From positions 19,757-83,756 of the IMG/VR virus record IMGVR_UViG_3300021197_001243: DNA of 64,000 bases; one strand, written 5' to 3'. This DNA is from a virus. The notes beneath the pieces are model-generated. The model made no database searches. It had not been told where the DNA came from and saw only the letters and a list, made by a program, of their open reading frames with translations. Made by a program: the position numbers and the translations under genes. This document shows positions 1-64,000 of this stretch, piece after piece. How positions within the stretch are numbered: position 1 is the first letter of the stretch; each line of letters begins with the position of its first letter.

Positions 1-402
1 AATACAAGTAAGATAGAGGATAGACTACTAGCAGTAGAAAGATTTATACATGCAGGGTACGATGTACATCTTAACTTCTCACCCGTAGTATATTACGATG
101 GGTGGGAAAAAGATTATACAGAGTTGTTTCATCTTGTAGATGATATTGTAACATACAAAGACAAGGTTAAAGCAGAGGTTATATTTCTAACTCACAATGC
201 TAAGAAGCACTGGCATAATCTCGAGAACAATGTACCGGGGGAGGAGTTATTGTGGACCCCAGATGTACAAGAAGTTAAAAAATCTCAGTACGGTGGTGAT
301 AATGTACGTTATAAGTTAGGTCTTAAGTCAGATCTTATAGCGCAGTTTAAGGATATACACGGATCCATAATACCGTGGAATACTATTAGATACATTTTTT
401 AA
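1..402 (+). CDS. Spore photoproduct lyase-like radical SAM protein, C-terminal part (5' end outside window)
   Basis: The reading frame is open from base 1 to the TAA at 400-402, so only the last 133 residues are visible. The segment TSKIEDRLLAVERF, HAGYDVHLNFSPVVYY and DGWEKDYTELF lines up with the C-terminal part of Bacillus SplB as I recall it (TSPLDKRIEAAV, AGYPLGFIVAPIYIHEGWEEGYRHLF). The tail with the RYKLG stretch also fits. Family members use a 4Fe-4S cluster and S-adenosylmethionine to reverse the spore photoproduct thymine dimer. The CxxxCxxC cluster motif would lie upstream and cannot be checked. A TTG at 124 is not the true start. A role in repairing UV-damaged phage DNA is inference; another radical SAM activity is possible. 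Confidence 0.8.
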   Translation, partial: NTSKIEDRLLAVERFIHAGYDVHLNFSPVVYYDGWEKDYTELFHLVDDIVTYKDKVKAEVIFLTHNAKKHWHNLENNVPGEELLWTPDVQEVKKSQYGGDNVRYKLGLKSDLIAQFKDIHGSIIPWNTIRYIF

Positions 403-536
403 TGAAAAGATTCCAAACTCGTAGAATAACACTTAGAAATACTCTTATACTAAAAAAGTATGGGTTTCCACTTTTCTTTATGATGAATATACTAAGTACA
501 ATACTTGTAGTGACAATGGTAAAGTACTGGTGGTAA
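402..536 (+). CDS. Small single-span membrane peptide (44 residues)
   Basis: The ATG at 402 shares its A with the TAA of the lyase-like gene (TAATG), so translation is probably coupled. The peptide has a strongly basic first third (MKRFQTRRITLRN) and then one hydrophobic stretch from about residue 21 to 41 (GFPLFFMMNILSTILVVTMV), ending KYWW. That pattern predicts a single membrane helix with the basic N-terminus inside. No family is recognised. It is the last gene before the convergent late block. Confidence 0.5.
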   Translation: MKRFQTRRITLRNTLILKKYGFPLFFMMNILSTILVVTMVKYWW

Positions 537-545
537 ACTAAATTT

Positions 546-568
546 CAGGGTCTCTTTAAGGGGCCCTG
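546..568. terminator. Bidirectional intrinsic terminator between convergent genes
   Basis: CAGGGTCTC (546-554) pairs with GGGGCCCTG (560-568) around a TTTAA loop. The nine base pairs include G-T wobbles. AT-rich tracts flank both sides. It sits between the + strand gene ending at 536 and the - strand gene ending at 572, where both transcripts need to stop. Confidence 0.7.
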
Positions 569-571
569 GAA

Positions 572-3500
572 TTATTCTATTTGTCCTACAAATTTTATAA
601 ATTGGTTATAGCCTGGTACAAAAGTTTCTGCTACTTCTCTTGGAAAACCTTTTGTCCTTGCATCTAACTCTTCACCTTTAAATGTTGCAGAGGTACTTCT
701 ATATCCTGCTTTTACTAGAGCAAATGCATCATCTACTAGACCTAAAGTAGGGATTGCAGATTGATTTAATTTTTGCAATTCTAAAGGATTCATTGCAAAA
801 GTAGTTTCAAGTATAACTTTTGCTAGTATGTCAGATAATAATCGTGTACCATAGTTGGTATTTTTTAAAGGCTCATCATCATCATTAAATCCTCTTGCTC
901 CGAACAGCATTCCTATAAGAGATAGTGTAAGAACTATTCGTGCCTCTGCAAGAAATGACCTTGTAGATGCCTCTCTCATTTCAATATATGATTCAAGATC
1001 TACTTGAAGCATATCAGGATCAGTAGTATTTGCTTTTACAAAATCTAATTCTAATTGTATTGCAGCTCTTTGCCTTTTATATCTTTCTTCTTTTGCCTCA
1101 CTCCATTTATTTTTAGATTCAAGTCTTGCTTTTCTTTCGGCACTTACAGTATAAGATCGTAAAAAGGCAAGATGTGAAAATGCATTATAAACTCTTTCTA
1201 AAGCTGCTGCTGTTGATGCTAAGTATCCGTTAGTTTCATCTGTAGACTGCTTACCAAGAATAGCTCGCATTCCCCCAATAAATCTACCTTCTACAGGAGC
1301 ATCTTCGATATAATCATATCGTCTTCCCCCATATCTTTTAAGTACAAATGCAGGTGCCCACCATTTGAATGTACCTAGTAATCTAAAAGCTAATTCTGTG
1401 TGAGCTGCCACTATATTATCCTCTCCTTGCTCACCTTTTATTCCTCCTACTACCTTTTTTACTACCTGTCTAAACTGTGTAAATGCTTCATCAGGTAAAG
1501 CATCTAAATCTACTACAACCTCTCCGGTTTTCTTATCCACTGTAGATTTCTCTGAAACTATCTCTAGTATTGATTTTGATCCTTCAGGTAATTGATTTAG
1601 CCTTTTTACAAGACCATCTTTACCTAATCCATAGTTTTGCATCATAGCTACAGCAACAGTTCTATCTATAGATCTATCTGTCATACCTAAAGGTTCATAC
1701 ATAAATGATGTATCAAGATTTCTTGTTAGCACAGTAGCATGCATTCTTCTTCCTCTATGATACTCTCTACCTTGTGTATGCAAGTTAAAATAGTCTGTTA
1801 TACCATAGTAAAAATCTCTATCCTTAGCAAACATTAGTAGAGAGTCTGATAGTTCTTTTGTTCCGTAATGAACTCCTCCCATACCTTCTACATATGTAAA
1901 TAAACTACCTGCTATTTTAGTAGATATTGCAAGTTTTACAGGTACAGATATCTTCATATAACTAAAAAGAGCGTTAAGCTTACTTACAAGCTTTTGCATA
2001 CTTACATTACCTATAATCTTATCCTTACTACTATAAGAATGTCCGTACATATAGTAGTTAAAGAATTGGTCAAATAATTTAAGAGTATCTGGATCTAGAC
2101 CTTCTTCATCTAATACAGGTTTACCTGATTCTCGTATTATTTCTGTTCCTCTTTTTGTAGATTTTGTTTTTAATTGCTGCCCTGCTAAATGTTTAGTATG
2201 TAATTGATGTCTTAAGAACAGCATTTCAGATTCTATCTTAGACTTTTCGATATAATTATAAATGCTTGCTCCCATCATATACATAGACCTAGACAAATCT
2301 CTTGATACAAGCTGAGAAGATTTATCTCCTTTTCTATTTTTAAGTGCATTTATAAAAGGTAACGGTACTTTTTGTATAGGATTACCCCCGCTTGTATCAT
2401 CTTCATCTACTTTGACAGCAAATCCTCTTGACCACCAATCTTGTATAAAATCTTTACTGAATATATCTTTTCCTCTTGTAAAATTTTCAATAAGAGTTTT
2501 TCTAACTGTAGGAATAGTATTGCCAGATAGATATACTCCATCCATTTCTTCATTATACTCTCTAAGCTGCTCTTTCCAAGCATTAAAGTATGTTAAAAGA
2601 GCCTCATTCCCAGGCTGATTAAGTTTTTCAAAACTTTCACTCCATACTTCTTTGGCATATTCAGGTTTTACTTCTAAGTACATCCAGTATTTAGGTGATG
2701 CCCAAGCAGAAGGGTTTCCTCCAAACACATTATAATTATCCTTAAAAGATTTTAGATACGCATTATAGGCTTTTCCTTTGTTAGGATATTCTCTTTTTAA
2801 GTACTCTATTCTTTTTTTAAGAGCTTTATTATAAGACTCTTTAGCCCCTTCTTTTATCTGGAATCTTTCTTTCATCCAGGCTACAGATTCTTTTTTTACT
2901 TCATCAGGTACACCTACTTTTTCTAGTACCTCTTCCCAAAACTCTTTTTTAAACATTGGGATAAGTTTTAACTCTTCTCCCGTATCCTCTATAAACATTT
3001 CATATACATCTACAAGAGACATATTTTTGCTTTCAGCATACAGTTGTAAAGACTCATCTAGGTTAAACCACTTTCTTCTAAGCTCTTCAACTCTACGAGC
3101 TATGATATCATGAGTAATATTTATTCTTCTTTTGCCTTCTTGGAATATAGGATTCTCAATTTGATCCATAACTATAAACTTGTCCAAGAATCCAAGTCCT
3201 GCATAAGGTATTGTAGTATCTAATCTAGAGTTTACTAAACTTCTCCTAAGAAGTTCTTCCTCTATAATTTCAACTGCATCTTCTACAGACCTACTTAATT
3301 CTGCTATGTCATCGTAAACAGCAGTTTTTTCTTTTTTAGTTTTTAAAGATTTAGCCTTACGAACCATCACAGCGTTTATATCAGAAAACATTTGTAACAG
3401 ATCTAAAGAATGCTGTAATTCATCAAAAGACATATAGTTCTCTGAATCTTCATCTGAAATAGATGCATAATCAGTAGCTTTATTTATAGTCTCATTTAGA

Positions 3501-5491
3501 GTTTCAAGCAGCTCTCCAAGATTTGATTCTACTACTAATGATTGTACAGCTCTGTACAGTACATCTTTTTCTCTACGGATTTTTGCCGAAGGCTTCATTT
3601 TGTTTAGCTCTGTAAGCCTATTGTATATTTCTGACAACTTTGCATTTATTCTTTTGTCGTCAGTGTATTCTTTAGCTACAGATATATGCTGTAAGAACTT
3701 ATTTTTAGATTTACCTATATTAAAGGTGTTTATACCTGTAGGTATACCTGCCTTACTCCACGAAAAATCCATATGCCCAGGTATAATTCTAGACATCCTA
3801 ATTTTACCTATACTATAGTTATCAGATAAAGTAGTAGCATAGATTCCTAACTGTGAATCATAAGACTCTCTTTTACCTCCTCTAAAAGGATCAATAACTA
3901 TTTTTTTTGAAGCTCCTGCACCTTCAGTAAACTTTTGCTTAGGAGCTATAAACTTAAAGTCATAAATTGCTACGGATCCATCAGAAAACAAAAACAATAT
4001 ATCTATAGTACCTGCAGTATCAGTTGCTTTATCATAAACTTGTACCTCTGTAAATACTTCAAAGTCTTTATCTTTTGCTATAGTATCTTGAGTTTTACGT
4101 ACCTGTGTTAAAAGCCGTTTCATTTCTCCACGAAACTCTTTAAACATATTATCAGTAAGATCTGCTTTATACTTTACATCAGATTCAGTTAATTTAACTC
4201 TGCTATCTTCTAAATCTACAACAGAAGCTCCTTTCATTTTTGATGCCTCATCCTCTACAAGAAATTGTCCTACATTATGAAGATTTGTACCTGCGTCTCT
4301 AGCAAAAGCTGATTTAGGATTTTTTTGCATACCTTTTACAGCTTCAAGACCCCCCATATTTCTCATAAAGCTTATAGTAGAATCGTCTGTAGCTCTTCGA
4401 GTAACCATTTTAGTTGTACCATCCTCTTGCTCAAGCATATATCTCGCTATAACTCCTTGATCGTCTTCAAATAACTCAAAGTTTTTTATTTTACCTTCAG
4501 CTAACTCTTTTGTAATATCTGTTTTTATAGAAAGCTTATTATGTGTACTTATAAGTTCTCCTTTAATAAGTTCTGCTGGTGTAGCTGTACCTAATGACCT
4601 GAATAAAGTATTGTTGCTAGTGTTATCTATAGCATCTTGGTATTTTGTAAGATCGTTATTGAACATTTTGTATGCAGCTTTGACATACGGATCCTCTAAA
4701 TTGAACATGTTCTTTATAGCTTGCCATGCTCTTTTCCACCAACGACTCTCTCTATCATTGATATTTTCATCAGTGGCTCTATTAACCATTACCTTTGCAA
4801 TAGCTTCATCTATAATATCTTCTTCTGTATACTCTGATATAGCTGCTCTATATTTTGTAGATACCTCTGCATATTCAGGAGTAGTAAATATTCTAGAACG
4901 CATAGAATTATATAATGCACTCCCTGTATCTTTTAAAGCATTGACATAAAAATGAGTTATTTCCTCTGTAAGCTCTGACTCATTACCTAAAGTAGCCACT
5001 ATAGATTTATTTATAAGATCTGCTACAGCTACTCCTGCAATAAGATTACCTTCATTGTCAGTTAAAGTCTTTGCAACTTTAAAAGATATTCCAAGCTGAT
5101 TCATAATAAGCTTAAGACTGGCTTGTATGTTCCTTTCTGCTTCAGCTATTCTTTCTTGTACTATCTTTTCTTCTTTTTCCGGGGAAATATCTGCAAGCTC
5201 TTGAAACCTTTCTATTTGAGCCCCCCTAAATCTTACAAGTGTATTTCGTACAGTGGTATCTCTAAAATAAGAGTTTCCTCGTATAGCTTTAACCTGAGAA
5301 TCTTGTAAGTATACTACAGGCTCGGTCTGCATATCGTACGTAGTTTCTAATACGTCTTGAACACGGGCAGCTTCTTGATTAAACTTATATGCAGGCGCAG
5401 ATAGTTGGTATAACCTCCTACTCTCGTTGTACTCCATAAGGCCTTTTTCGACCATATTATTTATTATGTTGGATTCTATACTACAACTCAT
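572..5491 (-). CDS. Giant virion/ejection protein with a PD-(D/E)XK nuclease-like domain
   Basis: 1639 residues, last gene of the late block. The start codon shares its A with the stop of the upstream 4324-residue gene (TAATG). Around residues 470-570 there is a RecB/Cas4-type nuclease signature: TEVQVYD, then AGTIDILFLF (Asp), a strand ending AIYDFKF (the D-x-K pair), and a glutamine motif SYDSQLGIYATTL. The rest is mostly helical and charged. One hydrophobic helix lies near the C-terminus (IVLTLSLIGMLFGARGF). By position it belongs to the crAss-like group of very large proteins packaged with the polymerase and injected into the host. Degradation or processing of host DNA on entry is inference. 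The nuclease fold call rests on motifs only. Confidence 0.6.
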   Translation of the reverse strand: MSCSIESNIINNMVEKGLMEYNESRRLYQLSAPAYKFNQEAARVQDVLETTYDMQTEPVVYLQDSQVKAIRGNSYFRDTTVRNTLVRFRGAQIERFQELADISPEKEEKIVQERIAEAERNIQASLKLIMNQLGISFKVAKTLTDNEGNLIAGVAVADLINKSIVATLGNESELTEEITHFYVNALKDTGSALYNSMRSRIFTTPEYAEVSTKYRAAISEYTEEDIIDEAIAKVMVNRATDENINDRESRWWKRAWQAIKNMFNLEDPYVKAAYKMFNNDLTKYQDAIDNTSNNTLFRSLGTATPAELIKGELISTHNKLSIKTDITKELAEGKIKNFELFEDDQGVIARYMLEQEDGTTKMVTRRATDDSTISFMRNMGGLEAVKGMQKNPKSAFARDAGTNLHNVGQFLVEDEASKMKGASVVDLEDSRVKLTESDVKYKADLTDNMFKEFRGEMKRLLTQVRKTQDTIAKDKDFEVFTEVQVYDKATDTAGTIDILFLFSDGSVAIYDFKFIAPKQKFTEGAGASKKIVIDPFRGGKRESYDSQLGIYATTLSDNYSIGKIRMSRIIPGHMDFSWSKAGIPTGINTFNIGKSKNKFLQHISVAKEYTDDKRINAKLSEIYNRLTELNKMKPSAKIRREKDVLYRAVQSLVVESNLGELLETLNETINKATDYASISDEDSENYMSFDELQHSLDLLQMFSDINAVMVRKAKSLKTKKEKTAVYDDIAELSRSVEDAVEIIEEELLRRSLVNSRLDTTIPYAGLGFLDKFIVMDQIENPIFQEGKRRINITHDIIARRVEELRRKWFNLDESLQLYAESKNMSLVDVYEMFIEDTGEELKLIPMFKKEFWEEVLEKVGVPDEVKKESVAWMKERFQIKEGAKESYNKALKKRIEYLKREYPNKGKAYNAYLKSFKDNYNVFGGNPSAWASPKYWMYLEVKPEYAKEVWSESFEKLNQPGNEALLTYFNAWKEQLREYNEEMDGVYLSGNTIPTVRKTLIENFTRGKDIFSKDFIQDWWSRGFAVKVDEDDTSGGNPIQKVPLPFINALKNRKGDKSSQLVSRDLSRSMYMMGASIYNYIEKSKIESEMLFLRHQLHTKHLAGQQLKTKSTKRGTEIIRESGKPVLDEEGLDPDTLKLFDQFFNYYMYGHSYSSKDKIIGNVSMQKLVSKLNALFSYMKISVPVKLAISTKIAGSLFTYVEGMGGVHYGTKELSDSLLMFAKDRDFYYGITDYFNLHTQGREYHRGRRMHATVLTRNLDTSFMYEPLGMTDRSIDRTVAVAMMQNYGLGKDGLVKRLNQLPEGSKSILEIVSEKSTVDKKTGEVVVDLDALPDEAFTQFRQVVKKVVGGIKGEQGEDNIVAAHTELAFRLLGTFKWWAPAFVLKRYGGRRYDYIEDAPVEGRFIGGMRAILGKQSTDETNGYLASTAAALERVYNAFSHLAFLRSYTVSAERKARLESKNKWSEAKEERYKRQRAAIQLELDFVKANTTDPDMLQVDLESYIEMREASTRSFLAEARIVLTLSLIGMLFGARGFNDDDEPLKNTNYGTRLLSDILAKVILETTFAMNPLELQKLNQSAIPTLGLVDDAFALVKAGYRSTSATFKGEELDARTKGFPREVAETFVPGYNQFIKFVGQIE

Positions 5492-8400
5492 TATTTTTTA
5501 CAAGTTAAAGGGTCTTTTTTACCTTTTTTAGGTTTACTCTGGGCTTTATTTTTATTTGCAATAGTGTAATTAGAATCTAAAAATATGGTATTTGTCATAT
5601 TTACAAGATTGGTGCTTCCTCTTACATCTATTGGTACAGAAACTCCTTCTTCGCCCTCTACAGGATTTCTAAAGTAAACTACTTCAGCTTTAGGTCTAGC
5701 TGCACCCTGTGCTATAGCTTGTTTAAAAGCTTTTTTAGACTTAGAAGTTAACTGATATGTAATAGGGTGAGTCTTTTTACTATACGTATTATTTTTAACT
5801 GCAATAGTCCTATCATTACGGTTATTCTCTAAAAAGTATTCAAAGTAATCTTCTATCCTACCGTTAAATACCATACCTGCATTTCCAGTTGCATACCTAT
5901 CTAAAGGATCTTCCATTAATCTCATAATTGAGTCTCCAGGTATTGTATTTAAGAATGAATTTCTTGCAGTTTCAATTCCGGTTTGAAGTAATGCTGTTTT
6001 AATAATATTTCTTGCTATATCAGGATATGTAGCTTCAACTTCTCTAAATCCATCATAGATACTATTCATTTCAAATGGAGTCATAGTTCTATTCAAAGGC
6101 TGAAGATAATCATTTGTCATGTCTTTACCCTCTCTAACAGGAGATATAACAGGTATGAGGTTCTGTATGAATGGATTATCTTTTAAAGGATGCTTTACTT
6201 TAGGATTTTGAATCGTTTCTATCTGCATTGCCATAGAGTCTTCTCCAAGCATAAGAGATTCTATATTATCTCCTAAATCTATTTCTTGATTTGAATCTTC
6301 TCTATATACAGGAATATTCTGCATTATAAATGATATAAATCCATTTTCATACTTATTCAAAATTTTTGCTCTTTCATCTACAGAAAGACCTCTAATATTA
6401 GGATTTGTATATATTTTTTGTATCCGTTTAAAGTCCACCATAAATGCAGCCTGCTGATCTTCTGTCAAAAATAGATCATTAAAAATAGTCTGCATGTCAT
6501 AGTTGTACATAGACAATGATCTCATAAATGTATCAGGTGTTCCTTTTTTAGCTATAAAATCTTCAAATCCTATTATATCTTGTTTAGAACCTAGTATATG
6601 TATTTGATCTGGCTCAAATGCTATAATTTCACCTAAGCCTTCTGTATCTATTATACCATCGTTACCTAAGTCTGAAAATCTTTTAGTATCACCAGGTTTA
6701 TTTATGGTCTCACTTAATCCAGGAGCATCGGTAATAGGATTTTTTAAATTTAAAACAACAGCCATTTTCACTTCCCCTACATGTGCATAGGCTGCCTTAT
6801 CGGAAGTGAAATAAAAACCATCACTTATTAATTTAGTTTTATCAAATTCTTCAAATTTTTCTTTTGTGTTATGATAAACAATATCTTTTACTTTACTCTC
6901 AGGGAATATAGTGTTTAGATAAGCATTGTACTGTTCTTCTGTACCTATCTCTGCTAGCTCAGGATTGGATTCAAATACTTCAGAGACACCTTCAGTAACC
7001 TCAGTTGCAGGTTGAGTAGTATTTATACTTGTTATTTTCTCAGCATTTTTAAACAGCCCTGTACTTAATGCACTTTTATACATATCTAAGATAACTCTAA
7101 GATGATTTCTGCTCTTAGGTATCTTAGTATCAAATGCTTGAGCCGTAACTATATTACCAAGAGTTTCACCTAGTTTGCTGTACATAAACATATCAGATAG
7201 TACTTGAAGCTGTACATACTTTTCTTCTTCAGTCATATCCTCTACATCTTTTGCCACCATAGGTTTAAGCATATCTGCACTTAAAAGGTACGTATCAGAT
7301 TCTGTAGGAGAAGTTTTAAAGTTTGTAGCATATAGCGTTCTAAGATCTTTAGATATTTCTTCATCATATATACTTTCTTCCATTACCTTACTTGTTCTAC
7401 TCCTACCTATTTCAAGCATTTGTAGGTAGTCTTTAACAATAGGCTGGTTAGCAAACATTGCTTGTGTACGTATATCTACTCCTACTCGAGTAAGGAACAT
7501 CCACATATTTGCATTGTCCGGAGTAATATTCAAAATGTGAAGTATAGGATTGTTCACAACATCTACAGAAGCGTTTGTAAACTGACTTATAGCATCAGAT
7601 ATACGCATAGTCCCTTCAACATTAGTCACTCTCCCTAAAGAATGTTCCATAGCTAATGGATCAAACCCTGTAAAGTTTATAGCTATCTCTTTAATAGCTC
7701 CTGTAGGAAGTTTAAGCTCATTATCAGTATCTAAAGTAAGTCCTGCTATTTGCCCTTTAATATGGTGCGTAGAACCAAGTGCTGCTATACCTACAAGTAC
7801 TTTACCTTTATTAAATGCTTCAGCTACCTCTATAAGATTAGGTATGCTAGTATCTGTATGGTAATCTGTAATAGTTGCTAAATCAGGTAGTCTTTTATCA
7901 CCTTTATAAATACCTTCTACAAGTTCATTAGTATTAGGATCTACACCTCCATTTAGCTCTAAAGCAATTGCCTCTAAGTCATTTGTATGCACAGGTTGTA
8001 GCCAGGTATCATATCTTTCCTCATTATTTATTTGCAATAACGTAATCATATCTTCCATTACAGCATTCTGCATAGCCCCCTTACTCTGTGAGTTGTACTT
8101 AGTGGCTTTTGGATTTTCAGCTTGCCATTCTTCAAAAGATTTAGAGAATACTTCTTGTTTAGCTATAATTTTTTTAATTCTAGCATATGATTTACGTATC
8201 TCTTTAGGATTAGAGTCAAAATACTGTGCTAGCTTATCCGCCTGTTCATTAGATATATCTTCTGCAGATTCTTTAAATAGCTCATCTGCTGTTTTTTCTC
8301 CAAAAATCTTACTTACAAAAGAGTCTGTAAGCATTTTTACAAGCTGATCTCTTTCTGCTACAGAATCCATTATGTCTTCCATCTCTTCAAGAGCCTTCAT

Positions 8401-11400
8401 ATTTCTATTCAGGATACGTTGCTCTGCATTATACCACTCTTCTAAAGAATCATAAAACTTTTCTTTTACAAGTTTACCTCCACGCATTCTATATGCTGGG
8501 AAATACAATACAAGTTTATCTATATCAAAGTCAGATCCTGACTTAGTAACCATTTCAGATGGAATTACCACTGTAGGACCTGCAGTTCTAGGTAAAAATC
8601 CTTTCACTTTAATAGCTTCAATAGAGTGAATACCGTCTGTAGGTATACGTATACCTATAAGTTCAAGTAGGTCAAGTTCTCCTACTTTAGTGTCTCCATC
8701 ATATATACCATCTTTTTTAATTATCATATCCTTACCCACCATCTCTTTAAAGTGATGTGGTAGATATACTTGCATATATTTATCTCCTTCAGTGTAAGCT
8801 TCAAGCTCATCAAGTCTCACTCCAGGTATACCATCTATTTTTGATGTTTCAAATCCTAGCGAAGACTGTTGTACATACATGTCCCCTTTAAATCTTTGAC
8901 GGATAACTCTCTTACCCGCAAGACTCCATAGTACTCCTTCAAGCCTTCCTTTATTAGACACTGCATCAAAGTACACAGGTTTTTTCTCTTCATTACGCTC
9001 TTCAAGATAATCTAAAGACGCAAGGAGTTGTTTAGGCATTTGACGTCTTAAACTCTCATTTTTAATAGCAGCTATAAACTTGCTGAAGTCATTGTTTATC
9101 ACTTCATAGTTCATAGTATTATCCTCATTCCTACCTTTTTCTTTTATACCAAACTCATCTAAAAGTTTAGTGTAAGCTTGCTCTGTAAGGCTGTTAAGAA
9201 CAGAATTATATCGTTCAATAGTAGGACTAAGAGCTTCAAATTCTGGACGAATAGCTCCGTTTTGAAATAAATCAGATAGTACTTGTACTCTTGCTTGTGT
9301 AGCAATCGGAGATGTACCTTTAAATTTAGAAGGCACTTCTAACTGTGTCCCCATAAATCTGTAGTCTATATTAACCACGTTAGAAGAATCTAAATTATTC
9401 TTTAACATGTCAGAGTTAAGTATAACTCCATCCTCCATAAGTTCTAACTGACTATCTTCTCCAGGTACACCAATCTTAAATGCAGATGGAAGTATAAGTC
9501 CCCCTAAAGTTTCTGAAGTAAGAAATTTGTACATATTTTCTATACCTGTAAATGTCTTATTCCCCATTTTTCCTAAACCAGGATATATAGGTGCAGCAGA
9601 CATTTTAAAGAAACCTGGTACTTGAGTATTTATATTGTCATTAGCGAGATATCCAAAATACTGGAATTTAAGAGGTGGGAATTTACCCATAACTTCATCA
9701 GTTATAGTATCTCCTCTATACATTACATTTTCATAGACTTTTTCTTGTGCAGGGCTCCAAGTATTTCCTCTTATAGCCATTTCTCTGTATGCAGGAAGAG
9801 TAAGTAAAAGTGTACCATCCGCTTTTTCAGCTGCTTTAGCATAAGCTGCAGCTACTTTTGGAGATAAAGAATCTATATACTCCTGTAAAAATGGAGTTAT
9901 ACGTGAAGGTTCTTTTACTACAACTAATTGTTCAAATCCATCTGCTACTTTTCCGTCAAATAGTGTAAATTCTGCATCTGTTTTATTGTTTTTTACTCTA
10001 GAGTTTTCAGAAGCGTTAAGCCATTCATTTAAGCCTTCATCTACATTAAATATGTCTTTTACACCTACAGCACCTTTTACTCTTTTAAATAAAGCTTTAT
10101 AAAATGCTGGATCTCCAAAAAACATTTTGAACATCTCATTTTTATAAATAGTCTGACGTACAACAACTGTTTCTACAAACTCTTGAAGTTTTTCTTTTGA
10201 TACATTATCAGGGAGTGTTTCTCCAAATCTAGCTCTATTTAGCCCATATAATTGATAGCTGTCATCTTCATTCTTAGAAACCACTTTAAGTTTATCCATA
10301 AACTCTATAAGTTCTTCTACATCTTCTTTTAAAACTTTTTCAATAGACTCAAAAAATGCATTGCTGTTAAGAGTTATAAATTCTTGTATATCATCTCTAG
10401 TGGCCTCTGCATTATTCATCATATTATTGAGGTGAGATGTCATGTCAGGATTAAGTTTTGACATAAGCTTTTTAAACATCCTCAACTTATTGATACGATC
10501 AGTGTAATCTTTTACATTAATTTGCTCTTCAGTCGCAGTGTTAGTAGCCACTATTTCATCTACTAAATATCCAAGTAGTGCATCTTTTGCTGACCGGATA
10601 TCCTTAAATTCCTTTATAGGGAATCTTATAGAGAAATCTGTAGCTATATCTGCCGCTTTAAGTACAGGCATTACACCTTCCATTATAGACTCTATATAGC
10701 TTGTAAGATTATCTGTAGGGCGCAGCTTAGAAGTTTTTACTCCTACTTGACCTGCACCCTCTATTGCAAGACCCTCACGTATCATTACATCCATTTTAAC
10801 ATTTGGATCGTCTCTAAGTGCTTTTAGAGTGAGGGAATTAAATGCATAAGGGTTTTTGTTAGGATTCTCTTTTGTAGGGAAATAATCTTTAAGCTCATCT
10901 ATAGGGGTATTTGCTATAGTGCTCATTTCATTGTTCATAGAAATGCTATAAACAAGTTTTCCTTCAGGATTTTGATGCTGGAACTCATACTCTATATTAG
11001 TAGTATCAAGTTCAAGCTTTGCAAGATGATTCATCCTTGTAACACTAAGAGATTCACTCCTGTCAAATAGTGCTGTAAGAGATGTAGTACCTGCTATTAT
11101 ATCTCCAAATACAAAGTCAATACCATTATCTATAGCATTTCTATATGTAGTGTCCGTACCAGGTAACATCATTTCATTTCTAGAATCTATCTGTAAGATT
11201 CCTTCTAACTTTTCTCTATTAGAGAATACTATTCCTAAATGTTCAAGGGCATCAAGTTTGTACCCATAATCTCTTGAGTTTTCTACAGCATTAAGTACTC
11301 CTTTTATAGTAAGTTTTCTATTTCCAAATTTGGATTTTACATCTTTATCAAATACAATATTGCCTCTCTCATCAAATTGCACATGTTTAGATGTCCGTGT

Positions 11401-14400
11401 CTTACCTCGTAGCGATGCATTCCATCTTGCACGTATACCTCTAAGATTTCTTTCTAGGTTAGGGTCTATGTTATAAATTTTACCTGTCTCTTGCAGTATA
11501 GTATACTGTGTGTCATACATTGTTTTTGCAAACTGATTTCTAAACGCTGTTTGCAATAATGCTTCTTGAAAAGACGTAGGCATTACATAAGGATCCTCCC
11601 CTAATCTCTCTAGTACATCTTTAGCCCAAGGATACTCTTCTTCAAGGTCTATTAATGTATCTAACTGGTCTTGAAAATTTAGTTTACCCTGCAGTTTTGT
11701 TTGTAGAGTTTTTAGTACAGATTTAAGCTCGTATGCACCTCTTAGTCCTGTTGAATTACGTTCTCCGGTTCTGTTAGGAATTGTTCCAAGTATAATTTTA
11801 ATAACTCCTTTTGCAGTGTCTGTAGGAGACATTTCTAATTGATCTGCAATATCTTGGAACATTTTACTGCTTACTTCATCTTCATCTCTAGTATCTTCTA
11901 ACTCTAAGTCAAGTCCTAGCTGTTTCATAAACTGCTGATGAATCATAGTAGCATCATATCTGTTTTCTGTTCCCAGATCCCAAATTCTACCTTGTATTTC
12001 TTTTGAACCTAAAGCACTACTATAAAGAGCTTGATTAGCCTTAAGTACTTGATTATATGCAGCAGTACCTTCTTTCAACTCACTAAGTCTCTCTGCGTAA
12101 TCGTCATACATTAATGCCCATGCATCTCTGTATGCTTGTGCTAATGCTGAACTTTTTACAGGTGTCATATCTAGAAAATCTGCAAATTCTAAATTTACCT
12201 CTCTACCTTCTTCTACTTCGTAAGTTACATTTTGTATAGCCTCTGCTAAATATGAGGTAAGAGTGGAGTTAAGATCTGCAGTAAATACAGCACTTTGACC
12301 ATTTAAAATCTGTGTAGCTGCCATCATAGGGCTACCTACATTCTTATTTTCAAGGTTTCTTTGTGCATTTTTAAACCCTCCTTCTTCAATCTTAGCAAAA
12401 AGCCCCTCTATACCTTTTATAGTGGGATCTATTTCAAAAGCTTTATCAAGTTTAAATACAGTTCTAAACGTATCTCTGATAAAATCAAATAGTTTTTGGA
12501 AAATAGTTCTTTGCTCTGGAGTTACAGTGTCTTGTCCTATTACATATTTACCTTTTGACAATACATATCTCCTGAACTCTTCTGCTAACCATTCTTCTGC
12601 CTCTTTATCTGTAAACTCTGAAAGGAGTTTTGATACAGGCTTATAAGAACGATCTTGTTCTCCTTTAGCTAGCTCTTGGTATGGTACTGCTTTACCTTTT
12701 GTACGTCGTACAATATTGTAAAGTTTTTGTCTATCTCTTGGAGACAACATGTGCAGAGATACATTATGAAATCCTTCATGGTATAGTGCTCCTCCTGGTG
12801 CAAGATCCGATACAAGTATTTTACCAAAATCTTTAAGTTGAGCATATCCTTCTCCACTCATACCAGAAATCATTCCTAATACAGGAATAACCTCTGTAAT
12901 AAGCATACCCTGTAATCTTGCAAGTTCTTCCCCAAATGTTTCCTGTATATACTTATCAGATGGTAATGTGTAAGAGCTTGCTAAGAATGGTAAATCTTCT
13001 TGATCAGTAGATGGACGCTTTGTAGTAGTTGGTGTTGTTGTAGTATCTGGCTCAGTATCATCTTCTTTGTATTTCTCTTCAAAAACTTGCGATTGCTCTT
13101 TAGAAAGATCCCCATCCATATATCTATCTTGGATTCTTTCTTTTAAAGCTTGCGGTTCATCTGGATCTTCAAGTATCTCTATAAGCTCTTCTCCAGACAT
13201 CCGGTTTATAGCCATATCTACATACTTTAAATCAGCTGGGGGCTCGTATGTAGGCTTTTCTTCAGGCTTTTTATTAGGATCAAGATCAGTTAGTTCAGTG
13301 ATAGGTGCTCCAGTAGGAGAAAGTTCAGGAGACTCATTAGGATTTGTAGAAGGACGCGTTACTCCTGCTTTTTCTAAAGTTTCATTTACAGTATCTCTAA
13401 TAACTCTACCTGTTCTTGTAGCTCTTTGTACAGCTTTACCTCTAAAACTCCTTACATATTTAAGAGATTTTCTTTGCTTTTTACTATTGTTGAACATTGC
13501 ATACCCACCATGCCATCTTGGAGCATCGAGTATTTCAGAATCAGAATTTGAAGATATTGGAGTTGCTCTTGTTAATAATGGAGATTGTCCTTCATCTCTA
13601 TCTTTTAAAAGATATTCATTATAATTCTTCCATGTTTTACTGTTATCTTCATCTAGAGTAAGGTCATCGTTTAGAATTACCTGTAGGTATCCTTCCTTTT
13701 TACCATTTGTAATACTACTCTTACTTATATTGTGGTATTTAGTAGTTAAAAACTTTTTGAAAGAATTATATACTTCATCTTCTACACCGGCTTCAAAGTT
13801 TTCTAACCCAATTTCTTGACTTTGATCTCCGAATATAAATGTTCCTTTACGGTGAATTAATTGAAATCTAGGGTCATCTTTTTTAGACTTTTTACCCCGC
13901 ATATAGATTATATCATCTAAAGCTTTTTTAAGAGATATCTTTTCACCTTCAAATTCAAATTCAAATTCTTTTGCAGCTTCATATGCTTTTTCCCAACTTT
14001 TAGTCCCTTCTTGAGCATCATAACTTTCCTTACGTACAGTTATAAGTTTTTGAAGTAATCGGAGTACATTTTCTACTTCATTAGCTTCAAACTCTCTCCC
14101 TATCATAGGTATAGCTAGTTGACGTTTCTTGTCAAACGCCCATACAAGACCTGATCTTGTACGCACAGGCATAGGTATATCTTTAAGAGTTATAGTTTCA
14201 TCTATAGTTTTAGAGGTACCTATATATAACCCTACGTCAGAGTATTGATTTTTACTATGTAGTTTCCCAGAATTTTGTGTGGCCTCATCTTCAAGGACTA
14301 TTTTCCCATTAGATTTACCTGTAATATTATATAAGTATACTTCGTCAGATTCTAAAGTTTCTTTTCTCCAGGTTTCATGAGCTTCACTAATGTCATCTTT

Positions 14401-17400
14401 TTCAGACTGTTTTAAATCTTTATCACTTCTAAACCTTTCGTCTCCGTTAGCCCTCTTTAATTTAGAGGTCATAGCAGATGTAAATACAGGGTTATTTTCG
14501 TCGTCTGTTACAAATTTATGGACATTCTCATATCTTTTTTTCTTAGCGTTCCAGGCTTGGATTTTAACTGCTACAAGTTTTATATCATTCTCGTCAAAGA
14601 ACATATCTTTTGTAAGCCCCAACTTTTGCAGGTCTTCAGGGATATTATCTCTAGTTACTGCTGCAAGTGAATAGTTATAATAAGTTTTTCCTTTGCTTAG
14701 AGTAGGACCTACATCAGTAGTATGCAGCCAATTAAACCATCTTAACTGAGATTCTGCTATAAGGAACTTTTCTTGCTCTTCGTCTGTTCTATCATCTTCA
14801 TCTATAACTACAAGATTTCTATAAGTTTGAAGTGCACCGTCGTACACATCTTTATTTTCATCAGTTACATGGCGACCAGTAGTTCTATTAAATCCTGGAT
14901 ACGATATATCCGACTTAGCTAATGGTGCAGTATCAAGCTCAAGATTATAGGCATCTTCTACAGGGAATGTATAGTTTGCAGAAGGCCTGTTAGGATCCGC
15001 ATCTGTACCTTTTTTGATTTTAGTATTCTGAATTAAGGTAAATGCAACTAAGTTTGTAGATGCATCCTGAAATTGTTTTAAAGTCTCTACAAAGGGTGCT
15101 ATTCCATCTAAGGAATTTATATCTACAGGTAGTAATTCTTTTAATCTATTTATACTCTGCTCTGTAAGAATAATTTCTGATGCAAGAAACTCTACATTAT
15201 CTTGTTCTTCAAGAGTAAGTTTATTTTTCTTTTTAAAATTAGCTCTATGCTGATTTAAAAGATCTTCAAGTATACTTTTGTAGTCATTTAATTGTACAAG
15301 TTCATCTGTAATTTCTTGTATACTCTTTTCAATAATGCCTACTTGAGATTGCTTTTCTTCTTTTAGCTTAACCATATCTCTTAAAAATCTTAGAGTAAGA
15401 TCGTTTGAAATGGATTTTTTAGAATCTATTTCTTTTAAGAGTCCTTCTGTTTTACCGTACATTTCAAGACTGTACGTATTAAGGTTAGGTTGATTTACTT
15501 CAAACTCATCTATAACAGATAAGATATTGTATAGATTATCTCTATCTACATTAAGATCTTTTAAAAGGCTTTCTCCTATACGGATAGTTTCCTCTATGTC
15601 TGCTATCTTTTTATTTGCATCTTTTACTGTTAGGAATCTGCCATTTTTTCCTCTGATACGCTTACCAGCTTCAAGTTTCTCTACATCTTGTACAAGATCT
15701 GCAAGAAGATCCTTTATTTCTTGTTTAAGATCAAGTATTCTTTTTTCAAGATTTACAACTTCACGTTCAGATGTTTTACGTGCTTCTTGAAGTTTATCTT
15801 TAAACTCTTGTACTTTTCTAGCGTCCTCTTCATCTTTTCTTTTACGAGCTTTCTTTTCTTCCTCTGTAACCTCTGTATCAAGAGCATTTATTTTATCGAT
15901 AATATTCTGCGTTACTTGTGGATTGTAATAAGGATCCATAAGCTTTTTATACATCTCCCCGGCAGACTGTCTCCTTGCTCTTAATTTTCTAAGATCTGCA
16001 AGTAATCCATATACCTCTTTTTCATTCTTCGCAAAACCTTCAGGATCAGACTTTTTCCAAGGCTCTATAATTTTTTCATACTCCTCTTGTGATAGTATAT
16101 TTTCATCACCTACCTCTTTAATTATAGCGTTTAGCTCTACTTTAGCATCGTATAAAGTACGAAGAGTTGCGGCTTGTGCTGGAGATCTATCTGTTATTTT
16201 TTCTAGTGCGTCAATAGTATTTAAAACAGTTACAAGTTGACCTCTAACGTCTGCCTCCCCTGTAAAAGCCGCTATATCTATTTGACGAATATTACCTTCT
16301 GCATCTTGGTACTCTATTACAGGCATTGTTTCAATATCAGTAAGATCTTCAGTTGTAGTCTTACCTTCTTTGTCACTTATCCTGTATCCTGGAGCTTTTG
16401 CTAGTGTACCTCCTATAAGTGGAGCTAATTTTTCTATTATACTTCCCTCTCGCTCTTCTGTGTTATTCATTGTAGATAAAGCATGAATAAGCATTTTTCT
16501 ATTAAAAGCTTTTGTACCAGGCCTATCGTATCCTACATATTTTTCTTGCTCTGTATATCTAAGATTAGAATCTACTTTATTTACATTTTCATAAACTTGT
16601 TTAGCTCTTTCTTTTACAGCATTTACTACATGAGATTTTCTTTTAGTAACTTCTTCACTTGTAAGATTTTCAGCTGTGTATCCTCCCCACTCTATAAACT
16701 CTTCTTCAGACATATTGAGAATCTCATCGGTTTGATTTTCAATATCTTGATACTGACCTGTATGTATTTTAGCCATTACATAGTCAAAGAAGTTATCATA
16801 CTCTAGATCTTTAGCTAAAGCCATGTCTCCAGCCTCCATAGCTTGATCCATAAGTTTACTTCTCTTGGCTACATTCATAAAAAATGCAGCATTAGTAGAA
16901 AGAGTTTTTAGAAGTCCTGGGTTCTCCTCTATAGCTTTGTCTAAATAGTCAAGAGCCTCTCTTCTAACCTTTGTATTTTTATAAGCTTGTATTGCAGTAG
17001 TATTTACACCTGGAAGTCCTAAACTTCCCATTATAGCTCCAAGAACTACCTCTGTAAGACCTTCATCTGTAAAATAAGACTCTGCTCCTGCCTCTTTAAA
17101 TGAGCTTACACTAGCACCTACAAGCTCTCTAAGACTGTTATCATCTCTTATCCCAGAAAGAAGTGCATAATCTGCAGCAGCTCTTTGCATTACACCCTGT
17201 CCACCTTCTTCTATTACACCTTCATAAAAACCTCTTCCTGCTACATATCCCACTCCTTTAGCAACATCTGTTGCTGTTTTACCTATTTTTCCCTCTACAA
17301 GTTTTCTTGCTCTAGTACCTACTCTTGCAATTCCATTATCTAAAGATTGTACTCCAGGTATATTACGAATAAGGTTGTGTTTACCTAGACCATAAAGTTT

Positions 17401-18465
17401 AGGGACCATAAGTATGTTACTCATACCTACTAAAGCTACGTTACCTGCAAAGACACCATTAGATAAAGAAGTGGCTTCGTCTTCAATATCTTGCCTTTCT
17501 TTTACACTAAGAGCTTCAAATTTTTGCTCTTTAGTCATATTATAAGGGTCAAGACCTTTTTCTTGTAAAGCAGCAATTATAAGATTATCTTTTATTCTAT
17601 CATATGCATGTCTAGATTCTACACCGGCTTCATACATAGCACCCGTACCAAGCTGTCTTACAAGTTTACCAGTATCTAAAAGTTGCTGTCTTGAAACAAA
17701 CTGTGATGCTGCTTTTGCTACATCTGTGGTTTTCCTCCCTAATGTTGTAGCTTTAAATAACCTTGTACCTCTTGCTAAAAGAGATGCAGTTCCTGCTGCT
17801 TGTACTCCTGCAGCACCTCCAAGTGTAGCAGCTGTTAAAGCTGATAATCCTAATTCTGTAATTACAGCTCCAGCTAAGAAACTCATACCGTTTAAGAATT
17901 TGTCAGACCAAAAGTTTGCTGTACCCATTTGATCCCACAAACCTTTTTCTCTTTCAAATTGAGTATAATGGTTAGGTAGGGTTTCATCCATAGCAGAGTT
18001 TAGATCATCTAAACCTCTTGCAAATTCATTATTGTAAAATGAGCTCCATTTTTCATCTCTAACACCTGAATATAGACCATATCCCAATCCAATAATACTA
18101 CCTATAACATTAACTCCTGTTTTACCTGCAAATTTTACAGAGCCATTAGCGTATTTATCAATATCAGTTTGAGTGGCACCTCTATAATCTGAAAGATCAT
18201 CTAACTGCCCAGGTAAAGTAATGTTGTAATCTTGCTTATACTTTGCAAAATCTTCTGGTACATACTGCCCTACATTTTGTACTGGAGCAGGTGTAAACAT
18301 ACCTATAGCATCTGCCTCTTGTACAAGCATAGAGTTAAATGCTGTATCTTCAGGTAAATTAGAAGGATCATCTTCGTCTCCTAACTCTGCCGGTGCAGTT
18401 TCAAGAGGAGATGCTGCAAGTGCTGTGTCTTCAGGGAGGTTTAATAGCTCGTCTTCTTCTTCCAT
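5491..18465 (-). CDS. Giant fused virion RNA polymerase polyprotein (RNAP, zincin and ADP-ribosyltransferase-like domains)
   Basis: 4324 residues. Visible in order: an acidic N-terminus with a repeated LPEDTA; hydrophobic, Ala/Gly-rich segments at about 115-500 that could cross a membrane; long charged coiled coils at about 830-1130; a Pro/Thr linker at about 1690-1830; a zincin motif ALYHEGFHNVSLHML at about 1895 with a downstream EEWLAEEFRRYV that may give the third zinc ligand; the polymerase core near 3260-3320 (IRIPTDGIHSIEAIKVKGFL then SGSDFDIDKL), matching the catalytic double-psi barrel of the phi14:2 virion RNA polymerase; and a segment at about 3860-3970 (VYHNTKEKFEEFDK, DGFYFTSDKAAYA, EIIAFEPDQI) resembling ADP-ribosyltransferase domains of phage polyvalent proteins. 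The tail is basic. It probably enters the host with the genome and transcribes early genes. The phi14:2 enzyme is about 2180 residues, so this looks like a fusion of proteins that are separate elsewhere. Confidence 0.85.
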   Translation of the reverse strand: MEEEDELLNLPEDTALAASPLETAPAELGDEDDPSNLPEDTAFNSMLVQEADAIGMFTPAPVQNVGQYVPEDFAKYKQDYNITLPGQLDDLSDYRGATQTDIDKYANGSVKFAGKTGVNVIGSIIGLGYGLYSGVRDEKWSSFYNNEFARGLDDLNSAMDETLPNHYTQFEREKGLWDQMGTANFWSDKFLNGMSFLAGAVITELGLSALTAATLGGAAGVQAAGTASLLARGTRLFKATTLGRKTTDVAKAASQFVSRQQLLDTGKLVRQLGTGAMYEAGVESRHAYDRIKDNLIIAALQEKGLDPYNMTKEQKFEALSVKERQDIEDEATSLSNGVFAGNVALVGMSNILMVPKLYGLGKHNLIRNIPGVQSLDNGIARVGTRARKLVEGKIGKTATDVAKGVGYVAGRGFYEGVIEEGGQGVMQRAAADYALLSGIRDDNSLRELVGASVSSFKEAGAESYFTDEGLTEVVLGAIMGSLGLPGVNTTAIQAYKNTKVRREALDYLDKAIEENPGLLKTLSTNAAFFMNVAKRSKLMDQAMEAGDMALAKDLEYDNFFDYVMAKIHTGQYQDIENQTDEILNMSEEEFIEWGGYTAENLTSEEVTKRKSHVVNAVKERAKQVYENVNKVDSNLRYTEQEKYVGYDRPGTKAFNRKMLIHALSTMNNTEEREGSIIEKLAPLIGGTLAKAPGYRISDKEGKTTTEDLTDIETMPVIEYQDAEGNIRQIDIAAFTGEADVRGQLVTVLNTIDALEKITDRSPAQAATLRTLYDAKVELNAIIKEVGDENILSQEEYEKIIEPWKKSDPEGFAKNEKEVYGLLADLRKLRARRQSAGEMYKKLMDPYYNPQVTQNIIDKINALDTEVTEEEKKARKRKDEEDARKVQEFKDKLQEARKTSEREVVNLEKRILDLKQEIKDLLADLVQDVEKLEAGKRIRGKNGRFLTVKDANKKIADIEETIRIGESLLKDLNVDRDNLYNILSVIDEFEVNQPNLNTYSLEMYGKTEGLLKEIDSKKSISNDLTLRFLRDMVKLKEEKQSQVGIIEKSIQEITDELVQLNDYKSILEDLLNQHRANFKKKNKLTLEEQDNVEFLASEIILTEQSINRLKELLPVDINSLDGIAPFVETLKQFQDASTNLVAFTLIQNTKIKKGTDADPNRPSANYTFPVEDAYNLELDTAPLAKSDISYPGFNRTTGRHVTDENKDVYDGALQTYRNLVVIDEDDRTDEEQEKFLIAESQLRWFNWLHTTDVGPTLSKGKTYYNYSLAAVTRDNIPEDLQKLGLTKDMFFDENDIKLVAVKIQAWNAKKKRYENVHKFVTDDENNPVFTSAMTSKLKRANGDERFRSDKDLKQSEKDDISEAHETWRKETLESDEVYLYNITGKSNGKIVLEDEATQNSGKLHSKNQYSDVGLYIGTSKTIDETITLKDIPMPVRTRSGLVWAFDKKRQLAIPMIGREFEANEVENVLRLLQKLITVRKESYDAQEGTKSWEKAYEAAKEFEFEFEGEKISLKKALDDIIYMRGKKSKKDDPRFQLIHRKGTFIFGDQSQEIGLENFEAGVEDEVYNSFKKFLTTKYHNISKSSITNGKKEGYLQVILNDDLTLDEDNSKTWKNYNEYLLKDRDEGQSPLLTRATPISSNSDSEILDAPRWHGGYAMFNNSKKQRKSLKYVRSFRGKAVQRATRTGRVIRDTVNETLEKAGVTRPSTNPNESPELSPTGAPITELTDLDPNKKPEEKPTYEPPADLKYVDMAINRMSGEELIEILEDPDEPQALKERIQDRYMDGDLSKEQSQVFEEKYKEDDTEPDTTTTPTTTKRPSTDQEDLPFLASSYTLPSDKYIQETFGEELARLQGMLITEVIPVLGMISGMSGEGYAQLKDFGKILVSDLAPGGALYHEGFHNVSLHMLSPRDRQKLYNIVRRTKGKAVPYQELAKGEQDRSYKPVSKLLSEFTDKEAEEWLAEEFRRYVLSKGKYVIGQDTVTPEQRTIFQKLFDFIRDTFRTVFKLDKAFEIDPTIKGIEGLFAKIEEGGFKNAQRNLENKNVGSPMMAATQILNGQSAVFTADLNSTLTSYLAEAIQNVTYEVEEGREVNLEFADFLDMTPVKSSALAQAYRDAWALMYDDYAERLSELKEGTAAYNQVLKANQALYSSALGSKEIQGRIWDLGTENRYDATMIHQQFMKQLGLDLELEDTRDEDEVSSKMFQDIADQLEMSPTDTAKGVIKIILGTIPNRTGERNSTGLRGAYELKSVLKTLQTKLQGKLNFQDQLDTLIDLEEEYPWAKDVLERLGEDPYVMPTSFQEALLQTAFRNQFAKTMYDTQYTILQETGKIYNIDPNLERNLRGIRARWNASLRGKTRTSKHVQFDERGNIVFDKDVKSKFGNRKLTIKGVLNAVENSRDYGYKLDALEHLGIVFSNREKLEGILQIDSRNEMMLPGTDTTYRNAIDNGIDFVFGDIIAGTTSLTALFDRSESLSVTRMNHLAKLELDTTNIEYEFQHQNPEGKLVYSISMNNEMSTIANTPIDELKDYFPTKENPNKNPYAFNSLTLKALRDDPNVKMDVMIREGLAIEGAGQVGVKTSKLRPTDNLTSYIESIMEGVMPVLKAADIATDFSIRFPIKEFKDIRSAKDALLGYLVDEIVATNTATEEQINVKDYTDRINKLRMFKKLMSKLNPDMTSHLNNMMNNAEATRDDIQEFITLNSNAFFESIEKVLKEDVEELIEFMDKLKVVSKNEDDSYQLYGLNRARFGETLPDNVSKEKLQEFVETVVVRQTIYKNEMFKMFFGDPAFYKALFKRVKGAVGVKDIFNVDEGLNEWLNASENSRVKNNKTDAEFTLFDGKVADGFEQLVVVKEPSRITPFLQEYIDSLSPKVAAAYAKAAEKADGTLLLTLPAYREMAIRGNTWSPAQEKVYENVMYRGDTITDEVMGKFPPLKFQYFGYLANDNINTQVPGFFKMSAAPIYPGLGKMGNKTFTGIENMYKFLTSETLGGLILPSAFKIGVPGEDSQLELMEDGVILNSDMLKNNLDSSNVVNIDYRFMGTQLEVPSKFKGTSPIATQARVQVLSDLFQNGAIRPEFEALSPTIERYNSVLNSLTEQAYTKLLDEFGIKEKGRNEDNTMNYEVINNDFSKFIAAIKNESLRRQMPKQLLASLDYLEERNEEKKPVYFDAVSNKGRLEGVLWSLAGKRVIRQRFKGDMYVQQSSLGFETSKIDGIPGVRLDELEAYTEGDKYMQVYLPHHFKEMVGKDMIIKKDGIYDGDTKVGELDLLELIGIRIPTDGIHSIEAIKVKGFLPRTAGPTVVIPSEMVTKSGSDFDIDKLVLYFPAYRMRGGKLVKEKFYDSLEEWYNAEQRILNRNMKALEEMEDIMDSVAERDQLVKMLTDSFVSKIFGEKTADELFKESAEDISNEQADKLAQYFDSNPKEIRKSYARIKKIIAKQEVFSKSFEEWQAENPKATKYNSQSKGAMQNAVMEDMITLLQINNEERYDTWLQPVHTNDLEAIALELNGGVDPNTNELVEGIYKGDKRLPDLATITDYHTDTSIPNLIEVAEAFNKGKVLVGIAALGSTHHIKGQIAGLTLDTDNELKLPTGAIKEIAINFTGFDPLAMEHSLGRVTNVEGTMRISDAISQFTNASVDVVNNPILHILNITPDNANMWMFLTRVGVDIRTQAMFANQPIVKDYLQMLEIGRSRTSKVMEESIYDEEISKDLRTLYATNFKTSPTESDTYLLSADMLKPMVAKDVEDMTEEEKYVQLQVLSDMFMYSKLGETLGNIVTAQAFDTKIPKSRNHLRVILDMYKSALSTGLFKNAEKITSINTTQPATEVTEGVSEVFESNPELAEIGTEEQYNAYLNTIFPESKVKDIVYHNTKEKFEEFDKTKLISDGFYFTSDKAAYAHVGEVKMAVVLNLKNPITDAPGLSETINKPGDTKRFSDLGNDGIIDTEGLGEIIAFEPDQIHILGSKQDIIGFEDFIAKKGTPDTFMRSLSMYNYDMQTIFNDLFLTEDQQAAFMVDFKRIQKIYTNPNIRGLSVDERAKILNKYENGFISFIMQNIPVYREDSNQEIDLGDNIESLMLGEDSMAMQIETIQNPKVKHPLKDNPFIQNLIPVISPVREGKDMTNDYLQPLNRTMTPFEMNSIYDGFREVEATYPDIARNIIKTALLQTGIETARNSFLNTIPGDSIMRLMEDPLDRYATGNAGMVFNGRIEDYFEYFLENNRNDRTIAVKNNTYSKKTHPITYQLTSKSKKAFKQAIAQGAARPKAEVVYFRNPVEGEEGVSVPIDVRGSTNLVNMTNTIFLDSNYTIANKNKAQSKPKKGKKDPLTCKK

Positions 18466-18486
18466 CTATGTACTTAATTATCTTTA

Positions 18487-20514
18487 TTAAAAGGTCGTGG
18501 TTCCTTTCGGTTTTGTACCACCAAATAAAAGTCCTAATTCTTCTCCTCTGGCTGCAGAGTTATCTAAAATACCTTGAACTACTGCTCCAAGAGTTTCAGG
18601 TCGCTGTACAGCCTTATATACTTGGTTTGTCCTAGAATTTTTATACTCTATACGAACATAAGATTCAATATTTCCATGAGAAGGATTTCTTCTTACTTTA
18701 TATGTGTAATCTATATGTGTAACACCATTAGGCATTTTTCCATCAGTAATAGGATCTCCTGTTTTTGTAGGTTTAGGATAATTTATAGTTTTTGAAGCAT
18801 TAGGTTTACCTTGTGCAATAAGATCGGATACAGCCCCTAGTCTTTTAAACTCTGCTAGAGGTTTAGATTTGTCTCCTACAATAAGATTAAATACGTCCCC
18901 ATCACCAGACGTATATGTAATCTCCATTCCTCCTGCTAAAGGACCTCTTGCAGTTAATCCATTTATTTGAACTGTAGCCTCTGTATCTCCTCCTTGAAGG
19001 GCGGTTATAATTTCCTTCTGCCAATCCTCATCTAAATCCCAAAATTTACCATTAAATGGATTCCAAGTATCGTTTCTTTCGTCAGCAATTTGATCTCCCC
19101 ATTCATTTAATGTTAATGGAGTATTAGTGGGATTATCTATATCTATAACTTGTAAACTAGGAGAGTTACCTAATACTTTTTTCATAGACTCTATTCCTTC
19201 TATTCTAGGAGCATATACAGTACCTATTTGTACTGCAGGATTTTGTACAATTCCTTCCCAAAGTTCTTCAGAGTACTCTCTATCTGTTTGACCAGGTAGT
19301 CTAGGTACTACATTTGCATACTCCTCTCTAAGATATTGAAGTTTACCTTCTGTATTTCCTCTAATATTTAAAAGGTCCTTTCCTTCTGCAATTTGCTTTC
19401 TTACTCGTTTTGTAGATTCTTCAAGAGTAGATGGTCGAGTCTTACCTCCCCAAGGATCTTTTTGTTGGCCTGGTATAATAGAAATTTTACTGCCATCAGG
19501 ATTAAAATGCTCATCAAAATCAAGATTTTCTGTCTCTGGATCTATATCAACAGTTTGTCTAGATTCTACTGGAGTACTTGTTGGAGTTTCTTGATCTGCT
19601 AAAGCTTTCATATAAGGGCTTTGCATATATTGAAGCTTAGATCCTCTTTGAGGTGCAGCTGCTGAGATTAAATCTTGAAATAGTACTTGCTGTGCTTCTT
19701 GTGCATCATACAAGGTTCCTGTAGCATCATTAACTGAAAGTTGTTGTAATGCTCTCATTTTTTGTAGACCTTCTGCACTATCCATATACAAAGGTAATAC
19801 AGCCTCTGCAACTTTTCTTATTTTATTTCCTGATACTGCAGATCCACTTTGCAACATGAACATTGCTTGTTCTACAGGTAAGTTAAGATTAGCTGCTACT
19901 TGCTGTAAAAGAATAGGATCATCTGCAATACCTTGCATTAGTTGCCGGGCTTTTTCTTCTGCAGGGAGTTTATTTTCAGATAAAGGTTGATATACACCTT
20001 GAGTTTCAGTGACATGTGTATCAGTTACATGCTCAGTTATAACTTCTCCTGTTTTAGGATCTCTCATAGCAAGTCCTGTTACTGGATCTATAACAGGTTT
20101 TTCTCCAAAATCGTAAGATTGTAGCCCATTAGCTCTACGCTGCGATATAACTTCTAATTCTTTTTGTCGATTTTGCCAAGACTCTACAGCGTTAAGTACC
20201 TTTTTATCTGTCATAAAATCTGTTACAGAATCAGATACAGCCATAGATCCAAACTCGTATGCTCCAGAATCTACAACATTTGACATAGTATTTCCTACTC
20301 TCCCTCCAAGATCTTGTACAGTATAGCCATCTTTTTTTAAAGTTTGGACAGACCCCATAGCTCTTTGTAGATTATCATACTCTGCTTTATTAGTAGTATA
20401 TCTATTTGCTAAGGTTTCAGCAGTTTCTTTACGACCAAGATCTACAAACATAGATTCATACTCAGGAAATTGTATTCCTCCGTATTGATATTTCAGCTTC
20501 TCTTTGTAATCCAT
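18487..20514 (-). CDS. Probable virion cargo protein with N-terminal KYQYGG motif
   Basis: 675 residues, 21 bases upstream of the giant polymerase gene and 4 bases after the LysM gene, so very likely cotranscribed with both. No enzymatic domain is recognised. Residues 8-13 read KYQYGG, the same short motif found in the LysM protein and repeatedly in the 1870-residue protein near the portal gene. The N-terminal half is helical with Gln-rich segments; the C-terminal third looks like beta structure (TVQINGLTARGP, MEITYTSGDGDVFNL, YVRIEYKNSRTNQVY). Position suggests a protein stored in the head or tail and ejected with the polymerase. Confidence 0.5.
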   Translation of the reverse strand: MDYKEKLKYQYGGIQFPEYESMFVDLGRKETAETLANRYTTNKAEYDNLQRAMGSVQTLKKDGYTVQDLGGRVGNTMSNVVDSGAYEFGSMAVSDSVTDFMTDKKVLNAVESWQNRQKELEVISQRRANGLQSYDFGEKPVIDPVTGLAMRDPKTGEVITEHVTDTHVTETQGVYQPLSENKLPAEEKARQLMQGIADDPILLQQVAANLNLPVEQAMFMLQSGSAVSGNKIRKVAEAVLPLYMDSAEGLQKMRALQQLSVNDATGTLYDAQEAQQVLFQDLISAAAPQRGSKLQYMQSPYMKALADQETPTSTPVESRQTVDIDPETENLDFDEHFNPDGSKISIIPGQQKDPWGGKTRPSTLEESTKRVRKQIAEGKDLLNIRGNTEGKLQYLREEYANVVPRLPGQTDREYSEELWEGIVQNPAVQIGTVYAPRIEGIESMKKVLGNSPSLQVIDIDNPTNTPLTLNEWGDQIADERNDTWNPFNGKFWDLDEDWQKEIITALQGGDTEATVQINGLTARGPLAGGMEITYTSGDGDVFNLIVGDKSKPLAEFKRLGAVSDLIAQGKPNASKTINYPKPTKTGDPITDGKMPNGVTHIDYTYKVRRNPSHGNIESYVRIEYKNSRTNQVYKAVQRPETLGAVVQGILDNSAARGEELGLLFGGTKPKGTTTF

Positions 20515-20518
20515 TATG

Positions 20519-22867
20519 TTATACTTGTGATGTGAATGCTACATACGTGTCGTGCGCAGATGCTCCTGGATTTTCTTTTTGATACTTTTTTGCAAATTTT
20601 TCATAATTGTTAGCATAGAATCTATTCATTACTCCTGTATCTCCCGCAGCAGCTTTTGCTTGTTCTTCCATTGCATAGTATTCTAAAGTATCTTTTGCCA
20701 TACCCCTAGCTACATCTCCGTAAGCTTTTAATTTATTGTTTTTAGATTCAAGAAGTCTAAGAGCTTCATTTCTTGCAGATACTGCATTTTTATACTCTAT
20801 CTCTGCGTTTTTATATGCTGTTGTATCTTTTCTTTCGGCATTCTTAAATGCTTCTGCTTGTCTTATATCAGCATTCAATTTATTAATTCCAAGTGCCATT
20901 TTTTCTTCTTCTCTCATAAGACCTATTCTAGCTTGCTGATATTTTCCTGCTTTTCCTGGCCCTGTACCTGTATTTATATCTCTTAACATTGCTCTACGCT
21001 CTGACTCTCTTCCTCCTTTAGTTGGATCTTTTACTGAAGGTAAATATATCTGATCTGGAGGCGGAATAGAAGCTACATTTAAAGGATCTACTCCTTCTTT
21101 AGCATTCATAGCAGATATAGTAGCAATTTGCCCTGCTGCACCAAGTGCTGCTATTCCATATGGAGCATATTTATTAAACTCTCCTGTAGATTTGTCTTTA
21201 ACAGGAGGTTTAGCAGGTCTTTTTCCTGAACCTGTAAGTGTGCCAGCTCCAAATCCAGGATACCCTGAAAGAGGTGATGCACCAAGTGGCCCAGTTCCTG
21301 CCGTGTAAGACATAGGAGCTGACGACCATGCTGAAGTTGCTGCAGGTGTAGATGTAGAGGCTGCTCCAGGCATTGTAAGTACTTGTCCTGGCTGTATTCT
21401 ACCAGGGTCAGCACCTATAAGAGCTTTATTAAGATTATATATCTCATTATAATCTGCTATTCCCTGCGCTTGAGCTATACCAGATAATGTATCTCCTGAT
21501 TGTACAGTATATGATCCGGATTGATACTTAGGAAGACCTCCATTTCCAAATCTTTCAGGTTTATTTGTATCCTCTGCTTGACGGTTCATTAGGTCTCTGA
21601 TAACCTTCTTTTTCATGTCTCTAGGGAGATTCATTTTTTCAACTTTATCTCTAGCATCAGCATAGCTTGGAGATTTTTTATTTTTTCCCTTTTTACCATC
21701 TATCCCTCTATGCTCAGAGAACATATAAGTACCTGATTTTACTCCACCCTCTCTTAGAATCTCTTGAGTAATATCAGTTTGATCGATCATTTCTCTGTTT
21801 TCCACTTCTCCTTCTGCCATCCCTGACTCTTCTGGTACAATTTGAGGTCCTCCATCTTGAGGATCACTGTTAAAAGCTACTGGAATACCACCTTGTTCAT
21901 GTGTAGGTCCATGTACTCTACTAAGTCCTCCTACTCCATACTTTTCCATGTACATAGGACCTCCAGACTTCATTTTAGGTAAGCCTCCATCTCTAGATAG
22001 TCCAGATCCTGCACCATAATAATTCATATTAGAATATCTATCTAAGTTTTGTTGCCTTTTATCTGCCTGACGTTGTTTATAAGCCATTCGATCAGCCACT
22101 CTTTCGTCATATGATTTACCTAAATTTCCTTGTTTAGCTTGATAAGAAGCTTTAGCTCCTTCAGAAGCAGCCATTGTAATAGCTCCCGCTGCAGCAGGAA
22201 TCCAAGCAAGTGGACCCCATGCAGCTGAAGTTGCCATTAATCCAGATCCTACAGATGATGCTGCAGATGAAGCCTTTATTTTTTTATTATACCTTTCAAG
22301 TTCTCCTCTAGTCTTTTTATCATAATAATTAGAGGGATCATCAATTTTACTACTTGACGCAAGATTTGCTATTGCTCCAACTGTTCCTGGTACTGCGCCT
22401 AAAGCTGTACTTGTTATTTCCCCTTTTGTCATTTGTTTAGGCTTGGGCTTTAATGCATCAAGGGTAGATGCGTCTGAGTCTTTTCTTTGTCCAAAATTTG
22501 TGTCTTCAGAAAAATCTTGAAGAGTCCTTGTATTCAAAGTGGTGTCCAACCCAGAGTCGTACCCCCCGTATAAATTATTAAAAGTTGTAGATCCTGGAGT
22601 ATAATTCCCAGAAAGGTACCCAGAAGATGAAGGGGCTCCTCCAGTCACACTTCCAGTGTCAAATCCATAAGTATTATTACCTGTAGAAAATCCAGATGTA
22701 CCTAAAGTGCCTGTACCAAATGATCCCGTAGGAGAAAAGCTAGAGCTTCCAAGTGCTGGTGTAGGAGTTACTACTGGACCAGCACCCGCTGTTTGGTATT
22801 TTTTAAGAGGATTTTTTTTAGATTTCTTCTTAGATTTTGCCGGGGATTTCTTTTTAGAGTTTCTCAT
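20519..22867 (-). CDS. LysM-domain virion protein with KYQ/GG motifs
   Basis: 782 residues; the start overlaps the muzzle gene stop as ATGA. The N-terminus is very basic (KKKSPAKSKKKSKKNPLKK) and is followed by KYQTAGAG, then a long Gly/Ser/Thr-rich stretch to about residue 140. A hydrophobic Ala/Gly segment lies near 215-240. At about 295-330 comes DGGLPKMKSGGP and HGPTHEQGGIPVAF. NGGLPKYQSG at about 442-451 leads directly into a LysM domain (YTVQSGDTLSGIAQAQGI ... IQPGQVLTMPG, about 452-500), a fold that binds peptidoglycan-type glycans. The C-terminal part is a charged, Ala-rich helix. It may help the ejected proteins cross the wall; the role is inferred from domain and position. Confidence 0.65.
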   Translation of the reverse strand: MRNSKKKSPAKSKKKSKKNPLKKYQTAGAGPVVTPTPALGSSSFSPTGSFGTGTLGTSGFSTGNNTYGFDTGSVTGGAPSSSGYLSGNYTPGSTTFNNLYGGYDSGLDTTLNTRTLQDFSEDTNFGQRKDSDASTLDALKPKPKQMTKGEITSTALGAVPGTVGAIANLASSSKIDDPSNYYDKKTRGELERYNKKIKASSAASSVGSGLMATSAAWGPLAWIPAAAGAITMAASEGAKASYQAKQGNLGKSYDERVADRMAYKQRQADKRQQNLDRYSNMNYYGAGSGLSRDGGLPKMKSGGPMYMEKYGVGGLSRVHGPTHEQGGIPVAFNSDPQDGGPQIVPEESGMAEGEVENREMIDQTDITQEILREGGVKSGTYMFSEHRGIDGKKGKNKKSPSYADARDKVEKMNLPRDMKKKVIRDLMNRQAEDTNKPERFGNGGLPKYQSGSYTVQSGDTLSGIAQAQGIADYNEIYNLNKALIGADPGRIQPGQVLTMPGAASTSTPAATSAWSSAPMSYTAGTGPLGASPLSGYPGFGAGTLTGSGKRPAKPPVKDKSTGEFNKYAPYGIAALGAAGQIATISAMNAKEGVDPLNVASIPPPDQIYLPSVKDPTKGGRESERRAMLRDINTGTGPGKAGKYQQARIGLMREEEKMALGINKLNADIRQAEAFKNAERKDTTAYKNAEIEYKNAVSARNEALRLLESKNNKLKAYGDVARGMAKDTLEYYAMEEQAKAAAGDTGVMNRFYANNYEKFAKKYQKENPGASAHDTYVAFTSQV

Positions 22868-25800
22868 CGCGCTTGGATTCTATACAGAGCTTCTGTGTTA
22901 TACAAATTTATCAAATTATTATCAAGGTTATTGCATATAAGTCTAAATGCTAAGAACCTATCTATAAACTTACCTCGTTCATTCCAAGGTTTTGTTGTGT
23001 CTATGTACGCAGTATTTAATACTTCATTCATTCCTTCTACATTAAACATAGCTAAAGATACCGATGTAGGTACGGGTGCAGGAGATGTACCTGCTACTGT
23101 AGTATTTACAATACCGTAGTTACTGCCTGCAAAAGGACCAGTATAATAAATAGAAGCATCATCTACTTCTTCAGACATGTCTCTAAACTGATTTATTTTC
23201 CAGGATCCTCCTGTTTTTCTTGTGTTTATAAGGTACTCTAAAGGAGAGTCTCCAGAGTTTGCACTAGAGTTATAAAGTATAAATGAGGTAAATCCTGCAT
23301 TAAGGTCTTTAATATCTCTTCTACCAGATGCTTGAGGTTCAAATACATCTGCTAGCCAGTTAAGACTGTAGAATAGTTTATTCTGTCCAGACTGTAAGTT
23401 ATGTACAATCTCTACTTCAAAGCTATAGGTTGTTCCATAGAACCTACCTAAAGGTGATGCATTAGCATGTCTATAGATTCCTCTGTCTACAGCCACTGAC
23501 TCTCCTCTTATGAAAGAGTAAATGTCTATACCAGAGGTACTATACATGTACGGAACATAATCATGGAAAGAAGTCCAGTTCCCTCCTTTTCCTTGTGTAC
23601 CATCCATAGTGAAAGATGCTGTCCATCCACCTTGCGTAAAATATTGAGAGTTATCTGGAGTTATTTTAAGTTCACTCCAAGGACCCATTACTTCAGCTTC
23701 AGTTCTTCCAGCTATATAATAAGAGCCATTTACCCATATTATTCCAGAGGTATTTGCAGTGGTAGCAGCTAAAGTGCTTTCAAACACTCCTGAATAGCTA
23801 GTTATAAACTCTTCTGTAGGTATAATATCTCGTTTTGTAAGTAGAACTCTAGAGTATCTTTCATCCCATACTGCATGGAATCCCATACCCTCTATAGGAC
23901 TATCTATCATACCGTCAAACCCATAAGCTTCTAAAGCAAAAGGTATGTTTTCTTGTAACCATCGTTGTAACCCGAAAGCAAGAGCTGATAAGTCTACAGG
24001 AGTCGCTCCTGCTGTTAAAAATATTTTCCTTGTTTTAACATCTACAGAAAAGTATCCAAATGGAGTTACAATAGATGCTCTTTGAGCTCTTGTACCCATG
24101 TACCCTGTGTCAGCCATTTTAATCTCATCAGGATCTTGAGCAAATAAGTCTCCACTACCTACATAAGCACTTGTACCGTCGTCAAGCTTCATTTTCTGCT
24201 TACCCTTTGTTCTATATAGAGTATCCTCCATATGGAAATAAAGGAGGTTGTCAGCACTTATAAGTTTCCAAAGTTCTCCTTTATGTGTAGGGAGTTCTCT
24301 GTACTGGTCCACTCTAAAAATTCTAAATGTATCAATGATACTATCTCTCTGGAGTTTATCTGATCTTATAACTCTTGCAGGGTGCTCTTCAACTATATCT
24401 TCAGTTATAGGCTTAGGTACAACTGCTTTTACATTATTTACTAAAGAGTAGGCCTCATTATACTTCATGTTACCCGTCTCATCATCAGGGTTATAGCTAA
24501 GATCTACATCTGCTTTAATCTCTAATATATCTGCAGCAGACCCTCCTGGGAAGTACATACTATTAGGACTTTCAATATGTCTGAAATTAATGTTATCTGT
24601 AGACTCTACAATTGTAAATACTACAGACTTTAAATCTCTACTGCTAGGAAAGTAATTATGACCTCTTCTTTGTTCTCTAGAAGTCATTCTATACCCGTAC
24701 CTACAGATATAAGTATCTCCTCCAAATATTCCTTCTTTTGTAATAGTTGAAGTTTGAAAATCTGCAGGGTTATCCCTGTAAGTTTCTCCCACTACAAAAT
24801 TATTAAAGGCCTCTCCTACTACCTCATATCCGGTCCATACAAGATCTTGCACATCGAACCTATCATAGATATCAGTTTTAAATGCTTTAAGATTTGCCAT
24901 ATGCAACTGTAATCCTGTATCATCTCTGTCTTCTGAAGGAGCGTAACCGTGACTTGTGGAAGGGTCATTTGTAGTATACCCATAATAACTTATTTCATCT
25001 CCATTTACAGGTTCAGAGTTAAAATCGTCATACTGCCATCCTGGAGCATCATTTCCAAATCGCTGTGTATGAGATATTAATGAGAATGGAAATTGAGGTC
25101 CTGTAAGTTTTAATGCAAGTAGACTTTCTCCTCCCATATTATAAATATCTCTTTCAAATCCAAAAGGTTTTGCTTTTAACCACTCTCCACCATTTACAAA
25201 TCTTTTTGCTTTGTTTGATATAACGCAGTTTAGAATTACATTTTTAGGTATACTTTGATTTCCACTACAGAAAAATGCTGTGTAGTTTTGGGGTTCTAGA
25301 CATGAACTATCTCCAGTTGAAATATCCTCATCTGCTTCTACTTCATCATTATAAAAAGTTACATTCCCTTTAAATTGGAACATATCTAAAACATACTGCA
25401 GTTTTATATGTGTAGCAGAACTTATATTCTTTCTACCGTTTAATAAGTAAAAGTCATGGAAAGAGTAAGTGGTAGGTATAAAATTATTATAGTCATGGTA
25501 TAAATGTCCAGGTATGCCTGAAGGATACCAATATTCCGACTTATCTACTACTGCATTTTCACTACTTTCTCCTTTACACCCTGCAGTATCACTATCAAAT
25601 TGTGGTGACATATAATGTAATGGAGATTGTCCAAGTACAGTTCTATTAGGATGTGTTCTATCTGCATGATATATTCTAAATCCTTGGGCTTGATCTGCAA
25701 TAGATTTAGGAACTTTAAGATTACCTAATTCAAATCCTAAAGCCTGTACTTCGTGCTCAAGATTAAGTCCAGCATCACTTTCATCTAGTATAGGAGTACA

Positions 25801-28338
25801 CACTGCCCATGCTACCCATCCTGGACGTTTATCATTATTCTTTCTTGGAAAACCATTGTCATCACTTGGTCCTGGAGGATCAAAAGTAGTCTCTACTACG
25901 GATTGGTTTTCACTTCCCGCAGTAGTTGTTCTTCCATATCCAATATTTCCACAGCTTTCTGCAGTCTGTCCAAATCCAGACAGTTGCCTTCTCCATCCCA
26001 CCATAACATCTTGGTTTTCCGGTGGAGCATACCCATTGTATTTAAAGTCTACTTCTTGAACATTTAAACATGGAGGTCCTGGATAATATCCAGTTTGATT
26101 TGTTTCTACAAAGTTACCTGGGAGATCATAAGGATAACACCATTCAGTGTCAGGGTTTATAGCCCCATCATACCATTTAATCTCTTTACAGTCAGAGCAC
26201 CAAGACCAGCAAGGTCCATCATTTCCACAGTATCCTGCTCCGTAGTACTCTGCAGAAAGAGGATTAGCCATAGGATTGCCTGGAACAAAGCATGTATCTA
26301 CATCATTTTCCCAAGGAGTTTGTGTGAATTGCATTCTTCTATTATGAGGATCCCAATCATTAAGGTCTGAAGCTGAAGAGGTTTCATTGAGGCTAGTTTC
26401 AGAAAAATTCCAAATTTTTACAAAATCTGAAGGTTCATCTGGAACACCTGCTCCACCACTACCGTCTGAATCGCAATCTCTCATATAAGCAAACCAAGAC
26501 CAGTATATTGTAACTTTTATACCTGTATTGGTCCCATCAGCAATATCTGTAGCATTACTACCTGTTACAGTTGTTCGAGTATCATTATTATTACTTGGGA
26601 ATCTATGGTGTCTTACATTAAGTTTACGAAGAGAGTCATAAGCTACATTAGGATTTTCAGCATCTACTACATCAAAATCTTCAGAGTCTGGATAGAACTC
26701 ATTAAGGTTATTCCAGAAGTTCATATTATTACTAAGTCCTGTAGTAGAAAGGTTTCCTACAAATGCAGAAAAATCATACCATTGAAAAAAGTGAGATATA
26801 GGATTTTCTGCTGATCCTGTAATATTCATTATAGACCAGTTAGTAGATCCGCTACCATATAAAGTAGCATCCTCATCTATTTGATCATTAACAGGGTAGT
26901 TACCTGTCCATTCCCCCACTACATCTCGTTGAAGCTCATTTACTTGAGAAACAGGTACATTCTTTAAAGGTGCTCTACCTGGAATATGATAAGCATAACT
27001 CATACTCCCATCTTTTAAGATAAAAGCTATGTAAAATGCATATACTTCTTCTCTTGTATACCCCTTGTATTTAAATATGTTATTTGCATCTCTATATCCT
27101 TGAGACCTATCATGAATAAAGATTGAATCTTTCTTTTGAAGATTTGCAGTACTTAGTTGAAAAGGATCAAAAGGACTTAAAGATTTTACTACAGATGTAA
27201 GGCTTATAAAGTTTGCATATTTCTGATACCCTAAATCTACTTTAGACTTTAAATTTCCTAAGTAAAGAGTACCGTCAAGCTGTGTAATAGTTTTAGCGTG
27301 TGTGTACGATACAGTATCAATTGTTACTTCTTCTACAGAAAATGCCTCTGAACCTCTATCTCCAGAAAATACCACCTCTATTTCATAGTCCTCTGTAAGA
27401 GTGTTATAGTGATGATCAAGTATTTCTATTTCTGGTAACTTTCTTGCCTGTCTACCTCCTCCTATATCAAATACCACTGCAGCATTTAGATATCTATAAT
27501 CAGGGTTAATGTTAGTTACTTTCCACCGTATAGTTTTACCTGAAGGTATTCCTGCAGGAGCTCCATCATAAGAATCAATAGGACTTATACCTTCTGGTGC
27601 AGGCACTATAGACACAGGATTTACCACTGTTACAAAGTTTGTACTTGTAAAATCGTCGTCTTTATATCCAAGTGCGAGGTAGTAAACTCCTGTTTTACAA
27701 TCCCCTCCCATATGTATTTTTACTTCTTCTACGTGAGGTACGGGACCTGTATTAGGGAATAAGTCTAAAACACATATAGGATCTGGGTTTTCAGTCGTAT
27801 TAGGATTTACTCCGTATATATAAGTAGTAGGGCTTTCTTTTTGACGTGTAATATTTAATGTACGTGGAGGATTAAGATCATCTGTCCAGTACATTACAAG
27901 GTCATTATCTCCCTGCTCTATAAACTCACCTTCAATAGGATTTGAAATTTGAAAGTTAAGAGTTCTTCCTATCGGGGACCATGTAGGGTCAGCATTCTCT
28001 TCATCAAGTCTTAAAAGAGGATTATAGTCAGAGTTATAGTATATACCTATTTCACATCTTTTATCAAGAATAGTTGTAGGATTATCTACAATTAGAAACA
28101 GTACAATTTCATTATCTGTAAGAGGAATTGTTCCAATTACAGTACTGTACTCAGGTAAAGAAGCCATTAAGGTATTTCCCTCTTCATTAGAAATTGCCCC
28201 CAGGCTTCTATTTAAGATTGCATTTTTTGCATATCTAATAGTTCCTGCAGGCTGATCTATATGAGAAGTATCTTTAAAGAGACCTTTAATATATCTTATA
28301 GATGAAGCTGATTGCTTTCCCTGTTCCTGTTCAGCCAT
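22864..28338 (-). CDS. Muzzle / tail-nozzle protein (T7 gp12 / P22 gp10-like)
   Basis: 1824 residues, beta-rich. The N-terminal region has the signature of the podovirus tail nozzle: HIDQPAGTIRYAKNAILN, then GAISNEEGNTLMASLP, then a strand-rich propeller-like part. The C-terminus (GKFIDRFLAFRLICNNLD ... ALYRIQAR) also fits the crAss-like muzzle protein. It would form the distal end of the short tail. A Cys- and Trp-rich insertion around residues 650-780 (GYCGNDGPCWSWCSDCKE) is not explained by the family and could bind metal or be disulphide-bonded. It lies 2 bases after a ring-protein gene and overlaps the LysM gene by ATGA. Confidence 0.75.
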   Translation of the reverse strand: MAEQEQGKQSASSIRYIKGLFKDTSHIDQPAGTIRYAKNAILNRSLGAISNEEGNTLMASLPEYSTVIGTIPLTDNEIVLFLIVDNPTTILDKRCEIGIYYNSDYNPLLRLDEENADPTWSPIGRTLNFQISNPIEGEFIEQGDNDLVMYWTDDLNPPRTLNITRQKESPTTYIYGVNPNTTENPDPICVLDLFPNTGPVPHVEEVKIHMGGDCKTGVYYLALGYKDDDFTSTNFVTVVNPVSIVPAPEGISPIDSYDGAPAGIPSGKTIRWKVTNINPDYRYLNAAVVFDIGGGRQARKLPEIEILDHHYNTLTEDYEIEVVFSGDRGSEAFSVEEVTIDTVSYTHAKTITQLDGTLYLGNLKSKVDLGYQKYANFISLTSVVKSLSPFDPFQLSTANLQKKDSIFIHDRSQGYRDANNIFKYKGYTREEVYAFYIAFILKDGSMSYAYHIPGRAPLKNVPVSQVNELQRDVVGEWTGNYPVNDQIDEDATLYGSGSTNWSIMNITGSAENPISHFFQWYDFSAFVGNLSTTGLSNNMNFWNNLNEFYPDSEDFDVVDAENPNVAYDSLRKLNVRHHRFPSNNNDTRTTVTGSNATDIADGTNTGIKVTIYWSWFAYMRDCDSDGSGGAGVPDEPSDFVKIWNFSETSLNETSSASDLNDWDPHNRRMQFTQTPWENDVDTCFVPGNPMANPLSAEYYGAGYCGNDGPCWSWCSDCKEIKWYDGAINPDTEWCYPYDLPGNFVETNQTGYYPGPPCLNVQEVDFKYNGYAPPENQDVMVGWRRQLSGFGQTAESCGNIGYGRTTTAGSENQSVVETTFDPPGPSDDNGFPRKNNDKRPGWVAWAVCTPILDESDAGLNLEHEVQALGFELGNLKVPKSIADQAQGFRIYHADRTHPNRTVLGQSPLHYMSPQFDSDTAGCKGESSENAVVDKSEYWYPSGIPGHLYHDYNNFIPTTYSFHDFYLLNGRKNISSATHIKLQYVLDMFQFKGNVTFYNDEVEADEDISTGDSSCLEPQNYTAFFCSGNQSIPKNVILNCVISNKAKRFVNGGEWLKAKPFGFERDIYNMGGESLLALKLTGPQFPFSLISHTQRFGNDAPGWQYDDFNSEPVNGDEISYYGYTTNDPSTSHGYAPSEDRDDTGLQLHMANLKAFKTDIYDRFDVQDLVWTGYEVVGEAFNNFVVGETYRDNPADFQTSTITKEGIFGGDTYICRYGYRMTSREQRRGHNYFPSSRDLKSVVFTIVESTDNINFRHIESPNSMYFPGGSAADILEIKADVDLSYNPDDETGNMKYNEAYSLVNNVKAVVPKPITEDIVEEHPARVIRSDKLQRDSIIDTFRIFRVDQYRELPTHKGELWKLISADNLLYFHMEDTLYRTKGKQKMKLDDGTSAYVGSGDLFAQDPDEIKMADTGYMGTRAQRASIVTPFGYFSVDVKTRKIFLTAGATPVDLSALAFGLQRWLQENIPFALEAYGFDGMIDSPIEGMGFHAVWDERYSRVLLTKRDIIPTEEFITSYSGVFESTLAATTANTSGIIWVNGSYYIAGRTEAEVMGPWSELKITPDNSQYFTQGGWTASFTMDGTQGKGGNWTSFHDYVPYMYSTSGIDIYSFIRGESVAVDRGIYRHANASPLGRFYGTTYSFEVEIVHNLQSGQNKLFYSLNWLADVFEPQASGRRDIKDLNAGFTSFILYNSSANSGDSPLEYLINTRKTGGSWKINQFRDMSEEVDDASIYYTGPFAGSNYGIVNTTVAGTSPAPVPTSVSLAMFNVEGMNEVLNTAYIDTTKPWNERGKFIDRFLAFRLICNNLDNNLINLYNTEALYRIQAR

Positions 28339-28340
28339 TT

Positions 28341-29306
28341 CTAGAAATTATCTGATGTAAATTGTTCTCTATCGTTTAAACTTTCAAAGAATGTAGAGTG
28401 AGCATTCACGTCTGGAACTAGCCTCACCCACTGATTCATAAAAGACTCGTACTTATCAATATCTGGATAATTTGCAGAGTTACGTGCTTGTGTGCAGTAG
28501 TTTTGCCACATAGCTTCTGCGTACTCGTATCCAAGTTTTGGATTACGTCCAGGTATACCTTGTAGTAATAATTTCTTATAGATGTACCAAAACATTGCCT
28601 CTCTAAAAGAAATGTCATCCGGTACAAGAGGATAGCACTCTTCATCTGTAGGGAATGCCATATAGCTTATGCAAAGTTTACCTGTTGCAAAAGAAGTTTT
28701 AACATATCCACAATCTATAATATAGGTATCCTTATACTTTACAGTTGCATTTACACATCCGTCACAATGGATACTATCATGAAATGTAGAGGCACCATAC
28801 TGTAAAGGAGATAGACAGGATCCTCCAGTGAAGTATACATTACTTAATACAGCTATTCGAGAGTTTATTTCTCTTAACTGCTCAGTATTTGTTTTATAGC
28901 GTGTATCAAATGTATCCATATCTTCCGTCGTAAGTGAGGATACATATCTCCCACTCTCCGTTCTTGATACTAATTGGTTTACACTGTCATAGTATGTACC
29001 TATATCTGCATTAAGTGCATCTATTTGTTTGTTTAAAACATCTAACTCATTATTTACAGTTGGAGATACACAAGTATTTACTGCTACCTGATTAATGTAG
29101 TATAGGTCTCCTGGTAAGCATCCTTTATGGTCAGCAATATCTATAACCACTTGTTTTTGACATAGCTGAGGAGCAGCGCCTATATGTTCTAAAGCCTCTC
29201 CAATCCATTCTACAGCATCATGTACAAAGTCAGCAGTATTAGGTTTGATGTCCCTGAATACTTTCCTAATAATTTCTTTACTGGATACGTTCTTATAGAT
29301 TGCCAT
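28341..29306 (-). CDS. Tail ring/adaptor protein (crAss-like, tail tubular A type)
   Basis: 321 residues. The N-terminus (SKEIIRKVFRDI ... DAVEWIGEALEHIGAAP ... HKGCLPGDLYYINQVAV) matches what I know of conserved crAss-like ring proteins, which stack between portal and muzzle. A central coiled segment (NNELDVLNKQIDALNADIG) is followed by Cys-containing beta segments. It overlaps the upstream 163-residue gene by 14 bases. Direct adjacency to the muzzle supports a connector role. Confidence 0.6.
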   Translation of the reverse strand: MAIYKNVSSKEIIRKVFRDIKPNTADFVHDAVEWIGEALEHIGAAPQLCQKQVVIDIADHKGCLPGDLYYINQVAVNTCVSPTVNNELDVLNKQIDALNADIGTYYDSVNQLVSRTESGRYVSSLTTEDMDTFDTRYKTNTEQLREINSRIAVLSNVYFTGGSCLSPLQYGASTFHDSIHCDGCVNATVKYKDTYIIDCGYVKTSFATGKLCISYMAFPTDEECYPLVPDDISFREAMFWYIYKKLLLQGIPGRNPKLGYEYAEAMWQNYCTQARNSANYPDIDKYESFMNQWVRLVPDVNAHSTFFESLNDREQFTSDNF

Positions 29307-29784
29307 TTTTATATTCTTTGAATCTTAGATAAGCAAGGTCATCCTCTTTTATCAGTTTTGTCAACTTCTCTTTATTTCCTTTAACTCCTCTTGTAGGTAC
29401 AAATGCATATGCAGTTTTATTCTTGATTATACATCTATCCTTACACCATCTAAATCTGAAGTATTGAGAATCTGTAAAGTATACTAACCATTTCTCTCCT
29501 TCACCGGTTTCTTTATTATACAAAGAAATTCCCTTATCTAAAAGAGTTTGTTTATATTTTAAAGACTCTTGCCAATTAATCTTTGGGGTTCTAGGGTCTC
29601 TTTTTCTTCTCCAGATACTTAAGGTTGAGAGTCTATTTTTCATATCGAACTCTTTACCTTCAAGCATATAGTCTACAATCCCTTCATTAAACTGTAGTAA
29701 AATCTTTTTAAATAATTTATAATCTACAGGTGAACTCGAGGTGGTTTCATAGGTATCATATATGTCTTTAATTCCCTTTGCCAC
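29293..29784 (-). CDS. Conserved hypothetical protein of the tail gene cluster
   Basis: 163 residues, basic, overlapping genes on both sides by 14-17 bases. It contains EGIVDYMLEGKEFDM, RLSTLSIWRRKRDPRTP and a terminal half rich in aromatic and basic residues (SQYFRFRWCKDRC ... AYAFVPTRG). I recognise it only as a type of small protein regularly found in this cluster in crAss-like genomes. No enzymatic motif is visible. A structural or assembly role is inferred from context. Confidence 0.5.
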   Translation of the reverse strand: MAKGIKDIYDTYETTSSSPVDYKLFKKILLQFNEGIVDYMLEGKEFDMKNRLSTLSIWRRKRDPRTPKINWQESLKYKQTLLDKGISLYNKETGEGEKWLVYFTDSQYFRFRWCKDRCIIKNKTAYAFVPTRGVKGNKEKLTKLIKEDDLAYLRFKEYKNGNL

Positions 29785-30466
29785 GAGCTGCTTGTTTAGG
29801 TGGTGTAGTCATTGGTAAAGTATCGTTCTCAGTATCTGTTAAAGTCTGTGCTATCATCATAAAAGTTCCCTTAGCTAAACCGTCAGTTATAGCTTGCACC
29901 ATATCCATAGGTAAAGGGAAGTTAGCGCTATCGTCGTAGCAATCAGATCCGTCGCATTCAAATTTAGCTACTTCTTCAGGATCCTCAAATACTCCTCTAA
30001 TGTTAATAGTATCCATTCCTCCAGGATTATAAATATACAACCTGTCTTCTATCATATAAGCCTTCCTTGTATTCTTTGTAAATCTATCGTAAGGTAAAAA
30101 CTGCACAGTTAAAGGATCTACTACAGGTATAGTAATTATTCCTGATGGGTCTGAAACGTGTGTTACAGCATCTTGAAAGTTATACCTTATAGTTCGAGGT
30201 ATATCTACTACAGTTCTTACTACGTCGCAATCTAAAGGGAGGCTACAGCATTGAGAGGCGTTTACCTTTTCAAGTTCTATACACCCTAAACTTTGTTCAG
30301 AATGTCTAGATATAAGTCCATTTTTTACAAAGTCTCTACGGAGCAGCATTGCCCGGTAATACTTTATATTAAACTCAATCTGGCTTAGAGAAATGTATTC
30401 GTTATTGGAAGATCTTCCACCTCGATACAGATTTAATATGTTATATGCAATCTCTTTAAGTGTCAT
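29768..30466 (-). CDS. Tail ring/adaptor protein
   Basis: 232 residues. The N-terminus (KEIAYNILNLYRGGRSSNNE ... QIEFNIKYYRAMLLRRDF) is a helical start typical of short-tail adaptor proteins of the P22 gp4 / T7 gp11 type. Beta-rich segments follow (DVVRTVVDIPRTIRY, AYMIEDRLYIYNPGG), with a Pro-rich basic end. It overlaps both neighbours, so expression is coupled. Placement between fibre genes and the muzzle supports a ring of the tail barrel. Assignment to a specific ring is not possible by eye. Confidence 0.5.
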   Translation of the reverse strand: MTLKEIAYNILNLYRGGRSSNNEYISLSQIEFNIKYYRAMLLRRDFVKNGLISRHSEQSLGCIELEKVNASQCCSLPLDCDVVRTVVDIPRTIRYNFQDAVTHVSDPSGIITIPVVDPLTVQFLPYDRFTKNTRKAYMIEDRLYIYNPGGMDTINIRGVFEDPEEVAKFECDGSDCYDDSANFPLPMDMVQAITDGLAKGTFMMIAQTLTDTENDTLPMTTPPKQAARGKGN

Positions 30467-31220
30467 CTGTACCTATGTATTTAAGTTTACCTGCTACGTG
30501 TGCTATTATATCTCCGCCACTATTTAGATTAGATACCTGCATTGTAAACATTTTTCCACCTCTAAAAAGTAAAGGGTATTTAAATTCTGTCTCTACATGT
30601 CTAGCATCTCTGTACATTGCATTATGTCTTAAGACTCTTTTTTGCTGTACAGGAGTTCTTGTATAGAAAGGTGCATTTGTTTGCTCTTCTATTCCCCAGG
30701 TAAAAGATGTTGTAGCTACAGTTTTAGGTATAATAGTAACATGCTCTACTTCAAATTCATAAGATGCAGGAACTGTAAAAGAAAGTGTTTCTGCTGATCC
30801 TGTAGATGCTCTCATTGCACAATAAGGAGTTGCAGGTACACCTGTAGTTACTGTTCCTGAACCTACATATATTACACCATCATTTGAGCCTAAACTGCCC
30901 GTCTCTATAACTTCTATACTTAAAATATTTGTGTAAGCATTAACTGTAGTAACTCCTGTTCTACCATTCATATCTACAATCTCTGCAAACAATCTTCCTC
31001 CAGAGATCCCTGTAATATTTACTATTCTTGCTCCTGTACCGGCTATAGTATCATTAGTACTACCGCTTGATACAGTCATAAGTCGTAAAGACTCAGGTAT
31101 ATTTATACGTGCAGTAGTTGCAGATATAGGCCATATATCTCTAACGTTAGAAGTATGCCCAGTTACATACCCACTTAAAAGAACTGAGCTTTCAGTGCTA
31201 TTTAAGGGGGTAATTATCAT
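30456..31220 (-). CDS. Beta-rich virion structural protein
   Basis: 254 residues. The start overlaps the preceding stop by ATGA, and the end overlaps the ring-protein gene by 11 bases. The sequence is rich in Thr, Val, Gly and Ser with alternating hydrophobic residues (SEIVDMNGRTGVT-like and ETLSFTVPASYEFEVEH), predicting beta sandwiches. The C-terminus (FKYPLLFRGGKMFTMQV ... AHVAGKLKYIG) resembles receptor-facing or decoration proteins of phage tails. No named family is recognised. Confidence 0.45.
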   Translation of the reverse strand: MIITPLNSTESSVLLSGYVTGHTSNVRDIWPISATTARINIPESLRLMTVSSGSTNDTIAGTGARIVNITGISGGRLFAEIVDMNGRTGVTTVNAYTNILSIEVIETGSLGSNDGVIYVGSGTVTTGVPATPYCAMRASTGSAETLSFTVPASYEFEVEHVTIIPKTVATTSFTWGIEEQTNAPFYTRTPVQQKRVLRHNAMYRDARHVETEFKYPLLFRGGKMFTMQVSNLNSGGDIIAHVAGKLKYIGTDDT

Positions 31221-31576
31221 GCTACTGCCCAGTGACCGTATTCACATATACAAACTCCTGTATCAGCTCTTAGTTCTAGTCCTGCAGATGCTGCTATAGG
31301 AAACAATGCAAATTCTCCAGCTCTAATTATAGCTAAAGTGTTATCTGCATTATTCTTTATAGTTACAAAGTTTGTAGCATCTGTATTACGTATGTATACG
31401 TAAGACTGTACATTACCTGTTCCAAGTATTACAGTGTCTGCACCTGTAGCTACAGAAACCTTTGCCATATTAAGGAAAGGTTCTGTTATAGATACAGATT
31501 TCTCAACAGTAAAGTCCAGACGATCTGGACCTACTGTAGAGCTTGTTGTATTGAGTCTAAATTTTACTGTTGCCAT
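31217..31576 (-). CDS. Small virion beta protein, paralogue of the first late gene
   Basis: 119 residues, 3 bases after the coiled-coil gene. The C-terminal half is clearly related to the 120-residue protein encoded at 59913-60275: both share RNTDATNFV/KNTDATNFV, then (A/S)PGEF or AGEF, FPIAASAGLELRADT versus FPVNDSAGVEARADT, and an ending E-Y-x-x-W. The predicted fold is a small beta sandwich. Gene duplication within one late block suggests two versions of a decoration or fibre-attached protein. Confidence 0.55.
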   Translation of the reverse strand: MATVKFRLNTTSSTVGPDRLDFTVEKSVSITEPFLNMAKVSVATGADTVILGTGNVQSYVYIRNTDATNFVTIKNNADNTLAIIRAGEFALFPIAASAGLELRADTGVCICEYGHWAVA

Positions 31577-31579
31577 CTT

Positions 31580-31990
31580 TTATGAGATTAATCGTTGTAG
31601 TCCTTTTAACTGTTTTGCATTAAGAGTTTTAGGTAAGATATCTTCTTCTATGTAAGTTAAATCGATAGTTATTTCTTCTTTTAACATGTCTTCAACTGAC
31701 TCTATCTGCTTTTTACGCTCCTCTACAAGAGCTGCATTTTTTTCTTCAAGCTCTTTTATTACGGTTTCATCACCTTGAGCTTCGTTTACAAGTTTTGCAA
31801 GCTCTTCAAATTCTCTTGAAGGTCTCATTGTATCGTCTAAAGGCTTCAATACCTTTTCAATACTTGTAGTAGTTGCTGTGACCCTTTTAGCAAACTCTAA
31901 ATCTCCAACTTCTTGGACACTATAAAGAGCTTGTAGCATATCTACTGCATCTTGTACTTTTACCGATTCTGTTATTTTTTCTACTTTCAT
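31580..31990 (-). CDS. Small charged coiled-coil protein
   Basis: 136 residues, about a third charged. The middle (FEELAKLVNEAQGDETVIKE and ALVEERKKQIESVEDML) predicts a coiled coil. No domain is recognised. It sits between the collagen-like fibre gene and the small beta protein gene, so a fibre chaperone or linker is conceivable, but that is only position-based inference. Confidence 0.45.
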   Translation of the reverse strand: MKVEKITESVKVQDAVDMLQALYSVQEVGDLEFAKRVTATTTSIEKVLKPLDDTMRPSREFEELAKLVNEAQGDETVIKELEEKNAALVEERKKQIESVEDMLKEEITIDLTYIEEDILPKTLNAKQLKGLQRLIS

Positions 31991-32021
31991 TTTTATATAT
32001 ATAATTGATTAAACTTCCCTA

Positions 32022-33410
32022 CTAAGCAATTGTGGCTCCTGATATTCCGATAACATGCCAGTCACCATTTGTAAATAATAAATGTACATTTTCTCCTACA
32101 GCATTGAAGGTTATGTTCGTACCTCCTGCTAGGCTTGTTGGAGTAAGAGTACCTGCGCCCCCAGCTGTAGCTATTTGACAGATAAATTTTGTTTGACCTT
32201 CAGCACCATCTGCAAGTGAAAGTGCATTTGTACCTGTATCTGTAAAATGAGTTATTTGACTTGTTATGTCTACTGCTCCAGCTCCTACTAAATTTTGCGG
32301 TCCCTGTGTAAATTGTAGATATCCATTAGGTAACTGTACATTTTGTGCATTTGAAATAGATAGTCCTTTTAAACCTGAACCTGATCCAGACCCAGAGTAT
32401 GTTGAAAGATTAAGATGCCCTCCTACTCCTGAAGCACCGCCTGCACCTGCAGTTATATACATATGCCCTCCAGTACCAGATCCAGAACCTGTTCCTGAGC
32501 CTATATTCATATTTCCGCCTGCAGTATTACCTGAACCTCCATTAGCACCATTTAGAGTAAGTTCGGCACCAGCTATACTAGATGCTGCATTTTTAACCTT
32601 TATTTCATAGTTTTTATAAGTATTAGTATTACCTATTTCTAAAACTCTTGCTGTAGTACCTACTAAAGACAGCTGTGCTGCTAGAGAAGGTACTGTTGGA
32701 GTGGTATCTCCTATTCCTACATATCCTGAAGCATCTACTGTGATACCTTCATCTGTACCGTCGCCACTTATAAAGCTGTTTCCAGCTGCAGCATCCATAT
32801 TAATATTATAAGTATTAAGATCAATATCTGCTCCTGCAGAACTCATACTTGCGGCAAGAGTAATACTTCCTGCTCCATTAGTAATAGTCATTCCTGTACC
32901 GGCAGTAAGTGTAGCTACAGAAGGATATCCATTAGCAGTGTGCCCTATAAGTAACTGTCCATTGGTAGCCATAGGACTTGATGCAGCTAAAGTACTTGCA
33001 GCTGATGCATAAAGTATAGATCCTTTAGTAACACTACTTAGACCTGTACCTCCATTTACAACAGATAAAATTCCAGATACATCTGAAGCTAAAGCTACAG
33101 TAGTTATAAAGTTAGAGGTGCTATTATCACATTTACTTAAGTCTATACCTGCTTCTAAAGCTGTAAGAACAATATTATCTGCTACTGTAGCAACAGTAAG
33201 AAGGCCTGTATCTCCAGACTTAATACCTTTAAAGTTTAGCTGATTTTTATTACTAATACTTGAAAACAAACTTTCTGACCCTGCACCTGCAGTAGCTAGT
33301 GAAGGAAATAAAGATTGTAATTGAAATTTTAATCTGCTTGTTACAGGTATGTAATGGGAAGAGGTTACACTCGTTTTAGCTAACGTTCCCCAATTAATTA
33401 CTTCTGACAT
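32022..33410 (-). CDS. Tail or head fibre with Gly/Ser-rich shaft
   Basis: 462 residues. An N-terminal attachment part is followed by VVNGGTGLSSVTKGSILYAS, a short motif common in phage tail fibres. Then come repeated beta turns and a low-complexity Gly/Ser shaft with repeats of the GSGTGSGSG and AGAGGASGVGGH kind at about residues 285-345. The C-terminal domain (HFTDTGTNALSLADG ... HLLFTNGDWHVIGISG) looks like a small beta tip. It probably forms a trimeric fibre. Genes on either side are also virion surface candidates. Confidence 0.6.
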   Translation of the reverse strand: MSEVINWGTLAKTSVTSSHYIPVTSRLKFQLQSLFPSLATAGAGSESLFSSISNKNQLNFKGIKSGDTGLLTVATVADNIVLTALEAGIDLSKCDNSTSNFITTVALASDVSGILSVVNGGTGLSSVTKGSILYASAASTLAASSPMATNGQLLIGHTANGYPSVATLTAGTGMTITNGAGSITLAASMSSAGADIDLNTYNINMDAAAGNSFISGDGTDEGITVDASGYVGIGDTTPTVPSLAAQLSLVGTTARVLEIGNTNTYKNYEIKVKNAASSIAGAELTLNGANGGSGNTAGGNMNIGSGTGSGSGTGGHMYITAGAGGASGVGGHLNLSTYSGSGSGSGLKGLSISNAQNVQLPNGYLQFTQGPQNLVGAGAVDITSQITHFTDTGTNALSLADGAEGQTKFICQIATAGGAGTLTPTSLAGGTNITFNAVGENVHLLFTNGDWHVIGISGATIA

Positions 33411-33428
33411 TTTTCTCTATTTAAGATT

Positions 33429-36400
33429 TTATAATTCTATGTTGTCTCCATCGATAGTCATCCTTGCTCCTCCTTCTGTGGTAGGATCAGATATATCAGG
33501 ATCTGTTTGAATATGTGGAGGTATTGGAGTAGAACCTGGAATACCACAATCTTTACACTCATCTTTAACAAATGCAAGATACGAATCTAACCTGTTTGTT
33601 GTATCAATGAACTGTAAAGGCTCTCTACAATATTCCCAAAATGGCTCTCCTGCTTCAGTTTCCGGATCAGATCCTATAGCATATATACCCAGAATCATTG
33701 TGTAAATATCATTACTCACTGGATGTTTTACTACGTCTCCCCATTGATAAGCTGCTGTAGCTGACCATATAAGAGATTCTCCTGCAGGCCCTCCTTCTGA
33801 CCATTTTGTACTACAGCTTTCACCTTGTACAGTTTCACTGTAAGTAGGGGATAAAGAATCTGCACAGTTAAATACACAATCTAATCCTTTTCTCCCTAGT
33901 AAGTATTTAAGTAATACTAAGACCTCAGCTACTTTTGTTTTACAAAGGCTAAGTCTTCCTGCCTTCATAAGATTAAAGTAAGTATTAAGTTTATCACTCA
34001 AACATGCATCAAGTCCCGTAAGAACTCCATCTATTTCAGGAGGATTACATGGGGAGGGTACAAAGCTATATTCACAATCTCCATCAGATGCATTAGCTGC
34101 AGGACTATAATTGTCTGCATTAGTATCCATACATCCGTATACTATAGTAGTATTAACTCCTAATATATCTACTTCTGTACATCCGTTACCATTAGTTACA
34201 GTTACCGTATATACCCCATCTGCAAGAGTAGGGCCTATAGCAGTATCCTCTGTAGTTATAGATGCTCCTGTTTCATTATTTACCCATGTTACAGTGTAAG
34301 ATGTAGTTATGTTTATAAAAGTTATCGTAGGAACATTACTTGCAACAGCTATACTTCCTATAATAGGTTCTGTACAAGCATATACACACCCTGTAGGTAT
34401 AGTTGCATTAGGATCATAGTTTGTAGCCTCTGGCTCCATACATCCTGATATACCGTATACACAAGATCCGTCATCTATAGACGCAGTAGGATCAAAGTTA
34501 GATGCACTAGGATCTGTACACCCTAAAGTTTCATAAGAACATGAACCATCATCAACAGTAGCAATAGGATTATAATTAATTGATAGAGGATCCGTACACC
34601 CTTCAATAACTGGAGGTGGAGGGGTGTTTTCACAATTAAAATAGCTAGGACCAAAAGTTTCAGTTTCAATCCATGTAGAACATCCTGATTCTGCTGTAAA
34701 TACTATATTAACTGTCATTGAATCACCTTGTGACACAGTTATAGGGGAGTTTTCAGGATATTCAGTTCCACTACTATCGTAAATTAAAACTGTTTCTATA
34801 TTTTCAGTAGGACCATAACGAAATGAAAACGCCCCTGTACAAGGATCTACACGCCAATCTATATTTACGTCACATGTAATTTCACTTTCTTCATATCCTA
34901 TATATCTCCAAATAACAGCTTGACACGAGGAGTTTCCAGTATGTTCTACTACTATAGCATACCATCCAGTTGGAAGATTTGAAAATGTAGTGGTGGGTGA
35001 GGATAGATTATTTGCACCTTGTACAGGCATACCATAATATCCTTGTCCATTTCCTACTGAGTTATAGATATTTATAGTATATGTAGAAGGAGTAAGTAAA
35101 GGTTCTACTGCAGAATTTACAGATCCTACATACTGTAGAGTTCCATCTGCTGTACTTTCAGAGCTTGCATTTGTAACAATTGTATTAGATCCATCTATAA
35201 AATCTCCTTGATTCTGACCATTAATTATAAGTCCTGTACCTCCGGCACCTTTACCACAGTATATACAGCTACCATCATCAATAACTGCAGCAGGATCATA
35301 GTTTAATGCATATGATTGAGTACATCCTTCGATAGGAGTTACGGGTCCACTTCCTACTCCTGCAGGCATTCTAACTTTAAATTCTCTAAAGCATCCTGTA
35401 GAGTCGGTAACCTTTACAGTATATATTCCAAATTCAGTTGTATATGGAACATCTGTAAAAGTGTGTGTAGTCGAAGATGTAGGTAATGGATTTGCAGTAC
35501 CTAAGTATGTTATACCTGAAGGCACTATAAGTTCATAGGTGTAATTTGCTGTACCGCCTACTGCAGTTATAGCAAAAGACCCCGTAGTATACATCGTAGT
35601 TGCAGGGGTTATAGTAAGTTGCGCATCTACCTCTGTACAGTTTACTGCACATGCACAACAGTCTACAAATATTGCAGGATTAAATCCATTTAAAAAATTA
35701 GAGGGAATTGCATTTCCATCACAGTCTTGTTCCGTTACTTCAAAGTATGATGGAGATCCAGGATCAGTACACACGTCATATGTGTATTGAGAAGGAACTC
35801 TACAACTTTGAAGATTTACAGCCCAGTCAAATACTGCTACAGCTGCATAAGAACTTGTACCATATAAAGCATCTACAAATAATGATAAAGATTCAGCTTC
35901 TTCAGCAAAATCATTTACAGACATATTAAGTGCAGCTATAAACCTTACATGTTGTAATCCAGAGTTTTCAGGATCTGCTGTTCCTCCTGCGTATCCATTT
36001 GCACTCCAAACTTGAGTTATATAGTCAGATTCTACTGAAAATAAGTCTGTAGTAGTAGCTCTCTCCCATAAATTGGAATATCCAAATACTCCTGCAGGAT
36101 CTGCAGTAGGATAAGCTGCATAAACATTTGTTTGATTAAATGCAGTTCTTCCACTAGCAGTTTGTAAGTACCCAATGTTTTCAGAGCAATCTTTAGCGTA
36201 TCCTAAATGAGAATCTCCTAAAGATGGAACTTCTCTGTTTACACCGAAAATATCTACATCTATAGCTGTAGTATACCCGGATCCAAAAGTTATTTGATAC
36301 TTTTTAAAACCTCCAGATGCTTCAGTATAGTTTGCATACTCTATCTGTACTTTTTCAAAACTATAAACTATAGATGTAGGGTCTGCACCATTTGCAGTAA

Positions 36401-36518
36401 TATCATCTACGTTTCCTAAGACGTCGTACCCAAAAGCTGTACAATAATTTATTATTACATACAGCTTCCCTTGGTATACAGCTGAAAATCCACTTATATG
36501 TTTAGGTGCTCCTATCAT
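33429..36518 (-). CDS. Large adhesin-like tail protein with GCTDP/DDGSC repeats
   Basis: 1029 residues. Five units of the form GC(T/M)xxxAxNYxPxAxxDDGSCxY are visible at about residues 395-420, 636-660, 663-688, 690-712 and 788-812. Such units are common in secreted Bacteroidota proteins. Between them are beta units such as GVYTVTVTNGNGCTEVDIL and GIYTVKVTDSTGCFREF, like the SprB repeats of flavobacterial gliding adhesins. The C-terminal part is Cys-rich with a helical LSLCKTKVAEVLVLLKYLL segment. No signal peptide is present, as expected for a virion protein. It is a candidate receptor-binding protein, possibly built from host surface-protein modules. The start overlaps the upstream gene by one base (TAATG). 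Confidence 0.65.
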   Translation of the reverse strand: MIGAPKHISGFSAVYQGKLYVIINYCTAFGYDVLGNVDDITANGADPTSIVYSFEKVQIEYANYTEASGGFKKYQITFGSGYTTAIDVDIFGVNREVPSLGDSHLGYAKDCSENIGYLQTASGRTAFNQTNVYAAYPTADPAGVFGYSNLWERATTTDLFSVESDYITQVWSANGYAGGTADPENSGLQHVRFIAALNMSVNDFAEEAESLSLFVDALYGTSSYAAVAVFDWAVNLQSCRVPSQYTYDVCTDPGSPSYFEVTEQDCDGNAIPSNFLNGFNPAIFVDCCACAVNCTEVDAQLTITPATTMYTTGSFAITAVGGTANYTYELIVPSGITYLGTANPLPTSSTTHTFTDVPYTTEFGIYTVKVTDSTGCFREFKVRMPAGVGSGPVTPIEGCTQSYALNYDPAAVIDDGSCIYCGKGAGGTGLIINGQNQGDFIDGSNTIVTNASSESTADGTLQYVGSVNSAVEPLLTPSTYTINIYNSVGNGQGYYGMPVQGANNLSSPTTTFSNLPTGWYAIVVEHTGNSSCQAVIWRYIGYEESEITCDVNIDWRVDPCTGAFSFRYGPTENIETVLIYDSSGTEYPENSPITVSQGDSMTVNIVFTAESGCSTWIETETFGPSYFNCENTPPPPVIEGCTDPLSINYNPIATVDDGSCSYETLGCTDPSASNFDPTASIDDGSCVYGISGCMEPEATNYDPNATIPTGCVYACTEPIIGSIAVASNVPTITFINITTSYTVTWVNNETGASITTEDTAIGPTLADGVYTVTVTNGNGCTEVDILGVNTTIVYGCMDTNADNYSPAANASDGDCEYSFVPSPCNPPEIDGVLTGLDACLSDKLNTYFNLMKAGRLSLCKTKVAEVLVLLKYLLGRKGLDCVFNCADSLSPTYSETVQGESCSTKWSEGGPAGESLIWSATAAYQWGDVVKHPVSNDIYTMILGIYAIGSDPETEAGEPFWEYCREPLQFIDTTNRLDSYLAFVKDECKDCGIPGSTPIPPHIQTDPDISDPTTEGGARMTIDGDNIEL

Positions 36519-37012
36519 TAGCAGCTACATCCACAGCTATCAGAACAAAGTTCGAGAGCTTTATTATACTTAGCGTTAGCATTAGTGTAGATAGCAGTAT
36601 TATTAGCTACATCTCCACTTATTTGAGAGAGGTCTGTTTCTATTGCATGAATAAGAAGCATAACTCTATTTGCAGTTTCCAGTGTTCCACTGCATCTTGT
36701 GCATTCACAGTCACAACCTAAAAGAGAGTCTACTTTCTTAGCTATACAGCAGTCTAGTTCACATTTTCCTAGTTCTCCAGAGTATACGGAAGCTCCCGTA
36801 ACATTATCTGTAATTGTAACTTGGAAAATTCCTGCTTGTGTACCTACGGTAGATGCTAAAAGTCTTGCAGTACTGTAAGTTCCACTTGCTGTAGCTGTTG
36901 CAGAAAAACTATCATCATTTACACTTATAGTAAGAGGTCCTTGTGCTGTAGCACCTGAAACACCTATACTTATAAACCTGCAATCACCTGTAATACTGGT
37001 TGTAATGTTCAT
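36518..37012 (-). CDS. Cys-rich small virion protein
   Basis: 164 residues. The first half is a beta domain rich in Thr and Ser; then comes a dense cysteine cluster (CELDCCIAKK, LLGCDCECTRCSG), a helix (ANRVMLLIHAIETDL), and a CGCSC end. The Cys-then-helix layout resembles the C-terminal region of the neighbouring 1029-residue adhesin, suggesting a shared module. The gene starts just beyond the terminator at 37034-37071. Function unknown; virion surface role inferred. Confidence 0.5.
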   Translation of the reverse strand: MNITTSITGDCRFISIGVSGATAQGPLTISVNDDSFSATATASGTYSTARLLASTVGTQAGIFQVTITDNVTGASVYSGELGKCELDCCIAKKVDSLLGCDCECTRCSGTLETANRVMLLIHAIETDLSQISGDVANNTAIYTNANAKYNKALELCSDSCGCSC

Positions 37013-37033
37013 TGCGAATATTTTAAAAAAATA

Positions 37034-37071
37034 AAAACCGAGAAAGAGGTCAATTCCTCCCTCCCGGTTTT
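37034..37071 (-). terminator. Strong intrinsic terminator inside the late block
   Basis: Read on the - strand, AAAACCG pairs with CGGTTTT, with an inner GAGG/CCTC stem, and is followed by TTTTTATTTTTTT. It lies between the 128-residue gene (stop at 37093) and the Cys-rich gene (start at 37012). It should stop much of the transcription coming from the capsid genes, so expression of the fibre genes may depend on read-through or an internal promoter. Confidence 0.75.
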
Positions 37072-37092
37072 AAAAAATCTCCAAACCTAAAT

Positions 37093-37479
37093 TTAGGCTG
37101 GGATATAGTCTATATAGATATCAAACTTACCTGCAGTCAATGCTGCTGTAGCAACGGTAATACCGATTGCTGCACTTGAGGTAGCTTGAGCTCCAAGATC
37201 ACTATTCAACAATCCAGTATGATCAGTTACTTGAGTAGCTGTGTCATAAGCATTGTTTGAAAATGCAGTTGCTGGAGAAAGAGTTACTCCTCCTGCAGTG
37301 ATTGCGATAGTTGCAGATCCGCCTGATGTACATGCTGTTTTACAGTGAGTATAGCATGCAACAATAACAGCGTCATTAGGAACAACTTCGCTGATAGCGA
37401 GTGTTCGTGCTCCTGCTCCACCTGCATCTGTACTGAAGTCGTACGTAGCTTTTGCGGTTACTTTTTTAGCTTGTGGCAT
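37093..37479 (-). CDS. Small decoration-like capsid protein
   Basis: 128 residues, Ala-, Thr- and Gly-rich, with predicted beta strands (ATIAITAGGVTLSPA, IGITVATAALTAGKFDIYIDY) and an HCKTACTSG segment. It lies in the strongly structural cluster with the major capsid protein and is followed at once by a strong terminator. The simple composition suggests an abundant virion protein such as a capsid auxiliary protein. No family match is claimed. Confidence 0.5.
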   Translation of the reverse strand: MPQAKKVTAKATYDFSTDAGGAGARTLAISEVVPNDAVIVACYTHCKTACTSGGSATIAITAGGVTLSPATAFSNNAYDTATQVTDHTGLLNSDLGAQATSSAAIGITVATAALTAGKFDIYIDYIPA

Positions 37480-37506
37480 AATTTCTAAAAATTATAAGGT
37501 TAATAA

Positions 37507-38424
37507 TTAAAGGTTAACAGGTGCAAATGCTCCTGGGCAAGATGCCAACCAAGGGTTAATTTTACTTTCAAAGTCCGCTTGACCTGCTCCTGCAGCTGCA
37601 TAAGCAATAACGATGTCTCTGTAGTTATCTACACCTCGGATAGATCCTGGTGCAGCATTGCCAAATCCCAACTTATACAAATCATAAGTAGTAGCAGCAA
37701 CTGCGTAAGCAGGAGGTGCAACTGGAAGTTGAACTCTATCATAGTATCCTCGACCCATACCTTGTAGGCTAGCTTCAAGTTCTACAATCAAGTTTCCATC
37801 ACCACCGTTTCCTAAATCAGGAGTGTTTCCTGCAGCAATAGTAGCAGTAGTAGTAAAAGTACCATCAATGTCTTCTTGAGTTTCAAAAGAAGAAAGTACT
37901 CTGTAAGGATCACTATCAAAAGTTTGTCCTGTAAGAGTAATAACGTTTCCAACTACAGCTGAACTAGCTAAGAAAGCAGGAAGATTAGCATTGATTGCAG
38001 TATTAATAGCTGCAGCAATAGTGTTTTGAACATCTCCTAATGCAACGGCTACAGTAAAACTTCTACGCTCAAATTGTGCTTGACCGATTGCTCGACTTGT
38101 AACTTTTACAGTTGCATTAAATGCGGCACTTGCAGTACCAGCAATAGTGATAGTACTTGTTTGCGCCTGCTGTGCATCGTAAGATTGTCCTGTCCATCGT
38201 GATACACTTGAACCGTCGATCCAAGGGGATACAACGTTAGCACGACCAGCGGCAGTACCTTGAATTAATCGAATTGCAGAATAGTCTGCGATTGTTTCAC
38301 CTCCTACAAGAGGGGTGTGTCCATCTGCGGAAAGTCCTACTACATCGACTGCTCCTGGGCCTAATAGCCCTGCAGTATATGCACCTGCAGCAGTAGTTCC
38401 GTCTGAAATTAATAGCTGTCTCAT
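37507..38424 (-). CDS. Major structural protein, beta-rich
   Basis: 305 residues, Ala 20% or more by eye. A central domain with TITIAGTASAAFNATVKV, FTVAVALGDVQNTIAAAINT and AVVGNVITLTG resembles the repeated beta domain of phage tail sheath or tube proteins. Like the capsid gene it avoids rare-looking codons, fitting high expression. In a short-tailed phage it may instead be an abundant ring or capsid-associated protein. Confidence 0.45.
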   Translation of the reverse strand: MRQLLISDGTTAAGAYTAGLLGPGAVDVVGLSADGHTPLVGGETIADYSAIRLIQGTAAGRANVVSPWIDGSSVSRWTGQSYDAQQAQTSTITIAGTASAAFNATVKVTSRAIGQAQFERRSFTVAVALGDVQNTIAAAINTAINANLPAFLASSAVVGNVITLTGQTFDSDPYRVLSSFETQEDIDGTFTTTATIAAGNTPDLGNGGDGNLIVELEASLQGMGRGYYDRVQLPVAPPAYAVAATTYDLYKLGFGNAAPGSIRGVDNYRDIVIAYAAAGAGQADFESKINPWLASCPGAFAPVNL

Positions 38425-38453
38425 AGCTTATTATTTTAAAATTTATAAAAAAA

Positions 38454-39599
38454 TTATTCTCTGTTTATCGCTTCTCCCATCTGTGTCTTATATCTTGGAT
38501 CAGAGGATTCTTCTAAAATTGAAGAAGCTGCCATTGCTATTACCTCTTCATGTGTATGATCAGGTAGTTCACAATTATAGCCCAAAGATAAGTTTATAGG
38601 TTGAGGTTTCCTTAGATATGTGATTTTTACACTTGACGTTATAAATATAGCATTAGTATAGATATCTATGAAGCCTCCTCGTATAGTTGTAAGTGGAGAA
38701 GTGTGGGTGGTACTATTAAAAGGATCATCTAAAAGTCTGAATATATCGTCCTGTTGAGAAAATTTATTCAAAACTGTATCCTCAGTAAAATTATCTCTAG
38801 GTACTCTTACAAGATTGTTACTTCTATCCTCAAACCTAGGAGGTACAGAAGTTACAGGATTGTTTAGAGTATCTATAGATACAAGAGGAGTTACATTACC
38901 ATTTGATGCGTCCCAGTTAAAAACCCCACCGGTACCATCAATGTCGACAATTACAATAAAAGTATTAGGTATGCTTAATGGACCATAAGATTCCCAATAT
39001 ATTTCAAATCCAGGCTGAGGATTATTAAGTAAGTCAGCTCTGACCTCATTTATATATTGCGGATATGCACTTGGAGAATAACCAGAATCTATAAGCTCTG
39101 GACTTGCAAACCAAACTGGAATAATAGAAGGTGTGACAGTACCGTCTTCCATTCCTATAGAATCTACAAATTCATTACCATTCACCATAAAATCATCAAA
39201 AGTGAAGGTAAAATAATTTATATCTTGATTAGCTATAAGATTGTAATCTATTGTTCTACAGTTATCTACAAATATCTTAGACCTTTGGTTTACCAGGTAC
39301 ATATAATTTGCGGGTAATTGAAATTGATCGACAAAGATGCTATCCGGCTTTAGGATTTCTTTAAAGGTTACACCACTTTCATACTCTACAAGTAAAGTAC
39401 GAAGTTCGTCTATACGCTTTTGTGATTCCTCAAAACCTTCCTGATATACATTATTCTTCCCGTACCTTTGGTTTATAAACCTTTGCATTGCACGGTTTAA
39501 TTCAAGATCTATCTCTTCAGAGAGCAATTGATCTGCTCTTTGAGAGTTTATCCTGTCTACCGTTTGGCGCAGGGAGATATGCATTTCAGTTACGTTCAC
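38454..39599 (-). CDS. Tail ring/adaptor protein near the capsid gene
   Basis: 381 residues. The helical start (MHISLRQTVDRINSQRADQL, ELNRAMQRFINQRYG) matches the N-terminal helices of crAss-like adaptor proteins that dock on the portal. It continues with beta structure (FRLLDDPFNSTTHTSPLTTI, FITSSVKITYLRKPQPI) and a C-terminal helix (EEVIAMAASSILEESSD). The gene lies 6 bases after the capsid-associated gene and upstream of decoration genes, which supports a head-tail connector role. Confidence 0.55.
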   Translation of the reverse strand: MNVTEMHISLRQTVDRINSQRADQLLSEEIDLELNRAMQRFINQRYGKNNVYQEGFEESQKRIDELRTLLVEYESGVTFKEILKPDSIFVDQFQLPANYMYLVNQRSKIFVDNCRTIDYNLIANQDINYFTFTFDDFMVNGNEFVDSIGMEDGTVTPSIIPVWFASPELIDSGYSPSAYPQYINEVRADLLNNPQPGFEIYWESYGPLSIPNTFIVIVDIDGTGGVFNWDASNGNVTPLVSIDTLNNPVTSVPPRFEDRSNNLVRVPRDNFTEDTVLNKFSQQDDIFRLLDDPFNSTTHTSPLTTIRGGFIDIYTNAIFITSSVKITYLRKPQPINLSLGYNCELPDHTHEEVIAMAASSILEESSDPRYKTQMGEAINRE

Positions 39600-39605
39600 G
39601 CTTTC

Positions 39606-40526
39606 TTAGTTTGAAAGTTCTTTATGTCGAAGTCTAAGAGTATTCAATACCCCCGATCTTTTTGGACTCTTAAGCACTCTAATAGCATCGTCCATGTCCT
39701 CCCCTAAAGTCTCATCTACATTTACAATAGCGTTACCTACTTTATGAAGTACGCCTGATTCTATAAACGAGCTTATCTCGGCTCTTATGTCCAGATTTTC
39801 ATCTGTGGCAAATTTAAGGAATTTTGCTGGACTTTTTTGCTTAAGATCAAAAAGCATATTCTCTACTTGCTCAGAATCTAAAGTATCCACTTTAACATTA
39901 CTTAAAACTCGTAGAATGTTTTTCATTCTAACTACATCGTCCGATGCTTTTATAAATTCTCTATCTGCACGTTTTGCAACTTGTACAGAATTGTTTTTCT
40001 TCTTATCATCCTTGTTAGGATCTTGGATATAAAATCTCATAAGAGAACTTTTTTGCATTTCCTCAAGGCTATCTGCTACAAGAGGATGTCTTTTTGCAAA
40101 ATTATATTTTATAAAATCCATTAGATTAAGAGGTTCTCCATCTTGATCTTTTCCCACTTCAAGCTCCATACCTGCAAATCCTACAGGGATTCTAAGTTCA
40201 GCCCAAAACCTTCTTACATATCTAGACCATTCTCTGTCTTCTGGACCTACATCCAAAAGAGTTGCAAGATATTTAGTCTCAATTTCTGTATCCGTGAAAC
40301 CTCTTAAAGGTTGACGGTTTACAAATACACTTGAAAGTTTAACTACAGCTTCTGCTCTGATCTCTTTAGGGAGATGACTAGCCACTTCTTTTCTTCGGAC
40401 ATATATTTTTTTAGTCCCAAAGTCTACAGATGCTTTTATAGTGGTGGATTTTTTTGAAGTTGTTGTTTCGACGTCCTTCTCAGCCGCTGCTTTAGGCGCA
40501 GTTTCCTTTTTTGTTTTTGTTGTCAT
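39606..40526 (-). CDS. Conserved capsid-cluster protein
   Basis: 306 residues. The start at 40526 (MTTKTKKETAPK) is preferred because AGAAAGAATT precedes it; an upstream ATG at 40571 would add 15 residues. The first 35 residues are Lys/Ala/Thr-rich and disordered. The rest is helical and charged (REWSRYVRRFWAELRIPVG, VENMLFDLKQKSPAKFLKF). It follows the major capsid gene, a position held by a conserved virion protein in crAss-like phages. It may be a capsid-interior protein; no domain is named. Confidence 0.5.
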   Translation of the reverse strand: MTTKTKKETAPKAAAEKDVETTTSKKSTTIKASVDFGTKKIYVRRKEVASHLPKEIRAEAVVKLSSVFVNRQPLRGFTDTEIETKYLATLLDVGPEDREWSRYVRRFWAELRIPVGFAGMELEVGKDQDGEPLNLMDFIKYNFAKRHPLVADSLEEMQKSSLMRFYIQDPNKDDKKKNNSVQVAKRADREFIKASDDVVRMKNILRVLSNVKVDTLDSEQVENMLFDLKQKSPAKFLKFATDENLDIRAEISSFIESGVLHKVGNAIVNVDETLGEDMDDAIRVLKSPKRSGVLNTLRLRHKELSN

Positions 40527-40587
40527 AATTCTTTCTAGTTTAGGTTTTCTGAGGTGTAAAGAATAACTCACTCAGAATGTAAATAAA

Positions 40588-40614
40588 GGGGAGAAGAAAT
40601 ATACTCTCCTCCCC
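40588..40614 (-). terminator. Terminator-like hairpin after the major capsid gene
   Basis: On the - strand, GGGGAG pairs with CTCCCC around an 15-base middle containing GTATATTTC, and the descending side is followed by TTTATTTACATT. It lies 18 bases past the capsid stop codon. The U tract is imperfect, so partial termination or 3'-end protection of the capsid message is likely. Confidence 0.5.
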
Positions 40615-40631
40615 CAATATCTACAGTTTAC

Positions 40632-42086
40632 TTACGATGCTACGCACTCGATGTCAAGGCTAGTATCAAATCTGCTCAAGCAGACAGCACCAGTCTTCAA
40701 CATGTGTACAGAAGCACCATCTACGTCAGATGCACGAGAAGTGTTTGCATCGAATCCTCGAGGCACAACAGATCCAGGTACACACCATCGTAGGTGTTCG
40801 CGTCCTTTCTTAGAGATCATCTTAAGGTTTGCTTTTCCGTCATAATTAGACTGGTCAACAAATACCATACGATAAGACTCTAAAGAATATCCAGTTACTG
40901 GATGAAGAGCTCGAGCACGAGCAACAGGACCGTGATCAAACAACGGCATTTTCACAACATTAACAGCATGACCGTCAATGTGCTCATAACGCTTGAAGTA
41001 TCCTGTAAGTCCAAGATTTCTTCCTGATCCGTTGATGAACTCAGTAGTTGCACTTGCTTGCCACTGATTTGCATTGAAGTAAGCCTTCATTGCAGCATCA
41101 AATTCTCTCATACCACCAGTACCAGTGTAAAGAGTAACCTGCTTTTGGTTAGCATCAGTCATTCCGTAGAATAGGTCACCAATGATGTTCAAAAGTTGGT
41201 TTTCAGTCAAAGTAGCATAAGTCTCACGGTTGATGATTTGCTCAAGAAGACCTGGGCCAACAACAACTGGCTGTCCATTCTCATCTCGCATATTTACAAC
41301 ACCGTCATCGCCATACGTACGCTGACCGTACCAGTACATCATCTCGCATTCTTCTTTGAACTCAAGCATGTGCTGGTATTCTTCGTAATCCATCCAAAGT
41401 TTTGTAGTACCTCCGCCTTTCTTAGGAAGTGCGAACTCAGCTACAAAATCTTTAGCGTTACCTGACATATGGTAAGACTTACGTACTGTGGTAAGCTTGT
41501 TACGTACAAGCCCTGGAGCTTGCCAGTTAGAAGCATTTCCACGAGAGAAGTCTACTCCAACAGGTGCAAACAACTGAGCCCATAGGTCTCCCGCTGTAAA
41601 TCCTGTAGTTAGAACTGTAGCTGCTGCTGGGTTTACAAGTTGAAGAGTATATACCCATCCTTGTCCAGTGCTTGAAGCTACAGGCTCTCTCATAATACGA
41701 GCTTGCTCTCCTGCTCCGTTCACAAGAACGTAAGGAAATACAAACCACTTATCAGGGAATGTTAGTTCAAAAGTAGATCCTCCCTGTCCTAGGTTAGTTC
41801 CACCGTTAGTGACTGCCACAGGGCGAGTCATAAGTTTTCGAGTTGCTACACGATATTCATACTCCAATCGGTCAATAGATTCAACATTACCTACACCTTC
41901 TGACATAAAAGAAAGTGGGAAACGCATATCATCTCGTCCTGCGAGGTGTGTGATTATCGGAGACAATTCAGTCGGCTTTGACAACATTGCGTTAGCCAGA
42001 CTGTTCATGTCTGTCATCTGCGCATCGTTGAAAGTCGTGCGTACGACGGAAATATTCTCTCCGCCATTTCTTGGTCCATTAATCAT
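40632..42086 (-). CDS. Major capsid protein (HK97 fold expected)
   Basis: 484 residues. Length, composition and position (after a scaffold-like gene, before adaptor genes) fit the crAss-like major capsid protein. Visible segments include RDDMRFPLSFMSEGVGNVES, RKSYHMSGNAKDFVAEFALP, EECEMMYWYGQRTYG and FKRYEHIDGHAVNVVKMPLF. Codon use is more regular and richer in C and G at third positions than in neighbouring genes, a mark of high expression. A terminator-like hairpin follows. Confidence 0.85.
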   Translation of the reverse strand: MINGPRNGGENISVVRTTFNDAQMTDMNSLANAMLSKPTELSPIITHLAGRDDMRFPLSFMSEGVGNVESIDRLEYEYRVATRKLMTRPVAVTNGGTNLGQGGSTFELTFPDKWFVFPYVLVNGAGEQARIMREPVASSTGQGWVYTLQLVNPAAATVLTTGFTAGDLWAQLFAPVGVDFSRGNASNWQAPGLVRNKLTTVRKSYHMSGNAKDFVAEFALPKKGGGTTKLWMDYEEYQHMLEFKEECEMMYWYGQRTYGDDGVVNMRDENGQPVVVGPGLLEQIINRETYATLTENQLLNIIGDLFYGMTDANQKQVTLYTGTGGMREFDAAMKAYFNANQWQASATTEFINGSGRNLGLTGYFKRYEHIDGHAVNVVKMPLFDHGPVARARALHPVTGYSLESYRMVFVDQSNYDGKANLKMISKKGREHLRWCVPGSVVPRGFDANTSRASDVDGASVHMLKTGAVCLSRFDTSLDIECVAS

Positions 42087-42111
42087 TTGTTTTCAATTTA
42101 AAATTCGGAGA

Positions 42112-43215
42112 TCAGCCTCCTAGGTTGTTAATATCAAAGTCTAAAGACTCAAATCCACTGTTAGAGCTATTTGATTTAGATCTAACACTCTTAGCCTTTT
42201 TACTATGACTTTCCAACTTTGTCTTTAGGGATTTAGCAGCTTTAGTAGTTGCTCTCTTCCCAATATATTTATCAATATCAAATCCTTTAAACATCAAGAA
42301 GTCTACAGCCAATTTCTGGTCCATACCTGCTTGATGAAAATCTATATCTCTTTGAGTTGCCCCAGTAGAGTCTATAGGTTTTGATATATAGTCGAAGAAT
42401 TTACCCTTATCTCTTTGTGAGATAGGAATCCCCGATAAGTTATCTGCTTCTGAGATTGTGGTACTTACATTCTCCCACATCTGCGCAGTTTGAGCATGTC
42501 TTTCTGCATTTACTCTTCTTTGATCTTCCAAAGTAGCTTCTCTTTGAAGAGCTTGTGCATCAGAAAGTGCTTTTTTAGCAGCCTCAGCTTTATCTTTTAG
42601 AGTTCCTTTATCTTCGTATGATTCTAACATATCTCCAATAAAATCCTTCTCTGTACCTCTTGCTATAAAGTAATCCGTAAGAACTCTTTTTTGCGAATTG
42701 GTATCATCTTCTTTAATTTCTATTCTAGAGTAATCTGTTTCAGGAGTAAAGGCCCTCATAAACTCATTAGGGTCTCCACCTTGTTGCACATACTCTAAAT
42801 GCTTTTGCACTGTAGGAAATCTTTCAAAAAGACTATCTAAAGTTTCGACAGCAAGTTTTTCAGAAATAGTTTGAGTGAGCTTAGTAAGCCCTTCAGTCGT
42901 GTCTTCAAATTCATCATCAATTTCATATCCAAATTTTTCTAAAATTTCACCAACCACTGTAGATTCTTCTTCAGTGTCTGTATCTTCATCTTTAGGTTCG
43001 ACTCTTAAAGGAGATTCTTCAACCTCATCTATAGTCTCATCTACATCCTCTGTTTCAGTCTCTGCTACAGGTTCTTCAATATCTGCAGGTTTTATTTCTG
43101 CAGCGGGTTCTACTTCTTTTGTAGGCTCTTCCTTAGCAGGTTCTTCCCTTACCGGCTGAGGAGTCAGTATATCATCAAATTCGATATCTAACGGCTCTAT
43201 TTGATTATCTTTCAT
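42112..43215 (-). CDS. Probable scaffolding protein
   Basis: 367 residues. Residues 1-90 are extremely acidic and Pro/Val-rich (EEPTKEVEPAAEIKPAD and similar), the middle is helical, and the C-terminus is basic (AKSLKTKLESHSKKAKSVRS) and ends in an acidic tail. Placement directly before the major capsid gene and the acidic-helical-basic layout are typical of phage scaffolds. An AT-rich gap of 79 bases precedes it and may hold a promoter. No protease motif was seen. Confidence 0.6.
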   Translation of the reverse strand: MKDNQIEPLDIEFDDILTPQPVREEPAKEEPTKEVEPAAEIKPADIEEPVAETETEDVDETIDEVEESPLRVEPKDEDTDTEEESTVVGEILEKFGYEIDDEFEDTTEGLTKLTQTISEKLAVETLDSLFERFPTVQKHLEYVQQGGDPNEFMRAFTPETDYSRIEIKEDDTNSQKRVLTDYFIARGTEKDFIGDMLESYEDKGTLKDKAEAAKKALSDAQALQREATLEDQRRVNAERHAQTAQMWENVSTTISEADNLSGIPISQRDKGKFFDYISKPIDSTGATQRDIDFHQAGMDQKLAVDFLMFKGFDIDKYIGKRATTKAAKSLKTKLESHSKKAKSVRSKSNSSNSGFESLDFDINNLGG

Positions 43216-43294
43216 TATTACAAAATTAAATGGAATGTTTTATTACACCCAATAATATTCTTTTTTATAAGTGTAGTTATAATATAGCATTTTA

Positions 43295-46200
43295 CTATTG
43301 ATATCTATGTAAACCTCCATCTCTAAATTCTTTTCTACCAGTATTATCCCCATAATTTACATATCCTTCAGGAATAGTTTCCCATTTTTTAGTTTTTCTA
43401 TTATATCTAGGAAGTCCTTTAGCATCATAAGTTTCTGCTGTACCAAAGGTTATAGCATTAGTAGGTGCTACAGTTGGCTCAATTATATCTTCATTGCCTA
43501 CTTCTGTAGGTAATAAATTCGGGTGTTTAACTGGCATCTGTTTAATTGGATCAATCTTATTCCACCAATTTCCTGGTGGAGGAAATCGTGTTGAAGTAGT
43601 AGGAGTAGGAGATGTTTGATTTTTAATGTAGCTGTCTGGAACTCCTTTTGAGCCATATTTCTCTACCCGCATCTTTTTTTGCTCTGGAGTAAGCATATCA
43701 AAAGGTGTAATAGCCAAATCATCATATGTATATATATGCACTTTTCTTGAATTTACTTCATGAGAGCCGTCTCTTGGAAGAGCAGTTAATTCAGCTTCTC
43801 CTTGCGGATCGATAAACCTATGTCTATACGTTGTAGGAAAGTCATCATCATCTCCACCACCCTGCCACCAATCTTTAGCTCCAACAAGATTTCCTTTTCT
43901 AGTTGGGGGAGATGAATTTGGGTCTAAATTCTTTTTTTCATAGTTTAAAGCGTCTACCAGTCCTTGAGAATCTTCAGACCATCCCTCTCTGGTCAGGAGT
44001 TGTGAATTATACATATCATCTGCTTGAGATGAGCTGCTTGTTTCTAAAAATTTAACATCTTTAGTTCCTTTGGCTATTAAGTCCGCAAGTATTTTATTGT
44101 TCTGCAATAAATTTATAGAGTCCAACCTTGTTGGAACTCCAGCATTTTGATATTTAGGTAAACCTCCGTTTTGATAATTTGTTACAACTTTACGTTCTCC
44201 AGTATTATCTCCAGGGTTATAGGTTCTTGTTGCTTTCCCTTCCTTTGCCAAATTTCTATGAGCAGTAAACAGTCTACCAGAAGGTTTTGACGGTTTAGCG
44301 TATTGTTGCATCCGTCTTATTTGTCGGTTTTGCTCTACCCATTCAGGAGGTTTTTCATATTCCATTCTAGAAGTTGCCATTACTGGTGAAGGTTTAGGAT
44401 ATATTGGATTTATAGAGTCTGTACTATCTAGATAAACCCCAGTAGATTTTATAGTGGGATGTATATAATCCATACTTTCAGATACATCCAGGTATCCTTT
44501 TTGATCTAATTGATCGTGCATTTTTCTATATGCCTCAAGAATAGCTTCTCTAGGCCCACCTACAGGATTACTAAAAAACTCACTTTTATCGTCATTGAAT
44601 GCGTTATACATTACGCCATCAAGTTCTGTAGGGGATTTAGTATCTAGATGATGTTTTTTAAAAACTTCTGGGTGAAAATGATCACCTAACTTCCCTTCAT
44701 CCATTTCCCTTTGAAGCCTCTCTCTCTTCGACTCTACAGGAGAAGCTTTAAATGCTGCTTCCATTGCCGCACGATCTTTTATTTCTTTTTCTCTTTCTTC
44801 TGGAGACAAAGAGTTTAAATGTTCTTGCAGTTTTACTTCAAATTCTTTACCTTCTTTTCTTTCAATAGCTTTCTCTTCTTGCGCTGCAACAATATCAAGT
44901 TCTTTCTGTAGATTCATCATATCCCACAAAAGAATACTATCGTTTCTTGAAGGTGCTATAGGATTTGTAGGAGTAGTTGCCACTCCAGCCATCTGATATT
45001 TAGGTATAGGGCCTCCGGTTTGATGATTACGTATTTGTCTATCAAATCTTCTTACCGATCTATCAGCTCTATTGGATGTCATTCCTTGATCCATTAAAGA
45101 CTCTTTATACGATTCATCATGAACTGCATCTATAGGGGGTAAATCGTATCCCTTTTTCTTAAGTTTATGAAAATCAGAGTTTACTACAGGATTGATTTCT
45201 TGCCTTATAAATTTATTAGTTTTTTTCCATGCTTCTTTTCTAGATAAATTCTTATCAGCTAGGTGATACTTGTAAATATCCTCTCTAAGATTATTTCGAT
45301 TCTCTCTATCACTATCTCCAACATTGAGCATATTTTGCCCAGTAATATCTGGGTAAGACCCTGATTCATTTGGAACTCCTGTATTGTAACCATATTGGGC
45401 TCCCATTCCAGTTCCAAAGAAAGGGCTGTATCCAAATCTCTTAGCATTCCAATGTTTATCTCCCTCGTATTCTACCTCTGGGTAATCTGCACTAATATCT
45501 GGATATAATCTACCAGTTCCTTTTTGGGCTTTTATATTATATCCTTGCCTTCCTTTAGACACATAATCTTCTACCCATTCTGTTTCCCACCCTTTTTTCT
45601 CTGGTTTTTTATCAGGGTCACTCCATAAATTCAAAGACTCCTGATATCCTACCCCCGGCTTATTTCTTGTACTCAGCCATCCAGAGCGAGTCACTGGGTC
45701 TGTAGTATGGTTTTTACCTTTTCCAACAGAATACAATCTATAAAACTCTGATTCAGCACGAGTTTCTGGTCTTTCAGTATTTCGTCTAATACTTCTTTTT
45801 GTAAGTGGATCTGTTTCTCCTCCGTCTTCATACTTAGGTATTGGCCCTCCGTATTTAAACTTATTTTTAGCTCTTAATCTACTTTTCTCTACTGCGTCCC
45901 AACCAGCCTGTCCATATCTTTCAATATATTTTTCTTTAGACCATATACTCCCGTCAGGCATTTTAATATTATATCCAGGCCTTTCTTCATGTTCCATTCT
46001 AGAAGTTGCCATTGTCTTCTTTATGGGTTCTACAACTTCTTCTACAACAGGCTCTGCAGTAGGAGTGTCTTTAGATTTAATTGGAGCAGTTGTTTTCAAT
46101 GTCCAAGGTATAGGTTTAATAGGTGCTACAGCTTTTGGATCGTTTAGATTTAGGCTTTTAACCTTAACAGCATTGTCAACCCCTTTTTTACGGCTTATAA

Positions 46201-48649
46201 CATCTTTTAGAGCGTCATACCCTAATGTATCTGCAACATTATTGTTTCGGGGATAAGATCGCATAAAAGGTAAATCTGTATGTATCCACGTTTTTGCATT
46301 GTTCGTCCACGATGATAAATAATATTCTGCATCATTTATCCATTCGGAATCATAGTCAGATACTTCGTTTTCACCCTTTAGTATTGCTTGAAGTAAATTA
46401 TTATCTACAGTTGGTGTATCACTAACAAACTTAGGTGTCCACTTACTTGCTCTCGGATCATGTTTATCAACACGCGCATTTTCTACGGAATCAAGTAAGC
46501 CTAGATGCTTATCAAACATAGTTTTAAACTCGGAGCTATCCGCATATGCTTCTGTTCGTCGTTTATTTAAATGCTTAAATCTTGCATTTAATAGGCGTAA
46601 ATTGTAATTATCTAAATTTTTGTCTCCTGTCATTTGATAATTAAGCTCTTCTCCTGGTCCACGAAGAGTTGATGCATCTAGTAATTCTTTAAGATTAGAT
46701 TTTGATCTCGTGCTATCTTTTTCTTTTTTATTAGGATCTGTAGGATCAACTTCTCCTCCGTTTTTGTACGTATGTAGACTTCTCATTCTACTAGATAGTT
46801 TTGGAGTTTTATCCGAAGCAAGCTCAGTTGTATATCTTTTCCCTTCAAAAGTGAACTCTTTTTCTCCAGCAGCTCTTGCCTGTCTAAATGCTTCTCCACG
46901 AGTCATAGTTTTTTCTACAGGTCTCTGTTCAAATCCCATGACTGATTCAGCCATAGTAGTTCTTGATTTAGGTTCAGGAGTAGTATCTAAGTTCCAGTTT
47001 CTTACAATAGTAGAATCAGGATATCCTAATTCTCTTAATTGATTGTAAGAGTATTTTTTACCATCAGTATGCATAAGATTTACAGCCTCTCTATCTCCTT
47101 GCCATTCTTTTTCAGGACCTCCCGTTTGATATCTATGTATGCCTCCGTTTTGATAACCCATATAACCTTTCATACTCCTATTTCTATCAGGATCTGTTAT
47201 AGAGTCCATAAGTTCTTTATCTAAAGCTCTGTATTCTCCTTTTCCTCCAAAATTCTTCTCTTCGTGTTCAAAAATTTGATCTTCAGTGACTCCATGCTTT
47301 TCCATATAAGCTTTATTATAACGAGTACTTCTACTTTTCAGTTTCTTTTCCCATTCTGCAGCACCACGATCAGCTAAATCTTTTTGTCTCCAAGGAAATG
47401 CTCCATACTGAGACGCACTTTGATCTTCGTCTTCTCCTGAAAACATTCCTCCTGTAGGTTGTCCTTTTTGATGCAAAGCTCCTTCAAGGATATTTACTCC
47501 TTCCATCATTGTAAGAGCAGGTCCAAGTATTTTAGTAAAGTGAGAAAGAACATTTCCATAAGGTATTTTAAACTTTCTTATATATTCAGCAGCAGTTTTT
47601 CCAAATTTATCATACCCTGCTTTACTTCCTGTACCATAAAGTTTTTCTCCTAAGTAATCCATTGCTTTAGGTAGACCTGTCTTGTCGACCATTTTTCCTA
47701 CATCAAATTTTCCTAAATATTCTTTTCTAGCTCTCGCAAGACCTTCTTTACCTACCCATCCTTTTTCTGCTGCAATTGCTGCAGCTTCTTCTGCTACAGA
47801 AGCATTTCCCCCAGCAAGACTTAAATATTTATAATCAGGTATAATATTACCCCCTTTTAATCCTTCTACTCCTCCTAATCCTATTCTAGAACCACTTAAA
47901 GGATTATGAACTCCTTTAGGAAATAAATAAGAGTCTTTAAAAAGTCTACCAGGGCTATCCCAAGCTGCTAAAAAAGGTCCCATACCCTTTTCAACTCCTT
48001 CTGCAACACTTTTATAAGCTGAATTTTCAGGTTTTTCTGTCCATTCTTCTAATTTATCAATATCGTGTAAAGAAGTAGTTAGTCCTAAGAATGGAGTAGG
48101 AAGACTCCCAGCCATTTCAACTCCCCCATATAAAAATCCAGGCATAACTTCTGAAGTATCTTCCTCCATTCCTAGATTTTTTAATACATAGTTTTTTGCT
48201 TGTCTTAGTTTATGATTAGAAAGTAAAACACCTCCTCCTGGACCTGTAGGGTCTATGTCTGTTTCTATACCAACTCCTAGTGGATCAGAATAAGGAAAAT
48301 AACTTCTTACTCCTACACCAGGACCCCCTGCAGAAGTAAATGTTCCAGTACCTTCAAATCCTATTCTTGAAAATTCTTCTCTTGGAGAGGTTAAGTAAGG
48401 TTTTCCCTCTACTTCATATTCTTGAGGTGTACCCCACCATTCTTGTAATTTATTATCTGCTCCTCTAAGAACACCTTTATTACTATTACTTTCTCTAGAT
48501 TCTAAGTCTTTTAAAAATTTTAATTGCTCTTTTAATTTTTTAGAATCTGTTTCTTTTTTTACAGCCTGTTCAGATGCGTACACATTATCTGCTGCTAAAG
48601 GCTTTTTTACACCAGCTATCTGGTATTTAGGTAAACCTCCGTTTTGATA
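43295..48649 (-). repeat. Series of coding repeats for the KYQ/GG motif
   Basis: Copies are spaced irregularly through the 1870-residue gene. They keep the core Gly-Gly-x-(Pro/His)-(Lys/Arg)-Tyr-Gln/Glu, usually followed by x-(Ala/Gly)-Gly. The DNA of the copies is similar but not identical (for example TTAGGTAAACCTCC against TTAGGTATAGGGCC on the + strand), so conservation is at protein level. Related single copies lie at 20476-20493, 21517-21545, 21958-21995 and 22783-22803 in two other genes. Confidence 0.75.
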
Positions 48650-48907
48650 CTCAGGATTTTGAGTTCTGTAAGTCGGGCCAAAAGGACGTCGATTTCTTCC
48701 TTGTTGTGGACCGTTAGCATAAACTCCAAAAGAAGGATTTGTATTTGTAAACTTACTTTGGTCCGTGTAAGGAGTTTCAGATACAGGAAGAGTATTGTAA
48801 TTAGAAATTACAGGTGTATCTAAAGCATTTTTAGGGACAAACCTTTTTATATCATCAAGACTAGATGACTGCAGTTTAGGAGAAAACTTTATTTTCTTTC
48901 TTTTCAT
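43295..48907 (-). CDS. Giant modular protein with repeated GG(L/I)(P/H)(K/R)YQ motif
   Basis: 1870 residues, hydrophilic, starting MKRKKIKFSP. Seven copies or half-copies of a short motif divide it into modules: NGGLPKYQIAG (48611-48649), NGGIHRYQTGG (about 47115-47157), YKNGGEVDP (about 46750), YGGPIPKYEDGG (about 45810-45860), TGGPIPKYQMAG (about 44985-45030), NGGLPKYQNAG (about 44140-44185) and a terminal DGGLHRYQ. Some modules share further sequence (ATSRMEHEERPGYN / ATSRMEYEKPPEWV; GDNTGERK / GDNTGRKE). An internal Gly/Ala-rich region near residues 250-480 may contact membranes. No enzyme is recognised. It lies between portal-side genes and the scaffold, so it is probably packaged in the head. 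The motif may act in cargo loading, as a cleavage site, or as an assembly contact. Confidence 0.55.
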   Translation of the reverse strand: MKRKKIKFSPKLQSSSLDDIKRFVPKNALDTPVISNYNTLPVSETPYTDQSKFTNTNPSFGVYANGPQQGRNRRPFGPTYRTQNPEYQNGGLPKYQIAGVKKPLAADNVYASEQAVKKETDSKKLKEQLKFLKDLESRESNSNKGVLRGADNKLQEWWGTPQEYEVEGKPYLTSPREEFSRIGFEGTGTFTSAGGPGVGVRSYFPYSDPLGVGIETDIDPTGPGGGVLLSNHKLRQAKNYVLKNLGMEEDTSEVMPGFLYGGVEMAGSLPTPFLGLTTSLHDIDKLEEWTEKPENSAYKSVAEGVEKGMGPFLAAWDSPGRLFKDSYLFPKGVHNPLSGSRIGLGGVEGLKGGNIIPDYKYLSLAGGNASVAEEAAAIAAEKGWVGKEGLARARKEYLGKFDVGKMVDKTGLPKAMDYLGEKLYGTGSKAGYDKFGKTAAEYIRKFKIPYGNVLSHFTKILGPALTMMEGVNILEGALHQKGQPTGGMFSGEDEDQSASQYGAFPWRQKDLADRGAAEWEKKLKSRSTRYNKAYMEKHGVTEDQIFEHEEKNFGGKGEYRALDKELMDSITDPDRNRSMKGYMGYQNGGIHRYQTGGPEKEWQGDREAVNLMHTDGKKYSYNQLRELGYPDSTIVRNWNLDTTPEPKSRTTMAESVMGFEQRPVEKTMTRGEAFRQARAAGEKEFTFEGKRYTTELASDKTPKLSSRMRSLHTYKNGGEVDPTDPNKKEKDSTRSKSNLKELLDASTLRGPGEELNYQMTGDKNLDNYNLRLLNARFKHLNKRRTEAYADSSEFKTMFDKHLGLLDSVENARVDKHDPRASKWTPKFVSDTPTVDNNLLQAILKGENEVSDYDSEWINDAEYYLSSWTNNAKTWIHTDLPFMRSYPRNNNVADTLGYDALKDVISRKKGVDNAVKVKSLNLNDPKAVAPIKPIPWTLKTTAPIKSKDTPTAEPVVEEVVEPIKKTMATSRMEHEERPGYNIKMPDGSIWSKEKYIERYGQAGWDAVEKSRLRAKNKFKYGGPIPKYEDGGETDPLTKRSIRRNTERPETRAESEFYRLYSVGKGKNHTTDPVTRSGWLSTRNKPGVGYQESLNLWSDPDKKPEKKGWETEWVEDYVSKGRQGYNIKAQKGTGRLYPDISADYPEVEYEGDKHWNAKRFGYSPFFGTGMGAQYGYNTGVPNESGSYPDITGQNMLNVGDSDRENRNNLREDIYKYHLADKNLSRKEAWKKTNKFIRQEINPVVNSDFHKLKKKGYDLPPIDAVHDESYKESLMDQGMTSNRADRSVRRFDRQIRNHQTGGPIPKYQMAGVATTPTNPIAPSRNDSILLWDMMNLQKELDIVAAQEEKAIERKEGKEFEVKLQEHLNSLSPEEREKEIKDRAAMEAAFKASPVESKRERLQREMDEGKLGDHFHPEVFKKHHLDTKSPTELDGVMYNAFNDDKSEFFSNPVGGPREAILEAYRKMHDQLDQKGYLDVSESMDYIHPTIKSTGVYLDSTDSINPIYPKPSPVMATSRMEYEKPPEWVEQNRQIRRMQQYAKPSKPSGRLFTAHRNLAKEGKATRTYNPGDNTGERKVVTNYQNGGLPKYQNAGVPTRLDSINLLQNNKILADLIAKGTKDVKFLETSSSSQADDMYNSQLLTREGWSEDSQGLVDALNYEKKNLDPNSSPPTRKGNLVGAKDWWQGGGDDDDFPTTYRHRFIDPQGEAELTALPRDGSHEVNSRKVHIYTYDDLAITPFDMLTPEQKKMRVEKYGSKGVPDSYIKNQTSPTPTTSTRFPPPGNWWNKIDPIKQMPVKHPNLLPTEVGNEDIIEPTVAPTNAITFGTAETYDAKGLPRYNRKTKKWETIPEGYVNYGDNTGRKEFRDGGLHRYQ

Positions 48908-49350
48908 TTCCTTTTGCTTTTCCGGTATTTTTCAATCTTTTCGGAAAAGGAAAGGTCTTTAAGTGGTCTTTCAACAACTCCGCCTGCTCGGTATTGTGTA
49001 GGGTTTTCTATAACTGTATCTACCTTTGGACCCATAGGAACATTGTCTATTCCAGGAGGAACAGCTTCGTAAGATCTTACAAGTCCTCCTTGAGAGTCAA
49101 ATCCTTGCATATCTACAGGATAGTCCATACCCATTGTATTAAAATCTTGTCCTCCAGTGTTAGGAAAAGCCATAGATCTTGGTGGGCCCTCAGTTAATCC
49201 TATTTGTTGTTCTTGAGGAGTAGATGCTATATCCATACCTTGTTGCTCTTGCATATTTAAGGCTTCTTGCTGGTCTATAAGCTCAGTTATACTTCCAAAA
49301 TAAGCAGGATCAGACTCCCAAGCACTTCGCATTATATCTAAAGCATCCAT
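48904..49350 (-). CDS. Small portal-adjacent protein
   Basis: 148 residues. The start overlaps the portal gene stop by one base (TAATG), and the end overlaps the giant modular gene by ATGA. The first third is acidic and Gln-rich; a middle part is Gly/Pro/Met-rich (GLTEGPPRSMAFPNTGG) and the C-terminus is basic (FSEKIEKYRKSKRK). RAGGVVERPL and QGGLVRSYE are weak relatives of the KYQ/GG motif in the next gene. Function unknown; co-assembly with the portal or modular protein is inferred. Confidence 0.45.
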   Translation of the reverse strand: MDALDIMRSAWESDPAYFGSITELIDQQEALNMQEQQGMDIASTPQEQQIGLTEGPPRSMAFPNTGGQDFNTMGMDYPVDMQGFDSQGGLVRSYEAVPPGIDNVPMGPKVDTVIENPTQYRAGGVVERPLKDLSFSEKIEKYRKSKRK

Positions 49351-51563
49351 TATTTTTTATCTTTTTTATTTGCTGCTTTACGAGAGATATCTTCTTTAGC
49401 CCTATTAGATCTTTCTTTTTCACTTAACTCTCTTTCTTTTATAGCGTTAGCTTTATCTTGATAGCTATTATCTACGGGAGGTGGAGGCATTTCTTCTTTA
49501 TTTGCAATCTCCGCAACTTCAATTTTTGTATCTCTGTCAAGCTGCATATTCATATTGTGATCTTTTCTCTCTTGCTCTTTAAGTGCAACTTCTGCTTGAC
49601 GTAATTCTTGTTCAGCCTGACTTTGAGCCGCTTCAAGTTCTTGCATTTCTGCTTCAGCTTCTTTGATCTTATCTTTCATCATAATGAAGCTTTCAGAATC
49701 AACTATGTCTGCCACTGTACTTGCAGCTATACCGTTTTGTAGCATACCCATACCTAACTCTTTCATTAGATTAAGTTTTTCAAGCTCTTTAGTAGCATCT
49801 GATACAAAAATTCCTAAGTCCGCCTCTAAGTAAGGTAAAGGGTCTATACTTAAAAACTCTACAGCTCCGTCAGGCATTACATACTGTGCTTTTTTACCAG
49901 TTATCCATGCTTCTTTAGAGTAATCTAATAAAGCTTGTAAATCTCTTTGTTCCACTCCAGCAAATTTCCTGTAAAGATCCTCAGTGGTATGTGCACTCTG
50001 TACGATAGCCTGCTGACTTGTAGCTTTACCATCATATTCAGACATCCCACCCATTCTTTGACGGTTAACACCTGAAACTCTCTCCCATTCTACTTGAATA
50101 GAATTAAGTAGTTCAACATAAGTACCCATTGTCTTCATAGAAAGGTCAAGCACAGACTGATGTTGTGGACTCAGTTTTACTCCTTCTTTGTTGTAGTCTA
50201 TCCAGGCAATACCTGTACCTTCTACGTAGTACATGAATTTATCCATGTCCCATTTCTTAGGGATAAGGTTAATATCAAGTTGGGCAATAATATCTTTAGA
50301 TCTAGCTATAGCTAATTCAAGTCGATACTTATAAGTATTATAATTCAATTGGTAAGGTACCCCTAACATAACTAGAGATACATTCCTTGAATTTATATCT
50401 GAGTATTTTCTACCGTTTATAGGTAGTTTATTTTTTGAAGGGTTATCTATCGACATTCTTTGGTTGTCGAAAGGTCTCATATTAATATAAAGATCATCCC
50501 CAATACATATTCCTTGATAAACAAGGTTATGCCACTCCCATTCTATTTTAGCACCAAATTCTTTCAGTTCTGGTGGGATTCTAAATCCGTCTTCCACTTC
50601 CATTGTCTCCATACCTCCTGTTTCAGGATCGAAGAAGGTCATAAACCCTGTTCTTTGCATGGATTGCCAGTAAAGTATCCTTACCCGTACAAGTCGGTCT
50701 CTTAACTCTTCTTGTCTATTGACATAATTAGAGTCATAGAAAAACCCTGCATCACCTGCACTCTGAAACACCTGATCAATTTGTTCAGGGGTAAGGTCTC
50801 TCCCCCATTTTTCTACTACAGAAGATGGATGCATGTATTTGGTTACCATTGCCCAATCACCATCCTCTACATAGTCTAAATCCGGATCTAGATCATAGTC
50901 TACATCTAAGGGGTTAAGAATATCATAAAATACTTCGTCATTTCTTACACCTCGCTCCGTGTAGCATTCTCCTGCTACTAAAAAGTGAAACCAGGCTTTT
51001 TGAATTTTTTCATGTACCTGACAATGTTGGAGAATGTAATTCATTCCCTTTTGTCCTAAGATAGCTCTTGTGTCAGTGTAACTCCTGTCGAACATTTTTG
51101 CTAGTTCTTCAGGTAGTTGAGGCTGTTCTTGAGTTGGAACTCCTGTTTCCATACCCATAACATTTAATTCATTTACAAAAGCTTGTTTCATAGATTCTAA
51201 AACAACTGCTTTCTTCTCCTCTTCCATACGGGAAACGGAGTCCGAATTCTGCACGGTCACTGTATAGCTGAACGGACGCTTTGCCTTTTCCCCGAGAAGT
51301 AGGTCAATAATCGGTTTAATAAGGGGATAGTTGCGCATTTTTGAAGGGAAGTTCTTACGGGCTTTGCCGTAAGGCTGCACAACATACTGATAGTCGTCAT
51401 CGTGTATAACACCATTGTAGTAATCGTACAGCTTTCGGAGCTCCTCTTTCCTGTAAGTTCTTCCGTCTTCGGCAATAGAAAAATAGGACTCCATCGTATC
51501 GATGGCCCATTGTTTAGTTTTTCTTGCCTGTGGTATTCTTTGATTTGGTATCTCGCTATACAT
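49350..51563 (-). CDS. Portal protein
   Basis: 737 residues. Helical start, then KMRNYPLIKPIIDLLLGEKA, a hallmark of crAss-like portals; a central region with LDVDYDLDPDLDYVEDGDW and MKTMGTYVELLNSIQVEWER; and a long C-terminal helix rich in Glu, Lys and Gln (about 640-737), probably the barrel or crown. The dodecamer forms the DNA gate and docks the terminase and ring proteins. It lies 75 bases after TerL. That gap contains AATGCCTT/AAGGTATT, a weak hairpin. Confidence 0.85.
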   Translation of the reverse strand: MYSEIPNQRIPQARKTKQWAIDTMESYFSIAEDGRTYRKEELRKLYDYYNGVIHDDDYQYVVQPYGKARKNFPSKMRNYPLIKPIIDLLLGEKAKRPFSYTVTVQNSDSVSRMEEEKKAVVLESMKQAFVNELNVMGMETGVPTQEQPQLPEELAKMFDRSYTDTRAILGQKGMNYILQHCQVHEKIQKAWFHFLVAGECYTERGVRNDEVFYDILNPLDVDYDLDPDLDYVEDGDWAMVTKYMHPSSVVEKWGRDLTPEQIDQVFQSAGDAGFFYDSNYVNRQEELRDRLVRVRILYWQSMQRTGFMTFFDPETGGMETMEVEDGFRIPPELKEFGAKIEWEWHNLVYQGICIGDDLYINMRPFDNQRMSIDNPSKNKLPINGRKYSDINSRNVSLVMLGVPYQLNYNTYKYRLELAIARSKDIIAQLDINLIPKKWDMDKFMYYVEGTGIAWIDYNKEGVKLSPQHQSVLDLSMKTMGTYVELLNSIQVEWERVSGVNRQRMGGMSEYDGKATSQQAIVQSAHTTEDLYRKFAGVEQRDLQALLDYSKEAWITGKKAQYVMPDGAVEFLSIDPLPYLEADLGIFVSDATKELEKLNLMKELGMGMLQNGIAASTVADIVDSESFIMMKDKIKEAEAEMQELEAAQSQAEQELRQAEVALKEQERKDHNMNMQLDRDTKIEVAEIANKEEMPPPPVDNSYQDKANAIKERELSEKERSNRAKEDISRKAANKKDKK

Positions 51564-51638
51564 TCTTACAAAGTTACTTTATACTTATGATGACTCTTAG
51601 TACCTACAGATTTTTAAAATACCTTTTATAATAAGGCA

Positions 51639-53615
51639 TTATTTATACTGTTGGTCAAACCAGTCGTCAACAGATCTGTCCCCTAATACTTCAGAAACTT
51701 CTGCGTTATAAAGTTCTTGGGTATGATACATACCTATCATAAGCGCCATAACTCGGTCAAAGTTGCCTTTATGATTGAACTTTATTAGTTCCTGCAATAG
51801 CGCAAGATCGTAAATTTTATGGACATTATAAAGTTGTTTCCCATCTACATCTTTTCCTCGAGGTGTTTGTAGCCAATCTCGTATGTAAAGTTCCCCTTGT
51901 TTTTTACGAGCCTCAGTCATATGCATACCATAGTTTCTCTTTACTGTCCGGGATTGAAGTTCTTTTTTATTAAGCATTTCAAACTCCTCTTGTAAAAAGT
52001 GCAGCTTCCTAAATCTTTTAGCAAAACTTATAACATCACCACGGTCATTTTCAAAACCTATCTTCGCGTTATAATACTGTGATAAGAGAAACATAATATT
52101 GTTAAATTCATCCTGGGACTTAGGTCTCCCAACGTAAGACGCTACGATCATATCATCAGGCTTTGAAACATTATTAACCCTCTTTATAACATAGGCCGCA
52201 CCTAATGATCTAGAGTCACTAGATTGATTTTGTCCATAAGGGTCATGACATAAGAAGTAGAGGAGGTTAGGGGCTTTACCTTCTACTTTATGGGGTGTTT
52301 CATATACTACTACAGCTCCGTTTATATCGTCTCCTTTCCTATGTGGGTATTTAGTTATCTGCTTTCTATCTCCGTTAGGTTTAAATATAACTTCCCCTTT
52401 AGCGCTAGTAGTAAGATCTCCAGCTGTACCTAAAGCATGTAAAGCCTTCGCCCTAACTCTATTGTATTGTTCCTGGATAAGTGCAAGATCAAATAAATTA
52501 GATGAGACTTGTAGAGTTGCTTCTGCAGGTGAGAAAGGATGCTCTGCTAAATACTGATCATAAGCACTTGCGTCGTTCCCACCTCTTTTCTTCTCTCTTT
52601 CTCCTGCCTCAAATTCTTTAGCTTCTGCTATAAGTGAGTTTCCTTCATCATCTATAAAGCCATCTAAGATCTCATAGATAGGTACAAAGTACCCGCACCG
52701 GGTCCCTGACATTCCTTCATCCCATACATTTTCAAATGCCATGCAGTCATAAGTATCAGGATGATAGAATAATTCTTCAAGGGCTTCAAAGCCATCCCCC
52801 TCTGTACCACCTGTACCGAAGGCTATCATTGTACCTAGGGTTTTGTTACCCTGTCTCATAGTTGGCATAGCCATACCCCACGCTTCTAAAAGACCAGGGA
52901 AAGCACCGGCCTCTTCAAAGAATATAAGTTCGCCTGCTTTACCCCTTACTTTATCAGGGTCATCTTTTAGTGATACTCCTGCTATAGAGGCTTGCATACC
53001 TGCATCTACAAACTGCCCACTAACTTTCTTTTTATACCCTGAAGTTTTAGCCATTGCTGTATCTAGTAGTCTAGGCTGTGTCCAGGCTGTATTAGAGTCA
53101 ATAAAGTTTACAATCTCCCATGCTTTTGTAAGGATTGCATCTACCCCGGTCAAGTACTCCTTCATACCTGCAAACACAAAGTTCTTAGAGTTCTTTATAA
53201 GGAAATAGTTTCTTGCAAGCATAGAAGCTGCTTTATAAGAGTATCCTTTACGACGTGCTTTAAGAACCACCATATGCTTGTCCTCATCCCTACATTTTTC
53301 TAAGTGAGAGAAGTATTTGTGGTCATTATCATAGAACCTAGGCCAGTACTGCTTTCTCATAGGTCTAGTGGATCCATCAGGAAGTATTTCATCTTTTACC
53401 ACCTTGATTCTACAGTAGTTAAGATAGAAATAGTGGAAACCTGAAACTGTTATATCTCCTTCAGGTGTGGTATATCCGTATAGGCATCTTTTCTTTTCTT
53501 CATCCCAGAAGTCGTAATAAGCTTTAGTTCCTTTTGGTGCGGGAGTATAAAAACCGTGCTCATCAAAGTAATTAGCCGCAGGAGAAAGTCTATGTGTATC
53601 CTTAAATTTATTCAC
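51639..53615 (-). CDS. Terminase large subunit
   Basis: 658 residues. The ATPase part has a phosphate-binding loop KARRKGYSYKAA (about 119-130), unusual in lacking the standard GxGKS, and a Walker B strand GELIFFEEAG (about 226-235). The RNase H-fold nuclease part has CHDPYGQNQSSDSRSL (about 455) and FENDRGDVISFAKRF (about 528). It cuts concatemeric DNA and drives it through the portal. It overlaps the upstream 172-residue gene by 8 bases. Confidence 0.85.
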   Translation of the reverse strand: MNKFKDTHRLSPAANYFDEHGFYTPAPKGTKAYYDFWDEEKKRCLYGYTTPEGDITVSGFHYFYLNYCRIKVVKDEILPDGSTRPMRKQYWPRFYDNDHKYFSHLEKCRDEDKHMVVLKARRKGYSYKAASMLARNYFLIKNSKNFVFAGMKEYLTGVDAILTKAWEIVNFIDSNTAWTQPRLLDTAMAKTSGYKKKVSGQFVDAGMQASIAGVSLKDDPDKVRGKAGELIFFEEAGAFPGLLEAWGMAMPTMRQGNKTLGTMIAFGTGGTEGDGFEALEELFYHPDTYDCMAFENVWDEGMSGTRCGYFVPIYEILDGFIDDEGNSLIAEAKEFEAGEREKKRGGNDASAYDQYLAEHPFSPAEATLQVSSNLFDLALIQEQYNRVRAKALHALGTAGDLTTSAKGEVIFKPNGDRKQITKYPHRKGDDINGAVVVYETPHKVEGKAPNLLYFLCHDPYGQNQSSDSRSLGAAYVIKRVNNVSKPDDMIVASYVGRPKSQDEFNNIMFLLSQYYNAKIGFENDRGDVISFAKRFRKLHFLQEEFEMLNKKELQSRTVKRNYGMHMTEARKKQGELYIRDWLQTPRGKDVDGKQLYNVHKIYDLALLQELIKFNHKGNFDRVMALMIGMYHTQELYNAEVSEVLGDRSVDDWFDQQYK

Positions 53616-54126
53616 TGTACTTATCTACTTGTACTCCTCCCCAGGTATCACTAAGTTCACTTTCTTTTCTAACTGCATCTTCAAGTTCTTTAAGGCCGTT
53701 AGTAGTTTTCCCCATAGTCTCTAATATTCTTACATGTTTTACAGGGTCGTAGTCTTCATCTGTAATATCAATACTATCTAACCAATCTGCTAAGTATGAT
53801 ACAGACTTCCTTGACTTTTTTAGTAAAATCATAATAGAAGAGTCATGTCTATTATACTCCTCCATACCAGCTTTGGTATACTTATCCACTTTAAAAGTTT
53901 TGTTGAATACTGCTGCTTGTACCTCTTTATGTTTTTGAACATCATCGTATGCATTGTAAATTGAATGCAAATCACACATGAAATAGATATAAGAAAGTCT
54001 TTTTATAGCTTCTTCTGAGCTGAAATTGTCTACAATATCTTTAAAAGCTTTTACCGTAAGGCAGTATGGGGTTGGCTCAATCTTTAGATTGTCCGTTGTT
54101 TTTAATAGACTTTCTCTTAGCATCAT
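53608..54126 (-). CDS. Hypothetical protein upstream of TerL (possible small terminase)
   Basis: 172 residues, mainly helical and charged (FKDIVDNFSSEEAIKRLSYI, SSIMILLKKSRKSVSYLADW). It overlaps the TerL start by 8 bases and the HU-like gene by 50 bases. Small terminase subunits often lie here, and the size fits, but no helix-turn-helix is obvious. The annotation is positional only. Confidence 0.4.
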   Translation of the reverse strand: MMLRESLLKTTDNLKIEPTPYCLTVKAFKDIVDNFSSEEAIKRLSYIYFMCDLHSIYNAYDDVQKHKEVQAAVFNKTFKVDKYTKAGMEEYNRHDSSIMILLKKSRKSVSYLADWLDSIDITDEDYDPVKHVRILETMGKTTNGLKELEDAVRKESELSDTWGGVQVDKYSE

Positions 54127-54322
54127 TTAAATATTTTAGTCGTCCAGGTTTAACTTTGAACACCCCAAATGATGGACAACGTATAGCCTCGAACTTACCC
54201 TCAGACATTGTTTTGGCTGCGAGTTTAAATTGAGAATTTACTATTTTCTCTACCTCTTTAAGTGGGAGATTGTACTTAGTCGCTAGGATCTGTATCAGTT
54301 CCTTCTTTCCCTTTGCTGCCAT
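54077..54322 (-). CDS. HU/IHF-like DNA-binding protein
   Basis: 81 residues. KKELIQILATKYNLPLKEVE, KIVNSQFKLAAKTM and the strand-turn IRCPSFGVFKVKPGR follow the HU/IHF fold: two N-terminal helices, then the beginning of the beta arm with the conserved FGxFxVK. The C-terminus is shortened and basic. IHF-like subunits are recurrent in crAss-like phages. It may bend DNA for packaging or regulation. The ATG at 54322 lies inside the upstream gene (47-base overlap); no better internal start is seen. Confidence 0.6.
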   Translation of the reverse strand: MAAKGKKELIQILATKYNLPLKEVEKIVNSQFKLAAKTMSEGKFEAIRCPSFGVFKVKPGRLKYLNDAKRKSIKNNGQSKD

Positions 54323-54557
54323 TCGTTGCTAACCATTTAGGTGGATTATCTGCACACTGTGAAGTTCTCCAACGTGCTTTTACAGGCATATGGCACCCAC
54401 ATAACCCGCAAGATCTAGAAGGGGTAAAATGCTCACAATCCACACAAGTCTTCATTCTTGTAGTGTACTCTGTAACAGTTACATGTTTAAACCCATCATT
54501 ACCGTGTTTCTTAAGAGCTTCTGCAAACTCCCATATCATTTTTGCAAATCCTTTCAT
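54276..54557 (-). CDS. Small Cys-rich zinc-binding-like protein
   Basis: 93 residues. CVDCEHF, RSCGLCGCHM and a later TSQCADNPPKW give a five- to six-Cys array that probably binds zinc. The W-rich, Pro-ending core resembles small phage proteins often found near terminase genes. The start shares a base with the stop of the 47-residue gene upstream (TAATG). Confidence 0.55.
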   Translation of the reverse strand: MKGFAKMIWEFAEALKKHGNDGFKHVTVTEYTTRMKTCVDCEHFTPSRSCGLCGCHMPVKARWRTSQCADNPPKWLATNGSKGKEGTDTDPSD

Positions 54558-54700
54558 TACCAGTTTAACATAGTTTGAATAAATATACTTAGAGGGACAC
54601 CTTTAGAGCTGTAGTTTATAGTTATAACTTTGAAGTCGTTTGTGTACACTTCTGCTACCAGGCTATCACCCGGAGTTCCTATGTAAAGAGATCTCCACAT
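54557..54700 (-). CDS. Short hypothetical protein (47 residues)
   Basis: An ATG at 54700 opens MWRSLYIGTPGDSLVAEVYT and runs to a TAA at 54557-54559 that overlaps the next start (TAATG). It fills an otherwise empty 108-base gap and begins inside the end of the winged-helix gene. The overlap at both ends, as used elsewhere in this operon, is the main evidence for translation. Composition suggests a small beta protein. No family recognised. Confidence 0.5.
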   Translation of the reverse strand: MWRSLYIGTPGDSLVAEVYTNDFKVITINYSSKGVPLSIFIQTMLNW

Positions 54701-54998
54701 TGTCTAGTTCTTTAAAAAGTTTAGAGTATTCATAAACATTATCCTTAATAACTACAGCTTTTTTGTCTTTAAGCCTTTTTATATAAGTACTTATAACTCC
54801 TAGGGTTATCCCTGCAACCTCTGCAGTTTTAACTCTATGATCTTTACTGCAAAATTCTTTATGCTCAGTATCTATAAGTTTAGCAAGGATTGAGATTTCT
54901 TTATCCGTCAAATTGTAGATACCGTTCCAAAGTTTAATACTCTGGAAGGTATCCGCAATAGGTATCTTTAATTTTATTTTTTTGCTATCAGTCGACAT
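54666..54998 (-). CDS. Winged-helix DNA-binding protein
   Basis: 110 residues. LTDKEISILAKLID, a spacer, then KTAEVAGITLGVISTYIKRLKDK and the wing-like AVVIKDNVYEYS form a MarR/phage-regulator type winged helix. It may regulate late transcription or act in packaging as a small-terminase-like DNA binder; the first is more likely from the fold. The start lies 25 bases inside the upstream gene. Confidence 0.55.
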   Translation of the reverse strand: MSTDSKKIKLKIPIADTFQSIKLWNGIYNLTDKEISILAKLIDTEHKEFCSKDHRVKTAEVAGITLGVISTYIKRLKDKKAVVIKDNVYEYSKLFKELDNVEISLHRNSG

Positions 54999-55213
54999 CC
55001 TTCGGGTGTTATTTCCAGTTTAGAAAATCCTTGTGGTATCCTATTATAACTATCAGCTATCAACTTCATATCCGTTGTTTTAGCCATGTGATTTAATAAG
55101 TTTGAAACTTCTCGATCAAGATCTTTAGCAATCCGTTTAGCTTTTTCACCTATTTCCGAATTACTCTTTAAAGTTTCAAAATCCTCTAAGGATATTGTAA
55201 CTGTTCCTTTCAT
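54974..55213 (-). CDS. Small hypothetical protein
   Basis: 79 residues, charged and helical (EDFETLKSNSEIGEKAKRIA). It is linked to the GroES-like gene by TAATG and overlaps the winged-helix gene by 25 bases. No motif recognised; the coupling argues it is translated. Confidence 0.4.
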   Translation of the reverse strand: MKGTVTISLEDFETLKSNSEIGEKAKRIAKDLDREVSNLLNHMAKTTDMKLIADSYNRIPQGFSKLEITPEGCRLIAKK

Positions 55214-55506
55214 TACTCTACCATCATTACCTGATTCTCTTGGATCATCAAGTATGCTTTTTCATCTGTATCGTGAACAACAGCAAAAGGAATACGTGGG
55301 TCTACAATGACCATACTCTCTTTTACAATACTCTTATCTAGTACTCTTTCTCCAACGGAGTGTACTTCAAGAATATTAGTTTTTATTTCATCCATCTGGT
55401 CTTCCTCCATAGCAGCTTTCGCTTCTTTTGATAGATGGATAACAGGTTTGTCTTTCTTTGGTGTTCTTGGATCTAGTAAGGCGATCCATGTTCCTGTAGC
55501 TTTCAT
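55213..55506 (-). CDS. GroES-like co-chaperonin candidate
   Basis: 97 residues. The layout follows GroES/T4 gp31: a first strand GTWIALLDPRTPKKDKPVIHL, a variable mobile-loop-sized segment, then ILEVHSVGERVLDKSIVKES with VIVDPRIPFAVV, and the final strand AYLMIQENQVMMVE comparable to the GroES ending YLIMxExDILAxVE. It could help the host chaperonin fold the capsid protein, as gp31 does in T4. The motif evidence is suggestive, not firm. Confidence 0.45.
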   Translation of the reverse strand: MKATGTWIALLDPRTPKKDKPVIHLSKEAKAAMEEDQMDEIKTNILEVHSVGERVLDKSIVKESMVIVDPRIPFAVVHDTDEKAYLMIQENQVMMVE

Positions 55507-55547
55507 TATAAAATATGTTATTAGTTCAATTACAAATTTAGTAATAT

Positions 55548-56366
55548 TTATTTGTTATTGAGATTAGACTGTTTCTTTGTCCAGTCATCCTCTAGTTTAT
55601 TTTGCCATACTTTATTTGAAATAGTGAAATACCTCCTGCACTTCTTAGCCTTACATTGTAACTGATGTTTAGGGATACCGGAGGCGCTATAACGTGTCTT
55701 ACGAAGTATTGTTTCTTCAGATCCACACGACGGACATGAAAATCTACCGTATCCTGTATGCGCACCTGCATGTGTATTATGATTTACATAAGGTTGTAAC
55801 TTATGGAATACATCCTCCAGGAGAATTACATCCTTCTTACAATACTCCACCATTTTATCCATAGCATCTTTATCGTTATGTAGAGTAATTTGTACCCAGT
55901 CATCAAATCCCACTGGACTTTTACCTTCATCAAAGAATAGCTTACCTAGATAGTCTAGTCTGTTAGAGTTGAATCTAAAATGTGTACGGGCTTTTTTAAG
56001 GGTGTCAAAACTGTTAAGTTTAGGTGGGCAATCAATACCATGTATAAGACATCGTGTACGGATCCACTTTTCGTCGAACCTATCACCATTATGTGCTACA
56101 AGTTCATCTGCAGTTTTAGCTACCGTCATAAAATGCGAAAGGAGCGCTTTGTCGCACCCCTCTTTCCATTCTAAACTATGTACTGTGTCTTGTCCCTCCC
56201 ATTTATAACATATACAGATTATAGCCCTCTCTTTAATTATGTTATTGTGGGATATGTTCAGTTTATACCCAGCTCCCCAAAAGAACCCGATATTTGGAGA
56301 CGTCTCTATATCATAGAACAATCTCTTAAAGCCCTCTGGGGGCATCTCGAAGTTTAATAGTTTCAT
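55548..56366 (-). CDS. DEDD-family 3'-5' exonuclease with C-terminal zinc ribbon
   Basis: 272 residues with the start at 56366, chosen because it forms an ATGA overlap with the upstream gene; a longer frame to 56441 exists. RLFYDIETS (first D and E), AHNGDRFDEKW (second D motif) and EYCKKDVILLEDVF (Tyr and last Asp) give a DEDDy RNase H-fold active site, as in YprB-like or polymerase proofreading domains. A C-terminal CPSCG ... CKAKKC pair forms a zinc ribbon. There is no polymerase domain, so it is a stand-alone nuclease, possibly for DNA processing or RNA turnover. It lies in the late block between lysis and packaging genes. Confidence 0.7.
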   Translation of the reverse strand: MKLLNFEMPPEGFKRLFYDIETSPNIGFFWGAGYKLNISHNNIIKERAIICICYKWEGQDTVHSLEWKEGCDKALLSHFMTVAKTADELVAHNGDRFDEKWIRTRCLIHGIDCPPKLNSFDTLKKARTHFRFNSNRLDYLGKLFFDEGKSPVGFDDWVQITLHNDKDAMDKMVEYCKKDVILLEDVFHKLQPYVNHNTHAGAHTGYGRFSCPSCGSEETILRKTRYSASGIPKHQLQCKAKKCRRYFTISNKVWQNKLEDDWTKKQSNLNNK

Positions 56367-56572
56367 GTGTTTTGTGGCATTATCCTTTCCCTGTAGAATT
56401 TTATATCCAGGGTTTTTATTTTTGCCGCTATAACCCTCCACTTATCATCGGCTTCTTTTCTCTCTGCATCTGTACTTTCTGTTCCAAGATTGCATTGAAT
56501 AGCTGCATTTTTTTCTAATAGGATATCAATTTCTTTTCTGATATCTTCTTCAGTGTGATAGTAATATGTCAT
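56363..56572 (-). CDS. Small hypothetical protein between spanin-like and exonuclease genes
   Basis: 69 residues, helical, linked by ATGA to the genes on each side. It contains EEDIRKEIDILLEKNAAIQ and KWRVIAAKIKTLDIKF, suggesting a short helical hairpin. No family recognised. Confidence 0.5.
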   Translation of the reverse strand: MTYYYHTEEDIRKEIDILLEKNAAIQCNLGTESTDAERKEADDKWRVIAAKIKTLDIKFYRERIMPQNT

Positions 56573-57186
56573 CTAGTAATTAAGTCGCGTCCTACTCCTA
56601 CAGATATAAAATGTTCCCCATTATATCCGTAACCAGCACTAATATAAGTCTTTTTAATTGAACTATGTATACCTACTCCAAAGAGTGGCTTATAAGATTG
56701 CTTAAAATCGCTTTGTAATCCTATAATACCGTGTATTCCTAAAGCCCAATTCAAAGGGACCTTTTTAGGGGTGTATGTCACCATCAAGTTTTCGGATCTG
56801 TTCTGATAGTTCTGCCAGTTCAAAGAAATACTAGCATTCTCTTGATCTATAGTTGTATCGTATTTAGCTATCTCTGTAAGCCAGGCTTCTACAATTTTAA
56901 CCGTGTCTACTAGAAAAAATGTATCTAATCGGTTAACTATAAGCTCTGATGTAATTGTATCTCTAACTGTAACTACCTCTCTTGTTACAAATCGAACTGT
57001 ATCAGTCCTCCACCTATCTACATATTCTATAGTGGGGATAGGTTTCTCTATAATAGTAATTATAGGTTTACCACTTGTACTACTGCAACCTTTCCAAGCT
57101 ACTATCACTCCCAGGAGGAATGCTATCAGGTAAGGTAAGTACTCTTTCAGTAGGTTTTTCGTTATGCTGTTTAACATCCAAATCAT
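56569..57186 (-). CDS. Membrane-anchored lysis-region protein (spanin-like)
   Basis: 205 residues. A membrane segment at about 17-32 (LPYLIAFLLGVIVAW) ends in KGCSS, a possible lipid-attachment cysteine. It is followed by a periplasm-like extended region (YVDRWRTDTVRFVTREVVTV) and a beta-rich C-terminus (KTYISAGYGYNGEHFISVGV). The N-terminal 35 codons overlap the preceding 66-residue membrane gene in another frame, as Rz1 lies in Rz. Position after holin and amidase fits a spanin-like role in outer-membrane disruption. The beta C-terminus is atypical, so this is tentative. Confidence 0.45.
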   Translation of the reverse strand: MIWMLNSITKNLLKEYLPYLIAFLLGVIVAWKGCSSTSGKPIITIIEKPIPTIEYVDRWRTDTVRFVTREVVTVRDTITSELIVNRLDTFFLVDTVKIVEAWLTEIAKYDTTIDQENASISLNWQNYQNRSENLMVTYTPKKVPLNWALGIHGIIGLQSDFKQSYKPLFGVGIHSSIKKTYISAGYGYNGEHFISVGVGRDLITR

Positions 57187-57280
57187 TTTTAAGTGCTTCT
57201 ACTTTGACTCCTAATACTATTGTGAGTATTAAAAATACAAAGGTTAAAAGATAAAATAACTTTATTTCAAGATCTTTCAT
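57080..57280 (-). CDS. Small membrane protein of the lysis cluster (inner spanin-like)
   Basis: 66 residues. An N-terminal membrane segment (LFYLLTFVFLILTIVLGVKV) is followed by a short charged helix and a Pro/Ser-rich end. The start overlaps the amidase stop by ATGA. It overlaps the next gene by 107 bases in a different frame. Layout and context resemble an inner-membrane spanin subunit, but it is short. Confidence 0.5.
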   Translation of the reverse strand: MKDLEIKLFYLLTFVFLILTIVLGVKVEALKNDLDVKQHNEKPTERVLTLPDSIPPGSDSSLERLQ

Positions 57281-57687
57281 ATGTTATTGTATTCCGCTTT
57301 TGCATCAAACGATGGACATGCTTTAGAGCTTACGTCTCTGTGACCTATAATCTCAGCATTAGGATATCTATCTTTTAGATCCTCTAATAAACACTTAAGA
57401 GTTTCTCTCTGGCCTTCAGTTCTAGTGTCTTTAGGTTCTAGGCTTTCATCTACACCTCCTACGTAACATACCCCTACAGAGTTTTTATTAAATCCTTTTG
57501 CATGTGCCCCGGATCTTGACTCTGGTCTACCTTTTTCTATAGATCCACTTAAAGGTATAACCCAATGATAACCTATATCACTCCAGCCGTTATCTTCAAC
57601 GTGCCACTTCCTAATAGTGTCAACAGATACGTCCCTACCTTCAGGTGTAGCACTACAGTGCACTATAATCTTATTTATATTTCTCAT
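57277..57687 (-). CDS. N-acetylmuramoyl-L-alanine amidase (endolysin, Amidase_2 type)
   Basis: 136 residues, the size of T7 lysozyme. KIIVHCSATPEG supplies the first zinc His, GYHWVIPLSGSIEKGRP the central fold with RSGAHAKGFN, and IIGHRDVSSKACPSFD the last His and Cys ligands. It cleaves the bond between muramic acid and L-Ala in peptidoglycan to lyse the cell. No signal peptide is present, so it relies on the upstream holin. Confidence 0.9.
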   Translation of the reverse strand: MRNINKIIVHCSATPEGRDVSVDTIRKWHVEDNGWSDIGYHWVIPLSGSIEKGRPESRSGAHAKGFNKNSVGVCYVGGVDESLEPKDTRTEGQRETLKCLLEDLKDRYPNAEIIGHRDVSSKACPSFDAKAEYNNI

Positions 57688-57799
57688 TTTTATTTGTACT
57701 TCCCTTTTTAGAGCAGACCCTTGTCATTAAACATTTATTGTCGCATTCAGTGGGAGCTATTTTACACCATTTCTTAGGCTCTCTTTGACCAACCCTCAA
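57671..57799 (-). CDS. Possible Cys-rich 42-residue protein
   Basis: A frame starting at a TTG within the holin gene end and stopping at 57671 encodes RVGQREPKKWCKIAPTECDN ... CLMTRVCSKK. The spacing W-C-x6-C-x3-C-x5-C suggests a zinc or disulphide knot. It would fill the 86-base gap between holin and amidase. The TTG start and lack of other coupling make it uncertain. Confidence 0.3.
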   Translation of the reverse strand: MRVGQREPKKWCKIAPTECDNKCLMTRVCSKKGSTNKNEKYK

Positions 57800-58169
57800 T
57801 CTTTTTCATAAGATGTTTCCAGACATCTACGCCTGTAATGCTTGCAATATTTTCCATATTACTTTTAAACTCAACAATAGCAATGTAGCCTGCGGTCATT
57901 TGTGCTAAAGGTATAAAATCTATAAATGCAACTTCCATTAGTCTGCTTAAAATAATAGCAATAGAGTAGAAGATAATCTTGCTTACTGTACGAGCCATCC
58001 TATTGGAACGAATTTCTTCCCCTCTTACCTTTGCAGCCTTACAGCCGGTTATAACATCAGCAAATATTAAAACCCCTAGCCCTATAAGACCAGCAGTTAT
58101 AGGTGCAAAAAAGAATACTATATAAGGCACTCCTAGTTTTAATAGTGTGCTAAGTTCAAAAGCTCTCAT
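57774..58169 (-). CDS. Holin
   Basis: 131 residues. Hydrophobic segments at about 10-37 (LGVPYIVFFFAPITAGLIGL into GVLIFADVITG) and 63-80, then a less hydrophobic one at 84-98, separated by CKAAKVRGEEIRSNRMAR. The FADVITGCKAAKVRGEEIRS pattern is typical of the phage holin family common in Bacteroidota phages. It would form pores that release the amidase encoded next. Confidence 0.75.
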   Translation of the reverse strand: MRAFELSTLLKLGVPYIVFFFAPITAGLIGLGVLIFADVITGCKAAKVRGEEIRSNRMARTVSKIIFYSIAIILSRLMEVAFIDFIPLAQMTAGYIAIVEFKSNMENIASITGVDVWKHLMKKIEGWSKRA

Positions 58170-58193
58170 TGTTATTTGTATTTCTTAGTAGGC

Positions 58194-58409
58194 TCATAAT
58201 ATCAAGTTACCATCTTCATCAATATCGGGTATAATTCCCCACTCCGCTAACTCTTCTATCCATTGTGCCTCATCTGTAAATTCGTCAAATATCCAAATGG
58301 TGTCAAAGACTTGATTAGGATCAACCCAACCATAAGTTTTTACCTCTGTCCTTTCATTGTCGAAACAGATGTAATAAGTAGTAACTGAAGGATACTTAAT
58401 TTCGTTCAT
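58194..58409 (-). CDS. Small acidic protein before the holin
   Basis: 71 residues from ATG at 58409, 10 bases after the DUF285 gene stop. An upstream in-frame ATG at 58493 would overlap that gene by 74 bases with a poly-Gln lead and is rejected. The sequence is acidic and Trp-rich (TIWIFDEFTDEAQWIEELAE). Function unknown. Confidence 0.5.
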   Translation of the reverse strand: MNEIKYPSVTTYYICFDNERTEVKTYGWVDPNQVFDTIWIFDEFTDEAQWIEELAEWGIIPDIDEDGNLIL

Positions 58410-58419
58410 TGTCTTTGTT

Positions 58420-59574
58420 TTAAGCGATTCCACCATCTGTAATAGCACCAAACTTTGTAACCAAAGATGCTCTTGCTGCTGCTGCTGCACCACCGCCTGT
58501 GTATTTAGACCCTCCGAAGTTTACAGTTCCTGAATAACCAGGAGATCCTTGAGCATCCCAAGCAATAAGAGTGGCATCATAATTAGCAGTAGACATTCCT
58601 GTAATTCCATTCATAAACGTATTCATATTTGTCATAGATGCTGTAATATCCCACCCTGCAAGACTGCCTCTAAAAGCATCGCACTGGTTTAGCATATATT
58701 GAATATCTGTAAAATTACTTGTGTTCCAATTGCTAATATCACCGTTAAAACTGTCGGCACTATTAAATAATCTGTTTGTATTGCTAAGATTACTTGTGTT
58801 CCAAGAATCCACTCCTATACCTGTGAAACCTTCAGCATTTTGAAAAGCTGCGTATACACTAACACCTGACTTAAATGTCCATCCAGCTACACTTGAATTA
58901 AACCCATCAGCGTCTTTAAATGCCTCATACATACTGTCTAGCCCAGAAACATCCCAAGTTGAAAGTGGTTGGTTAAACGCAACCGCAGACATAAACATTC
59001 CCCTAATAGTAGTGGTGTTAGATGTTACCCATCCTGCTAAACTACCGTTAAATCGAAGTGAGTTTCTAAACACTTCTTGCATATTAGTAACCGTACTTGT
59101 ATCCCAATCACTAAAATCTGGGGTAGTTATTAAATCGCAATTGTAAAACATTCGATAGAATGTAGTTGCTGATATTTTTGGATAATCTGTTGCTGTTATT
59201 GTTAGGTTAGCACAGTCTTTAAAGGCGTTACTTCCCGAAGTAATATCTAATATTCCCCATTGAGAAATCTCTGTTATTTTAAGATAATCTCCTGCACCTG
59301 CAAAATTAAATCCCTTTAATACAGTACCTGTAATAGTAATGGTATAAATTCCACCTGATGCGTATGTGTGCGCTCGATTAGCATAAGACAAATCAGATGT
59401 TGAACTATCTCCCCAATCAATCGTGCCGTCTTGTGCAGGGTCGTTATCAATAGGGAGAGAAAAACCATCTCCTGCTGATTTAGATGTGTCAACAACTATA
59501 GAAAATGGAAGTACTGCCGCGGCACCTCCACCTTTACGAAATGGTACTCCTATGCCGTTTCCTAAGATTTGCAT
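58420..59574 (-). CDS. DUF285/BspA-like repeat protein with PKD-like N-terminal domain
   Basis: 384 residues. Residues about 35-90 contain TIDWGDSSTSD and HTYASGGIYTITITG, the hallmarks of a PKD-like domain. From about 125 there are at least seven repeats of the form F..C/A..F...L..W.TSNxTNMxxMF (for example DFSDWDTSTVTNMQEVF, LAGWVTSNTTTIRGMF, DSWNTSNLSNTNRLF), matching DUF285/BspA-type surface repeats. In bacteria these are adhesin or surface proteins. No signal peptide is seen, so it is probably a virion adhesin for glycan or host-surface binding, possibly acquired from the host. Confidence 0.7.
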   Translation of the reverse strand: MQILGNGIGVPFRKGGGAAAVLPFSIVVDTSKSAGDGFSLPIDNDPAQDGTIDWGDSSTSDLSYANRAHTYASGGIYTITITGTVLKGFNFAGAGDYLKITEISQWGILDITSGSNAFKDCANLTITATDYPKISATTFYRMFYNCDLITTPDFSDWDTSTVTNMQEVFRNSLRFNGSLAGWVTSNTTTIRGMFMSAVAFNQPLSTWDVSGLDSMYEAFKDADGFNSSVAGWTFKSGVSVYAAFQNAEGFTGIGVDSWNTSNLSNTNRLFNSADSFNGDISNWNTSNFTDIQYMLNQCDAFRGSLAGWDITASMTNMNTFMNGITGMSTANYDATLIAWDAQGSPGYSGTVNFGGSKYTGGGAAAAARASLVTKFGAITDGGIA

Positions 59575-59578
59575 TTTC

Positions 59579-59893
59579 CTACAGCATATAGATTACACAA
59601 CTACCACTACTCATTGTAATGGCTGTAATCTGTGATCCTTTAGGTACTGGAAAGTATGCCCCCGCTTTAACAGTTACACCATTCAATCCGTAGTTAGTTA
59701 GTTGAACCACTCCATCTACAGTGAATACTGTAAACACTGTATCCTCTTGTACTACCACTGAATATCCTGTCAATGCTGTGTGAGCTCCTGTACCTGTAAG
59801 ATTCTTAAACCCACCTGTAGCTATAATATTATTAAGGTCTGTAGAGTTTTGCGCAGATATCTTTGCAAAGCTTTCTCCTGTTGTTAATCCCAT
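59579..59893 (-). CDS. Small virion beta protein
   Basis: 104 residues, uncharged and Thr/Val/Gly-rich, with beta-strand pattern (YSVVVQEDTVFTVFTVDG, VTVKAGAYFPVPKGSQITAI). It is the second gene of the late block. Composition and position suggest a virion surface or fibre-associated protein. No family recognised. Confidence 0.45.
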   Translation of the reverse strand: MGLTTGESFAKISAQNSTDLNNIIATGGFKNLTGTGAHTALTGYSVVVQEDTVFTVFTVDGVVQLTNYGLNGVTVKAGAYFPVPKGSQITAITMSSGSCVIYML

Positions 59894-59912
59894 GATTTTA
59901 AAATTTTAAAAA

Positions 59913-60275
59913 TTATGCTTTCTTCCAATATGCATACTCTAGTACGCAGCTAGCTGTATCAGCTCTTGCTTCTACACCTGCACTATCATTCACTGGAAAG
60001 AAACAGAACTCTCCTGGACTAAGCCTAGCATATTGTACACTAGCTGTAGTTTGAAGAATTACAAAGTTAGTTGCATCTGTGTTCTTTGCATAAAAGTAAT
60101 ACACTCCACTTACTGCCTCATCTACAATCTCTTGATTGTCTGCAGTAGTAATAGTCAACCTTGACATACCTACAATAGGAGCTCCAATTGTTAAAGCGTC
60201 TGTTACAGTTAAGGCTAAAGACTCTGATGTTGCATCGGTACTCGTCAGTGCCAATGTTGCTGTTAATGTTGCCAT
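59913..60275 (-). CDS. First gene of the late block, small virion beta protein (paralogue)
   Basis: 120 residues. The second half is clearly related to the 119-residue protein at 31217-31576 (KNTDATNFV, LSPGEFCFFPVNDSAGVEAR, EYAYW). The first half is Thr/Leu-rich beta. The purine-rich AGAGGGAAAGAAAAAAAG (minus strand, about 40 bases upstream) and the structured RNA at 60330-60621 precede it. Confidence 0.55.
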   Translation of the reverse strand: MATLTATLALTSTDATSESLALTVTDALTIGAPIVGMSRLTITTADNQEIVDEAVSGVYYFYAKNTDATNFVILQTTASVQYARLSPGEFCFFPVNDSAGVEARADTASCVLEYAYWKKA

Positions 60276-60329
60276 TTTATAAGTTATTTATCGCGTTAAA
60301 TATTCTTTTTTTCTTTCCCTCTAAGATAT

Positions 60330-60347
60330 AAAAAATCCCTTGAGGGA
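60330..60347 (-). terminator. Short terminator-like hairpin at the end of the structured RNA
   Basis: On the - strand TCCC-TCAA-GGGA is followed by TTTTTT. The stem is only four pairs, so termination may be weak or conditional. It is 55 bases upstream of the first late gene. Confidence 0.45.
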
Positions 60348-60621
60348 ATTTATTTCAGTTCCTTCTACTCTTTCAATCAGGATTTAGACTCCGCCAGTGC
60401 TTCCTTCAGATACCTAGGGTTGACCTTCTTGGTGTTAATTCACCTACACTTACCTATGTGTCGCCTTACGGCAGTCAACCCAAACTGAGTCCTATGTTCC
60501 ATCTCTTCTGTATCCTATCGGAGAAAACTCCACCTCTATTTAAGGCTACAATCCGACTTCTGACCCCTTACTGCACCATTACGGTTCCTCGTGGGTGATC
60601 ACTTTCGTGGGATACGGTTAC
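60330..60621 (-). ncRNA. Candidate structured RNA or leader upstream of the late block
   Basis: No gene is seen in 60276-60760. Read on the - strand, it folds densely. Long-range pairs: GTATCC (60615-60610) with GGATAC (60515-60510), GGGTTGAC (60481-60474) with GTCAACCC (60424-60417), and GACTC (60491-60487) with GAGTC (60391-60387). Local hairpins: CAC-GAAA-GTG (60609-60600), GGAG-TTTT-CTCC (60531-60520), GCC-GTAA-GGC (60472-60463) and GGTG-AATTAA-CACC (60444-60431). Two loops are GNRA tetraloops. It ends in a short TCCC/GGGA hairpin plus six U. It may be a free RNA or a leader that controls read-through into the late genes. The class is not recognised. Confidence 0.6.
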
Positions 60622-60682
60622 AAAATTAGTATAAAAAATTCTTAATCCACCAAAAAAATTTTTGAAGAGGGAAAATTTTTGA

Positions 60683-60741
60683 ATGCGGGTACCTACTTAG
60701 AGAACACCCCGTATCATAATTGAGTTTTTAAAATCAATTAT
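60683..60741 (+). promoter_or_regulatory. Two inverted repeats in the leader of the rightward genes
   Basis: ATGCGGG (60683-60689) can pair with CCCGTAT (60708-60714). ATAATTGA (60716-60723) pairs perfectly with TCAATTAT (60734-60741) around an AT-rich middle. Both lie directly upstream of the gene at 60761. They could be operators or 5' message hairpins. No clear Bacteroidota TAnnTTTG promoter was found. Confidence 0.35.
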
Positions 60742-60760
60742 TTAATCAAAATTATCAAAA

Positions 60761-61021
60761 ATGGACGAATTAACATTCTATTTTATCAAATTTATCGCTG
60801 AATATCGTATGATAGTCATCGAAACTGAGATTGACGAGGAACCTGAAGAGCTTCCTATCAAACTCACGCGCAAAAAGTTCGCTAAGGCTCAAGCGCTAAA
60901 CCTTAAACTTGACGACATTGTTACCAATGCCGCCAAAACTAAGTTTCTACATGAGAGTATAGTGAAGAATTTCACTAAATCTCAAGGAGCTTCTAACTGG
61001 GGTGAGAAGCGTAAGAAATAA
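60761..61021 (+). CDS. Small hypothetical protein, first rightward gene
   Basis: 86 residues. The N-terminus is partly hydrophobic (LTFYFIKFIAEYRMIVIE), then an acidic EIDEEPEELPIKL and a basic C-terminus (SNWGEKRKK). A helical DNA- or protein-binding role is possible but not recognised. A-rich sequence (ATTATCAAAA) precedes the ATG. A strong terminator follows, so it forms its own transcription unit. Confidence 0.55.
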   Translation: MDELTFYFIKFIAEYRMIVIETEIDEEPEELPIKLTRKKFAKAQALNLKLDDIVTNAAKTKFLHESIVKNFTKSQGASNWGEKRKK

Positions 61022-61026
61022 AATTC

Positions 61027-61048
61027 GGGGACTTAGGTCCCCTTATTT
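61027..61048 (+). terminator. Intrinsic terminator
   Basis: GGGGAC-TTAG-GTCCCC (61027-61042) followed by TTATTTTTTCC. It closes the single-gene unit 60761-61021. The next 178 bases are non-coding with AT-rich hairpins (for example around 61065-61100). Confidence 0.85.
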
Positions 61049-61226
61049 TTTCCTATTGTGTGTGCTTATAACAACTACTGTAACGGTAGTTATAACAGCA
61101 TTACACAAATGTGTGTGGATGTGGTAACTACATCGCATTCACCACTTTTTATCCCTTTTCCTTATGTGTTATCAATAACATATATTGTAACAGTATAACA
61201 TAAACCGACTATAAAAACATAAAGTC

Positions 61227-61472
61227 ATGACAGTATCATCACACAAATTAGGAGCAATCGTAATACTTTTACTTAAATCAGATGACACAGGCACTAAGCT
61301 TGAGGGTTATACAATCCTTGAGATGTTATGTGCTGCTTACCTTGAAGGTGAAGACACTGAAGCAGGTGAGTCATTTAATAGAGTTTGGGGAGTTCTTTCA
61401 ACACCTAAGAAGGAGTATTTCGTGAAGAATGTAACGGCTTTTAAAAGCTGCTTTAAAGCGCAGAACGCATAA
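61227..61472 (+). CDS. Small hypothetical protein
   Basis: 81 residues. SHKLGAIVILLLKSDDTGTK, TILEMLCAAYLEGEDTEAGE and VLSTPKKEYFVKNVTAFKS suggest a compact helical protein. No family recognised. It stands alone between non-coding stretches, which hints at a small regulator or host-takeover factor. Confidence 0.5.
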   Translation: MTVSSHKLGAIVILLLKSDDTGTKLEGYTILEMLCAAYLEGEDTEAGESFNRVWGVLSTPKKEYFVKNVTAFKSCFKAQNA

Positions 61473-61482
61473 CAATACTTTA

Positions 61483-61661
61483 GTCGGTGGCCTTGCTTAA
61501 TAGCGGGTCACTGACTTAACTGATAAGGTTCAAAAAGTGATTAAATCACCTTTGAATCTTTGGAAAGGATGCGCAATGGGGAGCTAAGTATTAACTTGAA
61601 AGGACCCTACTACAATAACTTAGCAAATCGACAATGTAGAGTCTGTCGACCATGCCTTTCC
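61483..61661 (+). ncRNA. Candidate structured RNA
   Basis: The 233-base gap 61473-61705 folds strongly on the + strand. GTCGGTGGCC pairs with GGGTCACTGAC (61483-61515). AAGGTTCAAA pairs with TTTGAATCTT (61525-61560) with GTGAT/ATCAC inside. An outer GGAAAGG (61562-61568)/CCTTTCC (61655-61661) stem encloses GCTAAGT (61583-61589)/ACTTAGC (61618-61624) and CGACA (61629-61633)/TGTCG (61644-61648). No open frame of size is present. Class unknown. Confidence 0.5.
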
Positions 61662-61689
61662 TAAACGCACACTATGTAATTACAAATCA

Positions 61690-61704
61690 AATCATATAAA
61701 ATCA
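61690..61704 (+). repeat. Leader repeat, diverged copy
   Basis: AATCATATAAAATCA, ending one base before the ATG at 61706, is a variant of the leader at 62434 and 63438. Confidence 0.45.
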
Positions 61705-61705
61705 A

Positions 61706-62074
61706 ATGAAAGTATTAGCTTATTTCAGACCAGATAAAACTGATAGAAACTGGTTCAACCTTTTAGTACATTATGCAGTTAACAATGCTTATGGTGGTTA
61801 CTATAAAATTGTAGCTGTTGAGAATATTGGTGGATTGTCTGACATTCTATTAGGTGGTAATTCAGTTAAATGTGTTCAAACTAAGGATGAATTGGTAGCT
61901 ATGACAGCTAGACTTGAAGAACGTGCTAAACGTAATAGTACTACTATTGAAGATGGTAAGGGTAATTCAGTCTATCAGAATAGTATGATAGATTCATATG
62001 TTGACAGACAAATGGATGAACAGTATGATCCATATGATGATCCAACTGATAATATCAATTTGCAACAGTTATAG
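61706..62074 (+). CDS. Hypothetical protein
   Basis: 122 residues. The N-terminal half alternates strand and helix (KVLAYFRPDKTDRNWFNLLV, GGYYKIVAVENIGGLSD). The C-terminal third is acidic and Gln/Asp-rich (DRQMDEQYDPYDDPTDNIN). No family recognised. An AATCAT leader repeat precedes it and a structured gap follows. Confidence 0.5.
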   Translation: MKVLAYFRPDKTDRNWFNLLVHYAVNNAYGGYYKIVAVENIGGLSDILLGGNSVKCVQTKDELVAMTARLEERAKRNSTTIEDGKGNSVYQNSMIDSYVDRQMDEQYDPYDDPTDNINLQQL

Positions 62075-62077
62075 AAA

Positions 62078-62432
62078 CTAACGCCTGATGCAATCAACTG
62101 AAGAGTTGACAGGTATGATGATAAGCACTTACGTGTTTGGTTTATTATCATTGGGTTAGAGGACCCAAGACACCTCATGAAAGTGAACACGAGTCGTCAA
62201 CCGGGGAAACGGTACAGGGAGGGTAAGCAGTCCTCCTATATTTTATTGTGTGCAGATAAAATATATAACCTAACTAATCCTGAAGAAAACAGGTCGCACA
62301 TAAGAAAAGGTCAAGGTAGCATTAGACAATCTTATAACATTGACATGAATGAAGAGATCGCTTGCACTTAAACTAGGCGACGGATGATGGTAGTGAAGGC
62401 TAATAGCTACCATCATCTAGTGCATTTTTATA
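62078..62432 (+). ncRNA. Candidate structured RNA
   Basis: The 382-base gap 62075-62456 has no convincing gene. Visible hairpins include CAACT/AGTTG, ATGATGATAA/TTTATTATCAT, GGGT/ACCC, GGAGG/CCTCC, TATATTTTAT/ATAAAATATATA and CCTG/CAGG, ending in the strong hairpin at 62383-62417. GTTGAC and GTCAAC could form an alternative long-range pair. A 64-residue frame inside has low-complexity sequence and no coupling and is not called. The class is unknown. Confidence 0.45.
62383..62429 (+). terminator. Intrinsic terminator
   Basis: GATGATGGTAG (62383-62393) pairs perfectly with CTACCATCATC (62407-62417), then TAGTGCA and TTTTT. It ends the structured region before the next gene's leader. The U tract starts 7 bases beyond the stem, so partial termination or 3'-end protection is also possible. 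Confidence 0.6.
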
Positions 62433-62433
62433 C

Positions 62434-62451
62434 AATCATTTAAAATCATAA
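62434..62451 (+). repeat. Leader repeat AATCATTTAAAATCATAA
   Basis: The same 18 bases occur at 63438-63455. Both end 3-5 bases before an ATG (62457 and 63459). A variant precedes 61706. It may be a translation-initiation leader, as Bacteroidota rely on A/T-rich leaders, or a promoter element. Confidence 0.6.
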
Positions 62452-62456
62452 TAATC

Positions 62457-62714
62457 ATGAAATATTATTCAATAGAGAATGTCATATTAGTAGCGCATTG
62501 CAAAGAATGCAATTACATAGCTACGTTAATACCTGCAACAGGTAAATTAACAGGTGGACCAGCAGATGGAAACACTCTTTTACGAGAGTTGACTAAAAAT
62601 TGCACTGAAACAGATCCGAAAACATTTCAGGAGTTTATTGCAAAGCCTGCAAACAGCATGGATGCTGAAGAAATAGTAGTTTATTACAAAACCCTTGAAA
62701 ATACTAAATCATGA
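62457..62714 (+). CDS. Hypothetical protein
   Basis: 85 residues. VILVAHCKECNYIATLIPAT carries a CxxC pair in a possible small beta hairpin; the C-terminus is helical and acidic. It is preceded by the AATCATTTAAAATCATAA leader and overlaps the next start by ATGA. No family recognised. Confidence 0.5.
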   Translation: MKYYSIENVILVAHCKECNYIATLIPATGKLTGGPADGNTLLRELTKNCTETDPKTFQEFIAKPANSMDAEEIVVYYKTLENTKS

Positions 62715-63424
62715 AAAGCACTATAGCAAAAGTAGTTTACCTTGGAATACTACCTGCAATGGGTACGTATATGCTCTTATTCTCAATGTTTCACATAGAA
62801 TTGGGCCATTTATATGATACAGTTATGCTGAGTTCTGAATCGGACACTGCATTAAAACTTGTAGGCATTATAATGTGTGCAATGACATGGTTTGCAGCAT
62901 TTCAGTACTGGAACTTCTTTATAAGGGAGTTTTCAGTACAAATGACTGAGGCTGAAGTTGATGAGTATAAAGAGTATGAAGAAAGTTATGATGAAGGTTA
63001 TAATGAAGATTATGATGAAAGTTATAATGAACCTGAAAAGGTTGAACTTGATTCACCTGTTAAAAGAGTATGTAAACCTTTTACAATTGAACATCCTGAA
63101 AAATGGATGAAAGATGCTCAGGGTTCTTGGGGTAATGGGTATGTACTCATATCATCTGATCATCCTTGGTCAGGAAGAGATGCTGATTATATTGAGCATT
63201 CTTCTTTACAAGAGTTAACTTTCTCTGGCACATTTGGTCATGACACACTTAAATATGCAGGTTTTGAGAAAGAAATCTATGAAAATGCTGATCAATATTG
63301 GGTGTTTGGATTTGATACTTTGCATACATACAATAGTCCAATTAATAATGAAGATTGGGTTAGAAGAGAAGCTATTGAATTAGCTGATTTGTTTAGAAAA
63401 GAATTTATAGAGGGGGTCGATTGA
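62711..63424 (+). CDS. Membrane-anchored protein with a conserved phage C-terminal domain
   Basis: 237 residues. Hydrophobic stretches at about 8-27 and 45-68 predict two membrane segments. A low-complexity acidic linker (about 78-112) repeats E-(S/D)-Y-(D/N)-E units. The C-terminal domain has GYVLISSDHPWSGRDADY, LQELTFSGTF and YWVFGFDTLHTYN, which resembles a widespread phage pattern (GYVxVPxxHPxxG, HGGLTF, GFDxAHxxD) of unknown function. The stop codon lies inside the 63409-63432 hairpin. Confidence 0.55.
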   Translation: MKSTIAKVVYLGILPAMGTYMLLFSMFHIELGHLYDTVMLSSESDTALKLVGIIMCAMTWFAAFQYWNFFIREFSVQMTEAEVDEYKEYEESYDEGYNEDYDESYNEPEKVELDSPVKRVCKPFTIEHPEKWMKDAQGSWGNGYVLISSDHPWSGRDADYIEHSSLQELTFSGTFGHDTLKYAGFEKEIYENADQYWVFGFDTLHTYNSPINNEDWVRREAIELADLFRKEFIEGVD

Positions 63425-63432
63425 CCTCCTCT
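63409..63432 (+). other. Hairpin enclosing a stop codon
   Basis: AGAGGGGGTC (63409-63418) pairs with GACCTCCTCT (63423-63432) around GATT. The TGA stop (63422-63424) spans loop and stem. No long U tract follows, so simple intrinsic termination is unlikely. The twin is at 63770-63793. Confidence 0.65.
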
Positions 63433-63437
63433 ATTCA

Positions 63438-63455
63438 AATCATTTAAAATCATAA
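63438..63455 (+). repeat. Leader repeat AATCATTTAAAATCATAA (second copy)
   Basis: Identical to 62434-62451 and three bases before the ATG at 63459. Confidence 0.6.
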
Positions 63456-63458
63456 GAT

Positions 63459-63785
63459 ATGACTGAACTAGAAAGAATTTCGCATCTTTTAGACAACGTA
63501 AAAGCTGCTAAAATTGATCATGTTATTGACCTTGATCCTGAAGATTTTAAAAGAAGCTCTTTTATTTTGCATGAAGATCATACAGAGGAAGAGTTTAAAT
63601 CCTTTAAAGAGTTTATGGGTCATTTAGAAATAAATGATGCAAGCGAATTATGGGGTACTATTTGGCTAAAAGATGATGATGCAGCTTGGCTAGAAACAGT
63701 ATTTGACAGCGATGGTTATGGAGGAACATGGTACATGAGAGCCATACCTCCAACGCCTAAAAGAACTGTAGAGGAGGTCGATTGA
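63459..63785 (+). CDS. Small hypothetical phage protein
   Basis: 108 residues, acidic. The C-terminal part (ASELWGTIWLKDDDAAWLET, DSDGYGGTWYMRAIPPTP) recalls short phage proteins with the pattern L-x-G-T-I-W-x-x-D-x-x-W ... W ... P-x-x-P of unknown function. It ends EEVD and its stop lies in a hairpin like that of the previous gene, whose end is EGVD. Confidence 0.5.
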   Translation: MTELERISHLLDNVKAAKIDHVIDLDPEDFKRSSFILHEDHTEEEFKSFKEFMGHLEINDASELWGTIWLKDDDAAWLETVFDSDGYGGTWYMRAIPPTPKRTVEEVD

Positions 63786-63793
63786 CCTTCTCT
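63770..63793 (+). other. Hairpin enclosing a stop codon (second copy)
   Basis: AGAGGAGGTC (63770-63779) pairs with GACCTTCTCT (63784-63793) around GATT; TGA is at 63783-63785. Stem length, loop and stop placement match the hairpin at 63409, with compensating G-T/A-T changes. Confidence 0.65.
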
Positions 63794-64000
63794 ATTTAAG
63801 ATAAAGTATGAGGCATTATGGTAAACTCTTGACAGCCATAATGTAAACTCCAAGCATATGTGAAATCGGACATGTGTGGGTTAACAAGCCGTGATGAGAT
63901 AGACCTTCATCAAAACAAAAAGTAAGAACTTGGTAAGTCAAGCTAGTTCTGAATCATAGTAGTACGTAATGCTATGAACGGGCACATATGGTAGGCTATT
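63794..64000 (+). ncRNA. Possible structured RNA continuing past the window
   Basis: No reading frame of note. Hairpins: CATTATGG/CCATAATG (about 63816-63841), CATATGT/ACATGTG, GATGA/TCATC, AGAACT/AGTTCT and CATAG/CTATG. The region resembles the other structured gaps in this part of the genome, but it is cut by the window end. Confidence 0.35.

Follow-up and report, generated by a model that had tools for sequence, protein, structure and literature searches.

Few viruses of the human gut are as abundant as the crassviruses, whose heads and tails hold several megadaltons of cargo protein (PMC10172136); no account of how this cargo is chosen and loaded was found in the literature. The DNA analysed here (the window) is a 64,000-nucleotide stretch covering positions 19,757 to 83,756 of IMG/VR record IMGVR_UViG_3300021197_001243 and is part of an aquatic crAss-like phage genome. 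It encodes an 1870-residue protein in which a short KYQ/GG motif recurs, and the motif is also found in proteins encoded elsewhere in the window. Apart from the motif, its carriers have either nothing or only modules in common.

The full form of the motif was taken as YQNGG-[LI][PH][KR]YQx[AG]G and its strict core as [KR][YF]Qx[AG]G, with chance levels derived from 2000 shuffles of each protein. All seven full or half copies that a first-pass annotation had reported in the 1870-residue protein were located by residue, as were the forms that it had listed in the LysM and 675-residue proteins (Table 1). The strict core occurs four times in the 1870-residue protein (shuffle mean 0.005, maximum 1) and once each in the 782- and 675-residue proteins (shuffle means 0.011 and 0.002, respectively), and [LI][PH][KR][YFA]Q is found five times in the 1870-residue protein (shuffle mean 0.011). 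Third codon positions vary among the copies (AAA/AAG, TAT/TAC, CAA/CAG), which indicates that conservation acts at the protein level and agrees with the earlier view that the three genes share the motif at that level. Searched as a whole, the 1870-residue protein had no relatives among phage records or IMG/VR contigs, and no sequence match to it was found in Pfam, PHROG or PDB; thus only single modules are common to other phages, and relatives indeed have separate modules in common with it.

Table 1. Motif copies, their carrier proteins and the adjoining presumed docking module, in window coordinates.
Feature	Residues	Position	Strand	Basis
675-aa protein, position of cargo protein C2 (gp46)		18487..20514	-	
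N-terminal motif KYQYGG of 675-aa protein	8-13	20476..20493	-	
782-aa LysM protein, position of cargo protein C1 (gp45), directly after muzzle gene		20519..22867	-	
Motif NGGLPKYQSG of LysM protein, between presumed docking module and LysM	442-451	21515..21544	-	
Presumed portal-docking module of LysM protein	about 304-440	21548..21958	-	alignments
Motif DGGLPKMKSGG of LysM protein, ahead of presumed portal-docking module	293-303	21959..21991	-	
N-terminal motif KYQTAGAG of LysM protein, after lysine-rich stretch	23-30	22778..22801	-	
1870-aa modular protein (class A), between portal-side and scaffold-like genes		43295..48907	-	ORF; seven motif copies
C-terminal half motif GGLHRYQ-stop of 1870-aa protein	1864-1870	43298..43318	-	
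Motif YQNGGLPKYQNAG of 1870-aa protein, opens L110-shared module	1578-1590	44138..44176	-	
Motif HQTGGPIPKYQMAG of 1870-aa protein, closes L003-shared module	1295-1308	44984..45025	-	
Motif KFKYGGPIPKYEDGG of 1870-aa protein, opens L003-shared module (89%)	1016-1030	45818..45862	-	
Half motif YKNGG of 1870-aa protein	714-718	46754..46768	-	
Motif 2, YQNGGIHRYQTGG, of 1870-aa protein	585-597	47117..47155	-	
Motif 1, YQNGGLPKYQIAG, of 1870-aa protein	87-99	48611..48649	-	
148-aa protein upstream of 1870-aa gene; QYRAGG near C-terminus	119-124 (QYRAGG)	48904..49350	-	

The distribution of the motif was followed at two cargo loci, one between the portal and scaffold-like genes and the other just after the muzzle gene (the gp45/gp46 position of phage crAss001). 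Gene order downstream of the muzzle and upstream of the RNAP block is, in G000 and its relatives, as in crAss001 and Fpv3. Within the 83.7-kb record, the 1870-, 782- and 675-residue ORFs account for all six strict matches, which leaves none for the remaining 23,297 residues (p = 5e-6), and a DNA-level motif search of the record gave five matches against none for the reversed control. Across 15 related genomes, [KR][YF]Q-x-[AG]G was found 23 times in 38,156 cargo-locus residues versus once in 329,555 residues of other ORFs (Fisher 5e-22), and the reversed motif zero times at cargo loci versus twice elsewhere. Nine genomes picked by their capsid protein, the window excluded, gave 11 strict matches at cargo loci versus one elsewhere. 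Neither of the two outcomes named beforehand as counting against the motif was therefore seen: it is kept in homologues, and other proteins of these phages have almost no copies of it. Strict copies are few or absent in G003, G010, G011 and G012. A scan of the sequence collection for GGxPKYQ returned 35 stretches, most of which were set aside as lying outside long ORFs or in unrelated proteins; six or seven were convincing, all of them in crAss-like contigs.

Within the carriers, copies of the motif lie where homology between phages starts or stops, and thus mark joints between exchangeable modules. Of 74 sides of homology boundaries, 41 lie within 8 residues of [YF][QKRED]x[GA]G (5.5 expected); after dereplication the figure is 21/37 versus 3.1 expected, and for [KR][YF]Q without its glycines it is 10/37 versus 1.3. 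Over 36 residues up to KFQKGG, proteins of G001 and L011 do not differ; their middles are unrelated, and homology resumes from LPKYQLAG; the LysM protein and G019 diverge at DGGLPKMKSGG. In some relatives, an N-terminal region related to the 148-residue protein forms one chain with other modules. This placement at module joints had not been predicted by the first-pass annotation.

These borders raise the possibility, in our view an unlikely one though the most serious of the alternatives, that the motif is a joint only, i.e. a flexible linker that doubles as a short homologous stretch for module exchange and binds nothing specifically, its conservation reflecting copying of the same joint together with selection for a hinge that spares the neighbouring domains. 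Motif copies inside the 1870-residue ORF are alike at up to 88% of 41 nt, which is enough to help recombination; the motif is glycine-rich and its surroundings are predicted to be disordered (pLDDT about 30-40, in a model that is weak overall); and the modules behind it are portable, one of 44-51 residues being 65-75% identical to cyanophage and pelagiphage ORFs. Copies at the ends of chains, however, speak against a mere joint. A form of the motif lies within the first 30 residues of 20 of 40 proteins (3.2 expected, maximum 11 in 1000 rotations), where there is nothing ahead to join, and the 1870-residue protein also ends on a half copy, as does the L003 protein (GGLHRYQQ-stop). Standalone genes in G001 and L011 retain the motif at their new N-terminus (MYRGLHRYQKAG), and the relative of the 675-residue protein in G007 begins MEKLKKYQLGG. 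The [KR][YF]Q part, moreover, is kept despite the varying codons, and the aromatic-xx-GG form recurs in distant families. An argument that the MYRGLHRYQKAG N-terminus is conserved although the rest is 39% identical was dropped, as the first 30 residues are simply identical because the part after them was exchanged.

At the C1 position, the motif adjoins a module that is presumably related, to judge from sequence profiles, to the portal-docking domain of crAss001 gp45, whose residues 425-552 form the portal-bound domain (PMC10172136). The module has the pattern HE..GG / E.E / Y[MV][FW]S[DE]H, and this WSDHL module is directly followed, in most of the C1 proteins aligned, by a GG-[LMF]-[PM]-KY[KQ]-like element; in the window, the LysM domain (residues 453-500) comes next. 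Since a full-length MAFFT alignment misplaced the gp45 docking domain, profiles were compared instead, and the WSDHL module of marine relatives matched the Steigviridae gp45 domain with an hhalign probability of 91-93%, versus at most 7.6% for controls. The window's own copy can be aligned to those of its relatives but is divergent, and its C1 segment gave a poor fold model (pLDDT 46.6). A model of the module from a relative (pLDDT 70.0), better than that of the window segment, had matches in a viral library to the C1-like proteins of Fpv3, phi4:1 and cr118 and no significant Foldseek match in the PDB; the presumed relation to the docking domain of gp45 is thus drawn from the profile comparison only. 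Like gp45, which is encoded directly after the muzzle gene and shows NAFGG at 424-428 and FAYGG at 559-563, the marine C1 proteins have a basic N-terminus and aromatic-GG joints on both sides of the presumed docking module; unlike gp45, with its [AS][FY]GG or FxxGG joints, they have KYQxGG and bear other modules (LysM and others).

Among cultured phages, the C1-like gp40 of phi4:1, annotated in its GenBank record as a virion protein from MS/MS, contains NFQAGG, SYQNGG, TFQIGG and KFQSGG, and the strict motif was found in none of ten other phi4:1 virion ORFs read alongside it. Several Crassvirales have cargo proteins with looser [YF]xxGG versions. [KR][YF]xx[GA]G was not found in cargo proteins of crAss001, phi14:2, Fpv3 and cr127, which makes the strict form specific to a lineage and its link to the [YF]xxGG joints of other families a looser one. 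The expectation that the motif belongs to packaged proteins thus holds in part: gene position, the MS/MS annotation of gp40 and the adjoining gp45-related module agree with it, and from these we infer that the carriers are packaged.

Its presence on presumed cargo and near-absence elsewhere give the motif the look of a tag for loading or docking, and we put at about even chances the reading that it is a docking or loading element of cargo proteins that also joins their modules. It would then be a short linear element recognised in proteins inside crAss-like virions, present near the N-terminus of a chain and again at the joints between exchangeable modules of long chains, so that cargo modules would mostly bear one copy each, usually at the front. 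During procapsid assembly, the aromatic and basic part would bind one and the same partner, be it the portal, a scaffold or a ring protein, by which unrelated proteins could be loaded at the portal vertex; at ejection, the glycines would act as flexible joints that let modules pass one by one through portal and tail. In phage T4, the capsid targeting sequence (CTS), which was shown to direct encapsidation of internal proteins (PMC3012670), is likewise a short N-terminal element, matching the bias found here, and is borne by proteins that differ in other respects but enter the head and are injected, as the present carriers presumably do. Unlike the CTS, the crAss-like motif repeats at internal module joints and has an aromatic-xx-GG core, and its packaging role is putative. 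Polyvalent proteins of phages and conjugative elements (PMC5512222) are similarly very long multi-module chains predicted to be packaged and injected, and ART-PolyVal and metallopeptidase domains are encoded nearby here too; the 1870-residue protein differs from them in having none of the defining domains (no Pfam match, no HExxH), and the paper, where searched, mentions neither linkers nor crAssphage.

Proteolysis offers a less probable explanation, one that we regard as doubtful: the long chains would be polyproteins with cleavage at the motif, either ahead of ejection or after it, and the N-terminal copy would mark the border of a propeptide, as in the internal proteins of T4. The regular spacing of the motif between modules would suit this, as would the fact that some relatives encode modules as separate genes, and P1 DdrB is reported to undergo processing before packaging (PMC5512222). 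The first-pass annotation had proposed the zincin of the giant protein as a candidate protease, which does not hold if the 1870-residue protein was meant: this contains no HExxH, and the genome has a single HExxH, HEGFH at residue 1896 of a 4324-residue RNAP-associated protein, which also has a sub-threshold ART-PolyVal match and is possibly the cutting enzyme. This zincin is co-encoded and kept in most relatives, but whether or not the phage has the strict motif, and the crassvirus structure paper mentions neither cleavage nor proteases. The motif is also retained at new N-termini and at the very C-terminus, where a cut is needless, which speaks for a recognised tag rather than a mere cleavage site and is compatible with a cleavable tag as well. 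Action after ejection, for example binding to the host envelope or phage DNA rather than a part in packaging, is very improbable: the motif is basic and aromatic and adjoins LysM, PG_binding_1 and L,D-transpeptidase-like modules, but it is common to proteins with quite different modules. An LPxTG signal or double-glycine leader was set aside, as the motif often lies inside the chain and neither a sortase-like nor a C39 context was noticed.

If the motif is a docking or loading element restricted to cargo, cargo genes without further similarity, such as class A, become recognisable by it, and it may be usable as a tag to put foreign proteins into crassvirus virions. Module swaps at the motif suggest how crAss-like phages change the proteins that they inject. 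More tentatively, and with somewhat less than even chances, [KR][YF]xxGG may serve crassviruses throughout the order as a loading code, a portable tag by which any module is recruited to portal vertex and tail for packaging and injection; if true, this would explain how several megadaltons of unrelated cargo proteins are assembled, and how modules are swapped without loss of packaging.

The window, positions 19757-83756 of a virus record of 83.7 kb, encodes capsid, portal, and terminase proteins that match the crAss-like families phrog_11589, phrog_6547, and phrog_6681, and its genes follow the order seen in Flavobacterium phage Fpv3 and in Bacteroides phage crAss001. From the portal gene, the minus strand encodes proteins of 148, 1870, and 367 aa (the last inferred from its position to be scaffold-like), capsid, tail and ring proteins, and the muzzle (1824 aa), followed by a 782-aa LysM protein, a 675-aa protein, and the 4324- and 1639-aa proteins of the RNAP block. 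In crAss001, the positions of the 782- and 675-aa genes are taken by those for gp45 and gp46, cargo proteins packed in capsid and tail (PMC10172136). Every KYQ/GG motif copy listed in the first-pass annotation was recovered, in numbers far above composition-matched chance. Codons vary between copies, indicating that the motif is kept at the level of protein sequence, and some copies within the 1870-aa gene have DNA in common too.

The window was compared with 14 related IMG/VR contigs (complete or large parts), and ORFs were assigned to class A (lying between the portal gene and the scaffold-like gene), class B (post-muzzle, pre-RNAP block), or the remainder; classes A and B constitute the cargo loci. 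The strict motif, [KR][YF]Qx[AG]G, was found 9 times in class A, 14 times in class B, and once in the 329,555 residues encoded elsewhere, while [LI][PH][KR][YFA]Q was found 27 times in cargo classes versus 2 in the rest; reversed control patterns displayed no enrichment in cargo classes. Given that four contigs (G013, G014, G016, and G017) had been picked up by the motif itself, the count was repeated, leaving out the window, on nine contigs selected on capsid similarity, yielding 11 strict matches in cargo loci versus 1 in the rest (p = 1e-10). Cargo loci of 6 of these nine carry the strict form, and [YF][QK]xGG is present in 8. Two small ring/tail-region proteins carry the motif near the C-terminus, and that of contig G018 accounts for the one strict match beyond the two cargo classes.

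Strict KYQ was not found in cargo proteins of crAss001, phi14:2, Fpv3, p-crAssphage, cr127, or ProJPt-Bp1. Looser forms (KYKxGG, KFAVGG) occur in p-crAssphage. In ProJPt-Bp1, VPRYAxGG and its variants are repeated many times, both in proteins encoded after the muzzle gene and in the presumed muzzle itself; no other muzzle seen was similarly rich in copies. Steigviridae C1 (gp45-type) proteins carry [YF]xxG or [YF]xxGG no more than ~30 residues from a basic N-terminus in 6 of 7 cases (rotation P = 0.002). In phi4:1, NFQAGG, SYQNGG, TFQIGG, and KFQSGG all occur in gp40, a virion protein according to the MS/MS-based annotation of its record; the gp40 gene holds 4 of the 7 [YF][QK]xGG DNA matches in the entire 146-kb record (reversed control, 3).

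A motif form lies within the first 30 residues of 20/40 class A/B proteins, versus 3.2 expected under random rotation of each protein (never above 11 in 1000 trials). What relatives have in common with the 1870-aa protein is pieces rather than its full length, and many of these have the motif at start and end; residues 1023-1310, for example, are 89% identical to residues 358-646 of stretch L003, with the motif flanking both sides. In the gene after the 148-aa gene, G001 and L011 share 36 identical residues up to KFQKGG, are unrelated past it, and resume homology at LPKYQLAG, while near-identity of the C1 proteins of the window and G019 ends at the motif (residue 293), with divergence from there. 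Across all pairs, 41/74 homology-boundary sides were no more than 8 residues away from [YF][QKRED]x[GA]G (5.5 expected), or 21/37 (3.1 expected) after dereplication. The dereplicated excess near [KR][YF]Q alone (10/37 versus 1.3 expected) is not attributable to glycines.

Coordinates and sequences of motif copies and modules (G and L handles, related contigs or stretches)
Feature	Source	Position	Sequence or detail
N-terminal motif	window		MDYKEKLKYQYGG
N-terminal motif	G007		MEKLKKYQLGG, MRTALTSTRSKFKKYQGGGG
N-terminal motif	G002		MKYKKLLPKYQLG
N-terminal motif	G013		MYKKLKKYQNG
N-terminal motif	G016		MRKDSILQQYYYKKLPKYQGAG
Small ring/tail-region protein	G012	46428-47213	KKGGIKYKRGGRR-stop
Small ring/tail-region protein	G018	32122-32622	MKYQAGGFLEP
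148-aa protein	window	48904-49350	VIExPxxY-x-x-GG
Mini-module, 1870-aa protein	window	46820-46891 (minus)	AFRQARAAGEKEFTFEGKRYTTEL, residues 673-696
PSGNITM module	L110	residues 1027-1073
Marine C1 module	L189	ORF 1-2793	residues ~306-356
Marine C1 module	L190	residues ~913-948
2688-aa post-muzzle cargo protein	G014	L153:1-3747	LPKAQ motifs
Presumed muzzle, gene 33	ProJPt-Bp1	L185 16436-23413	five [KR][YF]xxGG, incl. VPRYESGG, VPRYADGG
Zincin motif, 4324-aa protein	window	12766-12780 (minus)	HEGFH, residue 1896
ART-PolyVal match (sub-threshold), 4324-aa protein	window	residues 3862-3929

Several small modules were observed. The 148-aa protein contains a domain ending in VIExPxxY-x-x-GG, the point at which a related N-terminal region is joined to downstream modules in some relatives (G018, G005, and G011). 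The mini-module of the 1870-aa protein, a second shared one, recurs in G014_83795 (63% identity across 27 aa), and a G016 cargo protein contains a stretch that resembles it. A ~45-residue module (PSGNITM ... MPG ... FPG ... VFE-PLPKxQ), often motif-terminated, also lies at the N-termini of G013_30437, G014_75681, G017_80923, and phi4:1 gp40. The module of the marine C1 proteins, (Y/W)ANIHAKR-RIKAGSGE--R-PG, is 65-75% identical to cyanophage and pelagiphage stretches, an example of small portable modules behind the motif. Cell-wall modules are present among the cargo, the 2688-aa protein having three LysM domains plus one match of L,D-transpeptidase-like type (YkuD). HExxH is conserved in most relatives of the RNAP-associated 4324-aa protein.

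In most aligned C1 proteins of the group, a GG-[LMF]-[PM]-KY[KQ]-like element lies immediately C-terminal to a signature module (E.GEII ... HE.GG ... Y[VI]WSDHL ... G.S.A). The profile of this module matched that of Steigviridae gp45 425-552 at a probability of 91-93%, whereas controls made by reversal or shuffling stayed at or below 7.6%; in crAss001, these are the gp45 residues visible on the portal wing (PMC10172136). At the profile level only, the C1 module is probably related to the portal-docking domain. In crAss001 gp45, two aromatic-GG joints flank the resolved domain: NAFGG (residues 424-428) and FAYGG (559-563). A fold search of the module against the PDB found nothing, and a search of viral models returned C1-like proteins of Fpv3, phi4:1, and cr118.

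A role as linker only is rather unlikely, as it leaves N-terminal and extreme C-terminal copies unexplained. Less probable still is a protease site, given that a pure cleavage site would not explain why the motif is kept even where the chain already begins or ends; two of the readings would come together in a cleavable tag. Because each of these leaves motif positions unexplained, we favour, at about even odds, a recognised cargo tag. In its putative mode of action it comes closest to the capsid targeting sequence carried by T4 internal proteins (PMC3012670), although the element is not classed as such a sequence, both tag-driven encapsidation and removal of the tag by a protease being putative here. 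No earlier description in crAss-like phages was found in the literature searched, whose coverage excluded most subscription papers. As a recognised tag, the motif would sit at the front of every cargo module and be read by a common assembly partner, and its glycines may double as a hinge while modules traverse portal and tail.

Follow-up and report, generated by a model that had tools for sequence, protein, structure and literature searches.

A conserved two-domain RNA ahead of the late gene block of a crAss-like phage and its relatives

Genomic location of the RNA

The window is the whole stretch of 64,000 nucleotides analysed here and forms part of an 83,756-base IMG/VR virus record. Its late block lies on the minus strand, starting at 60,275 and extending to about 0.6 kb, and includes a 4,324-aa ORF as well as packaging genes of crAss-like type (Table 1). 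Among named phages, the terminase has its relatives mainly in Crassvirales and Flavobacterium phages, at less than 45% identity, and the virus is a relative of the gut crAssphages. Its host is predicted to belong to the Bacteroidota because of the promoter type and the phage relatives. The 120-aa product of the first late gene had no match in PHROG or Pfam. A 384-aa minus-strand ORF (window 58194-59574) matches long uncharacterised PHROGs, and a 99-aa ORF in another frame (58194-58493) overlaps it near its 3' end, which suggests a frameshift or a small-gene overlap.

The RNA described in this study sits between the minus-strand late block and a divergent plus-strand block starting at 60,761. 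The first-pass annotation had placed a dense RNA fold on the minus strand, 55 bases before the first late gene, and the distance from the end of the RNA to the ATG at 60275 is indeed about 55 nt.

Table 1. Positions of the RNA, its helices, the flanking signals and the neighbouring genes in the window
Feature	Position	Strand	Basis or description
-7 promoter element TAATTTTG (TAnnTTTG, Bacteroidota sigma-ABfr type)	60621..60628	-	sequence and relatives
Possible -33 element TTTG	60654-60651	-	sequence
5' domain, four-way junction P1/P2/P3/P4 with P3b and P4b	60502..60617	-	R1 match, covariation
P1, closes the 5' domain, GUAUCC:GGAUAC	60615-60610:60515-60510	-	long-range helix
P2, GAAA loop	60609-60607:60602-60600	-	comparative model
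P3	60596-60593:60566-60563	-	comparative model
P3b	60585-60583:60577-60575	-	comparative model
P4	60556-60552:60522-60518	-	comparative model
P4b	60545-60543:60535-60533	-	comparative model
3' domain, P5, P6, P7 with P8 and P9, P10	60324..60499	-	R3 match, covariation
P6, GGACUC:GAGUCU	60492-60487:60391-60386	-	long-range helix
P7, GGGUUGAC:GUCAACCC, carries P8, P9 and the local GCC-GUAA-GGC hairpin	60481-60474:60424-60417	-	
P7a hairpin, GUAA loop	60472-60463	-	comparative model
P8	60461-60458:60449-60446	-	comparative model
P9	60444-60441:60434-60431	-	comparative model
RNA 3' end TTCCCTCAAGGGATTTTTTATATCT	60324..60350	-	conserved 3' motif, aligned in relatives
First late gene, 120 aa, downstream of the RNA	59913..60275	-	ORF
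Packaging genes of the late block	49350..53615	-	terminase large subunit and portal, crAss-like type
Terminase large subunit	51639-53615	-	phrog_6681, E 1e-128
Portal	49350-51563	-	phrog_6547, E 9e-108
First gene of the divergent early-side block	60761..61021	+	ORF; divergent layout recurs in relatives

Structure and covariation

The RNA is about 290 nt long (minus strand, 60617-60324) and folds into two domains with about 12 helices. In the 5' domain, P3 carries a mostly GNRA-capped hairpin with GAGG/AGUA on its flanks, and P4 carries a conserved asymmetric internal loop and a hairpin. This domain contains the conserved sequences GGGTCAGAAGTYGGATTGTAG and GAGTTTTCTCCRATA, and the unpaired stretches GUCAGAAG, UUGUAG and GAGUUUUC around the four-way junction are highly conserved. 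The 3' domain is closed by P5 and P6, and the hairpin P10 precedes AGCACUG; P5 and P10 are weaker in the window. Its conserved sequences are AGCACTG and, at the 3' side, AAGGGA..TATATCT, and the 3' edge of the RNA is defined by RAGGGn..TRTATC. A further pairing, P11, between AAAUYC and the 3' GGGRUUU was dropped from the model because its register varies among members. The comparative model placed P1 to P4b, P6 to P9 and P7a on the minus strand, in agreement with the at least seven stems read from the single sequence; the two GNRA tetraloops noticed there are exact in P2 (GAAA) and P7a (GUAA), and the three long-range pairings correspond to P1, P6 and P7.

Two covariance models were built, with the window left out of both. 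R1 covers the 5' domain (118 positions, 27 pairs) and was made from 13 phages of another clade, and R3 covers the 3' domain (152 positions, 35 pairs). Both found the held-out window, R1 at 60617-60502 with 68.9 bits (E = 1.7e-14 over 567 kb) and R3 at 60499-60324 with 48 bits (E = 2.5e-8 over 600 kb), these E-values being rough because the calibrations were short. The check by covariance model that had been proposed with the annotation thus came out positive. In the alignment underlying R1, 97.4% of cells pair, against at most 48.3% with the partners slid, and RNAalifold, unaided, recovered the same main 5'-domain helices except the short P3b hairpin.

Compensatory changes, which had been named beforehand as the support to look for, are abundant, and this answers the refuting condition of no covariation among relatives. 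Among 36 matches to the 5' domain, 20 of the 27 pairs in its six helices have changed on both sides (171 cells); 96.6% of cells are paired, compared with no more than 48.9% after sliding, and none of 500 shuffles reached the covariation score. In 51 further loci the picture was the same. In the 3' domain, 23 of the 35 pairs show both-side changes and 88.3% of cells pair (at most 49.3% slid). P1 alternates between GUAUCC:GGAUAC, GAGAC:GUCUC, GAAGC:GCUUC, CUGGU:ACCAG and GACAC:GUGUC with 99-100% of its cells paired, all seven pairs of P6 carry compensatory changes, and P7 has 99.4% of cells paired with both-side changes in five of its seven pairs. At paired columns G-U exceeds A-C roughly twofold (14:8, 36:19 and 78:36), as expected for an RNA of the minus strand. 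In one relative, L100, the core, elsewhere invariant, reads GGGATTAGACATCGGATT and P4 has become AUCGGA:UCCGGU, and in the alignment of a second member set changed P3/P4 pairs occur in about half of the rows.

Folding energy was rejected as evidence for an RNA, since it is unremarkable on the minus strand (z = -0.49, with 63 of 200 shuffles folding as well); on the plus strand z was -2.09. Such an energy, together with the location at the divergence of two blocks, is what a chance fold or a DNA-level element (an origin, packaging site or recombination site) could show. The compensatory changes, including those to G-U, the excess of G-U over A-C at paired columns and the fixed promoter spacing described below speak against these explanations, which we regard as highly improbable. 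On comparative sequence grounds the region is a real RNA family, in its fold, its strand and its leader position.

Distribution and gene context

About 90 environmental phage loci share the 5' domain. Following the gene downstream of the RNA uncovered two loci where this RNA occupies the corresponding place (L027 with 84% identity and L003 with 69%), and the set of about 90 was gathered by pattern scans with motifs conserved among the first loci. The scan motifs were short and lay nearly all in the 5' domain, the first scan using one in the 3' domain; P1, P2, P4b and the 3'-domain helices, like promoter spacing and gene context, played no part in the selection and so serve as tests. Four divergent members (L040/L121, L041/L122, L042 and L046) gave no match in the R3 search and kept the 5' domain, and the 5' domain is therefore taken as the core. 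As a rule there is one copy per genome. Among 28 records with the 120-aa gene, many of them fragments, the RNA was found in seven, and an eighth match was due to chance. Other candidates were also set aside: L102 (G036) was a chance match in apparently coding DNA, and weak R3 matches at window 2459-2538 and in L118 were treated as chance.

Searching 50,697 phages with the RNA by blastn returned only chance matches, and bacterial genomes scanned by pattern yielded nothing beyond apparent chance matches (L047-L054), of which the five inspected look coding. Searches of twelve named crAss-like or Bacteroidota phages did not find the RNA (phi14:2, crAss001, crAss002, cr60_1, cr109_1, DAC15, ProJPt-Bp1, C0531BW4, Dulem 42, Fpv2, phi4:1 and phi13:1). 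For phi14:2, cr60_1 and Fpv2 the absence was confirmed with a second tool on complete or nearly complete sequence; it is weaker for the other nine, the initial look having given no candidates for any of the twelve. In a terminase tree, the RNA-bearing crAss-like phages fall in at least three places among named phages lacking the RNA, with long branches that make the exact placing unsure.

Nearly all loci with visible neighbours have a co-directional block after the RNA and opposite-strand genes before it. The block usually starts with GroES, followed by terminase and portal within 2-7 kb, and the first gene after the RNA varies by clade (a 120-aa gene, a 104-aa gene, GroES and others); in L036-L038 a homologue of 59579-59893 directly follows the RNA in place of the 120-aa gene. 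Part of this synteny reflects shared ancestry, because most contexts come from related crAss-like phages. L121 keeps the layout with an unrelated terminase (phrog_38) and a phrog_156 portal. L042 has a phrog_9 terminase and a Terminase_4 small subunit, and its RNA diverges from the packaging operon. In L046 a T4-type SSB lies nearby and the RNA follows co-oriented genes near the contig end. Other RNA features were also noted: a type-P1 twister ribozyme candidate at L040:6876-6927 (+), on the contig that carries the RNA, whose 54.5 bits are below the gathering score (E = 1.2e-9), a weak type III hammerhead-like match at L095:539-601 (-) with 27 bits (E = 0.036), and, in the gut phage cr60_1, an annotated tmRNA at L116:12121-12567 that overlaps tRNA-Leu.

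The usual position 2-7 kb upstream of terminase and portal, where co-expression would be expected, raises the question of a packaging RNA working with these two proteins. The phi29 pRNA is such a phage packaging RNA and is genetically close to the packaging genes, like the RNA studied here. Our RNA differs from it in size and fold and gave no Rfam match. Its core accompanies three unrelated large terminases (phrog_6681, phrog_38 and phrog_9) rather than one ATPase, and phages with related terminases such as cr60_1 are without it. Because of the three unrelated terminases, a packaging role is considered very unlikely.

Promoter and RNA ends

For the housekeeping sigma factor of Bacteroides, the -7 consensus is TAnnTTTG (PMC7366714). 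Of 31 members, 23 have this element 9-13 nt before the start of the RNA model, as do 74 of the 90 in the larger set, with a chance expectation of 0.026 per 36 nt. This fixed spacing sets the strand and puts the transcript start at or next to P1. The element is absent and the fold kept in L066, L067, L077 and L088. In L066 and L067 the stop codon of a co-oriented small ORF upstream runs directly into P1; compared with L055, they lack a stretch of about 28 nt separating the two.

The scan for intrinsic terminators called none on the minus strand at 60200-60900, and none was found near the RNA 3' end in 61 relatives. An intrinsic terminator as a conserved feature was therefore rejected, and the terminator-like end seen at first is read here as the local form of the RAGGGn..TRTATC motif. 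Since no relative has a terminator after the RNA, the transcripts probably read into the late genes.

In 36 of the 61 relatives a second TAnnTTTG follows the RNA at a distance of no more than 110 nt, often close to +50. In L093, L070 and L074, for example, it sits behind the RNA and ahead of the first late gene, which is often GroES. Members of the window clade have it overlapping the RNA 3' end; it is perfect in L037, L038, L003 and L043 and degenerate in the window itself (TATCTTAG). On the other side of the RNA, another conserved element, CCGGGGTG followed by GTAGG or similar, lies 93 nt before the RNA start (window 60685-60725, minus strand). All six members of the window clade have it at -93 or -94, whereas its distance differs in L043 and L123. 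An ACCC-type sequence often accompanies it and could close a hairpin, and the element may be part of the promoter or leader of the early (plus) side.

A leader that responds in cis to a ligand or protein and sets the timing of late gene expression, riboswitch-like or autoregulatory, would also stand at this position, and the conserved unpaired stretches around the four-way junction resemble a binding pocket. Against it, no conserved expression platform (no terminator) is present; moreover, the distance and sequence between the RNA and the first gene are variable, and the identity of that gene changes. We consider this explanation unlikely.

Discussion

The RNA could not be assigned to any catalogued class. 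None of the 4227 families of Rfam 15 matched the window at the gathering threshold, relaxed E-values returned chance-level matches only, and in 11 relatives no match lay over the RNA, in line with the first-pass annotation, which had found no known class to fit and had proposed a put-like antitermination RNA, a regulatory leader or an independent RNA. The RNA is probably a new class that helps to switch on or sustain late gene expression.

Among known systems, the put RNAs of HK022 act downstream of phage promoters without a phage protein; put is about 70 nt long with two stem-loops, and it suppresses termination and pausing by binding the zinc-binding domain of the RNA polymerase beta' subunit (PMC9378689). 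Like put, the RNA described here is a phage leader downstream of a promoter, heads a long operon of co-directional late genes and has no obvious dedicated protein partner. The put RNAs serve the early genes of a lambdoid phage, whereas this RNA precedes late genes, has Bacteroidota-type promoters and has about 290 nt, about 12 helices and two domains. It does not fit the size and two-stem-loop description of put and is not filed under that class. The EAR element is a structured RNA of about 120 nt in polysaccharide operons of Bacillales and is thought to make the transcription of long operons processive. The 5' domain is of similar size (about 120 nt), but EAR is chromosomal and belongs to another phylum, and neither the window nor the relatives gave an Rfam match.

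We infer, at a probability of about 0.4, that the RNA is a nascent leader which modifies the host RNA polymerase for long late transcription, put-like in its working. In crAss-like phages, transcription of the late genes is attributed to the host RNA polymerase, a view that is not firmly established (PMC10136315). The two-domain RNA would be transcribed on the minus strand from its own host-type promoter and would form the 5' leader of the late transcription block. As it emerges and folds, it may bind the elongation complex of the host polymerase or an elongation factor and make transcription of the very long block processive, by antitermination or anti-pausing. Activity would then reside in the conserved 5' domain as the core, with the variable 3' domain as an accessory, and the RNA would work like HK022 put or the EAR element while being related to neither.

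An element acting on the polymerase is the simplest explanation because the RNA is promoter-proximal, heads a block of up to 60 kb, precedes any first gene and is followed by no terminator. The change of first gene while the RNA stays points to an operon-wide rather than a gene-specific role. Two further observations argue for a leader: the fold is kept in the four relatives that lost the private promoter, two of which have the RNA directly after a co-oriented small ORF, and the RNA is at the head of the late operon in nearly all visible loci, including L121 with its unrelated terminase. On the other hand, late transcripts started at the second TAnnTTTG would lack the RNA, the RNA of L042 faces away from the terminase operon, that of L046 does not visibly head a late block, and the RNA has about four times the length of put.

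Some of these observations give weight to a structured RNA that stands alone and acts in trans, after the manner of ROOL and GOLLD. It would be transcribed from a promoter of its own in late infection, be released by processing and have a host target or a part in particle assembly, while the late genes would use the second, downstream promoter. Its own promoter and closed two-domain architecture, the second promoter element, the presence in phages with unrelated packaging genes, the non-leader contexts of L042 and L046, and the conservation of the 5' domain even where the 3' domain is replaced are all consistent with this reading. An independent, terminated small RNA gene would have its own promoter, as 74 of 90 loci do, and a 3' intrinsic terminator, as none of 61 relatives does; the retention of the fold after promoter loss and the near-invariant leader position also count against it. 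GOLLD and ROOL are elaborate phage RNAs of more than 600-800 nt near tRNA islands, and both have Rfam profiles (PMC12286853). The RNA here shares with GOLLD one conserved and one variable region and differs from both in its length of about 290 nt, its place at the early/late divergence and the lack of an Rfam match; the tRNA search found no tRNA in the 64-kb window, and there is accordingly no tRNA island. An independent RNA nevertheless keeps a substantial chance because of the second promoter and the two exceptional loci. It would be a possible, though rather doubtful, extension that the RNA represents a widespread new class of phage RNA, with a four-way-junction core in unrelated, probably Bacteroidota phages and interchangeable 3' domains, acting in trans on a conserved host machine in late infection by a mechanism novel among phage RNAs. 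Judged from its arrangement in these genomes, the leader position, the lack of a terminator and the independence from the first gene favour a leader acting in cis over the other options.

The RNA would be a family missing from Rfam, and alignments, covariance models and about 90 members are in hand for functional study. As a candidate that heads late blocks and is common to phages with unrelated packaging genes, it offers a direct and testable candidate for how crAss-like and other Bacteroidota phages may start or sustain late blocks tens of kb long.
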